Assembly: GCA_003220155.1 (NCBI GenBank)
Contig: QHRO01000248.1
Coordinates: 1 to 43,395 of the forward strand
DNA: 43,395 bases
DNA from: Verrucomicrobiota bacterium
GTDB lineage: Bacteria; Verrucomicrobiota; Verrucomicrobiia; Chthoniobacterales; UBA10450
Reading direction: 5' to 3'
Shown: positions 1 through 43,395 of the stretch, one piece after another
Position numbering within the stretch: the first letter of the stretch is position 1
How the letters are laid out: every line of letters starts with the position of its first letter
Made by a program: the position numbers and the translations under genes
Notes under the pieces: model-generated
What the model was told of the DNA's origin: nothing
The model's input: the letters and a program-made list of their open reading frames with translations, nothing else
The model's database searches: none

Positions 1-716
1 CGGTCATCTTCAATGTCGCCGCGATTGCTAATAACAACTTGCAGGATCTCAAAACCGGGCAGCTTGTTGATGCGACTCCGTGGAAGCAGCAGGTCGCACT
101 CGTGTTCGGCGTAATCGCCGGTGCCTTCGTCATTCCGCCGGTGCTCGATCTGGTGAATCATGCTTACGGTTTCGTTGGCGCCCCCGGTGCGGAGTTGCGC
201 CCGAATCCATTACCGGCGCCTCAAGCGGGCCTCATTTCTTCACTCGCGCAAGGCGTCATCGCTGCGAACATCGACTGGAGTCTGATCCGCATCGGCGCGT
301 TGATCGGCGTCTGCATCATCCTGCTGGACGAGATCCTCGCACGGACGACGCGGCACATGCGCGTGCCGCCGCTCGCCGTCGGGCTGGGCATTTATCTGCC
401 CACGCAGAGCACCCTCATGATCGTCGTCGGTGCGATCGTGGGCTGGCTTTTCGATCGCCGCGCGGATCGCACACCAAAGCCAGAAGCGACAAAGCAACTC
501 GGCGTGTTACTCGCATCGGGACTGATCGTTGGCGAAAGTATTATCGGCGTAGTGATCTCTGCAATCGTTGTCTTCTCCGGGAAAGCCGCACCGCTCTCGC
601 TGGTCGGGCCCGGCTATGAAACCGCCGGGATCATCGTCGGCGGCATCGCCTTCGCCGGCATCGCGTTCCTGCTTTATCGATGGATCCTGCGAATGGGGGC
701 TGCGCGAGCGACGTGA
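1..716 (+). CDS. OPT-family oligopeptide/metal-chelate transporter, C-terminal part (5' end outside window)
   Basis: The reading frame is open from the left edge (codons from base 3) with no start, so this is the 3' end of a gene cut by the window. The translated stretch NNNLQDLKTGQLVDATPWKQQ matches the SQDLKTGFLVGSTPKFQQ segment of the complete OPT protein immediately downstream, and both continue into the same final membrane segments (AVGxYLP, PIFVGG-type helix, GVLLASGxIxGE/GG). OPT proteins are inner-membrane importers of peptides or metal chelates. Here the loop after the LVNHAYGF helix is only about 25 residues, whereas the downstream paralogue carries about 160 residues at the same place. 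The two genes are 44 bp apart on the same strand and are probably co-transcribed tandem paralogues. Substrate cannot be told from the sequence. Confidence 0.85.
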   Translation, partial: VIFNVAAIANNNLQDLKTGQLVDATPWKQQVALVFGVIAGAFVIPPVLDLVNHAYGFVGAPGAELRPNPLPAPQAGLISSLAQGVIAANIDWSLIRIGALIGVCIILLDEILARTTRHMRVPPLAVGLGIYLPTQSTLMIVVGAIVGWLFDRRADRTPKPEATKQLGVLLASGLIVGESIIGVVISAIVVFSGKAAPLSLVGPGYETAGIIVGGIAFAGIAFLLYRWILRMGAARAT

Positions 717-760
717 ACCGCGTGACTCGTTAAGCCACTGGTCGGGCGGCTCGCAATTCG

Positions 761-3301
761 ATGAAAAAAATCGATCTGAGAAATCCGCCTAACGAAATGC
801 CCGATATCGTCGGGTACAAGCCGGAGAATCCGCTCACGGCGAATTTCAAACCCTACATCTCAGCCCACACCCGGATACGCGAGCTGACGCCGGTGCCGCT
901 GATTATCGGCACGCTGCTTGGCATCATCTTCGGCGCCTCGTCGCTCTATCTTGTCCTGAAGGTTGGTCTCACGGTCAGCGCTTCCATTCCGGTGGCGGTC
1001 ATTTCCATCACTCTCTTCCGGCTTTTTTCCAAAGTGGGATTGCGCGACGCGACCATTCTCGAGAACAACATCGTGCAGACGGCCGGTTCGGCCGGTGAGT
1101 CGATCGCCTTCGGTCTCGGCGTCACAATGCCGGCGATCATGATCCTCGGATTCGATCTCGAGATCACACGCGTCATGCTGGTTGCGACTCTCGGCGGATT
1201 GTTAGGCATTCTCATGATGATCCCGTTGCGGCGTGCGCTCATCGTCGATCAACACGGCTTGCTTAAGTATCCGGAAGGAACCGCCTGCGCCGAAGTGCTC
1301 AAGGCCGCGGCATCCCGCGAAGGTTTGGAAAATAAGTCCGATGTCGAAGCCGCGACTGGCGGAAAGACAATTTTCACCGGGTTTGGAATTGGCTTCATCT
1401 ATCAGGCGGCGATGAATGCGTTCAACGCCTGGAAGAACACGCCAGAGAAAATTTTCGGCGCACCCTTCAAGGCGGGATCGATCTCGATGACGATCGAGCC
1501 GGCATTGTTAGGCGTGGGTTACATCATCGGGCCGCGGATTGGTTCCATCATGTGCGCGGGCGGCGTTCTTGCCTATTTGGTTCTCATCCCCGCGATCAAA
1601 TTTTTCGGCGAAAGTTCCTCGGGAATTATCGCGCCGGGCACGATACCCATCAGCCAAATGACGCCCGATGGTATCCGCGAGTCTTATATCCTTTATCTCG
1701 GCGCGGGTGCAGTCGCGGCCGGTGGCATCATTAGCATGGTGCGATCGCTGCCACTTATCTGGCACGGTACGAAGAGCGGACTGGCCGATCTGCGCAGCAT
1801 GCATGAAGCAGTCGGCAAAATGCCGCGCACAGATCAGGATTTATCGATGAAGTTCGTCATCGGCGGAGTGATCGCTCTCCTGCTGACGATCATTATCGCA
1901 CCGCAACTGCATTTGCAGTGGAACTTGTTAGGCGCGCTGCTCATCGTCGCGATCGGATTTCTTTTCACCACGGTCTCATCGCATCTTACAGGTGAGATCG
2001 GTTCTTCCTCGTGTCCAACCTCCGGCATGACGGTGGCAACGCTTCTTCTCACTTGTCTGGTCTTTCTCATCGTCGGTTGGACCGGGCCGAACTATTTTGT
2101 CACTGCACTTTCCATCGGCGGCATCGTCTGCATTGCTTCTTCGAATGGCGGCACTACTTCGCAGGATCTAAAAACTGGTTTTCTTGTCGGATCGACCCCG
2201 AAGTTTCAACAGATCGCGATCCTCGCCGGTTCATTGGCATCCGCCCTCGCCCTTGGGCCGATTCTCCTTGTTCTAAATGATTCCTATACCGTCTACGTGC
2301 CGGCAACGACGTTCCAAAAAGTCCAGGCCGGCGTGACGCTGCCGCGGGTCCAAGTCACCAATCTCTCGCCGTTTCGCGAGAAGTTGAAGCCCGACACGAC
2401 AGAACACTATCGCGTTCTAGAAAACGAAGAAGGTGACGTGAATTCCGTCGTGCCTGGCCTCGATCCGGGCGAATACCTGATCAACGGCAGTGGGGAGGTC
2501 GTGTACAAAATCGAGCGCAACTTTCCGGCCGACCTGCGCGCGCCTAACGATGCCGAGCTGGGCGCGCGGGAGCGAATCAAAGGCGCACAAGCCAACATGG
2601 ACCCGCAAAGCTATCGCTCGTGGCAGCGGATCGATCCGAGTGGCGGACCGGCGCAACGTTACCTTGTGAACGATCGCGGCGAGGCAGTCTATCTCGTCGA
2701 TCCCGGCATTAACGGTACGCATCGCGTCCGGCCCGATGGGTCGCCAGTAACAAAATTCGACGCGCCCAAGGCGACACTGATGTCTTACATCATTAAAGGC
2801 ATTCTGAGCCACAAGTTGCCGTGGGCGCTGGTATTGTTAGGTGTGATGATTGCCATCACACTCGAGATGAGCGGCATTCCTTCCCTAGCGTTTGCCGTCG
2901 GCGTCTATCTCCCGCTCGCTTCGTCCAGTCCGATTTTTGTTGGCGGCATGATACGTTTCCTGATCGATCGCTGGCTGCGCAAACATAAATTCCACGCTCA
3001 TGATTTGACCCATGATGAGCTCGTGGCGGAGGGCGACAAGAGCTCCGGCGTGTTGCTCGCCTCCGGTTACATCGCGGGTGGCGCGCTCGCCGGCATCGTC
3101 ATCGCCATCATGGCAGGCCTGCCCAGTCTGGCGTCAACCAACGAGCGGCTCGCGGCGTGGGCGACAGCGCATAATCCGTTCTTCAACGGCCCGCACGCCG
3201 ACCTGCTGGCGCTAATTCCGTTTGTCGCGCTCTGCGTCCTTCTTTACCTGGTCGGGCGCGATCTGTTGCTTGCACCGCGTCCGGCAAAGTTCAGAGCGTA
3301 G
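761..3301 (+). CDS. OPT-family oligopeptide transporter with extra soluble insert
   Basis: This 846-residue multi-spanning inner-membrane protein of the OPT family is expected to import oligopeptides or metal-chelate complexes. Recognisable family features are the start RELTPVPLIIGTLLG, the segment ENNIVQTAGSAGES near residue 101, YPEGTACAEVLKA near 170, GEIGSSSCPTSGMT near 411 and QDLKTGFLVGSTP near 468. Residues about 509-668 form a hydrophilic insert absent from the paralogue just upstream. It contains two similar units, YLINGSGEVVYKI (572-584) and YLVNDRGEAVYLV (634-646). The ATG at 761 gives the longest product; an in-frame ATG at 797 is an alternative start. It lies 44 bp after the preceding OPT gene. 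Substrate is not predictable; the family call is firm, the role of the insert is unknown. Confidence 0.93.
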   Translation: MKKIDLRNPPNEMPDIVGYKPENPLTANFKPYISAHTRIRELTPVPLIIGTLLGIIFGASSLYLVLKVGLTVSASIPVAVISITLFRLFSKVGLRDATILENNIVQTAGSAGESIAFGLGVTMPAIMILGFDLEITRVMLVATLGGLLGILMMIPLRRALIVDQHGLLKYPEGTACAEVLKAAASREGLENKSDVEAATGGKTIFTGFGIGFIYQAAMNAFNAWKNTPEKIFGAPFKAGSISMTIEPALLGVGYIIGPRIGSIMCAGGVLAYLVLIPAIKFFGESSSGIIAPGTIPISQMTPDGIRESYILYLGAGAVAAGGIISMVRSLPLIWHGTKSGLADLRSMHEAVGKMPRTDQDLSMKFVIGGVIALLLTIIIAPQLHLQWNLLGALLIVAIGFLFTTVSSHLTGEIGSSSCPTSGMTVATLLLTCLVFLIVGWTGPNYFVTALSIGGIVCIASSNGGTTSQDLKTGFLVGSTPKFQQIAILAGSLASALALGPILLVLNDSYTVYVPATTFQKVQAGVTLPRVQVTNLSPFREKLKPDTTEHYRVLENEEGDVNSVVPGLDPGEYLINGSGEVVYKIERNFPADLRAPNDAELGARERIKGAQANMDPQSYRSWQRIDPSGGPAQRYLVNDRGEAVYLVDPGINGTHRVRPDGSPVTKFDAPKATLMSYIIKGILSHKLPWALVLLGVMIAITLEMSGIPSLAFAVGVYLPLASSSPIFVGGMIRFLIDRWLRKHKFHAHDLTHDELVAEGDKSSGVLLASGYIAGGALAGIVIAIMAGLPSLASTNERLAAWATAHNPFFNGPHADLLALIPFVALCVLLYLVGRDLLLAPRPAKFRA

Positions 3302-3355
3302 AACTCGGCGATTGCTGACTTGCCTCTGGCTTCGCCCGGGGCTAGACGTGCTGAT

Positions 3356-4216
3356 ATGGCCTCAAATAATTACGCCCATCCCGAAGCGCTAGTGGAAACC
3401 GACTGGCTAGCGCAACATTTGAAAAACGATGGTATTCGCATTGTCGAGTCAAATGAAGACATTTTGCTCTACGATACCGGACACATTCCGGGTGCCGTTC
3501 ACATCGACTGGCGAGCCGACCTGCAAGACCCGGTGATTCGCGATTACATTCAACCGGACAAATTCGCCGAGCTATGCAGCCGCAACGGCATCACGCCGGA
3601 AACGACCTGCATTTTCTACGGCGACAAATCCAACTGGTGGGCGTGCTACGCCCTTTGGGCATTTCGATTGTTCGGACACGACAAGGTGAAAATTCTCAAC
3701 GGCGGCCGCGACAAATGGAAAGCCGAAGGCCGCGAGATGACGCGCGAAGTGCCCAAATATCCGCGCACAAATTATCCCGTGCCGACGCGGCGTTACGATA
3801 AGGAAATTCGCGCTTTCGCAGATGAGGCCCTGGCGCAAAGCAAAGCGAGGAAACCGTTGGTCGACGTTCGTTCGCCCGGCGAATACAAGGGCGAGATCAC
3901 GCACATGCCGGAATACCCGCAGGAAGGCGTGCTGCGGGGCGGTCATATTCCAGGCGCGAAAAGTGTCCCTTGGAAAACCGCAGTCAATGATGACGGCACG
4001 TTCAAACCAGCGGCCGAGTTAGAGAAAATTTATGTGCAGGGTTGCGGCGTCAGTCCGAAGACAGATACCGTCGTTTATTGCCGCATCGGCGAACGCTCCA
4101 GTCACACCTGGTTTGTGCTAACCTATCTGCTCGGACTAAACAACGTCCGGAATTACGATGGTTCCTGGACGGAGTGGGGCAATCGCGTTGCCGCGCCGAT
4201 CGAGAAGGGGGCATAG
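3356..4216 (+). CDS. Thiosulfate/3-mercaptopyruvate sulfurtransferase (two rhodanese domains)
   Basis: The 286-residue cytoplasmic protein has two rhodanese domains. The N-terminal one (about 10-130, with [13 protein letters not shown]) is structural; the C-terminal one (about 150-280) carries the catalytic loop [12 protein letters not shown] with Cys242. CRxGERSS-type loops are typical of thiosulfate sulfurtransferases, which pass sulfane sulfur from thiosulfate to a thiophilic acceptor or run in reverse. I start it at the ATG at 3356 ([11 protein letters not shown]) rather than an upstream in-frame TTG at 3320, because family similarity begins just after it. It converges on the sulfite oxidase gene, 36 bp away across a perfect hairpin. 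With that gene and the persulfide dioxygenase it makes up a compact sulfane-sulfur oxidation set. No signal peptide is visible. Confidence 0.92.
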
Positions 4217-4218
4217 AC

Positions 4219-4246
4219 GGAGGGACGTGCGGAAGCACGTCCCTCC
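4219..4246. terminator. Perfect 12-bp hairpin between convergent genes
   Basis: GGAGGGACGTGC (4219-4230), loop GGAA, then the exact complement GCACGTCCCTCC (4235-4246). It starts two bases after the sulfurtransferase stop and ends five bases before the sulfite oxidase stop codon on the other strand, so it is placed to terminate both transcripts. There is no long T-run on either side, so it may instead, or also, be a member of a dispersed intergenic hairpin family. Confidence 0.6.
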
Positions 4247-4251
4247 ACATT

Positions 4252-5292
4252 TCAGCGCACTTCGACTTCGATCGGCAAACAATGGCTGACCATGTAGGTA
4301 CCGCCGTTGGCATCGCGTTCCATTGGCTGCATCCGTCCACGTGAGTCCGTGGCGCGCGCCATCAGGGTATAGCCACCTGGCGACGGTGTTTGCCATTCGA
4401 ACTCCCAGAGTCGCCACGCATTTTCAGTCGCCTCCCCGTTGAGAGTGGCTTCGCCCCACGACTTGCCGGCATCGCAGCTAACTTCCACTTTGGTAACGAT
4501 AGCTCCCGCGGTCCAAGCCGCGCCTTTAACCAGGTACTTTGAATTCGCGCGAATGATTTCATTATCTTCGGGCCGCGCGATCTCCGCTTTCACCTGCATC
4601 GTAGTCAATGGGACCAGCGCGGGCCCAGCCTCGTCTCGCCGCCAGTAAGCGTAATCAATCGATTGGTAGTAACCATTGAATGGTTGATCGGTGACAATGA
4701 TCCGCTGGAGCCATTTGATTGATGCCATTCCGTACCAACCCGGGACGACGGCGCGCAGCGGGAAACCGTGCGCGGCGCTGAGCGGCTCGCCATTCATCGC
4801 GAAAGCGAGCAGCACATCATCCATTGCCTTTTCGACGGGCAGACTGCGCGCGAAATTTATTTTGCCAGAAGGACGCGGTGGCTCGGCGATGGTGCCGTTA
4901 TCAGCGCCTTCGAGAATGATTTCGCGCGCCTTGTTCGCCATCTCGGCGCGTTGCAGCAGTTCGCGCAGTCTCACGCCAGTCCACTCCGCGTTGCCGACAG
5001 CGCCGAGTTCCCATTGCACACCTTTAACTTTCGGAACAAGAAAAACGCGGCTGTTGCCAGCGCACTCCAGCGTGGCCGTGATCGTCTGCGTGGGCATTTG
5101 GCGTAAGTCGTCTATGATCACCTCGAATGGTCGCGCCACTTTGCCTCCTACTCTCAAACGCCAATCGCGTTCGTTGATTTTCGGGATCGGGAAGTGGCAG
5201 CGAATGTAAAATCGCTCGTTCGGTGTAACAAAACTCTCGAGCGCGCTGAACGGCATCTCGAGATTCGGCGGTTCTTTCTCCCGCGTGATCAT
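4252..5292 (-). CDS. Sulfite oxidase-family molybdopterin oxidoreductase
   Basis: This 346-residue protein has the sulfite-oxidase fold: an Mo-pterin domain at about 20-210, with the molybdenum-ligating Cys77 in TLECAGNSR and the conserved SAAHGFPLRAVVPGWYG segment, followed by the Mo-co dimerisation domain (about 220-346) ending in GTYMVSHCLPIEVEV. The family oxidises sulfite to sulfate and passes electrons to cytochrome c. No haem-b5 domain and no Tat signal are visible, so a bacterial SorA/YedY-like export route is not evident and the protein may be cytoplasmic. Its start lies 14 bp after the stop of the upstream persulfide dioxygenase gene on the same strand, so the two form an operon in which the first enzyme makes sulfite and this one removes it. 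Confidence 0.9.
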   Translation of the reverse strand: MITREKEPPNLEMPFSALESFVTPNERFYIRCHFPIPKINERDWRLRVGGKVARPFEVIIDDLRQMPTQTITATLECAGNSRVFLVPKVKGVQWELGAVGNAEWTGVRLRELLQRAEMANKAREIILEGADNGTIAEPPRPSGKINFARSLPVEKAMDDVLLAFAMNGEPLSAAHGFPLRAVVPGWYGMASIKWLQRIIVTDQPFNGYYQSIDYAYWRRDEAGPALVPLTTMQVKAEIARPEDNEIIRANSKYLVKGAAWTAGAIVTKVEVSCDAGKSWGEATLNGEATENAWRLWEFEWQTPSPGGYTLMARATDSRGRMQPMERDANGGTYMVSHCLPIEVEVR

Positions 5293-5306
5293 GGTTTTCG
5301 CCGAAA

Positions 5307-6722
5307 CTAGGCTGCTTTTTCCTGAGCGGCGTTGCGATCCACCGGATAGCCCGCTTTTTTCCAGGCGTGCCAGCTACCTGGGACATTGCGCACGTCAGCG
5401 AAGCCCTCACCTTTTAGAATGCTGGCAGCAATGCTTGCGCGATATCCGCTCGCGCAGTAAACCGCGGTCGGCTTCGATTTATCCAGTTCGCCAAATCGCT
5501 TCCACAGTTCCGCCAGAAAAATGTGGTGCGCACCTGGAACGTGGCCGCCTTTCCACTCCCGGTTCGAACGCACATCGAGAATTTGCAATTCGCGGCCCGC
5601 GTTTTTTAAATCGTGCACACTCATCTGCGCAACCTGGGCGAATGGATAACCAGCGTTGTCCCACGCTTTCATTCCACCGACGAGATAACCGGCGAATTTG
5701 GTGAAACCTGTGCGAATAAACAGGCGCACGATTTCATCGAGATCATCGTCATTTTCCAGCACCAGCAAAATCGGTTGTTCCGGATCCAGAAGCGACCCAG
5801 CCCAGATCGAAAGCATGGGCGAACCTCCGATGTTCAACGCTCCCGGAATATGCGCGCCGCCGAAGCTCAGCATCAGACGTGTGTCGATAAGAATGCCTGC
5901 CTTTTCATCGATCGCTTTCTTGAATGCCTTTGGCGGCAGCCCGGCGACTCGGGGTAAACCGCCCAGCACTTCCGGGCCTTCCATATTCACTTTTTTCATC
6001 CGCGGATAATATTTGGGAATCGGCGGCGCGGTGGAGACCGCAAAACGGGTGAATGACTCCATGTCCTTAAATTGGAGGAAGGGATTGAGCGGCCGCTCGT
6101 AACCGATGGTGCTGTTTAACCGATCGCCTATTTCGGCGCCACACGGCGAACCGCTGCCGTGCGCGGGATAAATAATGACACTATCGGGCAACTTCATGTA
6201 GAAATCGCTTAGCGTATGAAATTGTTGGGCAGCGAGTTTGCCGGTTTCTTTTTCGCCCAGCAGATCAGGACGGCCCGCTGAATTTACGAAAAGCGAGTCG
6301 CCACTCAAAACTCCCCACGGGGTTTCCGGATGTTCCGTGTCCGCCAATAAATACGAGATGTGCTCCGGCGTGTGACCCGGGGTATGGCGCGCGGTGATAA
6401 CGACGGCGCCAAGTGTAAATTTGTCGCCATCGCTGACTTTTTCGTTTTCGAATCCGTAGTGTGCACCTCCTTCGTGGCTAACGTAGATCTTTGCCGATTC
6501 AACCCGGCCGCAAAGCTCACGTGCACCACTAACGAGATCGGCATGAATATGGGTTTCGAAAATATGCGTGATGGCAACGTTTTTTGCACGCGCCAACTCG
6601 AGATAAATTTCAACATCCGCCCGCGGATCGAACACCGCCGCGATGCCTTCTTCGTCGTCTCCGACTAAGTAAGAAAGTTCAGCCAACCCTTCCGTTTGAA
6701 TCGTTTCAAAGACCAAGGACAT
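5307..6722 (-). CDS. Persulfide dioxygenase-rhodanese fusion (ETHE1-like MBL fold plus two rhodanese domains)
   Basis: The N-terminal metallo-beta-lactamase-fold domain (1 to about 240) shows the metal-binding motif THIHADLVSG (His58, His60, Asp62), HTPGHTPEH (His117) and GDSLFVNSAGRPDL (Asp142), the pattern of ETHE1-type persulfide dioxygenases. These oxidise glutathione persulfide to sulfite using one iron and O2. Two rhodanese domains follow: the first (about 260-360) keeps GGAHIPGALNI but has no catalytic Cys in its loop, while the second (about 370-465) has Cys423 in YCASGYRAS. The architecture matches known Blh/PRF-type fusions. It is the promoter-proximal gene of an operon with sulfite oxidase and is divergent from the two-component system. 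A sulfide:quinone reductase, the usual upstream enzyme, is not in the window. Confidence 0.92.
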   Translation of the reverse strand: MSLVFETIQTEGLAELSYLVGDDEEGIAAVFDPRADVEIYLELARAKNVAITHIFETHIHADLVSGARELCGRVESAKIYVSHEGGAHYGFENEKVSDGDKFTLGAVVITARHTPGHTPEHISYLLADTEHPETPWGVLSGDSLFVNSAGRPDLLGEKETGKLAAQQFHTLSDFYMKLPDSVIIYPAHGSGSPCGAEIGDRLNSTIGYERPLNPFLQFKDMESFTRFAVSTAPPIPKYYPRMKKVNMEGPEVLGGLPRVAGLPPKAFKKAIDEKAGILIDTRLMLSFGGAHIPGALNIGGSPMLSIWAGSLLDPEQPILLVLENDDDLDEIVRLFIRTGFTKFAGYLVGGMKAWDNAGYPFAQVAQMSVHDLKNAGRELQILDVRSNREWKGGHVPGAHHIFLAELWKRFGELDKSKPTAVYCASGYRASIAASILKGEGFADVRNVPGSWHAWKKAGYPVDRNAAQEKAA

Positions 6723-6786
6723 AGTCCATAACTATACCGCCGAGGCGCTGGTCGAAGTCAAGCTGCCGCGGAAGAAAAACAATGCA

Positions 6787-6817
6787 TCGACCGGCCCAAT
6801 AGCGCATCATTGGTCGA
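6787..6817. promoter_or_regulatory. Dyad in the divergent promoter region of the persulfide dioxygenase and response-regulator genes
   Basis: TCGACC (6787-6792) is mirrored by GGTCGA (6812-6817), with an inner CAAT (6797-6800)/ATTG (6809-6812) pair. It ends 9 bp before the ATG of the response regulator gene in a 104-bp divergent intergenic region. No Shine-Dalgarno sequence is visible between the dyad and that ATG. Position suggests an operator, perhaps for autoregulation; this is inference only. Confidence 0.35.
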
Positions 6818-6826
6818 TTTATTTAA

Positions 6827-7501
6827 ATGCGAATCCTGTTAATCGAGGATGAAAAGAAGACGGCCGCATACCTGGCCAAGGGCCTTGGCGAAGCAGGTTT
6901 TCAAGTTACGACCGCGTCAGACGGAGAAGCCGGATTAAATCTGGCACTGGCAAAGACGTTCGATCTTTTCATCATCGACGTAATGCTGCCGAAGAGAGAT
7001 GGTTGGTCGATCGTAGCAACCCTTAAGAGAAAGGACGTGCGCACACCCATCCTTTTGTTGACCGCCCGCGATAGTGTTCGCGACCGGGTGAAAGGACTTG
7101 AACTCGGCGCCGACGATTATTTAGTCAAGCCCTTCGCGTTTTCGGAACTACTGGCCCGGGTTCGATCAGTTTTGCGCCGTTCTTCCGCCGGACACGAGCG
7201 GGGGCACTTGCACATACACGATCTGGAGATTGACACACGCAAGTATAAAGCGTGTCGGTCCGGGACCCCGCTCCACCTCACTTCTAAGGAATTCTTGCTC
7301 CTGGCCCACTTGGTCCGGCGGGCTGGTGAAGCTGTGTCGCGCAACGAAATCGCGAACCAAATTTGGGATATTGATTTCCCCATTAACACCAATGTCGTCG
7401 ATGTGATGGTGCGACGCTTGCGGGCAAAAGTGGACGATCCATTCAAAGAGAAACTGGTGCGAACCATCCGCGGCGTCGGCTATGTTCTTAAGTCCGACTA
7501 G
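6827..7501 (+). CDS. OmpR-family response regulator (CopR/CusR-like)
   Basis: The 224-residue protein has a receiver domain (1-118) with the acidic pocket Glu7/Asp8, phospho-acceptor Asp51 (FIIDVMLP) and Lys101 (DDYLVKPF). A winged-helix trans_reg_C DNA-binding domain (about 128-222) follows, ending in VRTIRGVGYVLK. The sequence resembles regulators of heavy-metal resistance (CusR/CopR), which pair with the kinase type encoded next. The kinase gene overlaps its 3' end by 20 nt, indicating translational coupling. No metal efflux operon is present nearby, so the target could be distant or could be the divergent sulfur genes. The metal link is inferred from family resemblance only. Confidence 0.93.
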   Translation: MRILLIEDEKKTAAYLAKGLGEAGFQVTTASDGEAGLNLALAKTFDLFIIDVMLPKRDGWSIVATLKRKDVRTPILLLTARDSVRDRVKGLELGADDYLVKPFAFSELLARVRSVLRRSSAGHERGHLHIHDLEIDTRKYKACRSGTPLHLTSKEFLLLAHLVRRAGEAVSRNEIANQIWDIDFPINTNVVDVMVRRLRAKVDDPFKEKLVRTIRGVGYVLKSD

Positions 7502-8906
7502 GCCGCGCTCGATTGCGTCCCAGCTTGTCTTTCTCTTTACTCTGGCCGCGGCGTTCCTTCTCTCCTGTGGGCTCGGCGCCTTTTACTTGATCGTGGTGCG
7601 CCACGCCTTTGAAGAAGATAACGAATTTCTCGCTGACAGGTTATCGGCTTTGCGCGGCGAATTGAGTCAGACAGGCGGCCTTGGAAGCTTGACTGCGACA
7701 TTACGCAACACGCACGCGAGCAAAGTCGAGGCTTATTGGGTGCGAGTGATTAGCTCCAACGGTGACGTCGTTACTGAAACCCCAAAAATGGGCGTTTTTT
7801 TGCCTCCGTCTGCTTTTCCTGATCCACAAGATAAGAATTCAGTCTACCGCCCCAAAAATTATCGAATCAGCAAGAAACTATTTTCGCTGGTGGCGGCAAT
7901 CGAGGAGGCGGATGGCCAGCCCTACATTATCCAACTCGCTCAAGACCGGTCGAGCGACGAGCAGTTTGCCACTCAATTTGCTTTCGTCCTTGGCGGCGCC
8001 CTCGGTCTCGGAATCCTGGCGTCGGCAATGATCGCGATCGCCGTCACCAAACGCGGCTTGCGGCCGTTACAGCAAATGACGCATTCGCTCGAACGCATCG
8101 GCCCCAGCCGTCTTGACGAACGCGTGGGTAAGACGACCTGGCCGCGCGAACTTCAGCCAGTCGCGACTGCTTTTGACGAGATGCTGGCGCGGCTGGAAAA
8201 TTCATTTACCAAACTCTCCCAATTCTCAGCCGATCTCGCCCATGAACTTCGGACGCCGATTTCGAATATTCGCGGAGAAGCTGAAGTTACCTTAACGCGG
8301 CCGCGCACCTTGGAGGACTATCGCAACGTCATTGAATCGATCGCCGCCGAATGCGAAAGGCTCTCAGGTATTGTCGACAACCTCTTATTTCTCGCGCGTG
8401 CCGAAGGAGTTGATCGCCAAATCAAACCAAATGTCTTTGGCGCGCGGCCCGCGATTGAAAAGATCGCGGCCTATTATCGGACGATTGCAGAAGAGCGAGG
8501 TATTTCCATTACCAACAAAGGTGACGGCGAAGTCTATGCTGACGCGTTATTGTTCGATCGCGCTTTGAGTAATCTTCTCGACAACGCCCTCCGCTTCACT
8601 CCTGACGGCGGCAAAATTACTATCGCTACCGAGATCAAACCGGATCGGACCGAGCTCGCGGTCGAAGACACTGGCTGTGGAATCCCTCCACAACATCTCC
8701 CGCACCTATGCGATCGATTTTATCGGGTCGATTTGTCGCGCAGCTCACAGGGAACAGGCCTGGGCCTGGCCCTGGTCAAATCCATTATCGATCTGCATGG
8801 TGGATCAGTCGCGGTAGCAAGTGAAGTTGATCACGGCACAACTGTGACCCTCACGTTCCCGGCGAGGGCGCGCTCGACTTCACAAAATAATCTACATGCG
8901 ATCTAG
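7482..8906 (+). CDS. Membrane sensor histidine kinase (heavy-metal sensor type)
   Basis: The 474-residue kinase has a first membrane helix at about 12-38, a periplasmic sensor region (about 40-162), a second helix at about 165-188, and a HAMP domain (about 190-243). The DHp domain carries the phosphorylated His254 (SADLAHELRTPISN). The HATPase domain shows N box NLLDNALRF, G1 DTGCGIP and G2 GTGLGLALV. The HAMP-DHp layout and the TLEDYR/LARAE segments are typical of the CztS/SilS/CopS-like group. Its ATG lies inside the response regulator gene (20-nt overlap), giving a classical two-component operon. It should autophosphorylate in response to a periplasmic signal; the ligand is not identifiable. 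Confidence 0.93.
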   Translation: MFLSPTRPRSIASQLVFLFTLAAAFLLSCGLGAFYLIVVRHAFEEDNEFLADRLSALRGELSQTGGLGSLTATLRNTHASKVEAYWVRVISSNGDVVTETPKMGVFLPPSAFPDPQDKNSVYRPKNYRISKKLFSLVAAIEEADGQPYIIQLAQDRSSDEQFATQFAFVLGGALGLGILASAMIAIAVTKRGLRPLQQMTHSLERIGPSRLDERVGKTTWPRELQPVATAFDEMLARLENSFTKLSQFSADLAHELRTPISNIRGEAEVTLTRPRTLEDYRNVIESIAAECERLSGIVDNLLFLARAEGVDRQIKPNVFGARPAIEKIAAYYRTIAEERGISITNKGDGEVYADALLFDRALSNLLDNALRFTPDGGKITIATEIKPDRTELAVEDTGCGIPPQHLPHLCDRFYRVDLSRSSQGTGLGLALVKSIIDLHGGSVAVASEVDHGTTVTLTFPARARSTSQNNLHAI

Positions 8907-9009
8907 CTCTATTGAGAGATTGGCAGATGCGACGCCCTCGGCGCGTTTTCTCTGGAACGAGAAAGCGACGAAGATATCGATTCTCTTCTGACCTAATGGC
9001 TTCTTCAAC

Positions 9010-9167
9010 GGTTGTAGCTGCCGCCGTCTGGCGGCAGAATGATCTGTCATGTCGAGCGAAGCCGAGACATCTCAAACTATTCCTGCTCAAAAAGCCAGAG
9101 ATTCCTCGACTCCGCTCGGAATGACAGATGGAAGACTGTGCCGCCGGAGACGACGGCAGCTACAACC
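9010..9167. repeat. Nested inverted-repeat element (TGTAGCTGCC outer arms, GTCGAGCG inner arms)
   Basis: The outer arms 9010-9036 and 9139-9167 (starting GGTTGTAGCTGCCG) are complementary apart from one mismatch and small length differences. Inside lie a second pair, 9041-9073 and 9098-9129, of the dispersed TGTCATnCCGAGCGAAGTCGAG type. Each outer arm can also fold on itself (TGCCGCC-GTCT-GGCGGCA in the left arm). The structure looks like one repeat inserted within another, MITE-like and non-coding. No direct target duplication was recognised. Confidence 0.75.
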
Positions 9168-9366
9168 ACAATTCACCTCTCTTCATCTTCTCCCCGCGCA
9201 GCGAGGCAAATGGTAGGCCGGGAGGCGCCCATTACTTTCGCCAGGATTCCCCGTTCGAAGTTGACGGAAAGGTTTAATTTGACTGGCATCATCTGAACAT
9301 TTCAAAAACACATTCACTATTGGGGACGCGGTTCGGCTCAAAACTTCGCCCAAAGTATTCAGGCCA

Positions 9367-9483
9367 GCTTTACCGGCCACGGCTGAAACACCGGCAAAGC
9401 CTCGCGAGTGAGGTAAGAACGTCGGCTTCTGTTACAAGGTATGTTCGAATCCTGTAACCGTTTCATTCCAAGTAAGTTGAAAC
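9367..9483. other. Cluster of four consecutive small hairpins
   Basis: GCTTTACCGG (9367-9376) pairs with CCGGCAAAGC (9391-9400) with one mismatch. CCTC/GAGG pair at 9400-9413. GTTACAAGG (9431-9439) pairs with CCTGTAAC (9451-9458) with a bulged A. GTTTCA (9460-9465) pairs with TGAAAC (9478-9483). Such density is unusual for a non-repeat intergenic stretch and could reflect a structured RNA, but no known RNA family was recognised and chance is possible. Confidence 0.3.
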
Positions 9484-9773
9484 GTTTTCTTGATATTTTG
9501 CCTTTCGCTCGGCCTACTCAAGGGTCGGACAAACTTACAAACTTCTTATATTTGATGACCGAACATTTTTGATCAAAAAGCTTTTGCTATTGAGCTGTAA
9601 ACGTCGCCGCACATGGTACATATGCAAATTTGTGGCGTTTCATTTTGCGGAAGCGAAGAGTTGCTGGCACGGGCAGTGCTTCTCCAGAGGGTCTGATTTC
9701 TCACGCGGCGTGTTTTACGACGTCCTGCTGCGGCGTTTAACAACGTGGCGCGTTGAGGAACTCCCCACGCTAG

Positions 9774-9795
9774 CCTCTCCCTGCAAAGGGAGAGG
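9774..9795. repeat. Short palindrome, CCTCTCCCT...AAGGGAGAGG family
   Basis: CCTCTCCCT followed by a few bases and AAGGGAGAGG form a stable stem. Two related copies sit at 42289-42315 and 42752-42773 on either side of a DUF559 gene. This kind of palindrome is seen in intergenic regions of many bacterial genomes. Confidence 0.7.
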
Positions 9796-9892
9796 CGAAT
9801 GGGAAGCGCGACGGGGACGGGTTTAGTCCGGCAACTCTCTCGCAAGCGCTCTTCTTGAATCCAAAGACGCCACGATTACAGTCGAGATTCAA

Positions 9893-10108
9893 ATGCTCGA
9901 CACCATTCTCGGGGCTCTGAAATGGGGCGTCGTTGGCTTCGTGGTAACACTTTTTTTGATGGTAATGTTCGAGGCGAGTCGCATTCACGATGATATCCCT
10001 GTGCCGGAGTTCAAACGTCGGCACACTCGGCGCACTACGATTGTGCTGTCCATTTTTGCCGGCATTCTCTCGGGGCTGGTCTGGCTACTGGTGCAACGGT
10101 TGGATTAA
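9893..10108 (+). CDS. Small two-helix membrane protein, unknown function
   Basis: The 71-residue frame encodes a hydrophobic helix at about 7-27 (LKWGVVGFVVTLFLMVMF), a polar charged middle (EASRIHDDIPVPEFKRRHTRRT) and a second helix at about 49-67 (VLSIFAGILSGLVWLLV). The basic KRRHTRR loop suggests both ends are periplasmic and the loop cytoplasmic. No family was recognised. The ATG at 9893 has no strong ribosome-binding site. Helix-loop-helix composition and codon use make it a plausible real gene. The neighbours (VOC protein, Kir channel) do not indicate a role. Confidence 0.55.
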   Translation: MLDTILGALKWGVVGFVVTLFLMVMFEASRIHDDIPVPEFKRRHTRRTTIVLSIFAGILSGLVWLLVQRLD

Positions 10109-10181
10109 GTGCGAAGGCTGAGACATCTGTTTTTTCAGGCAGGCTCGATATCATAATACGAAAATTCCGTTTGTTCTCGGT

Positions 10182-10544
10182 GTGGTGGGTCATTTTGGGC
10201 TGGCGGTGCGCGATCCGAAGAAGAGCGCTCGGTGGTTTCAACGTACGCTTGGATTACGCAAAGAATTCGACTTCCAGAACGGTGTAGCGGTCGGCAACGA
10301 CAACATCACTATCGCCCTTTTTAAAGGGAAACCATCGCCGTCAACACTTGAGCACATATCTTTCCATCTGCCGGATATGGCGACGCTAAGAAAAGCGCTG
10401 GCGCACTTGAAGAAACACAAAGTTAACATCGAAGACCCCGGTGACGAGATCGGGCCGGAAGCTCCGGGCTCGAAACATATGGGCTTATGGTTCCACGATC
10501 CTGATGGCTACCGCTGGGAGCTTTCGGTTCAGGGCGGCAAATAA
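10182..10544 (+). CDS. VOC-superfamily (glyoxalase/bleomycin-resistance fold) protein
   Basis: The 120-residue single-domain protein has the vicinal-oxygen-chelate pattern: VGHFGLAVRDPKKSARWFQRTLGL at the start, LEHISFHLPDMATLRKAL in the middle and GLWFHDPDGYRWELS at the end. Possible metal ligands are His4, His58 and the terminal Glu114. Family members include glyoxalase I, dioxygenases and antibiotic-binding proteins, so the substrate is unknown. The start is a GTG at 10182; no good ATG precedes the conserved first strand. It is 77 bp upstream of the Kir channel gene on the same strand, with a pyrimidine-rich gap between them. Confidence 0.82.
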   Translation: MVGHFGLAVRDPKKSARWFQRTLGLRKEFDFQNGVAVGNDNITIALFKGKPSPSTLEHISFHLPDMATLRKALAHLKKHKVNIEDPGDEIGPEAPGSKHMGLWFHDPDGYRWELSVQGGK

Positions 10545-10621
10545 CAAAGATTAGCTCGGCTCTGCTCCTGCTCCTCTCTTTTTCTCTTTTTACTTTCCGA
10601 TTTTTACTTTGATGGTGGGCA

Positions 10622-11506
10622 ATGCCTAGACCCGTTTCCGTCCGCTCCGGTCAGGTTGAGTTTCTCAAACTCAATCTCGAAAAGAGGGAATGGCGCGATG
10701 CTTACCAATGGCTACTGGCTTTAACCTGGCCAGAGTTCGCCGCTCTCATCGCAGGCGTTTATATCGTCATCAACCTCGTCTTTGCAGAGTTCTACGCCCT
10801 CGGTGGCGAATGCATTGCCGGGATGACGCCCGGTTCTTACCTCGAGGCTTTCTTTTTCAGTGTGCAAACTCTCGCCACCGTCGGTTACGGCCATTGGTAT
10901 CCACAAACTCTTTACGGCCACCTCGTCACTACCGTCGAGATCATTAATGGCATGTTCGGCCTCGCGGTCATGACTGGCTTGATCTTTGTTCGCTTCTCCC
11001 GACCCGCCGCGCGAATTCTATTCAGCAAACCACTTGTCATCGGAACATTGAATGGGCGACCTACCCTGATGTTACGGGTGGGCAACTTGCGCGCGCAAAG
11101 TATGGTTGAAGCGGAGTTCAGAATCATGTTCACCCGTGATGAACCTATTCTTGAAGGTGACACCTTCAGACATTTCTATAATTTGAAACTGCATTTCGAC
11201 CGCCTTATTTCCTTTCCGGCTGCACTTACCCTTCGTCACACGATTGACAAGCAAAGCCCACTTTATGGCGAGACGCCGGAATCGTTTAGAGCAAGCAGAG
11301 CCTTATTCACCGCTTCGGTCGTCGGAATTGACCCCGTTATTCCCGCAGCGGTACAAACCCAAAAGGATTATAGCTGGCGCGACGTTCGTTTTGGCGAGCG
11401 CTTTGTCGAAATTTATAGCGAGTCAGGAGATCGAAAGCTTACGGTCGATTTCGGTCGCCTTCATGATACCGAACCGATGACTGAGCAGTCGGACTCACCG
11501 CAGTAG
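10622..11506 (+). CDS. Inward-rectifier potassium channel (KirBac type)
   Basis: The 294-residue protein shows the Kir architecture: a short cytoplasmic N-terminus with a slide-helix region (REWRDAYQWLLALTWPEF), outer helix at about 38-60, pore helix and selectivity filter TVGYG at 86-90 (SVQTLATVGYGHWYP), inner helix at about 100-125 (ETNGMFGLAVMTGLIFVRF-like segment with Gly hinge), and a C-terminal beta-rich cytoplasmic domain (about 130-280) with LMLRVGNLRAQSMVEAEF. Tetrameric K+ channels of this family allow K+ flux regulated by lipids or pH. The ATG at 10622 follows a T/C-rich stretch. The gene is probably on its own or co-transcribed with the following MFS gene 26 bp downstream. Confidence 0.94.
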   Translation: MPRPVSVRSGQVEFLKLNLEKREWRDAYQWLLALTWPEFAALIAGVYIVINLVFAEFYALGGECIAGMTPGSYLEAFFFSVQTLATVGYGHWYPQTLYGHLVTTVEIINGMFGLAVMTGLIFVRFSRPAARILFSKPLVIGTLNGRPTLMLRVGNLRAQSMVEAEFRIMFTRDEPILEGDTFRHFYNLKLHFDRLISFPAALTLRHTIDKQSPLYGETPESFRASRALFTASVVGIDPVIPAAVQTQKDYSWRDVRFGERFVEIYSESGDRKLTVDFGRLHDTEPMTEQSDSPQ

Positions 11507-11532
11507 TTCAAACAACGAATGGGAACGCAACG

Positions 11533-12701
11533 GTGCCCGACCAGCAAAAGTCACTCACCGCTGCGACTGCATTTCGATTTGTCCTCATCCTCGGTATCGC
11601 CAACGGCTTCGCTGACCTTACCTACGAAGGCCCACGCAGCGTCACTGGACAATTCCTGGGATACCTCGGCGCGAGCGCGGCGCTTATCGGTTTCACTGCC
11701 GGACTCGGGGAACTACTTGGCTACACGTTGCGTTCCTTTTGCGGTTACCTCGGCGATAAAACGGGCAAGTACTGGTTGGTTACGATCGTCGGTTACATTG
11801 TGAACATGCTGGCAGTGCCTGCATTGGCTCTGGCCGGCAACTGGCCTCTTGCTGCCGGCCTGATCGTAGCTGAGCGAACCGGACGCGCTATCCGCAAGCC
11901 GTCAACTGATGCCATGCTATCGTTCGCCGGTCACAAGCTCGGCCGCGGCTGGGTCTTTGGCTTGAACGAAGCATTCGATCAGGCAGGGGCGACCTTGGGT
12001 CCCTCATCATTTCAGTGGTACTATTCCAGCACGGCAGCTATCGAACCGGTTTCGCGCTACTCCTAGTCTCCGCGCTACTTACTATCGCGATTGTTTTCGT
12101 CGCTAGTAATCTTTTCCCTAATCCGCGCGAGCTGGAGGCAGGTCATAGTTTGGAAACCAAGGGGTTTTCGCGTTCTAACTGGCTCTATTTAGTTGCGGGC
12201 GCTTTTGCTGCCGCCGGTTTCGCCGATTTCTCGCTCATCGCCTACCACTTTCAAAGAAGCGGATCGGTCGCCGGACCAGTCATTCCAACCTACTATGCCG
12301 TAGCAATGGCTTTGGGCGGAGCGAGTGCCCTCGTTTTCGGAAAATGGTTTGATAAAGCTGGACTATTCATCCTCATTGCCGCCTTTTTCGTTTCCGCGTT
12401 TTTCGCGCCTCTCGTCTTCTTCGGCCAGTCTTGGATTGTCCTTTGCGGAATGATTCTTTGGGGAATCGGCATGGGCGCCCAGAATTCGCTCTTGAAATCC
12501 GTCATCGCTCCTCTGCTTCGCCGCGACGTCCGAGCCACTGGTTTTGGTCTGTTCGATACTGGTTTCGGCGTGGCCTGGTTTCTCGGCAGTTGGGTGATGG
12601 GCATTCTCTACGAGAAATCGATTCTTATCCTCGTTATCTTCTCAGTCATCCTGCAACTGCTTTCTCTCCTGCCTTTCGTGTTTGCAAAACGATCGGAATA
12701 G
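11533..12701 (+). pseudogene. MFS transporter, split by a single-base frameshift
   Basis: The first frame (from GTG 11533) encodes the N-terminal half of a major-facilitator transporter: FRFVLILGIANGFADLTYEG, the loop LGDKTGKYW and ERTGRAIRKPSTDAML, ending in FDQAGATLGP. The second frame, open through 12701, continues with VVLFQHGSYRTGFALL and five or six further helices. Adding one C in the CCCTC run at about 12001-12006 restores GATLGPLIIS in a single frame of roughly 390 residues, a normal MFS size. The gene is therefore either recently inactivated or affected by a sequencing/assembly error in a short C run. Both halves otherwise retain clean coding sequence, which favours a recent event or an error. 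Substrate unknown. Confidence 0.85.
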
Positions 12702-12737
12702 TCAGTGCTCGCAAATTAGGCTCGGATCCGCGGGACG

Positions 12738-12800
12738 CAGAAAGTCCGAGCCGAACTGGCATAACACGCGAGAACGCGTGCGTTACTCAACCGGATTCTC
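12738..12800. repeat. Degenerate copy of the GGATAGCGCACGCGTCTC repeat family
   Basis: The stretch containing GAAAGTCCGAGCCG, ACTGGCAT and ACGCGTGCGTTACTC matches the reverse complement of the repeat at 36408-36495, which contains CAGTCCGGCTCGGACTTTC. It lies in the 155-bp convergent gap between the MFS pseudogene and the osmC gene. Confidence 0.6.
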
Positions 12801-12856
12801 CGCCATGCGAATTGTTAATACGATCGCCGCCTGTTCCTCGAATGGTTCCTCGCCTC

Positions 12857-13312
12857 TCAGCTATTAACCTTCTCTCTCGTCCTAATATTAATTTCCGAAG
12901 TAAGGGTTCGATGCACCGGGCACTTATCCGCGATTTCCATTAACCTAGATCGCTGTTCCGCAGTGAGTGAGCCGATCAATTGAACCTCGCGCTCAATTCG
13001 ATCGATCTTTCCTTCTCTTGTTTCGCACTCGGCACAATCGACCGCATAAATCTTCGAATGAGACAAGGAAACTGTTACTTTTTCAAGCGGCCAACGCCTT
13101 TGCCGGGCGTAAAGCGAGATCGTCATCGACGTGCAACTGCCGAGCGCGGCGAGGAGAAGATCGTACGGTGATGGCCCCGTGTCGGTCCCGCCAAAAGAAA
13201 CTGGTTCGTCACCGGTGAGACGATGCGAGCCGATTTGAATCTCCTGCGCAAAGCCGCTTGCGCTGCCACGAACAATTACATGCGACAGATTGTTGGTCTT
13301 ATCGTCTTCCAT
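12857..13312 (-). CDS. OsmC-family peroxiredoxin-like protein
   Basis: The 151-residue protein has the OsmC/Ohr-like fold with the two expected redox cysteines, Cys60 in [12 protein letters not shown] and Cys131 in [10 protein letters not shown], plus the conserved [15 protein letters not shown] segment. Members reduce organic hydroperoxides. The longer YhfA-like subgroup to which this sequence is closest is less well characterised. I start it at the ATG at 13312 (MEDDKTNN). An in-frame extension to 13417 has low-complexity, non-conserved sequence. Extra cysteines at 93 and 96 (VDCAEC) could add redox chemistry. It is divergent from the MFS gene at 13545. Confidence 0.87.
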
Positions 13313-13544
13313 TGCGAACAAGATGAGACAATGCTGGCGACTGTCTCGCAAGGACAGAATGCGATTCACCCTCGCGACGGGGGGAGAAGATAGGTGCAAC
13401 CTTCCACGAAACTCCACAACTCTAGGGTTTTTATGAGAGCCTCTGGCCTCTCTTCTGCTGTGAATCGTTTGTATTTCGACGACTTCGGCCGATAAGTCAG
13501 CGAAATCTCAAGCTCGCGTTCGTTCTCCACCCGCTTGACGCCAA

Positions 13545-14819
13545 ATGGAAGCGCCGAATCAACCAGAAATAAGTCGCGGGAAGCAATTCACGGATTTCTT
13601 CGCGCTCAAACGTAATCTCGTCATCATCCTGATCGCGATTTTCGTCATCGGAACCGGCGAGGAACTATGGATGCGTTTCGTTCCGAAATATCTCCAAACT
13701 CTTGGCGCGAGCGTCTTCATCATTGGTCTTTACGATGCTCTGCGCACTTTGGTCAGCGCGATCTATGCCTATCCCGGAGGATTACTCGCCGATCGTTGGG
13801 GACACCGGCGCGCTTTCATCACCTTCAACCTCGTTTCGATTACTGGCTATGCACTCGTCCTGCTGATCCCGCATTGGGGCGCGGTCATTGCCGGAATGTT
13901 CTTGTTTCTCTCCTGGACCTGTTTCTCTCTCCCGGCCACGTTCTCGCTCGTCGGCGCCACCGTTGCGGCCAACCGATACTCGATGGGGATCGGGGTTCAG
14001 ATGGTGATAAAGCGCGTGCCGATGATGGTCGCGCCGCTAATGGGTGGAATCTTGATCGATCGCTTCGGCGTGGTCCCGGGAGTTCGCGTCGCGCTTATTA
14101 TCTCGATCCTGCTCGCCGGCGTTACCTTCATCGCCCTCCGGGAATTACGCGAAGAAGTAAAAGAAAGTGAAGAGACTGCGCCATCGCCTGAGCGGTGGAA
14201 TTTTCTGCGCTGTCTCCGCGAGTTCGACGCGCCGATGCGGTGGTTGTTGCTTAGTGATATTTTGGTTCGCTTTTGCGAACGAATCCCATTCGCCTGGGTT
14301 GTGATCTTCGCCATGGATTACGCTGGCGCCACCGGACAAGAAGTAGGCATTCTCACTACTATCGAAGTCCTCGTTGCAACCCTATGCATCATTCCTACTT
14401 CCCACTTTGCCGATAAACAACAGCGCGAACCTTTTGTTGTCACCACTTTCGTGATGTTCACGCTTTTCCCAATTGTATTGCTTTTCTCGCGTAGCTTTCC
14501 CGCGCTGATGATCGCCTTCTTTATTCGCGGCCTGAAAGAGTTTGGCGATACCTCACGCAAAGCCCTCATCGTCAGTTATAGCGAACCGGAAAGACGCGGC
14601 CAGATGATCGGTGCCTATTACCTGATGCGCGACCTGATCGTGAGTGCCGGCGGAATTCTCGGAGCGTACCTTTGGACTCGAAGTCCCGCGGCCAATTTTC
14701 TCGGTGCGGCCGCATTTGGCATTGCCGGAACAATTCTTTACCTCAGGGCAACACGCCAGGAACGGCGAAAGGCGCGTGAGAATATCAAATTAGATATTTC
14801 CCGGCTGCGTCTGAAATAG
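13545..14819 (+). CDS. MFS transporter
   Basis: The 424-residue protein has twelve predicted helices in the major-facilitator layout. The motif-A-like loop GGLLADRWGHRRAFI lies between helices 2 and 3. The central cytoplasmic loop is about residues 200-230, and a second-half loop SHFADKQQREPFV sits at about 285. The segment GLKEFGDTSRKALIVSY near 335 suggests a sugar-phosphate/drug-type MFS but does not define the substrate. The start ATG at 13545 is 232 bp from the divergent osmC gene. The protein belongs to the same broad superfamily as the frameshifted MFS at 11533 but is not an obvious close paralogue. Confidence 0.9.
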   Translation: MEAPNQPEISRGKQFTDFFALKRNLVIILIAIFVIGTGEELWMRFVPKYLQTLGASVFIIGLYDALRTLVSAIYAYPGGLLADRWGHRRAFITFNLVSITGYALVLLIPHWGAVIAGMFLFLSWTCFSLPATFSLVGATVAANRYSMGIGVQMVIKRVPMMVAPLMGGILIDRFGVVPGVRVALIISILLAGVTFIALRELREEVKESEETAPSPERWNFLRCLREFDAPMRWLLLSDILVRFCERIPFAWVVIFAMDYAGATGQEVGILTTIEVLVATLCIIPTSHFADKQQREPFVVTTFVMFTLFPIVLLFSRSFPALMIAFFIRGLKEFGDTSRKALIVSYSEPERRGQMIGAYYLMRDLIVSAGGILGAYLWTRSPAANFLGAAAFGIAGTILYLRATRQERRKARENIKLDISRLRLK

Positions 14820-14873
14820 GAAAAACTGGCCTAGAGAGAGCTCTCCGAGTGGAACTAACGGCGTGGCTGCATT

Positions 14874-14948
14874 TGTAGCACAGCCATCTTGGCTGTGTGG
14901 CCAACGGGCATCTTGCCCGTTGACGCAAGCGGGATGTTTGCCCTACGA
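14874..14948. repeat. Compound hairpin repeat (ATCTT-loop stems)
   Basis: Two adjacent perfect stems share the loop ATCTT: CACAGCC-ATCTT-GGCTGTG (14879-14897) and CAACGGGC-ATCTT-GCCCGTTG (14902-14922). A weaker third, GCGGGATGTTTGCCC, follows. The unit is flanked by TTTGTAG on the left and CCCTACGA on the right. A related element at 36287-36348 has TTGTAGGGCA/TGCCCTACAA flanks. It is non-coding and could also act as a terminator for the upstream MFS gene. Confidence 0.75.
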
Positions 14949-14977
14949 GCCATTTCTTGGTAGGCAGTTTAACGGCC

Positions 14978-15889
14978 ATGCAAGATCACCCGATCATTCT
15001 AAGCGAAGATGACGTCCGAAGGGTTCTACGAATAGAGGATTTGATTCCCGCGATGGCCGAGGCGCTCCGGGACCTTTCGGCCGGCGCGGTCTTGCAACCG
15101 TTGCGAACCGTCCTTCCGGTATCGGAGCATGAAGGGTTTTTGGGCGTCATGCCGGCTTGCGGGCGCGCGCTCGGGGCCAAGTTGGTGACGTTCTATCCGC
15201 AAAACAAGGGGATCCCGACACATCACGCCATGATTTTGCTTTTTCGACTCGAAACAGGCGAGCCCCTGGCGGTAATGGATGGCCGGCTCATTACCGAGAT
15301 GCGCACGGCCGCGGTATCGGCGGTGGCGACGAAGTTACTCGCTCGCGTCAATACAAAAGTGCTAACGATCCTTGGATCGGGAGTGCAGGCGCGAAGCCAT
15401 CTCGAGGCGTTACGACTAGTGCGGGAGTTTACTGAAGTACGAGTCTGGAGTCCGCGTAACGCTGATCGGTTCGCACGCGAGCTCAGGCTGCACGCCGCAG
15501 CTTCGGCCGAAGAAGCGGTGCGCGGAGCGGATGTGATCGTAGTAGCAACCTCAGCCACCACACCAGTTCTGCGCGGTGAATGGCTCGCACCCGGTGCACA
15601 CATTAACGCCGTCGGCGCGACCCGGCCGAATTGGCGCGAACTGGATGACGAAGTATTGCGGCGGGCGACGATCTATGTCGAATCGCGTGAGGCGGCCCTC
15701 AAAGAATCCGGTGATATGATGGCGGCGAGCAAAGAACCCGTTGAAATCGGCGAAGTCATCGCCGGCAAACAAGCCGCGCGGGCGTCTGCGGATGGAATCA
15801 CGCTATTTAAGTCAGTGGGTATCGCGGCAGAGGATGTCGCCGCGGCCGACCTGGTTTACAAAAAGGAAACCGAAAGAGTCTCGCAATAG
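14978..15889 (+). CDS. Ornithine cyclodeaminase / mu-crystallin family protein
   Basis: The 303-residue protein begins QDHPIILSEDDVRRVLRIEDLIPAMAEALRDLS, shows MDGRLITEMRTAAVSAVATKLLA at about 95-117, and has a Rossmann NAD-binding turn ILGSGVQARSHLEAL at about 128. VGATRPNWRELDDEVL and VEIGEVIAGK follow. The family includes ornithine cyclodeaminase, alanine dehydrogenase (AlaDH type) and imine reductases, so the exact substrate is open. I use the ATG at 14978; the TTG at 14957 lies in the end of the compound hairpin repeat. No neighbouring gene points to a pathway. Confidence 0.9.
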   Translation: MQDHPIILSEDDVRRVLRIEDLIPAMAEALRDLSAGAVLQPLRTVLPVSEHEGFLGVMPACGRALGAKLVTFYPQNKGIPTHHAMILLFRLETGEPLAVMDGRLITEMRTAAVSAVATKLLARVNTKVLTILGSGVQARSHLEALRLVREFTEVRVWSPRNADRFARELRLHAAASAEEAVRGADVIVVATSATTPVLRGEWLAPGAHINAVGATRPNWRELDDEVLRRATIYVESREAALKESGDMMAASKEPVEIGEVIAGKQAARASADGITLFKSVGIAAEDVAAADLVYKKETERVSQ

Positions 15890-15929
15890 TCAATGGCAGG
15901 GTGACGCTTTGCGGAACCGGCGTTGTGAA

Positions 15930-15955
15930 GGAACACAGGCTGTGGCCTGTGTTCC
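15930..15955. terminator. Hairpin between convergent genes
   Basis: GGAACACAGGC (15930-15940), loop TGTG, GCCTGTGTTCC (15945-15955): a perfect 11-bp stem in the gap between the ornithine cyclodeaminase-like gene (+) and the NTF2-like gene (-). No T-run follows, so it may be a dispersed repeat serving as a bidirectional terminator. Confidence 0.5.
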
Positions 15956-16006
15956 GCTTCGGTGCAATCAAACCGCGCTTGATTGCCGTCAGTCGCCGTT
16001 TACAAC

Positions 16007-16735
16007 CTATTTGTTAGCACCCTTGCGCCAGATGACGTCTTCGTTATTTCGCCGATCGATAAGTGCGTCGACTTTTCCGTCCTTATCATAACGAAACAGG
16101 ATTCTGCCTTCGATACCTTTGCGAAAGAAAAGCTCAGATGTTTCCGGAAATAGTTGCTCTTTCTTTCCATTTCTTTCGACGAACAAGCTATCCCCATCGG
16201 CGACAACGGTTCGTGTTTGACCGGATGCAAGCTCATAGCTGCCGATGAAGTCAGGGAACTTCTTTGGATCAGCTTTGCCAACCGCCGGATCTTCATAATA
16301 ACGATGGGCCTGGCTGGCGACGATCTGCCAATTCCCGTCGCGTCGCAGCCAGGTATCGGTAATATGATAACGCGCGCTCAGATTCTGACCAAAAATTGTC
16401 TCAGTCTCGTTAGCGTCGTAACTAAGAATCGCCACGTTATCGTAAATCCGACTTTGTACACGCTCGAGTTTGATCGCACCGGAATACCCGGCTGGCAGCG
16501 GTGTGATATCCGCAATCAGCTTGGGCTTATCCATGGTGCGTCCTTTTTCATCCGCGAAAATGGAATCGTCGGCGAAATACTTCTTCCAGGGAGCCTGGTC
16601 GCCAGGAACGACGGCATCGTACAGCTCCTGCGTTCGCCGAATCAATTCGTTCTCGGTAATGGCAGCGTCTCTCTCAGCCGCGGATCCGAGGTTTGAGCCG
16701 CAGGCAAGAATAATGAAGATAGCGAGAAGTTTCAT
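16007..16735 (-). CDS. Secreted NTF2-like (SnoaL/DUF4440) protein
   Basis: From the ATG at 16735 the 242-residue product has a signal peptide (MKLLAIFIILACGSNLGSAAE, cleavage probably near residue 19). An NTF2-like domain follows at about 24-150 (RRTQELYDAVVPGDQAPWKKYFADDSIFADEKG and AILSYDANETETIFGQNLSARYHITDTWLRRDGNWQIVASQ in short conserved blocks). A C-terminal beta-rich region at about 165-240 contains GSYELASGQTRTVVADGD, resembling the tail of peptidase-associated DUF3471-like domains. Function is unknown; the NTF2 fold is used by many small enzymes and binding proteins. An in-frame extension upstream to 16846 is basic and overlaps the methyltransferase gene's end, so I reject it. Confidence 0.82.
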   Translation of the reverse strand: MKLLAIFIILACGSNLGSAAERDAAITENELIRRTQELYDAVVPGDQAPWKKYFADDSIFADEKGRTMDKPKLIADITPLPAGYSGAIKLERVQSRIYDNVAILSYDANETETIFGQNLSARYHITDTWLRRDGNWQIVASQAHRYYEDPAVGKADPKKFPDFIGSYELASGQTRTVVADGDSLFVERNGKKEQLFPETSELFFRKGIEGRILFRYDKDGKVDALIDRRNNEDVIWRKGANK

Positions 16736-16781
16736 AATCAAATACAAGATTGGGTGGAAACGGAAACTAAAAACCGCTTTT

Positions 16782-17594
16782 TTACGTCTTAGTAACCGCA
16801 ATGACGTAGGCTGCTTTCGGAATAGAGAAGCTGTCGCCTTTGGCATAGCGGCGAACGGACTTTTCGATCGCTAACTGAATGGCGCGGAGTTTCTCGGATG
16901 TTTGGCGGGCGAGCAATCCCGCGGTGCGCACACCGGCGTCTCGTTCCGCATCGAATGGATAGCGCGCGGTGGGAACGTTCCATTGAATGGTATGGAGTTT
17001 AAAAATCAGTGACGCACCATTGAACCCGACGCGTTCGAGCGCCCGGCGAAATTCCTCGCGACCAGAAAACAAATAGTGCGGCGGGCCGGCTGGAAGATCG
17101 ATCTCGAGATCAGCGTGTGCCTGAATGGCGTCGTCGATGATCTTCGCGTATGGATTTTCCTCGGGCGCTGCCCAAACCGTAAAGCCGAATTTGCCGCCAG
17201 GCTTGAGGACGCGGAACGCTTCAGCACAAGAGCGCTCCGGGTCAGACGCGTGAAGCAAAGCGAAGTTGGCCAGAACGCGATCGAAGGTCACATCGGTAAA
17301 AGGCAGATTTTGCGCATCGCCTTCGCAGAATTCGATCCGGGGAAACATCTTTTGCGCGATTGCCACCATTTCCCTGGAAAAATCGAGGCCGCGGGATACG
17401 GCGCCGCGCTCGGCCGCTGCGGCTGCGACGTAGCCGGGGCCAGAACCAACGTCGAGAACAGACATGTTTAAGTTAACCTCGGCGGCATCGAGTAGTGATG
17501 GGATGAATTGCCGGGTCGATCTCGCCCACACCGAATCGTATTTGCCGGCAACACGCTGCCAGCCTTCGTGTTCAAATTTAGCGAATGACTCCAT
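16782..17594 (-). CDS. Class I SAM-dependent methyltransferase (Methyltransf_11/UbiE-like)
   Basis: The 270-residue protein has motif I VLDVGSGPGYVAAAAAERG (about 48-66) for S-adenosylmethionine binding. The acidic loop GLDFSREMVAIAQKMFP, post-motif EGDAQNLPFTDVTFDRVLANFALLH and motif III FRVLKPGGKFGFTVW follow. The order is typical of UbiE/COQ5-like small-molecule methyltransferases. Its C-terminal third (from about 175) is less conserved and presumably sets the substrate, which is unknown. There are two adjacent ATGs (17597 and 17594); I use the second. It lies 46 bp upstream of the secreted NTF2-like gene on the same strand, and the two may be co-transcribed. Confidence 0.88.
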   Translation of the reverse strand: MESFAKFEHEGWQRVAGKYDSVWARSTRQFIPSLLDAAEVNLNMSVLDVGSGPGYVAAAAAERGAVSRGLDFSREMVAIAQKMFPRIEFCEGDAQNLPFTDVTFDRVLANFALLHASDPERSCAEAFRVLKPGGKFGFTVWAAPEENPYAKIIDDAIQAHADLEIDLPAGPPHYLFSGREEFRRALERVGFNGASLIFKLHTIQWNVPTARYPFDAERDAGVRTAGLLARQTSEKLRAIQLAIEKSVRRYAKGDSFSIPKAAYVIAVTKT

Positions 17595-17675
17595 CAATTT
17601 CGGCAGACCAAAAAAAATATCGATTTTTCGTTAGACGTTCTTCCATTTTTCCTAAGACGGTGGCAAGGTGCCGGA

Positions 17676-18080
17676 ATGAAGAAACGGCAAGGAGCATATC
17701 GCGAGTTTACTAATATCCGCATTTTGCCAAGTGGCTATCAGGTGGCAATCACGCGCAATAAAAAGGAATACAGCAAGCATTTCGCCGGACATTCGAAGGA
17801 GTCGCTCAAGGCGGCGCATCGCTGGCGCGATCGCGTTCTTCGCCTGCTTCCCAATAAACGCAGCCAGCCAATTCCGTCGCGGATCCTGAGCAAACTGCGT
17901 TTGAAGCAGCCGGTCGTTGGGGTTTCTCGTTACGAGACCCGCCGATTCTACTCTGTCACCTATCACGGTAAAAAAGGACGGACGCGGGTGCGAACTTTTT
18001 CCTGGCGAGATCCCAAGGGAGAGTTGGCAGCGTATGCGGCAGCGATAAAATTCAGACGAAAGAAGACGAAGTTCCGATAA
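17676..18080 (+). CDS. Small basic protein with two AP2-like units
   Basis: The 134-residue, strongly basic protein appears to contain two copies of one fold. Unit 1 (about 11-59) reads IRILPSGYQVAITRNKKEYS then KHFAG and an amphipathic helix ESLKAAHRWRDRVLRLL. Unit 2 (about 80-129) reads GVSRYETRRFYSVTYHGKKG then RVRTFSW and helix GELAAYAAAIKFR. Three short strands rich in aromatic and basic residues plus one Ala-rich helix is the pattern of AP2-type DNA-binding domains, also seen in bacterial HNH endonucleases and integrase arm-binding domains. I therefore infer DNA binding. No catalytic domain is attached. It is divergent from the methyltransferase gene and stands alone. The AP2 assignment is from pattern recognition, not alignment. 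Confidence 0.6.
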   Translation: MKKRQGAYREFTNIRILPSGYQVAITRNKKEYSKHFAGHSKESLKAAHRWRDRVLRLLPNKRSQPIPSRILSKLRLKQPVVGVSRYETRRFYSVTYHGKKGRTRVRTFSWRDPKGELAAYAAAIKFRRKKTKFR

Positions 18081-18135
18081 GCCAATGCCGGCGCCAAAGC
18101 GCCAAACCGACGATTAAAATCTAGCGCCCGTATCG

Positions 18136-18510
18136 ATGTATTCCATCGAATCCGATCGATCGAAGCGGCTGTTGGTGATTAGCGCAGCTGGTCAAGTGAC
18201 GAAGAAAGAAGTGGAAACCGTGGTGCTGCGAGTCCGCGAGATGATGAAGGAGACAACTCCCGGATTTCGCGTCTTAACCGATTTTCGCTGGCTTGATCGG
18301 ATGGAGCCGGCGGCAACGACTCACCTTGCCGAAATCATGGATGCGCTGGCGGAGAAAGGTGTCGCGGCAGTGGTACGGGTGATTCCGGATCCACACAAAG
18401 ACATTGGCTTGAATATTCTTTCGCAATTTCATTACGGCCCGCAAATCAAGCTCGCTACCTTCGAGTCGTTAGCGGAAGCATTGTCAGCGTTGATGGACGA
18501 AGCAGTGTGA
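18136..18510 (+). CDS. SpoIIAA/STAS-like small protein, unknown function
   Basis: The 124-residue protein begins MYSIESDRSKRLLVISAAGQVTKKEV and continues with VREMMKETTPGFRVLTDFRWLDRMEPAA, HLAEIMDALAEKGVAAVVRVIPDP and a last helix ESLAEALSALMDE. Alternating strands and helices with a central LTDFRWLD strand resemble the STAS/SpoIIAA-like fold described in 'STAS/SEC14' and DUF-type single-domain proteins. The phosphorylatable Ser of anti-sigma antagonists is not evident (DFRWLD in its place). It lies 55 bp after the AP2-like gene, same strand. Function unknown. Confidence 0.6.
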   Translation: MYSIESDRSKRLLVISAAGQVTKKEVETVVLRVREMMKETTPGFRVLTDFRWLDRMEPAATTHLAEIMDALAEKGVAAVVRVIPDPHKDIGLNILSQFHYGPQIKLATFESLAEALSALMDEAV

Positions 18511-19022
18511 GCCGGCTCCGCAGAGCGTCGCCTACCAAAGTTGGTCGCGAGTGCAAACTTGGTAGGGCGAGACTCCGTCGAGCCCCTCACTTTGTCATGT
18601 CGAGCGAATACGCCAGTCCGGCTCGGACCGAGACATCCCTTTGCCATTTCTCTTACAAAAAAATTAGAGATTCCTCGACTGCGCTCGGATTGACAAAAAG
18701 GGCGCGCGAGAGACGAACCTGCATTGTGGAGCTGGCTTCGCCGTTCTTGTCAGACGTCTTCCCCGGTATGCCGAGACTCCGTCCAGCCGGGTGCAAAACG
18801 TGCCACGGCGGAGCGATCCCGAAATCGGGACAGAAATTTCCCGAAACCGAAGAGCTATTCGAGTTACAAAAAGGAATCGCGCTCGGCCAACCCAATCAAA
18901 CCCTGCAGTTTACGCGCGTGGTGGAATGCTGGCACAACCTTTGCAGTGGGCATGAGACGACACCCTTGCTACCAGTGGTACACAGCGTCCCGCAAGCATG
19001 AAGACGAGTAGGAGAACGAACT
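18511..19022. other. Intergenic region of about 510 bp with repeats
   Basis: No convincing gene. The left half carries short inverted repeats (CTTGGTAGG/CCTACCAAAG at about 18530-18565) and the GTCGAGCG-type element. The right half (18700-19000) contains a small CCCGAAATCGGG hairpin near 18827-18840 and no recognisable coding sequence. Reading frames through it (for example 18507-19001) translate the repeats. A good ribosome-binding site, AGGAG at 19010-19014, precedes the next gene by 8 nt. Confidence 0.65.
18591..18697. repeat. Inverted repeat of the TGTCATnCCGAGCG family with an internal insertion
   Basis: The left arm from 18591 (TTTGTCATGTCGAGCGAA) faces the right arm ending at 18697 (CCTCGACTGCGCTCGGATTGACAAA). 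Relative to the copy at 9041-9129, the left arm is interrupted after GCGAA by about 20 bp containing CAGTCCGGCTCGGAC. That same string occurs in the other repeat family at 36436-36452, so this copy is a hybrid of two families. Confidence 0.7.
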
Positions 19023-21524
19023 ATGTTTGAATCATTTTTTCAGGATGTGCGGGTGGGGCTTCGTGTTTTGTTTAAGGAGAAATCCTTCTGCTTCCTAGCC
19101 GTGCTCGTGCTCGCACTGGGCATCGGCGGCGCGACTACTCAGTTCACAGTCGTCAACGCCACTGTATTACGCGGGTTTTCGTTTCCTTATCCAGAACAGC
19201 TGATGAGCGTGGGGTTGATCGATCCTCAGGCCAGTGCGCAAAATAATAATTTCGGTCTCGGCAACATCCCGACGGCTCAGGACTACGAGGACCTACGCGC
19301 GGCCCAGCAGTCGTTCGCGCAGATGGCCGGTTATTTGAGCGGATCGACAATCAACGTCACTTACAAAAACAATCCGCAGCGTTACACTGGCGCGTACATT
19401 ACCGAAGACCTCTTTAGGATTATCGGCGTTTCGCCGATAATGGGCCGCGACTTCACCGCCGACGACAACAAACCCGGTTCAGAAAAAGTCGCCATTTTAA
19501 GTCACGAGATTTGGAAGCGGGATTTCAATGGCGACCCCAACATTGTCGGGCAAAGCGTTCGGATTAATGGCAAGGCCGCGACCATCATCGGTGTGATGCC
19601 GCCGAATTTTAAATTTCCATTTTCCGACCAACTTTGGGTTCCCCTCTACAATGAGTTTCCTCCAATACCGCGCGGCCAACTCGTGATTGGTGCGAATAAT
19701 GCCGCACCCGCAGTCATGGGCCGGCTCAAACCGGGCGTCAGCATCGATCAGGTGAACGCGGAGTTTGTCGGCCTGGCGCGCCGGTTGGCTCAGGACAATC
19801 CGAAAACGAACAGCACTCTTACGTCCGCGAACGTGCAGCCCCTTTTGAAAGCGATGACCGGCCCGCAGCTGCGCCAGCAAGTTTGGGGGATGCTTGCCGC
19901 GGTCATCCTCGTTTTGCTGATCGCGTGTGTGAACGTGATGAATATGCAATTTGGTCGCGCCGCCTTGCGGGCAAAGGAACTGGCGATTCGTGGTGCGCTT
20001 GGCGCCACCCGTTGGCGAATCGTCCGCCAAATGCTGACTGAAAGTTTTGTTGTCGCGGCATTTGGCGCAGTCGCGGGCGTGTTGCTAGCCTATTGGGCGG
20101 TCGACCTGCTCATTCGGGCGACGAATTCGCTGCCGTTTCCGCCACCTTATTGGATTCAATATAGGATAGACGGCCCTGTTCTTGTCTTCACCGTCGCAAT
20201 CACGTTAGTGGCAACGATTGTTTCCGGTTTAGTTCCGGCGTTCGTCAGCTCGAAAGGCAATGCCGCGGAGATCATGAAAGAAGGCGGCCGCGGCAATAGC
20301 AGCCGGTTGGTCAATATCATCACTCGTGTGCTCGTGGTCGGGCAGATCGCGTTGACAGCGGCACTCCTGATTGCGGCCACGCTGCAAATCAAATCAATTC
20401 GAAATCAGGTCACGCTCAATTATGGCTACGACGAGAGTGCTATTTATACAGCGCGCATGGCCCTGATGGAAGGCGCTTATCCGACGCAGGACGCTCGTCG
20501 TGGATTTTTTCTTCGTGCAGTGCGGGCATTGCGAGCCAAACCGCAATTCGAATCTGTAGCGATGAGCGATCGCTTTCGCATGACCTTTGCCGGGCAAGGT
20601 CAATATGAAGTGGATGGTCAAAATTATACGACGGACCGCGATCGGCCACGGGGAAACTTCGAGTCGGTGTCGGATAACTATTTTGCAACGCTCGGTTTGA
20701 AGATTTTGGAAGGCCGTGATTTCACCATTGATGACAGCGATGCTAAACAACCGGTGGCGATCGTTAACGCGAGCTTCGCGCGAAAGTATTACAGTAACGA
20801 AAGTCCGATTGGGCGTCGGATCCGGATCTATAATCCCGGCCAACCGCAGCCGTGGCGCACGATTGTCGGAGTGGTTCCGGACACACTGATGCAGGGTCCA
20901 TTCGACCAGCAGACCGATACCGGCGGCTTTTACATGCCGCTCCTCGGCGCCGACCCCGCCACGCAATTTTGCACAATCATTGTTCGCCCGTGTCCGGGAC
21001 AGCGAGCCGATACCCTCGGTTCGGCCCTCAGCAGGGCAGTTGCCGAACTCGATTCAAATTTGCCGACTTATTTCGCCGGAACGCCAGCGCGCTTGCACGA
21101 TGAAATCCTCGGTGGCAACCGAATTATCGCCACCTTATTCGGCATTTTCGGAGCGGTCGCATTCGTGCTCTCGGCAGTTGGTCTTTACGGCGTGATGAGC
21201 TTTTCCGTTACTCAGCGGACGCAGGAATTTGGCATCCGGATGGCGCTGGGCGCGGATGCCGCTCGCATCTTTCGCATGGTCATGACGCAAGGCGCCTGGC
21301 AGTTGGGCATCGGGCTCGTTCTTGGCGCCGGCGGCGCCGCGCTGCTCCTAGGGGTTCTCGCGGCCGCTGCTTTGCAGAACATTCTCTTCAAGGTCAACAC
21401 GCTCGATCCGTTCATTTATTTCGCGGTTGCAGGAATGCTCGCTCTCGTCGCGGCGGCATCTTGTTTCGTTCCCGCACGCCGCGCCACTCTGGTCGATCCG
21501 ATCGTTGCTCTTCGCTATGAGTAA
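19023..21524 (+). CDS. ADOP-type ABC permease (MacB/FtsX family), first of three
   Basis: The 833-residue protein has the ADOP layout: N-terminal helix (about 18-42, FLAVLVLALGIGGATTQFTVV), a MacB_PCD periplasmic domain (about 50-260), then three-helix FtsX domain (about 285-420, LLIACVNVMNMQFGRAALRAKELAIRGALGA). A further helix near 435, a second MacB_PCD domain and a final FtsX domain follow (about 705-833, FGIRMALGADAARIF; end ARRATLVDPIVALRYE). Such proteins form the membrane half of MacB-like complexes that act mechanically on periplasmic substrates; an ATPase partner is not encoded nearby. The start is well supported by AGGAG at 19010-19014. The next paralogue starts 24 bp after its stop. 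Confidence 0.92.
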   Translation: MFESFFQDVRVGLRVLFKEKSFCFLAVLVLALGIGGATTQFTVVNATVLRGFSFPYPEQLMSVGLIDPQASAQNNNFGLGNIPTAQDYEDLRAAQQSFAQMAGYLSGSTINVTYKNNPQRYTGAYITEDLFRIIGVSPIMGRDFTADDNKPGSEKVAILSHEIWKRDFNGDPNIVGQSVRINGKAATIIGVMPPNFKFPFSDQLWVPLYNEFPPIPRGQLVIGANNAAPAVMGRLKPGVSIDQVNAEFVGLARRLAQDNPKTNSTLTSANVQPLLKAMTGPQLRQQVWGMLAAVILVLLIACVNVMNMQFGRAALRAKELAIRGALGATRWRIVRQMLTESFVVAAFGAVAGVLLAYWAVDLLIRATNSLPFPPPYWIQYRIDGPVLVFTVAITLVATIVSGLVPAFVSSKGNAAEIMKEGGRGNSSRLVNIITRVLVVGQIALTAALLIAATLQIKSIRNQVTLNYGYDESAIYTARMALMEGAYPTQDARRGFFLRAVRALRAKPQFESVAMSDRFRMTFAGQGQYEVDGQNYTTDRDRPRGNFESVSDNYFATLGLKILEGRDFTIDDSDAKQPVAIVNASFARKYYSNESPIGRRIRIYNPGQPQPWRTIVGVVPDTLMQGPFDQQTDTGGFYMPLLGADPATQFCTIIVRPCPGQRADTLGSALSRAVAELDSNLPTYFAGTPARLHDEILGGNRIIATLFGIFGAVAFVLSAVGLYGVMSFSVTQRTQEFGIRMALGADAARIFRMVMTQGAWQLGIGLVLGAGGAALLLGVLAAAALQNILFKVNTLDPFIYFAVAGMLALVAAASCFVPARRATLVDPIVALRYE

Positions 21525-21548
21525 AATTTGGTAAACAAAAGGCCGATC

Positions 21549-23972
21549 GTGTTCACCGATTTCCGTTTTGCACTTCGCCAGCTACGAAAATCTCCGGGCT
21601 TCACCTTACTTTCTGTCCTCACGCTTGCTCTCGGCATCGGTGTAAACACTGCAATTTTTAGCCTAATCCACGATCTCTTTCTGCGCGGTATGCCGTTCCA
21701 GGAAGTGTCTCGCATCGTGCGGATTTACGGTGAAGCAAAAGAGCGCGACCTGAAGCAACTGCCGTTCTCGGTTCCGAAGTTTTGGCATTACCGCGACGGC
21801 CAAAACGTTTTTGCCAGTTTCGCCGCCGATTGGGGGAATGGTTACATCCTGACCGGACTCGGTGAGCCGGTCCAGGTTCTCGGCGAAAATGTCACCGCTA
21901 ACTACTTCGATTTATTAGGCATTCATCCGATTGCCGGCCGCAACTTCCTTCAGCAGGAGGAAATGAGGGACAACGTCGCCTTGGTCACGGAAAGTTTCTG
22001 GCGCAAGCGCCTCAATTCCGATCCGGCCGCACTCGGCCGCAGCATTGCATTGAACGGCGTCGCCACCACGATTGTTGGAGTTTTGCCTAACCTTCCAATC
22101 TCGTGGTTCGGTCGTGATTCCGAAGTCTTTATCGCCACGCCGTTTGATAATCCGAACGCGACGAAGGATCGACTGATGCGCGGTTTCAGTTTTATGCGTT
22201 GCATCGGACGACTGAAACCTGGAGTAACGATTCAGCAGGCGCAGGCCGCGATGCCTTCTCTCGAGCAAAGTTATCGCGCACAACATCCGGAAACAGCAGA
22301 TTGCACCTGGACGTCGACGGTAATTAGCGCTGACGAAGACGTCACGGGCGATCTACGACCCGCGTTTGTCACCTTGCTCATTGCCGTCGGTGCGGTCCTG
22401 CTTATCGCATGCAGCAATGTTGCAAATCTTTTGCTCGTTCGTTTCAGCGGGCGCCGACGTGAAATCGCGTTACGAATGGCTTTGGGAGCCGAGCGGCGCA
22501 ACGTCGTCCGACTGTTCGTGCTCGAAAGTACCATCATCAGCGTGGCTGCCGGCGGGGTCGGCCTGGCCCTCGCACTTTGGATCGTGTCAGTGGTTCCGAA
22601 AGTCGCGGGCGACAACGTTCCACTTGAAACCGCGGTCACGCTTCATTGGCCAGTCCTTTTTTTCACACTTGCCCTTTCCTTGTTGACTGGATTCGCCATG
22701 GGAGTTTATCCCGCATGGCAAGGTTCCCGCGCTGACCTCGTCGATGGATTGAAAGAAGGTGGCCGCGCCATCAGCGGCAGTCGCGGGCAACATCGATTCC
22801 GCCGCGGACTCGTCTCGGCACAAGTTGCTCTTTCAATGGTGTTACTCGCTGCAGCGGCGATGCTAATCTCAAGTTTCGTTAGACTAAGTAATCAGGAAAG
22901 TGGATTCCGGTCGGATCATGTTTGGGCTGGCGGAATCGGTTTACCCGCCGCGCGATATCCGGATCCCACATCGCGCGGTCATTTCGTTCAACGTTTGGTT
23001 GACGAGCTGCAAGCATCGCCCGGCGTTGAAGCAGCGGCCGCTGCTGACGCGGTCCCGTTGAGCGGCAATTATTCTCAAACTCCGTACATGCGCGCGGATG
23101 GCAATCCATTGCCGGTAAATCAGCGCCCGCTCGGTTTAACACGCAGTATTTCGCCAGCATATTTCCGCGCGTTGCGCGTCCCGTTGCTCGCCGGTCGCGA
23201 ATTTAATGAACGGGACGGAGCCGATCAGCCGCTCGTCGTTATCTTGAGTAATTCGACCGCTAAGAAGTTATTTCCGAACGAAAATCCGCTTGGCCGGCAA
23301 ATCCTCTTTGGAGTCGATAACGGCAATGGGCTTCCCGCCGTAGTGGTGGGCGTCGTCGGCGATGTTCGATCGCGCGAACTCGCCAAGCCCAACGATATCG
23401 AATTCTACCGCCCGTGGCCGCAGCGGAGCGTTTCGTTTTTCAACGTGATGGTGCGCACGCCTATGAAACCGGACGCAACTCAGACCATTGTTCGCGCCGC
23501 GCTCGACAAGATCGATAAAGACACGCCGATTCTGCAACCAGATACGCTCGATGCCATTGTGACCCAATCATTGGGACAGCGGCGGCTGACCATGGGATTG
23601 CTCGGCGCATTTGCCGGCATCGCCTTGCTCCTCGCGATCGTTGGAATTTACGGCGCCGTTGCCTACACCGTGGAACAACGAACCGCCGAAATCGGTGTGC
23701 GCATGGCCCTTGGTGCGCAAGTCAAAGATGTTTTGCAGCTCGTTGTCAAACAAGGGATGAATCCCGTATTGATCGGACTTGGCGTAGGTCTGATTGCGGT
23801 CTTCGCGACTGGCCGTTTGCTCGCGACGCAACTCTACCAAATTTCTCCACACAATCCGGTTCTAGTTAGCCTGACCGCAATCGGGCTGGCCTTTGCCGCG
23901 CTCCTTGCCTGTTTAATTCCCGCGCGACGGGCAACCGCGATCGATCCCATCCAGGCTCTTCGCAGCGAATAA
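21549..23972 (+). CDS. ADOP-type ABC permease (MacB/FtsX family), second of three
   Basis: This protein of about 807 residues begins FTDFRFALRQLRKSPGFTLL. I use the GTG at 21549, preceded by AAAAGG, because it aligns with the start of the third gene (MTDLRFALRQLLKSPGFTSL); a TTG at 21528 is possible. It has MacB_PCD domains and two FtsX domains with NVANLLLVRFSGRRREIALRMALGA, ARRATAIDPIQALRSE and PAWQGSRADLVDGLKEGGR. It is much closer to the third gene than to the first, indicating a local duplication. Probably in one operon with both. No ATPase domain. Cargo unknown. Confidence 0.92.
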   Translation: MFTDFRFALRQLRKSPGFTLLSVLTLALGIGVNTAIFSLIHDLFLRGMPFQEVSRIVRIYGEAKERDLKQLPFSVPKFWHYRDGQNVFASFAADWGNGYILTGLGEPVQVLGENVTANYFDLLGIHPIAGRNFLQQEEMRDNVALVTESFWRKRLNSDPAALGRSIALNGVATTIVGVLPNLPISWFGRDSEVFIATPFDNPNATKDRLMRGFSFMRCIGRLKPGVTIQQAQAAMPSLEQSYRAQHPETADCTWTSTVISADEDVTGDLRPAFVTLLIAVGAVLLIACSNVANLLLVRFSGRRREIALRMALGAERRNVVRLFVLESTIISVAAGGVGLALALWIVSVVPKVAGDNVPLETAVTLHWPVLFFTLALSLLTGFAMGVYPAWQGSRADLVDGLKEGGRAISGSRGQHRFRRGLVSAQVALSMVLLAAAAMLISSFVRLSNQESGFRSDHVWAGGIGLPAARYPDPTSRGHFVQRLVDELQASPGVEAAAAADAVPLSGNYSQTPYMRADGNPLPVNQRPLGLTRSISPAYFRALRVPLLAGREFNERDGADQPLVVILSNSTAKKLFPNENPLGRQILFGVDNGNGLPAVVVGVVGDVRSRELAKPNDIEFYRPWPQRSVSFFNVMVRTPMKPDATQTIVRAALDKIDKDTPILQPDTLDAIVTQSLGQRRLTMGLLGAFAGIALLLAIVGIYGAVAYTVEQRTAEIGVRMALGAQVKDVLQLVVKQGMNPVLIGLGVGLIAVFATGRLLATQLYQISPHNPVLVSLTAIGLAFAALLACLIPARRATAIDPIQALRSE

Positions 23973-24009
23973 CCGTGCTCTTCGTTATGACCAAAACCGG
24001 CCGTTATTT

Positions 24010-26433
24010 ATGATGACCGATCTCCGCTTCGCCCTTCGGCAATTACTCAAGTCGCCCGGGTTTACTTCGCTGGCGTTGCTCACGCTCGCCCTTGGGATTG
24101 GACTGAACACTGCGATCTTTAGCCTGATCAACGACCTGTTTTTGCGCGGTCTCCAATTTAAGGAGCCCGGACGCGTCGTGCACATGTATTCGAATGCCAG
24201 GCAGCGCAATTTGCTGGAGCTCGCTGTCTCGGTACCGCGGTTTCAACATTTCCGCGCCAGCCAGAAAATTTTTGACGGGTTCGAGGGCGAAAATATCATC
24301 CCGTTCACTTTGACCGGACTGGGCGATGCGGTGCAGCTTTTCGGCGGCAAGGTGACGTCGAACTATTTCGACGTCCTCGGCGTACAACCGATACGCGGCC
24401 GCAATTTTTTGCCCGAGGAAGAAGAGACCGCCGACGTGGCGATGGTGACGGAAAATTTCTGGCAGAAACGGATGGGCGGCGACCCGAATGTGATCGGCCG
24501 CAGCATTACGCTCGACGGCGTGCCGCACACCATCGTGGGCGTGTTGCCGAACCTGCCGTTTTCCTGGATCGGACCGAATGCTGAGATCTGGACGACGAAA
24601 CCGTTCGTGGTTCCCGGACTTTCCTACGAACGAATCATGCGGGGCAGCGGTTTCCTACGCGTGATCGGGCGCTTGAAACCGGGGATGACGATCGAACAGG
24701 CGCGGGCCGCGTTACCGCCGCTCGAGCAAAGTTATCGCGCCCAATATCCGGACAAGATCGACAGTTCATCGGTCATGACGCTCAAGACGCTGCCTGAGGA
24801 CGTGACGGGAAACCTGCGGCCAGCCTTTGCCACTTTGCTCGCGGCAGTTGCGTTCGTATTGCTGATTGCGTGCAGCAATGTGGCAAATCTCCTGCTCGTA
24901 CGCTTTAGCGGCCGGCGGCGAGAAATTGCACTGCGCATGGCGTTGGGCGCGTCACGCGCGAGCGTGTTGCGACTTTTCATTTTCGAAAGTTTGCTCGTAA
25001 GCGTTCTTGCTGGAGCAGTCGGCGCAGGCTTGGCATATGAGTTGGTTCCGTTCGTGCCGAAAATGGCGGCGAATTTTCTTCCCCTCGATCCCGAGACTAG
25101 CATCAGCCTCTCGCTTCCCGTGCTCGGGTTCACCATTCTTCTGTCGCTCTTAACGGGCGTGGCGATGGGCGTTTATCCGGCATTGCAAAGTTCACGAGCT
25201 GATCTGGTCGAAGGATTGAAAGAAGGCGGACGCGGAACGAGCGGCAGCATGCAGCAGCACCGGTTCCGTAAAATCTTGGTCGGCGCGCAAGTCGCGCTCT
25301 CTGTCACGTTGCTGGCGGGCGCGGCGTTACTCATCACCAGCTTCGTGAAGTTGAGCAAGCAGAACATCGGGTTCCGCCCCGAGAATATGTGGACTGGCCT
25401 GGTGACATTGCCGCAAGCGGCCTATCCCGATTCCGCCACGCGCCAGCGTTTCGTGGAAAAAACTCTGGCGGCGTTGCAGCGGATTCCAACGATCCAAAGC
25501 GCCACGATCAGTGGCGATATCCCGTTGATCGCTGCTGCCGCCGCTAACATGCTTTACACCCGCCCGGACGGTGAAATTTTGCCGGTGGATAAGCGGGCCG
25601 CCGCCGCGGGCCACGATATTGCGCCGGGTTATTTCAAGACCTTCGGCATTCCCATCCTGGCGGGACGCGATATCGATCAGCACGACGCAGCCGATCATCA
25701 GAATGTGATGCTAATCAGCCAGGCCGGCGCGCGGAAAGTTTTTGGCAACGAGAATCCGATCGACAAAACGCTTCTGATCTCGAGTGCGAGCACGCCGGTG
25801 GAGATCATCGGTGTGGTGGGCGACGTGCGGATGCGGCGCATAGCGGACCCGGACGAAGTGGAAATCTACCGTCCGTGGGCACAGGAGAATTTTCCGTTCG
25901 CGGTGATCGCGGTGCGGAGCGCGCTGAGAGAGGATGCGGTGACTAGAGTGGTGCAGTCGGCGCTCGGCACGGTCGATCCTGGGTTGGCGGTCGCGATTCC
26001 GCAATCGATGGACGCCATTGTCGCGCAAGCGCTCGGCCAGGCGCGGCTGATGACGTGGCTGTTGGGAATTTTTGCCGGTGCGGCCTTGCTATTGGCGACG
26101 GTTGGAATTTACGGTGCAGTTGCTTATACAGTCGAGCAACGCACCTGCGAAATTGGCGTGCGCATGGCGCTCGGTGCACAAACCAAGGACATCTTGCGAT
26201 TAATTGTAAATCAGGGAATGCGGCCGGTCGTACTCGGATTGGTTATCGGCTTGGCCGCGGCGTTAGCGCTCGGCCGTTTAATCACGTCGCAACTTTATCA
26301 AACTTCCGCTAACAATCCTCTGTTACTCGCGGCAACGATGTCGATCCTCGGACTTGCGGCGCTGGTTGCTTGTGTTTTTCCCGCACGCCGGGCAGCGATG
26401 CTCGATCCGGTGCAAGCATTGCGCACGGAATAA
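24010..26433 (+). CDS. ADOP-type ABC permease (MacB/FtsX family), third of three
   Basis: The 807-residue protein has the same domain order as its neighbour and near-identical landmark segments: FALRQLLKSPGFTSL, NVANLLLVRFSGRRREIALR, SSRADLVEGLKEGGRG, GIYGAVAYTVEQRTCEIGVR and the end ARRAAMLDPVQALRTE. It therefore arose by tandem duplication of the second gene, from which it is 37 bp away. The first codons are two ATGs at 24010 and 24013. The final gene of the three-gene run, it converges on the APC permease. Family known for macrolide export and lipoprotein-type work; no substrate evidence here. Confidence 0.92.
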   Translation: MMTDLRFALRQLLKSPGFTSLALLTLALGIGLNTAIFSLINDLFLRGLQFKEPGRVVHMYSNARQRNLLELAVSVPRFQHFRASQKIFDGFEGENIIPFTLTGLGDAVQLFGGKVTSNYFDVLGVQPIRGRNFLPEEEETADVAMVTENFWQKRMGGDPNVIGRSITLDGVPHTIVGVLPNLPFSWIGPNAEIWTTKPFVVPGLSYERIMRGSGFLRVIGRLKPGMTIEQARAALPPLEQSYRAQYPDKIDSSSVMTLKTLPEDVTGNLRPAFATLLAAVAFVLLIACSNVANLLLVRFSGRRREIALRMALGASRASVLRLFIFESLLVSVLAGAVGAGLAYELVPFVPKMAANFLPLDPETSISLSLPVLGFTILLSLLTGVAMGVYPALQSSRADLVEGLKEGGRGTSGSMQQHRFRKILVGAQVALSVTLLAGAALLITSFVKLSKQNIGFRPENMWTGLVTLPQAAYPDSATRQRFVEKTLAALQRIPTIQSATISGDIPLIAAAAANMLYTRPDGEILPVDKRAAAAGHDIAPGYFKTFGIPILAGRDIDQHDAADHQNVMLISQAGARKVFGNENPIDKTLLISSASTPVEIIGVVGDVRMRRIADPDEVEIYRPWAQENFPFAVIAVRSALREDAVTRVVQSALGTVDPGLAVAIPQSMDAIVAQALGQARLMTWLLGIFAGAALLLATVGIYGAVAYTVEQRTCEIGVRMALGAQTKDILRLIVNQGMRPVVLGLVIGLAAALALGRLITSQLYQTSANNPLLLAATMSILGLAALVACVFPARRAAMLDPVQALRTE

Positions 26434-26528
26434 ATCGGCAATTGCAACCTATCTTGGCCGGTTTGTCGCCGGTAGCCATGGAGAGACGATCTAGCGTCAA
26501 TCCAATGGTTGCGTTGCGCGCAGAATAG

Positions 26529-28019
26529 TCAGGCCGGTTTGCGTCGCCACAAAAAGTAAACAGGAACTCCGGTGAGGACGATCAGAATTCCGATTCCTGA
26601 AGTACTTGGAACGAGATAAGCCAGGTCGAGGATTACGATCACCGCCAAAGCAATGGAAATAATCGGAACAATGGGATAACCCCAGGTACGGTAAGGACGC
26701 TCCGCGGTGGGATTTTTTTTGCGCAAGACGATGACCGCAGCGACAAGGAGCACGTAAAAAATCAAATCCGCCGAGACGATGTATTCGAGCAATTGTGTAT
26801 AGACATTCCCGAACGTGGGTGTCCCGGTTTGCGCGTTGGTCATAACCGTGCGCGGCAGAGTGAGCAAGGCCGTCCAGATTGCTTGCACCACCAGCGCGAA
26901 CGCCGGCACGTGAAAGCGATTTGTTGTTCCCACCTTATGAAAAAATAAATTGTCTCGCGCCATGGCATAGTAAACCCGCGCGCCGGCGAGGATGAGCCCG
27001 TTATTGCAACCAAAGGTCGAGATCATGATCGCCGCTGCCATCGCCAGCACCCCGGGGGTTCCGAAAATGCTGCGCATCATTGCGACCGCGACACGATTTT
27101 GCGGCGCGTTTTGAATTTCGGCTAACGGCAGGGACGCAATGTAGGCGACGTTGGCGAGTACATAGAGCACGACCACAATCCCACAACCGTAGAGTAACGC
27201 GCGCGAAAGATTGCGGCCCGGCTCGCGCACTTCGCTGCCGATAAAGGTGACATTGGTCCACGCCGTCTGCGCGAACAGCGGTCCGACCATTGCTTTGCCA
27301 AATAATAAGGCAACCGCGAGTCCGCCGATGATGGCGAATCCTGGTTGCGCCGCCTGTGCACTCCAGCCGTTGGCCGACGCATCCCACCAGTGCGATGCCA
27401 GCGCCGCGCAATTCGCTTTCCACCCGAAGACGAGCCCAATCACAATTACACCGATGAGTGCCGCGGTTTTGGTAAACGTAAAACTGTTCTGCACAATCTT
27501 GCCGACGCGAAGGCCGCGTGTATTGGAAAAGGTGAGGAGGGCGATCAATAGAATTGCAACCAGCTGTTCGGTTGAAAGACTGATCGCATACCCGGGTAAG
27601 AGCACGAATGGCGCGATCAGATAATGATCGCCCGCAACACTCGGCGCGAAGACGCCGAGAAACCTCGCAAATGCGATTGCCACCGCAGCGATCGTTCCGG
27701 TTTGCACGACGAGAAAGAGGGTCCAACCAAATAAAAATCCAAGCGCTGGTCCGTAGGCCTCGCGCAAGAAAACATAAACGCCGCCTGCACGCGGCATCAT
27801 CGTCGCCAGCTCCGCGCAGCAAAGGGCCCCGGTGATCGTCAGCAATCCAGCAATCGTCCACGCCAGCAACAACCAGCCCGGAGCACCGATTAATCGCAAC
27901 GATTCCGCCGAGACAATGAAGATCCCCGACCCGATCATCGAGCCAATCACGATCATGGTGGCGTCGAGCAACCCAAGACCGCGGACGAGCGAAGAAGATT
28001 GATCGCGTTCGTTATTCAT
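26529..28019 (-). CDS. APC-family amino acid permease
   Basis: The 496-residue protein has about twelve membrane helices in the APC (LeuT-fold) pattern, opening with LGLLDATMIVIGSMIGSGIFIVSAE, whose GSGIF unwound segment of helix 1 binds the amino-acid substrate. CAELATMMPRAGGVYVFLREAYGP marks helix 3, and GSEVREPGRNLSRALLYG follows helix 6. It resembles the AAT/LAT-like exchangers. It lies on the same strand 135 bp downstream of pxpA, separated by an inverted repeat. Uptake of glutamate, 5-oxoproline or related compounds would fit the neighbourhood, but specificity is inferred only from context. Confidence 0.9.
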   Translation of the reverse strand: MNNERDQSSSLVRGLGLLDATMIVIGSMIGSGIFIVSAESLRLIGAPGWLLLAWTIAGLLTITGALCCAELATMMPRAGGVYVFLREAYGPALGFLFGWTLFLVVQTGTIAAVAIAFARFLGVFAPSVAGDHYLIAPFVLLPGYAISLSTEQLVAILLIALLTFSNTRGLRVGKIVQNSFTFTKTAALIGVIVIGLVFGWKANCAALASHWWDASANGWSAQAAQPGFAIIGGLAVALLFGKAMVGPLFAQTAWTNVTFIGSEVREPGRNLSRALLYGCGIVVVLYVLANVAYIASLPLAEIQNAPQNRVAVAMMRSIFGTPGVLAMAAAIMISTFGCNNGLILAGARVYYAMARDNLFFHKVGTTNRFHVPAFALVVQAIWTALLTLPRTVMTNAQTGTPTFGNVYTQLLEYIVSADLIFYVLLVAAVIVLRKKNPTAERPYRTWGYPIVPIISIALAVIVILDLAYLVPSTSGIGILIVLTGVPVYFLWRRKPA

Positions 28020-28057
28020 GGACAGACACGATTACACGGTCATCTCGGTACCCATTA

Positions 28058-28147
28058 CACTGTCATCCCGAGCGAAAGTCGAGATCCCGCCAAGTTACCT
28101 TAAAGGTTTCGCAACGGGTTGCCTCGGCCTCGCTCGGGATGACAGTG
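28058..28147. repeat. Inverted repeat of the TGTCATnCCGAGCG family, perfect arms
   Basis: CACTGTCATCCCGAGCG (28058-28074) and its exact complement CGCTCGGGATGACAGTG (28131-28147) bound a 56-bp interior. It occupies the gap between pxpA and the APC permease, both on the minus strand. It could attenuate transcription from the pxp genes into the permease. Confidence 0.8.
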
Positions 28148-28154
28148 CGGCGCT

Positions 28155-28901
28155 CTAGCTCTTTCCCGGCGCCGCGATGATAATTCCTTCCCCTTCCAGT
28201 CGCGCCCGCAATGCCCGCACAAACTCAACCGCGCCGGGCGTGTCGCCATGCACGCAAATCGTCTCGGCCTGAACACGAAGGTCGCTACCGTCAACCGCAC
28301 GAATCTTTCCTTCTCGCAACATTCGGTGCACGCGCTCCGCTGCTTCATCTGGATCATGCAACAGCGCGTCCGGCTTTGTTCGGGAAACGAGCGTGCCGTC
28401 GCTATTGTAGTTGCGGTCCGCGAAAACCTCGGCCGCGATTTGCAGCCCCAATTCTTTCGCCGCCTTAAACAGCTCGGTCCCAGCGGGCGCGAACAAGATT
28501 GCGCGAGTATCAACGGCGAGCACCCCGTGCGCGATCGCATCGGACAATTCACGATCACGCACCGCCATATTATAGAGGGCGCCGTGCGGCTTGACATGGT
28601 TCATCTCCACCCCCGCCGCGGAGCAAAGGGCTTGAAAGGCCCCGACCTGATAGGCAACGAGCGCGTAAGCCTCCGGCGCACTCACTTGCATTTCAGTTCG
28701 CCCAAAATTTTTTCGATCGTCGAGACTTGGGTGCGCCCCTACTGCGACACCTTTCTCTTTTGCCGCGCGAATGGAATTGAAAATTGAGGCCGGATTTCCG
28801 GCATGAAATCCGCACGCGATATTCGCAGAGCTAACGAGGCTTAGAATTTCGTCGTCGTGACCTGCTCCTTCGCCGAGATCGGAATTTAAATCGACTTTCA
28901 T
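28155..28901 (-). CDS. pxpA: 5-oxoprolinase subunit A (LamB/YcsF family)
   Basis: The 248-residue protein shows the LamB/YcsF landmarks: KVDLNSDLGEGAG at the start, LVSSANIACGFHAGNP near 22-37, GAHPSLDDRKNFGR near 57, HVKPHGALYN near 104 and CVHGDTPGAVEFVRALR near 216. PxpA is the amidohydrolase-like subunit of the ATP-dependent PxpABC complex that opens 5-oxoproline (pyroglutamate) to glutamate in the cytoplasm. Its ATG overlaps the stop of pxpC by 4 nt (ATGA), which implies translational coupling in the order pxpB-pxpC-pxpA. All motifs appear intact. Confidence 0.93.
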   Translation of the reverse strand: MKVDLNSDLGEGAGHDDEILSLVSSANIACGFHAGNPASIFNSIRAAKEKGVAVGAHPSLDDRKNFGRTEMQVSAPEAYALVAYQVGAFQALCSAAGVEMNHVKPHGALYNMAVRDRELSDAIAHGVLAVDTRAILFAPAGTELFKAAKELGLQIAAEVFADRNYNSDGTLVSRTKPDALLHDPDEAAERVHRMLREGKIRAVDGSDLRVQAETICVHGDTPGAVEFVRALRARLEGEGIIIAAPGKS

Positions 28902-29857
28902 CCGAAACGGACCTCCAGCCCAGCGCGAAAAAGCGCGACGTCGCGTTCGCGTTCCCGCAAAAGATCGCGCGCTTCTTCCAACTCAATCAATTCGAACCGG
29001 ACTTCGTCGAGCGGCTGCAATTGTGCCGCGTCTGCGAGATCAACCGTGATCACGTGCGCGATCTTCGGATAACCCCCGATCGTCTGGCAATCACCAAGAA
29101 GCACGACCGGCGCCCCGCTACGCGGAAGCTGAATCGTTCCGGGCGCCACTGCTTCGGAAACAAGCTCGGCCGGGTTAGTCGATACCATCTCACCGCCTTC
29201 TAATCGCAAACCCATGCGGTCGGAATTCATCGCCACGCCGAATTTTTGCGCGAGCAATTTGGCTTCGATATCATCATCCCAATTCTTCCCGCGAATAACG
29301 CGAAGAAATCTTCTGCGCGAGCCGAATCGCGGTGCGCTCCAATCGGAAACGACATTTGGAAGCGCGGCGCGAATACGCGGGCAAAGTTCTGATTCCGCAC
29401 CCAGCGGAAGCAGATCCCCATCGCGTAGCGCGCGGCCTTCCCATCCACCGAAGCGGGCGCGCAAATCGGTCGCCCGGCTTCCCAGAATTTCAGGAACATC
29501 AATTCCACCGGAAATGGCCAGCCAGGCGCGGCCACCGCGCTTCGGCGAAATCTCGATCATCCCGCCAGCTGAAACGCGCGCGCAATGCAAAATCGGAATT
29601 GGCTCGTCTCCAATTCGCATCTCGAATTCGCCGCCGCTCCACGCGACCAATCGGTTGACGTTAAGCTTCAATCGTACTCGACCGCTCGTCACTTCGAGAC
29701 CAGCCACGCATTCCGGATTGCCCACCAGAAGATTCGCCAGTCGCAAAGAAACGGAATCGAGCGCGCCACCAGGCGTCACGCCAAACTTACGGAGTCCGGC
29801 GCGTCCGCAATCCTGCACCGTAGTCTGAAATCCTGCAGAAATGACTGACGCCGTCAT
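28898..29857 (-). CDS. pxpC: 5-oxoprolinase subunit C (biotin-dependent carboxyltransferase-like)
   Basis: The 319-residue protein matches the KipA/PxpC family: SAGFQTTVQDCGRAGLRKFGVTPGGALDSVSLRLAN at the N-terminus in recognisable blocks, LEVTSGRVRL near 60, SGGIDVPEILGSRATDLRARFGGWEGRALRDGD near 113-145, and LGDCQTIGGYPKIAHVI near 255-271. The fold is shared with the carboxyltransferase domain of urea carboxylase. Together with PxpB it couples ATP hydrolysis to 5-oxoproline phosphorylation. Four-nt overlaps link it to pxpB upstream and pxpA downstream. No defect is visible in this subunit. Confidence 0.93.
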   Translation of the reverse strand: MTASVISAGFQTTVQDCGRAGLRKFGVTPGGALDSVSLRLANLLVGNPECVAGLEVTSGRVRLKLNVNRLVAWSGGEFEMRIGDEPIPILHCARVSAGGMIEISPKRGGRAWLAISGGIDVPEILGSRATDLRARFGGWEGRALRDGDLLPLGAESELCPRIRAALPNVVSDWSAPRFGSRRRFLRVIRGKNWDDDIEAKLLAQKFGVAMNSDRMGLRLEGGEMVSTNPAELVSEAVAPGTIQLPRSGAPVVLLGDCQTIGGYPKIAHVITVDLADAAQLQPLDEVRFELIELEEARDLLRERERDVALFRAGLEVRFG

Positions 29858-30512
29858 CCCGAGCTTTCTTTTACGCGCGCTTCAAATTCATTGCGCGTAA
29901 TACCACGAAAGCGAACGCGATCGCCCGCCTGCAACAAAGCGGGCGGATTCGCATTCGGATCAAACAAACGCAACGGCGTGCGACCGATCAAATTCCAACC
30001 ACCCGGAGACTCAACCGGATAGACTCCGGCTTGGGTCCGCGCAATCGCAACCGAACCCGCGGGGACTTTCGTCCGCGGAGTGGCCAGGCGCGTTGTCCGC
30101 AGTTTTTCCGGAAGCCCAGCGAGAAAAGGAAACCCGGGCATAAACCCGACGCACGCGACAACAAATTCGGCGGATGCAAATTTGTTTCCGCTTCGACGCG
30201 GGCGAGATCCAGAGCAAAGTCGGCGTCGTAGCACACTGGAATTTCAATTCTTCGCCTCTTTCGTGACACGCGAATCCGTGCCGAGGCAACCAACGCGCGA
30301 ATCTTCTCTTCAACGTCTCGTTCAATCCGCGCTGGATCAAAAAACAGCGCCACCGACTCGTAAGCGGACGTAACATCGATTACTCCAGGAACGTTCGCCC
30401 TCTCCAGAGTCTCCGCCACCGAGAGTGCACGCGCCAATAATCGCTCGCGATCGGGGGACTCATCAGTGAAATCAACGGTGATTGCGGAATCACCCAGCGG
30501 GGAAATCTTCAT
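29854..30512 (-). pseudogene. pxpB: 5-oxoprolinase subunit B (KipI-like), frameshifted
   Basis: From the ATG at 30512 the first frame gives MKISPLGDSAITVDF, a typical KipI start, and runs to VCYDADFALDLARVEAETNLHPP. The second frame then supplies the catalytic half, EFVVACVGFMPGFPFLAGLPEKL, VPAGSVAIARTQAGVYPVESPGG and WNLIGRTPLRLFD, ending at 29854. The frames switch near 30165-30171, and one extra base there would join them. Compared with KipI homologues as I remember them, about ten residues that normally precede the GFxPGFPFL motif are also absent, so the lesion may be a deletion of about 28 bp rather than one base. As written the subunit would be truncated and the PxpABC enzyme probably inactive, unless frameshifting or a sequence error is involved. 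Overlaps pxpC by 4 nt. Confidence 0.85.
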
Positions 30513-30530
30513 CAATTACGATTTATCCCG

Positions 30531-30720
30531 TCATTCCGAGCGAAGTCGAGAAGTCCCGCATTAGTTTCTGTAGCGGCAGCCATCTGGCTGCGCACGCGAC
30601 ATGCGTGCCATTTGTCATTCCGAGCGAAGTCGAGGAGTCTCTGACTATTCCTCTTTTAATGCGACGCAAAGACCGACTTTCAAAATAGCTAGAGATGTCT
30701 CGACTCCGCTCGACATGACA
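30531..30720. repeat. Repeat cluster: two direct and one inverted copies of the TCATTCCGAGCGAAGTCGAG unit
   Basis: TCATTCCGAGCGAAGTCGAG occurs at 30531-30550 and again at 30615-30634; the inverted form CTCGACTCCGCTCGACATGACA ends at 30720 (positions 30699-30720). Between the direct copies sit two mini-hairpins, GCAGCC-ATCT-GGCTGC and GCACGC-GACAT-GCGTGC (about 30575-30608), resembling those at 14879-14922. The cluster fills the divergent gap between pxpB and the importer gene, and its right end runs into the AGGAAAG ribosome-binding site (30720-30726) of that gene. Confidence 0.8.
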
Positions 30721-30728
30721 GGAAAGCA

Positions 30729-33266
30729 ATGAGCGCCTGGAAATTTCTTTTGATCGCGCTGGCGGTCATCACTCTGCTTTGGTTCCTCAATCCCGAACGT
30801 ACGATCAAACGTAACGAGCCCGGCATAGTCGAAATCGTTTATCTGGCGGAGAGCGGGCCGGATACAGCGTCGGTCGAAGAAGCAATGCGCGAGTTCGAAG
30901 CCCAAAGCCGCGCTGCTCATCAAGAAAATCCATCGCACCCAATTTACAAAATTATCAAAGGCCAGACCGCCTCGCGTGATCCGACCGCCGATCCAACCCG
31001 TTTTCTCGTTAGTCTGGCGGGGGGAATGCCCCCCGACTTGATCCTCTTCGATCGTTACGCCGTGAGCGAATGGGCGGCACGCGGCACCTTCACCAAACTG
31101 GACGAATTCGTTGCCCGCGAATCCTCGAGCCCTGCGCCCGACGCAATTCGCCCGGAAAATTTCTACAAGTCATGCTGGGACGAAGTTGTTTATGAAAATC
31201 CTACCACCCACGAGCGCGGCATTTACGGAATCCCGGAGCACGTCGATGATCGCGCGCTTTTTTACAATAAGGATCTATTGAAGCGAGCCGGCTTTGTCGA
31301 CGCAAACGGGGAAGCGCAGCCGCCCCGCACTTGGGATGAGCTCGAGCGAATGGCGGTCAAATTAACCGAACACGACGCCCGCGGACGCATTACCCAGCTT
31401 GGCTTCGCGCCCAATTTCGGCAACGCCTGGCTTTATCTTTACAGTTGGATGAACGGCGGGCAGTTCCTGAGCGACGATCGCCGCCGCTGCACCTTGAACT
31501 CTCCGGCCGTGGTGCGGGCCCTGGAGTGGATGACACGAGTCTATGATTCGTTAGGCGGCGCCCAAAAGGAATTCGCTTTTGAAGGAACGGCACAGTCCGG
31601 GCAACGAAGCGCTCCGCCTGGTGAGCTCGATCTTTTTGTCCAAGGCAAGGTGGCAATGAAGGTCGACGGCTACTGGATTTTTCCAGAAATGCTCGCGCAA
31701 TACGGCCAAAACTTGAACTACGCGGTCACCCTTCCGCCATTGCCCGCCAGTGCCGCTGGCAGGGAGAACAATGGACACAGTTGGGTAAGCGGTTGGTGTT
31801 ACGCCGTTCCTTCCACCGCGCGACAAAAAGAAGGCGCGTGGGAATTGCTCAAGTTCATGTGCAGTCAGCACGCACGTGAAATCATCGGCGAAAACGAGCG
31901 GCTCCGACTGCAAAGCATCGGGCGCATTTATGTGCCGACGCAAAACGCAAACCGGCGTATCAACGAATGGGCTTTCCAAAAATATATCGCATCCGATCCA
32001 GCCATCCCCGCCAAACTTCGCGATGGCGTTAAACTGCTAAACGATTTGATCGACACTTCGCCTTTCCGGCCAGTAACGCCGGTCGGTCAATTGCTTTTCA
32101 ACGAACAGAAGCGCGCGACTGAGAACGCGATCTTCCACAAAATGTCCGCTCAGGAAGCGCTGAATGAAAGCACGGCAGTGGTGCAGAGTGCCCTCGATCG
32201 AGTGCTTAGTCCGCCGCCGGGCGCGGTTGTGCCGTCGAAGTATTTTTTGGTTGTCTACTTCTCGTTAATAACCGCGGCTGCCATAGGAATTTACCTCTGG
32301 GAGACGCGAATGGGCTTTCCTCCTGCTAATGCTCTTACGCATGCTCGAAAGAAGGGAATCGAGCAGGAGCAGGAAACAGGTGGGACTCGCGCCGGCTATT
32401 TCCGCTCGCAATGGGCCGGTGGTTGGCTCTGCGCCTCGCCGTGGATTATCGGTTTTATCCTCTTCACCGGCGGCCCGATTCTCTTCGCCATCGTCGTCAG
32501 CTTCGCCGATTACGACATTCTGAATCCCGCGCGCTTTGTCGGCCTGGCAAACTATCGCTGGATGTTTACGCGCGACCCGCTGTTTTGGAAGGTGCTTGGT
32601 AATACCCTCTACATGATCATCGGTATTCCACTCGGCATGGCACTAAGTCTGGCCATCGCTCTTCTGCTCAACCTTGAAGTGCGCGGGGTCGCGGTCTGGC
32701 GCACGTTTTTTTATCTGCCGTCAATCGTACCGGCAGTAGCTTCCAGTATTTTGTGGATTTGGATTTTTAATCCGCGAATCGGACTACTTAATAATGTGCT
32801 CGCTGCTTTCGGCGTTCACGGACCTAACTGGTTGCAAGACGAACACACCAGCAAGATCGCGCTGATTTTGATGGGACTTTGGTCGGCCGGCGGCGGGATG
32901 ATCATCTGGCTGGCCGGACTCAAAGGAATTAGCCCGAGCTACTATGAAGCGGCCGCGCTCGATGGCGCGAATGCCTGGCAACGCTTTCGTACCATCACCC
33001 TGCCGTTACTCACTCCCTACATTTTCTTCAATCTCATCATGGGTTTGATTGCTACCCTGCAAATCTTCACCCAGTCATTCATCATGACTCAAGGCGGCCC
33101 GATCGATTCCACTCTCTTTTACGCCTACCATCTTTTTAACAACGCGTTCCGTTTTCTACAGATGGGCTATGCCAGTGCGCTTGGTTGGTTTCTTTTTCTA
33201 GCAGTTTTCACGCTGACGCTACTTCAATTGAAACTATCGAAACGATGGGTACACTATGAGGAGTGA
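30729..33266 (+). CDS. Sugar-type ABC importer: solute-binding protein fused to MalF-like permease
   Basis: The 845-residue protein joins two normally separate parts. Residues 4-21 form an uncleaved-looking membrane anchor; about 33-480 form an extracellular solute-binding domain of the sugar family (GGMPPDLILFDRYAVSEWAARGTFTKLDE, GIPEHVDDRALFYNKDLLKRAGF, TWDELERMAVKLT, GKVAMKVDGYWIF). A helix at about 504-524 then crosses back, a charged linker (525-560) follows, and a complete MalF-type permease begins (562-845, six helices). The ATPase-contacting EAA loop is at about 739-763 (YYEAAALDGANAWQRFRTITLPLL). Topology is consistent: binding domain outside, linker and EAA loop inside. AGGAAAG lies just before the ATG. 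The MalG-type partner follows at 33435. No ATPase gene is adjacent, so a shared one is needed. Sugar specificity is unknown. Confidence 0.9.
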   Translation: MSAWKFLLIALAVITLLWFLNPERTIKRNEPGIVEIVYLAESGPDTASVEEAMREFEAQSRAAHQENPSHPIYKIIKGQTASRDPTADPTRFLVSLAGGMPPDLILFDRYAVSEWAARGTFTKLDEFVARESSSPAPDAIRPENFYKSCWDEVVYENPTTHERGIYGIPEHVDDRALFYNKDLLKRAGFVDANGEAQPPRTWDELERMAVKLTEHDARGRITQLGFAPNFGNAWLYLYSWMNGGQFLSDDRRRCTLNSPAVVRALEWMTRVYDSLGGAQKEFAFEGTAQSGQRSAPPGELDLFVQGKVAMKVDGYWIFPEMLAQYGQNLNYAVTLPPLPASAAGRENNGHSWVSGWCYAVPSTARQKEGAWELLKFMCSQHAREIIGENERLRLQSIGRIYVPTQNANRRINEWAFQKYIASDPAIPAKLRDGVKLLNDLIDTSPFRPVTPVGQLLFNEQKRATENAIFHKMSAQEALNESTAVVQSALDRVLSPPPGAVVPSKYFLVVYFSLITAAAIGIYLWETRMGFPPANALTHARKKGIEQEQETGGTRAGYFRSQWAGGWLCASPWIIGFILFTGGPILFAIVVSFADYDILNPARFVGLANYRWMFTRDPLFWKVLGNTLYMIIGIPLGMALSLAIALLLNLEVRGVAVWRTFFYLPSIVPAVASSILWIWIFNPRIGLLNNVLAAFGVHGPNWLQDEHTSKIALILMGLWSAGGGMIIWLAGLKGISPSYYEAAALDGANAWQRFRTITLPLLTPYIFFNLIMGLIATLQIFTQSFIMTQGGPIDSTLFYAYHLFNNAFRFLQMGYASALGWFLFLAVFTLTLLQLKLSKRWVHYEE

Positions 33267-33282
33267 TGAAGCATTAGCTCGA

Positions 33283-33410
33283 GGTAGCGCACGCGTCTCG
33301 CGTGCTGGTTACGGGGTCTCGCTGCACCAAACTTCACTTCGTGCTGCACGGGTTGAAAAGTCCGCCATGGCGGGAACGCCATCGCCAGCACGCGAGACGC
33401 GGGCGCTACC
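33283..33410. repeat. Long inverted repeat inside the importer operon (GCGCACGCGTCTCGCGTG family)
   Basis: Arms 33283-33308 and 33385-33410 (26 bp, one mismatch; left arm begins GGTAGCGCACGCGTCTCGCG) enclose about 76 bp. Related elements are at 36408-36495 and 37573-37704, with a degenerate one at 12738-12800. This copy separates the fusion gene from the MalG-type gene and could form a strong hairpin in the shared transcript. Confidence 0.85.
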
Positions 33411-33434
33411 CGGAGAGATTCGCACCGCAAGTAT

Positions 33435-35048
33435 ATGATGCGTCGTCTCCTCATCTACGTTTTGTTAATTGCCGGTTCGCTCTTGTTCGCCTGGCCGTTC
33501 ATCTGGATGGCTGGAACCTCAGTCAAGCTCGAACGCGAAGTGCTTTCCAATCGCGCACGCGCCTTCCCCGAGCGCCCAATTCCGCGAGTGAAATCACCTT
33601 ACCTCGACGACCGGCTGTTTTCGCAAGTAACCGGACCGCATCGCGACAAAGCAATCGCCATTATCGAAGAACAAATTCGCGGTCATTTCTCGCCATCGGA
33701 CGTCAACAATGAAGCCGCGCGCGAACAAATTGCGCGCGGGATTTACGAGCGTTTGCTTGGTTCAATTCCGTACGAACGCTGGAGCGAATCGGCCGATCAA
33801 GTACGCGCCACAATAGCTGGCGCGATCACACCGGAATTAATCGATAGCGTCCTCGCAGAATTACGCCGTGCCTTCACCATTGGACAACTCCGCGCGCGTT
33901 CCACCGGCCTCGAAGAAGATCAACTGGTTGCGGCAAAAGAAGTGAAATGGAACGTCACCGGTCCGGCGAAGTTAGCACAGCAACCCGACTTTGCCGAACT
34001 GCGCTACGATTTCTCTTCGGGCGATATCATCACTTTGTCGCGAACTCTTACAACTTCATTTCCAGTCGAACATTTGCGTCGCCTGCAACTGTATTTCCGC
34101 CCGGACGACACCTGGCACGCGTTACGGCTGACGGTAGAGAAACTCGGTCGCCGTTTTGTAGCTGAACGAGCCATTTACCTGGCAGATCACGACTGGCAGA
34201 TTGCAACCTGGCAGGGACCGAGCGCAGACGACTCGCTTACAAAAATCAAAACCTGGACGCTACTGAAGGATGCGGGAAAATCGGAGGTTCGCGGCCCGAA
34301 TGAAGTTAGGATTACGCTGGAACTAGATCGCACCAGCGCGCTTGGCGCGTGGCTGGCAAAAATTTGGCGCAACTATCGCCTCACCCTCGATTACATTCCA
34401 TTTTGGCGTTACGTCGGCACCGGTCTATTTCTCGTTATATTGAATCTAATTGGCACGCTCTTCAGCTGCTCGCTCGCCGCTTATGCTTTCGCCCGTCTGT
34501 ACTGGCCTGGCCGCGGTATCTGCTTTGCCGCCTTGCTCGGCACCATGATGATTCCGGTGCAAGTTACGATGATTCCGCAGTTCCTGATCATGCAAAAACT
34601 TGGCTGGTACAACACGCTTAAGCCGCTTTGGGTGATGAGTTTTTTTGGCTCCGCCTTTAGCATTTTTCTCCTGCGCCAATTTCTCAAAGGCGTTCCCCGC
34701 GACTTGGAAGATGCCGCGCGTCTAGATGGCTGCGGTTTTCTCCGCATCTACTGGCATATTATGCTGCCGTTGGTACGTCCAACCCTTGCCGTGATCGCCA
34801 TTTTTACTTTCCTCGCGACCTGGAACGATTTCATGGGGCCGCTCATCTACCTGAGCGATCAACGGCTCTATCCCCTCTCTTTCGGCCTTTACGCCTTCCA
34901 GATTCAATCGCTCCAGCCTGGCACCAACGCCGGCATCGGCATGTTAATGGCCGGCTCACTCTTGATGATGCTGCCGGTAATCGCAATCTTCTTCTTCGCC
35001 CAACGCTACTTCCTCCAAGGCGTCACGTTGACTGGGATGAAAGGCTAG
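33435..35048 (+). CDS. MalG-like ABC permease with a large periplasmic insert
   Basis: The 537-residue protein has a first helix at about 5-27, then a hydrophilic region at about 36-315, and then five helices forming a normal MalG-type permease core (about 325-537). The EAA loop is DLEDAARLDGCGFLRIYWHIMLPLV (421-445 region) and the end is FFAQRYFLQGVTLTGMKG, both typical of carbohydrate permeases of about 280 residues. The insert therefore doubles the protein and must lie in the periplasm between helices 1 and 2. It contains a helical half (about 65-170) and a probably beta-rich half (about 170-300, VKWNVTGPAKLAQQPDFAELRYDF, LQLYFRPDDTWHALRLTVEKL in short). It should pair with the fused MalF-type protein upstream. 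Function of the insert is unknown. Confidence 0.88.
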   Translation: MMRRLLIYVLLIAGSLLFAWPFIWMAGTSVKLEREVLSNRARAFPERPIPRVKSPYLDDRLFSQVTGPHRDKAIAIIEEQIRGHFSPSDVNNEAAREQIARGIYERLLGSIPYERWSESADQVRATIAGAITPELIDSVLAELRRAFTIGQLRARSTGLEEDQLVAAKEVKWNVTGPAKLAQQPDFAELRYDFSSGDIITLSRTLTTSFPVEHLRRLQLYFRPDDTWHALRLTVEKLGRRFVAERAIYLADHDWQIATWQGPSADDSLTKIKTWTLLKDAGKSEVRGPNEVRITLELDRTSALGAWLAKIWRNYRLTLDYIPFWRYVGTGLFLVILNLIGTLFSCSLAAYAFARLYWPGRGICFAALLGTMMIPVQVTMIPQFLIMQKLGWYNTLKPLWVMSFFGSAFSIFLLRQFLKGVPRDLEDAARLDGCGFLRIYWHIMLPLVRPTLAVIAIFTFLATWNDFMGPLIYLSDQRLYPLSFGLYAFQIQSLQPGTNAGIGMLMAGSLLMMLPVIAIFFFAQRYFLQGVTLTGMKG

Positions 35049-35061
35049 GAATACAGGCGTG

Positions 35062-35079
35062 CAGGCGTGCACGCCTGCG
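35062..35079. terminator. Perfect 18-bp palindrome between convergent genes
   Basis: GCAGGCGTGCACGCCTGC lies 13 bp after the importer operon and 50 bp before the end of the yceI-like gene on the other strand. It is a candidate bidirectional terminator or a short repeat; no T-run follows. Confidence 0.45.
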
Positions 35080-35128
35080 CGCCGCACAGACGTCTAACCG
35101 AAATTGACCATCTCCGACGCCAGATGTC

Positions 35129-35710
35129 TCACTTCGTTCGCACCGCCTCGATCTCGATCGTCGGAGTGACGTTGCTGCTGATGCCGGAAATGGATTCCGT
35201 AGCGCTGCTGAACATTAACCCGAAATCTTTACGGTTAATCGGATCCGTGGTGACGATCCAGCGAGTGCGGTCTGGAAGGGATTCGCCGCTTGGCGGTGTG
35301 CTCAATTTCACATGCAAAGTCATTGGCTTGGTCACGCCGTGCATGGTGAAATCGCCAACGATGTCGCCGCTGCTTTCGCCGGCCCGTTTCACATTTCGAC
35401 TCTTAAATGTGATCTCGGGGAATTTTGCGGCATCAAAAAACTCGGCGCTGAGCAAATGATGATCCCGTTTTTGAATTTTGGTATCGATGCTCCCGACAGA
35501 AATTCTGGCGGTAACGGATGACTGCTCGGGATGGTCGCGGTCGACTTCGATCGTTCCACTGAAGCGATGAAACTCGCCACGCACATTGCTGACAAATTGA
35601 TGCACGCTAAAAGCGATTTTTGAATGCGCGCTGTCGATCTTGTAGGTTTCGGCGGGCGCAGCGAGTGGCGCCAACGACAGCAGGGCAAGAAAAAGACGGA
35701 AAGCCTTCAT
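35129..35710 (-). CDS. YceI-family periplasmic lipid-binding protein
   Basis: The 193-residue protein has a signal peptide (KAFRLFLALLSLAPLAAPA, cleavage near residue 20) and then a YceI domain: YKIDSAHSKIAFSVHQF, FSGTIEVDRDHPEQSSVTARI, IDTKIQKRDHHLLSAEFFDAAKFPEITF and GDFTMHGVTKPMTL. The lipocalin-like barrel of YceI binds isoprenoid lipids in the periplasm, and members are often linked to stress or isoprenoid metabolism. The ATG overlaps the recO stop by 4 nt, so it is translated from the recO transcript, an odd pairing. The substrate is unproven. Confidence 0.92.
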   Translation of the reverse strand: MKAFRLFLALLSLAPLAAPAETYKIDSAHSKIAFSVHQFVSNVRGEFHRFSGTIEVDRDHPEQSSVTARISVGSIDTKIQKRDHHLLSAEFFDAAKFPEITFKSRNVKRAGESSGDIVGDFTMHGVTKPMTLHVKLSTPPSGESLPDRTRWIVTTDPINRKDFGLMFSSATESISGISSNVTPTIEIEAVRTK

Positions 35711-36258
35711 GACTCATTCTTATCGCGCGCCAGTAATTTGAGCAACGTCGGACGCGACGACGGCAAACGACCAAAGAGATGTCCCAGAGCCATCGCCGCG
35801 CTTGGTCTTGCGCCGTGCACACCCGTGATACGCGCAAGTTCTGTTTCAAAATGAGTAACCGCTCGCTGGTCGGGATCATGCTGATCGAGATAGCCGAAGG
35901 CGCGCTCGAGTAGATGAAAAATCTCGGGTTCGTGATGTTCGATCTCGGTACAGACTTCGATCAATTCGACGAAATACGACGCGGTTTGAGTGCGCCGATG
36001 ATCGGTTCGAATTCCGGCGAACGCATTGAGCACCACAACCTCGCGCAGGGTATGCAAATTCGATTTACGGCTTTTCGCAATTGATAACTCGGCGTCAAAG
36101 AACAAATCGAGCTGTCCGCGGAAAAGACTCTTGGGGCGTCGTGCGCCGCGGGCAACGGTTTGGATAATACCAAGTGAATCAGTGCACCAGGAAACGATAA
36201 GGCTGGTATCGCTCAGCTTGCGTTTGCGCAAAAGGATTCCGCGCGTGGTCACGTTCAC
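35707..36258 (-). CDS. recO: DNA repair protein RecO (short form)
   Basis: The product begins VNVTTRGILLRKRKLSDTSLIVSWCTDSLGIIQTVARGARRPKSLFRGQLDLF, here in blocks, which is the OB-fold domain typical of RecO; the helical domain follows with SYFVELIEVCTEIEHHEPEIF and FETELARITG. RecO loads RecA onto SSB-coated DNA with RecR. From the GTG at 36258 it is 183 residues, shorter than the usual 230-250, with no CxxC zinc motif and a short C-terminus. An upstream in-frame TTG (36297) lies within a repeat and is unlikely. A four-nt overlap couples it to the yceI-like gene. Confidence 0.85.
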   Translation of the reverse strand: MNVTTRGILLRKRKLSDTSLIVSWCTDSLGIIQTVARGARRPKSLFRGQLDLFFDAELSIAKSRKSNLHTLREVVVLNAFAGIRTDHRRTQTASYFVELIEVCTEIEHHEPEIFHLLERAFGYLDQHDPDQRAVTHFETELARITGVHGARPSAAMALGHLFGRLPSSRPTLLKLLARDKNES

Positions 36259-36286
36259 GCATGATACTAAACGCACACCGCCGCTT

Positions 36287-36348
36287 TTGTAGGGCAACCA
36301 TTCTGGTTGCCATTTACGGATCGGCAGCGAGGAATCGCTGCCCTACAA
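36287..36348. repeat. Compound hairpin repeat with TTGTAGGGCA/TGCCCTACAA ends
   Basis: The ends TTGTAGGGCA (36287-36296) and TGCCCTACAA (36339-36348) are exact complements. Inside are two separate stems that reuse the GGCA of the ends: GGCAACC-ATTCT-GGTTGCC (36293-36311) and GGCAGCGA-GGAA-TCGCTGCC (36323-36342). The RNA could switch between one long and two short stems. It lies immediately upstream of recO. Confidence 0.8.
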
Positions 36349-36407
36349 TTTCGCGCAGCGTGGGAGGAATGCGCGGTCATAATTCCACGATGGGCGCATC
36401 TGTTTCT

Positions 36408-36495
36408 GGATAGCGCGCGCGTCTCACGTGCAATACCAGTCCGGCTCGGACTTTCGGCGTCGCGCCGAAGCAATCTCCGAGACGCGTGCGCTACC
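36408..36495. repeat. Inverted repeat, GGATAGCGCACGCGTCTC family
   Basis: The left arm starts GGATAGCGCGCGCGTCTC at 36408 and the right arm ends GAGACGCGTGCGCTACCC near 36495; they pair with two mismatches over about 18 bp. The interior has CAGTCCGGCTCGGACTTTC, also found in part at 12750 and 18611. It lies in the divergent gap between recO and the aldo/keto reductase gene. Confidence 0.8.
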
Positions 36496-36548
36496 CGTTC
36501 GTTGGAATGACGATTTGCGGTCTGCGCGCATCACTTCATTTTGGACCA

Positions 36549-37472
36549 ATGCAAACGCGCAAGATTGGCTCGCTCGAAGTTTCTGTTGTCGGACTTGGTT
36601 GCAATAATTTCGGCTGGCGCATCGATGCGGAGGCGAGCGCGAAAGTTATCGATGCGGCAATTGAATCGGGCATCACGTTTTTCGATACCGCCGATCGCTA
36701 CGGCAAAGGCCAGAGCGAAGATTTCCTCGGACGCGCCTTGGGATCGCGACGGGATCAAATCATTCTGGCGACGAAGTTCGGAATGGAAATGGAGAAAGGA
36801 CAGCAAGGCGCGTCACCGAAATATATTCGGGAAGCGATCGAAGCGAGCTTACGCCGGCTAAAGACAGATCGGATCGATCTCTATCAGTTGCATCAGCCCG
36901 ATCCCAAGACGCCGATCGCCGATACCCTCGGTGCGCTCGATCAACTGGTGCGTGCTGGAAAAGTGCGCGAGATCGGTTGCTCGAATTTTTCCGTTTCGCA
37001 AATCCGAGAAGCAGCAGATGCAGCTGGCAAAGACGGCGCGCATTTTGTTAGTGTGCAAAACGAGTTCAGCCTGTTTCATCGCGAGCCGGAAAAGAACGGC
37101 GTGTTAGCCGAATGCGAAGCACGTGGCATGGCGTTTCTTCCCTATTTCCCGTTAGCCAGCGGATTGCTCACTGGGAAATACCGCCGAGGAAAGAAACCGC
37201 CGGAAGGAAGTCGCGCCGAGGATGCCTGGGGACCAAAAGTATTTACGGAGAAAAATCTGGCAATCGTCGAGTTGTTGATCGAATTCGCGGAATCGCGTAA
37301 TCACACGGTACTCGACCTGGCCTTCGCCTGGCTGCTTTCGCGCAAACCAGCCGCATCGGTCATCGCCGGCGCGAGCAAGCCCGAACAAGTTCGCGCGAAC
37401 GCGAAGGCAGCGAATTGGCAATTGACGCTGGACGACCTCGCCCGGATCGATTCGATCGTATCAAAAAGCTGA
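36549..37472 (+). CDS. Aldo/keto reductase
   Basis: The 307-residue cytoplasmic oxidoreductase has the AKR (beta/alpha)8 barrel. The catalytic tetrad is visible: Asp46 (TFFDTADRYG), Tyr51, Lys76 (ILATKFGM) and His115 (DLYQLHQPDP). The NADPH site near the C-terminus shows SVIAGASKPEQVRANAKAANW, and GCSNFS lies at about 150. The sequence is typical of the AKR11/12-like YghZ/L-glyceraldehyde reductase group, which reduces aldehydes with NADPH. The ATG at 36549 fits the family start (MQTRKIGSLEVSVVGLGCNN); the frame is open upstream to 36486 but through a repeat. It stands alone. Confidence 0.93.
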   Translation: MQTRKIGSLEVSVVGLGCNNFGWRIDAEASAKVIDAAIESGITFFDTADRYGKGQSEDFLGRALGSRRDQIILATKFGMEMEKGQQGASPKYIREAIEASLRRLKTDRIDLYQLHQPDPKTPIADTLGALDQLVRAGKVREIGCSNFSVSQIREAADAAGKDGAHFVSVQNEFSLFHREPEKNGVLAECEARGMAFLPYFPLASGLLTGKYRRGKKPPEGSRAEDAWGPKVFTEKNLAIVELLIEFAESRNHTVLDLAFAWLLSRKPAASVIAGASKPEQVRANAKAANWQLTLDDLARIDSIVSKS

Positions 37473-37775
37473 CAGCGAGAGCGTGTGCCTTGGAAGGCGG
37501 AGCTCTGCGACGCCGCAGGAAAGGGCTCGCAGGGGCTCGCCCCTCCAAGTGTCGTTCGATTAGCGAGTCGCTCTTTGGTCTGGATAGCGCACGCGTCTCG
37601 CGTGTTGGTTTTGGCGTCTCGCCGAAACAATCTTTACAGAAAAAGTCAGTGATGACGAGACGTCATCGCCAACACGCGAGACGTGTGCGCTACCCAGACC
37701 AAAGAAGAGCAGTCTCCCCGCTCCATGTTACGAATTGTTATTGCGCGTCGTAACCCTTTGGCGACACCTTAGAAC
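37473..37775. other. Intergenic region of about 300 bp made of repeats
   Basis: It holds a compound element bounded by CTTGGA (37489-37494) and TCCAAG (37544-37549) with inner stems CTGCG-ACGC-CGCAG, followed by the inverted repeat at 37573-37704. No coding sequence is visible. Confidence 0.7.
37573..37704. repeat. Longest copy of the GGATAGCGCACGCGTCTC inverted-repeat family
   Basis: Arms 37573-37608 and 37669-37704 (36 bp, two mismatches) begin CTTTGGTCTGGATAGCGCAC. The interior of about 60 bp contains a nested stem GGCGTCTCGCC. This is the best-preserved member of the family in the window. Confidence 0.88.
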
Positions 37776-38063
37776 ATGCCAGCCTACATCATTGTTGAAA
37801 TCGACATCACCAACCCTGTCGGCTACGAGGAATACAAGAAGCAAGCGGCCGCGACCGTGGCGCAATATGGCGGAAAATACATTGTCCGCGGCGGCGCGTG
37901 CGAAACGCTGGAAGGCGATTGGAAACCAAAACGCATTGTAGTTCTACAATTTGAAAATATGGAACGCGCCAAGGCCTGGCTCAATTGTTCCGAATATGCC
38001 GAGCCGCGCAAAATGCGCCATCGCACCGCTAAGACCCGGATGATTCTGGTGGAAGGCTTGTAA
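37776..38063 (+). CDS. DUF1330 domain protein
   Basis: The 95-residue single-domain protein matches DUF1330: AYIIVEIDITNPVGYEEYKKQ at the start, YGGKYIVRGGACETLEGDWKPKRIVVLQFENMERAKAWLNCSEY in short conserved blocks and RMILVEGL at the end. The fold is a small dimeric alpha/beta ferredoxin-like (ABM-like) barrel. Function is unknown, though members are often cytoplasmic enzymes' partners or putative isomerases. It lies 95 bp upstream of the ACP gene on the same strand, with no obvious terminator between. Confidence 0.88.
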   Translation: MPAYIIVEIDITNPVGYEEYKKQAAATVAQYGGKYIVRGGACETLEGDWKPKRIVVLQFENMERAKAWLNCSEYAEPRKMRHRTAKTRMILVEGL

Positions 38064-38157
38064 TTTGTAACTGCGGGATCGCGCCGATATCCCAACAACC
38101 CAATATCCCAAAATTCAAAGTCGAAATACGCGCGGGTGACGTTTATGGTGCGCGCGC

Positions 38158-38418
38158 ATGAGTGAAGAAGCTATCGCGCAACGGGTCATTCGCGTCATCG
38201 CCAAGAACAAGAAAATGGCGCCGGAAGAGTTATTTCCCCTCACCCGTTTCGAAGACCTCAAGATGGATTCGCTCGATGCCTTGAACATGATCTTCGCCCT
38301 CGAGGAAGAATTCGACATCAACATTCCCAATGAGGAAGCCGCGAAAATGAAATCCGTCGAAGAAGCGATTCACGGTGTGGAGGAGTTGCTGAAAGCGAAA
38401 AGTTCGCTCTCCAACTAG
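38158..38418 (+). CDS. Acyl carrier protein
   Basis: The 86-residue acidic protein has the four-helix ACP pattern with the phosphopantetheine attachment Ser38 in the motif LKMDSLDALNMIF. The helix II region EEEFDINIPNEEA is standard. Divergence from housekeeping AcpP (extra basic start, DSLDALN) and the linked ketosynthase suggest a dedicated carrier. It needs a phosphopantetheinyl transferase from elsewhere. The fabF-like gene starts 2 bp after its stop, so the genes are in one operon. Confidence 0.92.
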   Translation: MSEEAIAQRVIRVIAKNKKMAPEELFPLTRFEDLKMDSLDALNMIFALEEEFDINIPNEEAAKMKSVEEAIHGVEELLKAKSSLSN

Positions 38419-38420
38419 CG

Positions 38421-39629
38421 ATGCGCCGCGTGGTCGTCACGGGCGTTGGCGTGCTCTCGAGCATCGGCAATACCGTCGCACAATTCGAAGAATCTTTGCG
38501 CGCCTGCCGTTCGGGTATCGGCCCCATCACTCAGGTGGATACCTCGCGGCTGCGTTTTCATAATGGTGCCGAAATCCGAGGATTCGAATCCGCAGAACAT
38601 TTTTCCGAACTTACCTGGCTCGATCGCTTCGCCCAGCTTGGCATCGTTGCCACGCGCGATGCCATCGCCGATTCAGAGCTCACATGGAATGACGAACTGC
38701 GCGCGCGCACTGGCGTAATTACCGGCTCGTGCCTGGGCGGCATGGGAACCGAAGATGCCTTTTACTTTGACCTTTATCATGAAAATAAGTCGCGTCTTTC
38801 GCCCACCGCTGTCCCGCGCATCATGAGCAACGCCGTCGCTAGCCATGTAGCAATGGAACAAAAATTCACTGGTGCAACCTTTACCACCTCGACTGCCTGT
38901 TCCTCCGCGAACCACGCGATCGGGCAAGCCCTTTGGTTGATCCGACAGGGCACACTGGATTGCGCGCTTGCCGGCGGCAGCGAAGCGCCAATTGTTTTCG
39001 GTCACTTAAAGGCTTGGGAGGGGATGCGGGTGGTCGCGCCGGACACCTGCCGTCCCTTCTCGAAAAATCGCGGTGGCCTAATCCTTGGCGAAGGCGCTGC
39101 GATGCTAGTGCTCGAAACGTTAGAACATGCAAGTGCGCGCGGTGCGAAAATTTATGCCCAGCTCGCGGGCTTTGGCATGTCGGCCGACGCCCATCATCTC
39201 ACCAGTCCCCTCGCTGAAGGGGCTGCCCGCGCCATGAACGACGCGCTCGACGATGCCGGGCTCTCCCGCGAGCAAATCAATTACGTGAATGCTCACGGCA
39301 CCGGCACGCCAGCGAACGATTCCACCGAAACGCGCGCGCTCCGGCAGGTCTTCGGGTCGCACGCGGATAACCTTGCCGTCAGTTCCACCAAATCCATGCA
39401 CGGTCACACGCTCGGCGCGGCCGGGGCCTTGGAAGCAGTCGCCACGGTCCTGGCCATGCAGGGCAACTTCATCCCACCAACCGCAAATTTTCTCGAACGC
39501 GACCCGGCCTGCGACCTCGATGTCGTCCCGAACGAAGCGCGTGCCGCGCAAATCGAAGCTGCCCTCTCGAATTCTTTCGCTTTCGGCGGTCTCAACGCCG
39601 TTCTCGCTTTTCGCCGTGTCACAGAGTAG
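38421..39629 (+). CDS. fabF: Beta-ketoacyl-ACP synthase II (FabF-type)
   Basis: The 402-residue condensing enzyme has Cys160 (TSTACSSANHAIG), His292 (NAHGTGTPANDSTE), Lys324 and His329 (STKSMHGHTLGAAG), the Cys-His-His catalytic set of FabF. It elongates an acyl chain on ACP using malonyl-ACP. It lacks a start other than the ATG at 38421, 2 bp after the acyl carrier protein stop. The pairing with a dedicated ACP and a downstream acyltransferase suggests a specialised acyl chain rather than bulk fatty-acid synthesis, but this could also be the only FabF; other fab genes are not in view. Confidence 0.93.
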   Translation: MRRVVVTGVGVLSSIGNTVAQFEESLRACRSGIGPITQVDTSRLRFHNGAEIRGFESAEHFSELTWLDRFAQLGIVATRDAIADSELTWNDELRARTGVITGSCLGGMGTEDAFYFDLYHENKSRLSPTAVPRIMSNAVASHVAMEQKFTGATFTTSTACSSANHAIGQALWLIRQGTLDCALAGGSEAPIVFGHLKAWEGMRVVAPDTCRPFSKNRGGLILGEGAAMLVLETLEHASARGAKIYAQLAGFGMSADAHHLTSPLAEGAARAMNDALDDAGLSREQINYVNAHGTGTPANDSTETRALRQVFGSHADNLAVSSTKSMHGHTLGAAGALEAVATVLAMQGNFIPPTANFLERDPACDLDVVPNEARAAQIEAALSNSFAFGGLNAVLAFRRVTE

Positions 39630-39638
39630 CCGTGCGCG

Positions 39639-40556
39639 ATGAAATTCGCGCGTCACATGCTCGAATACATCGCCGCTCGCGCCCTTTTGGCGTTACTCGC
39701 GCTGCTGCCGCTTTCGCTCGCCATGCGAATTGCCATGTTCGTGAGCCGCGCCCTTTTTGCGTCTCTGCCGCGTTTGCGTCGTATCGGCTTGCGGAACCTC
39801 GAACTCGCTCTCCCCAATCTGTCCTTGGCCGAGCGACGCCGATTGCTCAAACAATCCTTCGAAAACTTTGGTCGTATTATTGCCGACTTCGCGCATTTTC
39901 CGCGCACAACCCCGACCGATCTAGCCGCTCGGGTTGAAACCTCTTTCCCTCAAGGATTCGAAGACCGCTACCGCGCCGCCAAGGCTGCTGGACGCGGCGT
40001 CATCTTCGTTACGCCACACCTTGGCAACTGGGAGCTACTCGCCCTTACTAGTTCCGCCACGTTCGAGCCTATCGCCTACCTCGCTCGCCCTCTCGACAAT
40101 CCCCTGCTCGATCGCTACACCTCGCGCGTGCGCAGCCGGTTCGGCAACCGTCCCATTAACAAACGCGATTCGGTTTTGCAAGGTCTCGCCATCCTTGACG
40201 CTGGCGGTAACCTCGGCCTTCTCGCAGACGTAAACACTTTGCAACGCGACGGCGTCTTTGTCCCCTTCTTTGGTCATCTTGCCTGTACTACCCGCTCCGT
40301 CGCCATGCTGGCCTTGCGCACCGACGCGCTCATCGTTCCGGCGTGCTGCGTGTGGGATACAAACCGCTATCGCATTCTGGTTGGTGAACTCGTCGAAGCC
40401 GTCCGAACCGCCAGCTACGTCAAGAAAAACATCATCGATACCACCGCGCTCTACACGGCCGAGATCGAAAAATTCATCCGCGCATATCCCGGGCAATGGA
40501 TCTGGATCCATCGCCGCTGGAAAACCCGACCATCCGGCCAGCCCAGTCTTTATTAG
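39639..40556 (+). CDS. LpxL/HtrB-type lysophospholipid/lipid A acyltransferase
   Basis: The 305-residue protein starts with an N-terminal hydrophobic segment (about 10-42). The catalytic HX4E motif is HLGNWE (His127, Glu132). FEPIAYLARPLDNPLLD and GLLADVNTLQRDGVFVPFFG resemble the substrate-binding blocks of LpxL/HtrB, which transfer a secondary acyl chain from ACP to the lipid A precursor on the inner face of the inner membrane. YPGQWIWIHRRWKTRP at the end is conserved in the family. The 9-bp gap to fabF and the upstream ACP put it in one operon, so the acyl donor is probably the acyl-ACP made by its neighbours. Confidence 0.92.
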   Translation: MKFARHMLEYIAARALLALLALLPLSLAMRIAMFVSRALFASLPRLRRIGLRNLELALPNLSLAERRRLLKQSFENFGRIIADFAHFPRTTPTDLAARVETSFPQGFEDRYRAAKAAGRGVIFVTPHLGNWELLALTSSATFEPIAYLARPLDNPLLDRYTSRVRSRFGNRPINKRDSVLQGLAILDAGGNLGLLADVNTLQRDGVFVPFFGHLACTTRSVAMLALRTDALIVPACCVWDTNRYRILVGELVEAVRTASYVKKNIIDTTALYTAEIEKFIRAYPGQWIWIHRRWKTRPSGQPSLY

Positions 40557-40562
40557 AGGGGT

Positions 40563-40636
40563 GGGGCGCAGGCGTCGCCGAAATGAAGATCCGTCGGCAA
40601 GCTGCCAACGGATGCAGGCTGGCAGCCTGCGCTCCC
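40563..40636. repeat. Compound hairpin between convergent acyltransferase and lpdA genes
   Basis: GGGGCGCAGGC near 40563 pairs with GCCTGCGCTCCCC near 40624-40636. Inside are CCGTCGGCA-AGC-TGCCAACGG (one mismatch) and GCAGGCT-GGC-AGCCTGC (40614-40630). The pattern is like the other compound hairpins and the position suits a bidirectional terminator. Confidence 0.6.
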
Positions 40637-40684
40637 CGAACTCGCGCAAGTGTCGCCCTGTGGTTCCGGGTAAGCATCACAAAG

Positions 40685-42091
40685 CTAGCGATTCACGATA
40701 TGCAGAGCGCGTTTCTCCACCGCCATCGCGGCTTCTTTCACCGCTTCGCTCAAGGTTGGATGCGAGTGGCAGGTCCGGCCGAGATCCTCGCTGCTACCGC
40801 CGAACTCGATCACGGAGGTTGGTTCGGCGATTAATTCGGAAGCGGCGTGTTGCAGTATGTGCGCTCCCAGAATTTTGTCTGTTTCGGCGTCGGCAATAAA
40901 TTTGACCACACCTTCGACATCTTCGTTCGCCAGGGCGCGGCCATTAGCACGAAACGGAAACTTCCCAATTCGCACGTTCATCGCTTTTTCTTTGGCCTGA
41001 TCTTCGGTGATACCAACGCCGGCCAGCTCCGGATTGGTGTAGATAATTCCAGGTATGGCGTCGTAATTCACATGACCGGATTTGCCCGCGATGATCTCGA
41101 CGCAGGCAATGCCTTCATCCTCGGCTTTGTGCGCAAGCATCGGCCCGGCAATAACGTCGCCAATGGCATAAATGCCTTCCACGTTCGTGCGAAAATGTTT
41201 ATCGACTTTGATCCGTTTCCGTTCATCGAACTCGACACCCAATTTCTCCGCGCCTAAACCTTCGCTGAACGGCTTGCGCCCAACTGAGACGAGGACCTTG
41301 TCCGCTTCAAAGGTCAATTTCTCGTTAGCTTTGTCGGCCGATGCTATTGCCCGCCCGTTCTCGATCTTCACGCCAGTCACTTTTGTCTCGAGATGAAACT
41401 TGATCCCTTGTGCGGTAAGCGCGCGCCGGAGCAAATTCGACAGCTCGAGATCAAAACCGAGGGCGATTCGCGGCAGAAATTCCAGCATCGTCACTTCGGA
41501 GCCAAGGCGGTTCCAAACCGAGCCAAGCTCAAGTCCAATCGCGCCCGCGCCAATGACGAGAAATTTTTTTGGCACCTCCTCGAAGCAAAGCGCTTCGGTG
41601 CTGCTGACGATGGTTTTGCCATCGAATTTTGCGAACGGTAGCTCGATTGCGACGCTTCCGGTGGCGATGACAATGTTTTTGGTTTCGATCTCCTGTGTTT
41701 CGCCGGCAGACGATTTTACCGAAACTTTTCCGGGCGCGACGATCGTGCCCATCCCCTCCAGTACCATCACCTTGTTTGTCTTCATCAGCTGGCGTACTCC
41801 GCCGGTAAGCGTTTTCACCACTTTGTCCTTGCGCTTTTGCATGGTCGGCAGATCGACGCGCGGGTTTTCGATCACGATTCCGTGTTTGGCCGCTTCCTTT
41901 TTCGCAAAAGAAAAATGATCACTGGAAGTGAGCAACGCTTTGCTCGGAATACAGCCGACGTTCAGGCAGGTCCCACCGAGTTCCTTATCTTTCTCGATGA
42001 TCGCGGTCTTAAGCCCGAGCTGGCCCGCGCGAATGGCAGCCACGTATCCACCTGGCCCGGAGCCAATAATTACGACATCAAATTTATCCAT
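40685..42091 (-). CDS. lpdA: Dihydrolipoyl dehydrogenase (E3)
   Basis: The 468-residue flavoprotein has the FAD site VVIIGSGPGGYVAAIRAGQLG, the redox-active disulfide Cys42/Cys47 (GGTCLNVGCIPSKALL), the NAD site VIGAGAIGLELGSVWNRLG and GIYAIGDVIAGPMLAHKAEDEG. The dimer-interface active base His444 with Glu449 (HSHPTLSE) is intact. It reoxidises the lipoyl group of 2-oxoacid dehydrogenase E2 subunits, passing electrons to NAD+. The E2 gene lies upstream on the same strand, separated by about 890 bp that hold a DUF559 gene on the other strand, so the two are probably not strictly co-transcribed. Confidence 0.95.
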   Translation of the reverse strand: MDKFDVVIIGSGPGGYVAAIRAGQLGLKTAIIEKDKELGGTCLNVGCIPSKALLTSSDHFSFAKKEAAKHGIVIENPRVDLPTMQKRKDKVVKTLTGGVRQLMKTNKVMVLEGMGTIVAPGKVSVKSSAGETQEIETKNIVIATGSVAIELPFAKFDGKTIVSSTEALCFEEVPKKFLVIGAGAIGLELGSVWNRLGSEVTMLEFLPRIALGFDLELSNLLRRALTAQGIKFHLETKVTGVKIENGRAIASADKANEKLTFEADKVLVSVGRKPFSEGLGAEKLGVEFDERKRIKVDKHFRTNVEGIYAIGDVIAGPMLAHKAEDEGIACVEIIAGKSGHVNYDAIPGIIYTNPELAGVGITEDQAKEKAMNVRIGKFPFRANGRALANEDVEGVVKFIADAETDKILGAHILQHAASELIAEPTSVIEFGGSSEDLGRTCHSHPTLSEAVKEAAMAVEKRALHIVNR

Positions 42092-42400
42092 AACTAAAAG
42101 CTAACTGTGTCGAAAGGGCGGAACAAGCAACTCCCCCAGGTTTTCGCGTTCCTGGCACTAACCGCGGGCGCGTTGAAATCACCTCCTCTCCTCCTCGAGC
42201 GAGGAGAGGACAAAGGTGAGGAGTCGAGCGGTGGGATGTGATCGTTGGAGACCCACCTCTGCGAAAAAGAAAAATCCCTCACCCCGATCCTCTCCCTTTT
42301 TTGCAAAGGGAGAGGCAGAACACGCACACCCCCGACAGATGCCGACGAAAGACTGATGCAAGAGATTCCCTTCAGCCGAGCAGTTTAGTAGCGTAAGCTA
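42092..42400. other. Intergenic repeats upstream of lpdA
   Basis: Contains TCCTCTCCTC (42184-42193) facing GAGGAGAGGA (42201-42210) across CTCGAGC, and the CCTCTCCC palindrome at 42289-42315. No coding sequence is seen; the lpdA promoter should lie in its left half. Confidence 0.65.
42289..42315. repeat. CCTCTCCC palindrome, copy left of the DUF559 gene
   Basis: CCTCTCCCTTT (42289-42299) is complementary to AAAGGGAGAGG (42305-42315). It is preceded by AAATCCCTCACCCCGAT; the copy right of the DUF559 gene is preceded by AAACCCTCACCTTAAT, so the two are direct repeats of about 45 bp. Confidence 0.8.
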
Positions 42401-42748
42401 ATGACGCGCGTTCGCCACTTACGAAAGAACTCGACGCGACATGAGCGAATCTTATGGCGTCACCTTCGCAATCGACAACTCCAAGGCTGGGAATTTCGAC
42501 GACAACATCCGGTGGATCGCTACGTAATTGATTTTTATTGCCCCGAAGCGCGCCTTGCGATTGAGCTCGATGGTGGCGGCCACAATTTCGCGGCCAAAGA
42601 GTCGCTCGATCAGGCACGCACAAGGTTTCTTGCGAGCAAAGATATTCAGATTCTGCGATTTTGGAATCATGAGATCAGCCAAGAGCTGGACAGCGTCTTG
42701 GAAACAATTTGGTCAGCGCTGGAGCAACGAAGAAAACCCTCACCTTAA
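42401..42748 (+). CDS. DUF559 protein (restriction-endonuclease-like fold)
   Basis: The 115-residue protein is a typical DUF559 member: LRKNSTRHERILWRHLRNRQLQGWEFRRQHPV, then YVIDFYCPEARLAIELDGGGH, then ILRFWNHEI, here in blocks. The D-x(n)-ELDGG arrangement (Asp near 45, Glu-Leu-Asp near 56-58) matches a Vsr/PD-(D/E)xK-like nuclease core, so DNA cleavage or binding is inferred; function of the family is not established. The gene is on the strand opposite to its neighbours lpdA and sucB and is flanked at about 85 bp on the left and at its 3' end by copies of one palindrome. ATG at 42401; no other start is likely. Confidence 0.88.
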   Translation: MTRVRHLRKNSTRHERILWRHLRNRQLQGWEFRRQHPVDRYVIDFYCPEARLAIELDGGGHNFAAKESLDQARTRFLASKDIQILRFWNHEISQELDSVLETIWSALEQRRKPSP

Positions 42749-42751
42749 TCA

Positions 42752-42773
42752 TCTCCCTTTGCGCAAAGGGAGA
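42752..42773. repeat. CCTCTCCC-type palindrome, copy right of the DUF559 gene
   Basis: TCTCCCTTTGCGCAAAGGGAGA is a perfect 22-bp palindrome starting within a few bases of the DUF559 stop. It is the closest relative of the 42289-42315 copy. Confidence 0.8.
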
Positions 42774-42979
42774 GGCAAACGCTTGTCGCAGACTTCGCGC
42801 AAAAACTGATTTGAACGCTTGAAGCTTAAGGTGGCCTCAGTCAGCACGAGGGGGCAAATACCCGCCTTTCCCCTCGGAGAGTTGAAGTGAGGGGATTCAT
42901 CGTCCGACTGAGATGGGTAACATCACCCCCCTCGCATAAAGGTATGGCGAGGCCGGCCATTCCGCCTGGACGGGATGTT

Positions 42980-43395
42980 TCAAAAATCAATCGGTAATGT
43001 CTTGGGGGTTTCGATTCCTTCCTTCACCTTAATGAGAAATGTGACGGCTTCCTTGCCATCGATGATGCGATGGTCGTAGCTAAGGGCGAGGTACATCATC
43101 GGACGGACCACGACCGCGCCGTTTACGGCGATGGGGCGCTCCATGATTTTGTGCATGCCCAAAATTCCGCTCTGCGGCGGATTCAAAATTGGTGTGCTCA
43201 AGAGCGAGCCGTAAACGCCGCCGTTCGAGATCGTAAAGGTACCCCCTTGGAGCTCTTCGATTTTCAATTTTCCTTCACGCGCTTTCTTCGCGTAGTCGGC
43301 GATATCCCGCTCTAAATCAGCAAAGGACTTTTTGTCAGCATCGCGCACAACCGGAACGACCAGCCCCCGTTCCGTCCCGACGGCGACCCCGATGT
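42980..43395 (-). CDS. sucB: 2-oxoglutarate dehydrogenase E2 (dihydrolipoamide succinyltransferase), C-terminal part
   Basis: The visible 138 residues are the end of the E2 catalytic domain; the gene runs off the right edge. [60 protein letters not shown] and [23 protein letters not shown] appear in order. The catalytic His and Asp lie in DHRIIDG. The [12 protein letters not shown] and IxVNG signatures are those of succinyltransferases rather than pyruvate E2. The trimeric catalytic core transfers succinyl from lipoate to CoA. lpdA, the E3 partner, lies downstream on the same strand. The lipoyl and subunit-binding domains are outside the window. Confidence 0.92.

Follow-up and report, generated by a model that had tools for sequence, protein, structure and literature searches.

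A solute-binding protein fused to a MalF-type permease and its enlarged MalG-type partner in a Verrucomicrobiota bacterium

Two adjoining genes in the window, i.e. the whole stretch of 43,395 nucleotides analysed, are considered with a probability of about 0.8 to code for the membrane components of an ABC importer of type I (CUT1-like) whose receptor is tethered. The host is a soil bacterium. The first gene joins a sugar-type solute-binding protein (SBP) to a MalF-type permease subunit (TMD1) in one chain. The second, located directly downstream, encodes an enlarged MalG-type partner (TMD2), which is a more unusual part of the locus than the fusion. The fused gene includes the following features.

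30729..33266, + strand: fused receptor-permease, SBP and MalF-type TMD1, 845 aa (ORF, Pfam, AlphaFold2, orthologues)
30735..30791, + strand: N-terminal membrane anchor, residues 3–21 (sequence; helix 3–19 in the model; N-termini compared)
30825..32213, + strand: sugar-type solute-binding domain, residues 33–495 (SBP_bac_1, SBP_bac_8; phmmer and Foldseek matches to CpMnBP1)
32235..32306, + strand: extra transmembrane helix, residues 503–526 (model; hydrophobic segment present across aligned members)
32307..32408, + strand: charged, predicted cytoplasmic linker, about residues 527–560 (N-termini/linker alignment; pLDDT <50)
32421..33257, + strand: MalF/UgpA/SugA-type permease core, residues 565–843 (BPD_transp_1; UgpA model 9.6e-30; SugA 7cad_A 3.2e-23)
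32946..33014, + strand: EAA coupling loop of TMD1, about residues 740–763, EAAALDGANAWQRFRTITLPLLTP (alignment)

A single unbroken frame of 845 aa runs from the ATG at 30729 to the stop at 33266. Pfam models for SBP_bac_1 (residues 92–379, E 7e-26), SBP_bac_8 (1.2e-20) and BPD_transp_1 (637–839, 7.9e-13) all matched this one chain above the curated cut-offs, and the proposal of an earlier note on this DNA that an SBP and a MalF-type permease share one polypeptide is borne out. A stop or frameshift between the two parts was looked for, and the frame was found intact both here and in dozens of independent assemblies.

The AlphaFold2 model of the fused protein (run on 50 family members; mean pLDDT 79) consists of a helix at residues 3–19, a two-lobed SBP fold at about 33–495, a helix at 503–526, a linker modelled with low confidence at about 528–558, and permease helices at 556–837. 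Blocks of the SBP fold mostly exceed pLDDT 90, and the permease parts are of moderate pLDDT in this model and in that of TMD2. The model agrees with the earlier description of a sugar-type binding domain lying between an N-terminal anchor and a further helix. By eye, the anchor includes neither a signal-peptidase-like AXA site nor a lipobox, and close relatives likewise have no signal-peptidase-like site; in several members from Hydrogenedentota, comparison of the N-termini by eye revealed a cleavable-looking signal peptide in place of the anchor. Helix 503–526 is expected to bring the chain back to the cytoplasm. The linker that follows is long in most PVC members and short elsewhere. The topology expected from the model is N-in, with the receptor outside, the linker inside, then the permease core, and C-in.

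Within the fused protein, conservation is highest in the TMD1 core, with a mean pairwise identity of 69% as compared with 50% for the SBP. Residues E740, A741, A742, D745, G746 and P759 of its EAA loop are invariant in 50 of 50 aligned family members, and together with the BPD_transp_1 match they uphold the view that the permease is complete and its EAA loop intact. As in CUT1 importers, two different permease subunits with an EAA loop in each are present, and the binding domain is of the sugar type (SBP_bac_1/8).

The best solved relative of the SBP domain is CpMnBP1 (4r9f; phmmer 5.8e-24, Foldseek 4.4e-19), which binds mannobiose and mannotriose. This suggests an oligosaccharide as the substrate class, without fixing which one. 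The neighbouring genes gave no clue to the substrate, the flanking genes being conserved only among close kin and not between phyla. The location of GlgE beside a UgpC-type ATPase gene was considered as a hint at trehalose or maltose and dropped as plain synteny, since family members in which no fusion was detected have these genes in the same order (YgfZ, UgpC, regulator, GlgE, TolQ).

The partner gene includes the following features.

33435..35048, + strand: partner permease, MalG/UgpE-type TMD2, 537 aa (BPD_transp_1 2.6e-15; UgpE model 2.3e-28)
33552..34337, + strand: extracytoplasmic insert of TMD2, residues 40–301, ~260 aa, between TM1 and TM2 (model)
34707..34775, + strand: EAA loop of TMD2, residues 425–447, EDAARLDGCGFLRIYWHIMLPLV (conserved in alignment A4)

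The TMD2 model has the fold of MalG, matching 3puv_G with Z 16.0 and rmsd 4.0 over 258 residues, and the length of TMD2, 537 aa, compares with about 280–300 aa in unfused relatives. Receptor positioning and retention in E. coli are attributed to the P2 loop of MalF. A P2-like loop is excluded from the present TMD1, as its core of about 280 residues is too small; the large extracytoplasmic domain is found here in the MalG-type subunit, whereas the P2 domain of E. coli is part of MalF.

In the proposed mechanism, the receptor would be part of TMD1, with both of its ends fixed to the membrane: one through the N-terminal anchor, which appears to stay uncleaved, the other through the helix leading into the permease. 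As a different, SBP-free permease gene directly follows the fused gene, TMD1 is expected to pair with TMD2 and thus to give a heterodimer with exactly one receptor per transporter, as compared with two in OpuA (PMC11065425). The 1:1 receptor that the earlier note had derived from the tether is judged a sound deduction. The receptor would close on an oligosaccharide-type solute, dock on the TMD1/TMD2 pair and release the solute into the channel; ATP would be hydrolysed by a dimer of a MalK/UgpC-type ATPase attached to both EAA loops. Positioning or retention of the tethered receptor is most likely aided by the extracytoplasmic domain of TMD2.

Fusion of a receptor to its permease is well established for OpuA and GlnPQ, and the binding proteins of sugar importers in Gram-negative bacteria are usually free and in excess. 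The window system shares the tethered-receptor principle with OpuA and GlnPQ but differs from them in the SBP and permease families, its binding domain being SBP_bac_1/8 and not of the OpuAC or amino-acid type. LpqY-SugABC and MalFGK2 have the same TMD1, TMD2 and SBP families, EAA loops and a MalK/UgpC-type ATPase, the kind of motor that is probable here; however, in these two systems the SBP is a chain of its own. Licht et al. 2019 (Res Microbiol 170:1-12; cited in PMC9045158 and PMC7756565) described an importer for maltose/maltodextrin in which MalE and MalF are fused, and the fusion is transport-competent according to PMC7756565, which cites that work. Compared by description, as far as these accounts give it, the importer is like the window protein in that one sugar-binding domain is fused to a MalF-type subunit. 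On the same accounts, an SBP-MalF fusion is of a kind already known and is not new here.

A scan of named genome contigs returned 68 loci, mostly full-length fusions, and 49 other full-length orthologues with 47–90% identity were recognised. The fusions come from Verrucomicrobiota, Kiritimatiellota, Lentisphaerota, Planctomycetota, Omnitrophota, Hydrogenedentota, Poribacteria and others, with the labels Chlamydiota, Nitrospirota and Fibrobacterota standing on metagenome bins and possibly wrong. The architecture, taken for rare in the earlier note, can no longer be described as such given these orthologues and the MalE-MalF importer. Among 58 relatives, intact or truncated fusions were seen within the same genus, family and order. 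Across the phylum, 388 genomes from 199 genera were sampled, and the fusion is present in 15 of these genomes and 10 of these genera. No relatives of the fusion were found in viral contigs. In the unfused relatives that the contig scan returned (L106–L114 and L117, largely from Chloroflexota and Bacillota), the SBP, TMD1 and a short TMD2 are encoded by separate genes. In the MalFG group, tethering of the receptor is thus shown to be old and to have been stably kept in several phyla. The fused importers form a large, previously unstudied family in which a tethered receptor is accompanied by a remodelled MalG. The family offers a natural test system for what is gained or lost by tethering of the receptor, for replacement of the P2 docking domain of MalF, and for the exchange of receptor-permease halves against a common partner.

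Two more SBP-MalF fusions in the same order, very distant from the window family, are present in G051 (L031 6242–8893 and L033 6728–9616). They lie on long branches of the TMD1 tree and are possibly of separate origin. MalF- and MalG-type permease domains were further observed in one chain of 689–767 aa (L038 4471–6774, L115 5175–7244 and L116 5674–7806); in L038, the gene just upstream of the MalF-MalG ORF codes for a separate SBP whose N-terminus includes a hydrophobic segment.

In almost all genomes checked, the main fusion family is accompanied by the long MalG. Of 37 fusion-bearing genomes, 32 gave a TMD2 match at E 1e-120 or better; among the remaining five, one has a truncated long TMD2 (L063) and others stop near the fused gene at a contig edge. 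All of a further 11 genomes gave TMD2 matches, ten with the long form, complete or partial. Ordinary MalG is found in the examined unfused relatives and in some divergent fusions. In the TMD1 tree, a 62-row branch (SH-aLRT 99) holds all long-TMD2 fusions and one short-TMD2 fusion (L126), and the divergent short-TMD2 fusions L128–L131 fall outside it. It is likely that the fusion came first and the TMD2 insert later, although the deep forks of the tree are unsettled and long branches meet there. No description of a long MalG or of a many-to-one pattern was found in the limited open-access set of literature searched.

Gene counts raise an alternative that is held to be less likely than not, namely that SBP-TMD1 fusions act as exchangeable receptor halves, several of which pair with a single long TMD2. 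The fused genes are more numerous than those for a long TMD2 in G059 (3:1), G058 (4:2), G061 (2:1), G062 (3:2), G478 (2:1), G481 (up to 3:1) and G060 (3:1, not counting a divergent fusion that has a short TMD2 of its own); however, these are draft metagenome assemblies, from which TMD2 genes could be absent. Orphan fusions followed by kilobases of unrelated genes and no TMD2 (L092, L094, L095, L096, L099 and L132) retain the EAA loop, but could pair with ordinary TMD2 subunits, which are numerous in those genomes. At L085 the gene order is SBP-TMD1, TMD2, SBP-TMD1, and L083 likewise has two fused genes around one TMD2. As the window genome includes just one fusion/TMD2 pair, relatives are where any sharing would be seen. 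A modular importer, in which receptor-permease halves share or compete for one TMD2 half with a new extracytoplasmic docking domain, is a doubtful elaboration of this pattern; if it exists, the substrate range would be widened by copying the receptor half alone.

In the model, the TMD2 insert, a conserved domain of the family, comprises a helical part (residues 70–143) and then a beta domain (147–298), with pLDDT mostly >90. No sequence or profile relatives of the insert were found in Pfam or the PDB, and tblastn against plasmids gave no match. Structure comparison of the TMD2 model by VIA-align returned transporter chains only and was uninformative about the insert. Foldseek, run with the whole model, gave a single non-transporter match, the agarase PfGH50B (E 2.3e-4, 168 columns, rank 30), which is weak and insufficient for naming the fold. 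Two tryptophans, W190 and W237 (insert numbering), are invariant. It is unlikely that the insert, in place of docking the receptor, serves as a second domain for carbohydrate binding, with capture or presentation of the substrate as its task: the beta-rich domain, the invariant tryptophans and the agarase match would fit such a role, but this match is not placed on the insert, no binding-module family was matched by sequence, and the insert is far more variable than the TMD2 core (mean pairwise identity 27–33% vs 71%).

The motor of the importer is probably encoded elsewhere in the genome. The sole ATPase with a TOBE_2 domain (G000:C315:19343-20461) lies unlinked on another contig and scored above the UgpC model cut-off (490 vs 432 bits). 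By elimination, this MalK/UgpC-type protein is the probable motor of the fused importer, since it is the only TOBE_2 ATPase, no second system was found (a search of the window genome with the fused protein returned only itself), and the other BPD_transp_1 proteins differ in kind. One of them is a classical OpuAC-permease fusion, cut at a contig edge (L042 1–1242, G000:C117), and the remaining ones, as judged by inspection of their sequences and neighbouring genes, are nitrate/sulfonate-type and phosphate-type subunits. Close relatives of the C315 ATPase persist in family members in which no fusion was found (G010, G034 and G020); hence the ATPase is not dedicated to the fused importer. Among the 58 relatives, it occurs in 7 of 9 genomes with the fusion and in about half of the rest, a co-occurrence that is not discriminating.

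The orphan copies, with no adjoining TMD2, and the lack of linked ATPase or catabolic genes would also be consistent with a membrane receptor or sensor that is no transporter subunit. This is very improbable, as the TMD1 core is the most conserved part, its EAA loop is intact and a TMD2 gene directly follows. A chance read-through, pseudogene or assembly join, as might be suspected from G019 (L102 6001–10340), where both genes of the unit are broken into several frames, has practically no chance of being correct in view of the intact single ORF in dozens of independent assemblies and motifs invariant over 50 sequences.

A further feature lies between the two transporter genes.

33283..33411, no strand assigned: dispersed palindromic repeat between the fused gene and the TMD2 gene (genome-wide matches; fold -85.7 kcal/mol, z -5.0)

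The repeat, of about 130 bases, forms a very stable predicted hairpin, which could affect the mRNA of the second transporter gene. Several dozen copies of it, full or partial, are spread over the genome, another one being at 37585–37698 of the window; the 76 matching segments found genome-wide include many overlapping pieces or opposite strands of one copy. Upstream of the fused gene, on the - strand at 29854–30515, a pxpB-like gene (5-oxoprolinase subunit; CT_C_D) is divided between two frames, due to either a frameshift or an assembly error, and its relatives in L028–L030 are each one intact ORF of 224–228 aa. At 19023–26433, three consecutive ORFs (833, 814 and 807 aa) lie in tandem and encode proteins resembling MacB/FtsX-type permeases.

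Follow-up and report, generated by a model that had tools for sequence, protein, structure and literature searches.

A predicted extracytoplasmic domain on the MalG-type subunit of sugar importers with a binding protein fused to MalF

Introduction

How binding proteins locate, bind and leave their transporters has long been studied, usually in systems where they diffuse freely. The locus described here raises a related question: when the binding protein is already tethered to one permease subunit of a MalF/MalG-type sugar importer, what is a large additional domain on the other subunit, how did it come to be there and what might it do? The locus lies in a Verrucomicrobiota bacterium (Chthoniobacterales, UBA10450; GenBank assembly GCA_003220155.1), in positions 1 to 43,395 of contig QHRO01000248.1; this whole stretch of 43,395 nucleotides is what we call the window. 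An earlier note on it had singled out a MalG-type permease with an insert of roughly 280 residues between its first two helices, present only in the partner of a fused binding protein, and had proposed that the two extra domains may face each other outside the membrane as a docking or gating device. Each ingredient has precedents: importers of this type are known, as are fusions of binding proteins and permeases with a large outside domain on one subunit. In the titles and abstracts of the open-licence papers that our searches listed we found no description of this MalG-borne insert, of the fused pair or of the one-way link between insert and fusion.

A MalG-type permease with a large TM1-TM2 loop

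The gene in question (33435..35048, + strand; recognized by ORF call, Pfam and an AlphaFold2 model) encodes a 537-aa permease, whose sole Pfam match is BPD_transp_1 (residues 347-530, E 2.6e-15; 57.1 bits against a curated cut-off of 26.4). Its TM1 (residues 2-30, 33438..33524, +) is a helix in the AlphaFold2 model that aligns with TM1 of MalG, and residues 312-537 (34368..35045, +) form the MalG core on the evidence of both sequence and structural matches: AlgM2, SugB and MalG are the top PDB sequence matches of this core, and the 537-aa model shares the solved MalG fold (3puv_G with Z 17.7, rmsd 3.6 and 261 aligned; 4tqv_B with Z 17.8, rmsd 3.5 and 265 aligned, a tie, as are all Z differences within 1). 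Within the core, EDAARLDG...LP at residues 425-445 aligns with E. coli MalG, and we take it to be the EAA-type cytoplasmic coupling motif. The permease reaches neither the NCBIfam equivalog cut-off for MalG (maltose; 74.4 versus 261) nor that for UgpE (glycerol-3-phosphate; 99.7 versus 297).

Aligning four MalG proteins that bear the insert (one of them from the window) with four lacking it (among them the fused relatives L184 and L186) and E. coli MalG places a net extra stretch of about 253 aa in the TM1-TM2 loop, starting at about residue 51 and ending at about 303 (33585..34343, +). The earlier figure of roughly 280 residues holds for the whole loop, there being 280 residues in the window's protein from aligned position 40 to the MalG core, but overstates the net insertion. 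The same TM1-to-core segment spans 202-417 residues in insert-bearing ORFs, a range that rests on 63 rows of which some are duplicate records of one gene, and 15-29 residues in 11 of the 12 ORFs without the insert. ORF, Pfam, alignment and AlphaFold2 model thus agree with the note on a MalG-type permease with a big insert in this loop. Chance or an assembly artefact was ruled out, since the same insert occurs in intact ORFs of many assemblies, aligns across 57 sequences, is under purifying selection and has a fold predicted with high pLDDT: the insert-bearing MalG family is real. MalG has its N-terminus inside, and by homology the insert is predicted to be placed on the outer face of the membrane.

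In a MalG accompanied by a separate binding protein (L038:5081-6331) this segment is 126 residues long, and the TM1-TM2 loop holds another, unrelated insert of roughly 100 residues. This suggests that the loop is possibly a repeated site of independent domain gain.

The partner subunit fused to its binding protein

The other importer gene (30729..33266, +; identified by Pfam, AlphaFold2 mean pLDDT 82.3) encodes 845 aa, in which SBP_bac_1 (residues 92-379, E 7e-26) and BPD_transp_1 (residues 637-839, E 7.9e-13) are found in one ORF, bearing out the earlier description of the insert's partner as a fused binding protein. The chain begins with a hydrophobic stretch modeled as a helix (residues 3-19, 30735..30785, +), which is a likely membrane anchor, followed by the binding-protein domain (residues 30-495, 30816..32213, +; Pfam and Foldseek). 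A further AlphaFold2 helix (residues 503-526, 32235..32306, +) would return the chain through the membrane from the binding protein to the MalF-type permease part (residues 556-845, 32394..33263, +; BPD_transp_1 and AlphaFold2); the model of this part shows no large extra domain among the helices from residue 556, and hence nothing like the P2 domain of E. coli MalF. The top Foldseek matches of the binding-protein domain are oligosaccharide-binding proteins, with CpMnBP1 bound to mannobiose at E 2e-20. The gap of about 170 bases between the two genes holds an inverted repeat found by repeat search (33278..33415, +), whose two 40-nt arms are 83% complementary and whose core motif was not found elsewhere in the window.

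Predicted structure of the insert and domain searches

The AlphaFold2 model of the 537-aa permease, built with a 57-row alignment, has a mean pLDDT of 88.4 and a pTM of 0.82; in ten-residue blocks the insert is mostly at 90-98, with the lowest at about 80. The insert is modeled as a helical module (residues 70-143, 33642..33863, +), with helices at 70-81, 92-110, 113-116, 120-130 and 133-143, and a beta module of twelve strands (residues 147-298, 33873..34328, +), after which a helix at 302-320 leads into TM2. The slice with the beta module measures 155-200 residues in all 57 aligned members, and that with the helical module 89-215 residues in 56 of the 57; the exception, L033, has 17. The residues invariant in the 57-sequence alignment, D224, W227 and G238, sit in loops or turns of the model.

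Domain searches returned little. There is no Pfam family in the window's insert (residues 35-315), and Pfam searches with 13 inserts and 49 beta modules gave scattered matches, in one or two members each, at a best E of 0.011. A PDB profile search with the insert gave nothing meaningful (helicase loader/replication protein P at E 0.74-0.98), and one with the beta modules retrieved no PDB sequence at E values up to 10. The VIA-align match list was filled by permeases and hence uninformative on the fold of the insert. A catalogued domain was accordingly ruled out, the Pfam and PDB profile searches being empty or noise, and the note's check for a known common domain came back without one. Judged by these sequence searches, the insert is an uncatalogued domain family of about 250 residues.

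Distribution and co-occurrence with the fusion

Of 58 genomes screened as relatives, 8 carry insert-bearing genes, the window's own being one. Wider sampling found such genes in 14 of 387 genomes for the window's phylum, in 6 of 294 for a phylum represented by a genome with the label Phycisphaerales and in 29 of 68 for one represented by a genome labelled Hydrogenedentes; assemblies of Verrucomicrobia, Kiritimatiellae, Spartobacteria and Phycisphaerales are among the insert-bearing records. One match in the window's phylum (G416, E 9e-5) was ruled out, its ORF being a DUF445 protein without a permease domain, which brought the count from 15 to 14 of 387. We counted 63 distinct loci after dropping 14 duplicate records or fragments (L039, L045-L049, L051, L056, L058, L061, L066, L094, L095, L203). 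Among those dropped, L039/L048 (G008) is a true insert locus cut at a contig start, with the fused gene on another contig; an insert place at G794:C560 was also left out of the locus set.

The fused binding protein-MalF gene adjoins the insert-bearing MalG at 54 of the 63 loci. At three more the MalF ORF is cut by a contig end (L055, L157, L169), one locus is frame-broken (L031) and one stands at a contig edge (L178); the four without an adjoining fused gene (L033, L102, L173, L174) belong to genomes that carry one elsewhere (G168, G007, G775, G776). A separate binding protein was found at none of the 63. In the window's phylum the full fusion junction occurs in 15 of 387 genomes, 14 of which are the 14 insert genomes, and in the fifteenth (G345) the contig ends just after TM1 of MalG. 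The Hydrogenedentes phylum gave another outcome: it has 51 full-length junction places, many of which adjoin plain MalG, and eight fused genes lack an adjoining MalG despite at least 0.9 kb downstream (L191-L194, L197, L198, L201, L202). The relation is thus one-way: the insert implies the fusion, and the fusion does not imply the insert. What stood of the claimed restriction to fused-partner systems is that, contig ends excepted, the insert is found only in genomes with the fused gene; two-way co-occurrence was ruled out by the fused genes with an ordinary MalG.

The insert-bearing MalG genes of L031, L035 and L062 are interrupted by a stop or frame shift, through decay or assembly error. A MalG of the window's genus (L033:6989-8365) is without nearly all of the helical module, and its fused partner lies elsewhere, at contig ends. 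L043:1593-5006 (1138 aa) and L044:5471-7771 (767 aa) each encode a MalF-like and a MalG-like half as a single protein; in L043 the first 490 residues have no Pfam match.

Order of acquisition

To order the two events we used a FastTree phylogeny of the joined MalF and MalG cores with 81 rows, rooted by choice on a Sphaerobacteraceae row and a Thermomicrobiales row. Rows with short MalF or MalG parts (L031, L032, L035, L062, L105, L157) were dropped, as was L133, which is the same place as L067. All 49 insert rows form a single clade (support 0.935); two of them, L055 and L169, are labelled unfused in the tree solely because their contigs end inside the gene. The sister of the insert clade comprises four fused pairs without the insert (joint clade support 0.965), and both nest in a 60-row fused clade (support 0.977). 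Fifteen fused pairs with plain MalG entered the tree, and four fused pairs fall outside the large fused clade, among genes with separate binding proteins, where support is weak. Fusion probably arose more than once, as far as this topology indicates, and the simplest order is fusion first and insert second, with the insert gained once, in a lineage whose binding protein was fused before. Shared ancestry by itself would keep the two features together in a clade, so their co-inheritance is weak evidence for contact between the two extra domains.

Selection on the insert

Comparison of the window with L032, with the MalG core covered over 91 codons, gave dN/dS of about 0.23 for the helical module and 0.16 for the beta module, against 0.04 for both the MalG core and MalF and 0.07 for the binding-protein domain; the insert exceeds the MalG core about four- to fivefold, these ratios being rough since dS is higher in the insert (1.0-1.2) than in the core (0.3). 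In the fused subunit, the linker region evolves faster than the insert does (dN 0.312, dS 1.017). By these estimates the insert is under purifying selection, yet among the faster-evolving parts of the importer. Relative to close relatives, synonymous divergence across the insert (33585-34343) is about two to four times that across the core (34368-35045).

Comparison with known importers

The nearest parallel is E. coli MalFGK2-E, where one permease subunit of a MalF/MalG importer likewise bears a large extracytoplasmic domain, P2. PMC3150292 gives MalF P2 about 180 residues (91-271), fewer than the insert has, and reports, from molecular dynamics of the E. coli importer, that MalF and MalG both hold the binding protein and that P2 moves with it. 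The two systems differ in that P2 is on MalF, whereas the insert is on the MalG-type subunit, in what is predicted to be its first outside loop. E. coli, moreover, has a free binding protein, whereas that of the window's importer is tethered. HHalign of the insert with E. coli MalF P2 returned probabilities of 0.6% and 0.2% with a single P2 sequence; as this comparison shows no relation between the two, the note's suggestion that the insert could be an independent solution to P2, placed on the other subunit, is a fair idea.

In terms of the core, the closest solved relatives by both sequence and structure are LpqY-SugABC (SugB, trehalose) and AlgM2 (alginate), systems in which the binding protein is separate from the permease chain; the SugB and AlgM2 chains are 274-305 residues long and thus lack a comparable insert. 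Tethering has its own parallels in GlnPQ and OpuA, which belong to other importer families and in which the binding protein is likewise tethered to the permease. In the present importer the tether runs instead to a sugar permease of the MalF type, and the other subunit has acquired a domain of its own. That binding proteins can be fused to the transport domain is mentioned in PMC8276074.

Possible roles of the insert

The locus encodes a two-gene MalF/MalG-type sugar importer, in which one subunit bears the binding protein on its N-terminus, held by two putative membrane helices, and the other a domain of about 250 residues predicted to face outside, composed of a helical module and a beta sandwich, in the first outside loop. 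The insert would then stand above the MalG half of the pore, where the binding protein must dock. We tentatively favor, with somewhat less than even confidence, a role for it as an outside accessory domain: a fixed extracytoplasmic partner that, through a contact we infer, would orient the tethered binding protein or steady its docked state at the pore mouth, such that the sugar is handed to the pore. On MalG it would play the role that the apparently unrelated P2 plays on E. coli MalF. The fuller historical proposal, namely that after tethering to MalF the MalG subunit gained once a new extracytoplasmic domain as a fixed partner holding the binding protein or its sugar at the pore, a P2 analogue on the opposite subunit, is possible but on the unlikely side. 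The tether alone does not create a need for the insert, given the fifteen fused pairs with plain MalG in the tree, and a precise docking surface on the helical module is doubtful in light of the elevated dN/dS of the insert and the near absence of that module in L033.

The main rival explanation, which we also regard as possible yet rather unlikely, is that the beta module binds glycans, like the domains at the front of GH50 agarases, keeps oligosaccharide close to the mouth of the pore and passes it to the tethered binding protein, with no docking of that protein involved. It draws on the Foldseek search with the whole permease model, where the sole non-permeases among the best 50 matches listed are two chains of PfGH50B, a GH50 agarase (PDB 6xj9; E 7.9e-4 and 9.8e-4). 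These matches span 143-167 columns, close to the length of the beta module, and on that basis the resemblance, at its best E, is probably between that module and the N-terminal beta-sandwich region of PfGH50B, although Foldseek reports no residue range and this assignment is hence indirect. The GH50 agarases Aga50D and AgWH50C are described in PMC11079163 as having N-terminal carbohydrate-binding modules, and the nearest folds of the importer's own binding protein bind oligosaccharides. However, PfGH50B is an enzyme and not a transporter, with no sequence relation to the insert found, and none of the 49 beta modules matched a carbohydrate-binding Pfam family among those listed at E up to 1, just as none found a PDB sequence. 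Beta sandwiches are, moreover, common and the fold does not show the function, while the invariant D224, W227 and G238, lying in loops or turns, could be structural. The docking partner and sugar-holding roles may both be true together.

An alternative that we consider quite improbable is that the partner of the insert is neither the binding protein nor sugar but, for instance, another transporter, the cell wall or an outer-membrane channel, and that this positions the importer within the envelope. Double membranes are generally attributed to these phyla, and a fast-evolving insert whose helical slice varies so widely in length would be in keeping with such partners; but no third gene is conserved beside the importer pair. 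Least probable of all, and very much so, is that the insert is a tolerated passenger without a role in transport that is being lost in some lineages: the L033 gene, with hardly any helical module and no fused partner beside it, the broken frames in several assemblies and a dN/dS several times that of the core are as it would predict, but the frames are possibly assembly errors, the beta module is kept in every aligned member and the dN/dS is well below 1.

Returning to the insert as fixed partner of the tethered binding protein, the related genes form a series, from a separate binding protein through a fused one with plain MalG to a fused one with the insert. With such a series, the effect of the tether can be tested, as can the idea that tethering makes a further outside domain useful. 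If true, the proposal would furnish a step-by-step example of an importer with a free binding protein becoming a two-armed machine. An uncatalogued domain family of under-studied phyla also gains an address and a context.

The probable ATPase and neighboring genes

No MalK lies next to the importer pair in the window. The window's genome (G000) has one ATPase with the MalK-type OB_MalK and TOBE_2 domains, on contig C315, which exceeds the UgpC subfamily cut-off (490.2 versus 432). Homologues of at least 57% identity are present in 16 of the 21 genomes examined, the window's own included, and a seventeenth has a cut one at 75%; G763 has one at 45% alone, and G012 has the importer with no ATPase match at the threshold. 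A shared UgpC/MalK-type ATPase encoded elsewhere probably powers the importer.

At L212:2489-6462 the ATPase with the MalK-type TOBE domain adjoins a small ORF that by eye is regulator-like and a GlgE gene, and two relatives (L214, L215) share this arrangement, a hint of a connection to alpha-glucan or trehalose. Across 20 ATPase loci (L213-L232), GlgE is in the flanks, which are short, of three, all from the window's family; being absent at the other 17, this neighborhood was set aside as evidence on the substrate. Beside the importer pair itself, no glycoside hydrolase is conserved among the insert loci, and, leaving aside a cluster (14 loci) made up mainly of antisense or overlapping frames, the genes most widely shared there besides the pair occur in at most 7 of the 63 loci.

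Elsewhere in the window are a gene for an inward-rectifier-type potassium channel (10622-11506; IRK_C, E 7.8e-17) and three successive + strand ORFs of 833, 814 and 807 aa (19023-26433), which are possibly tandem paralogues.
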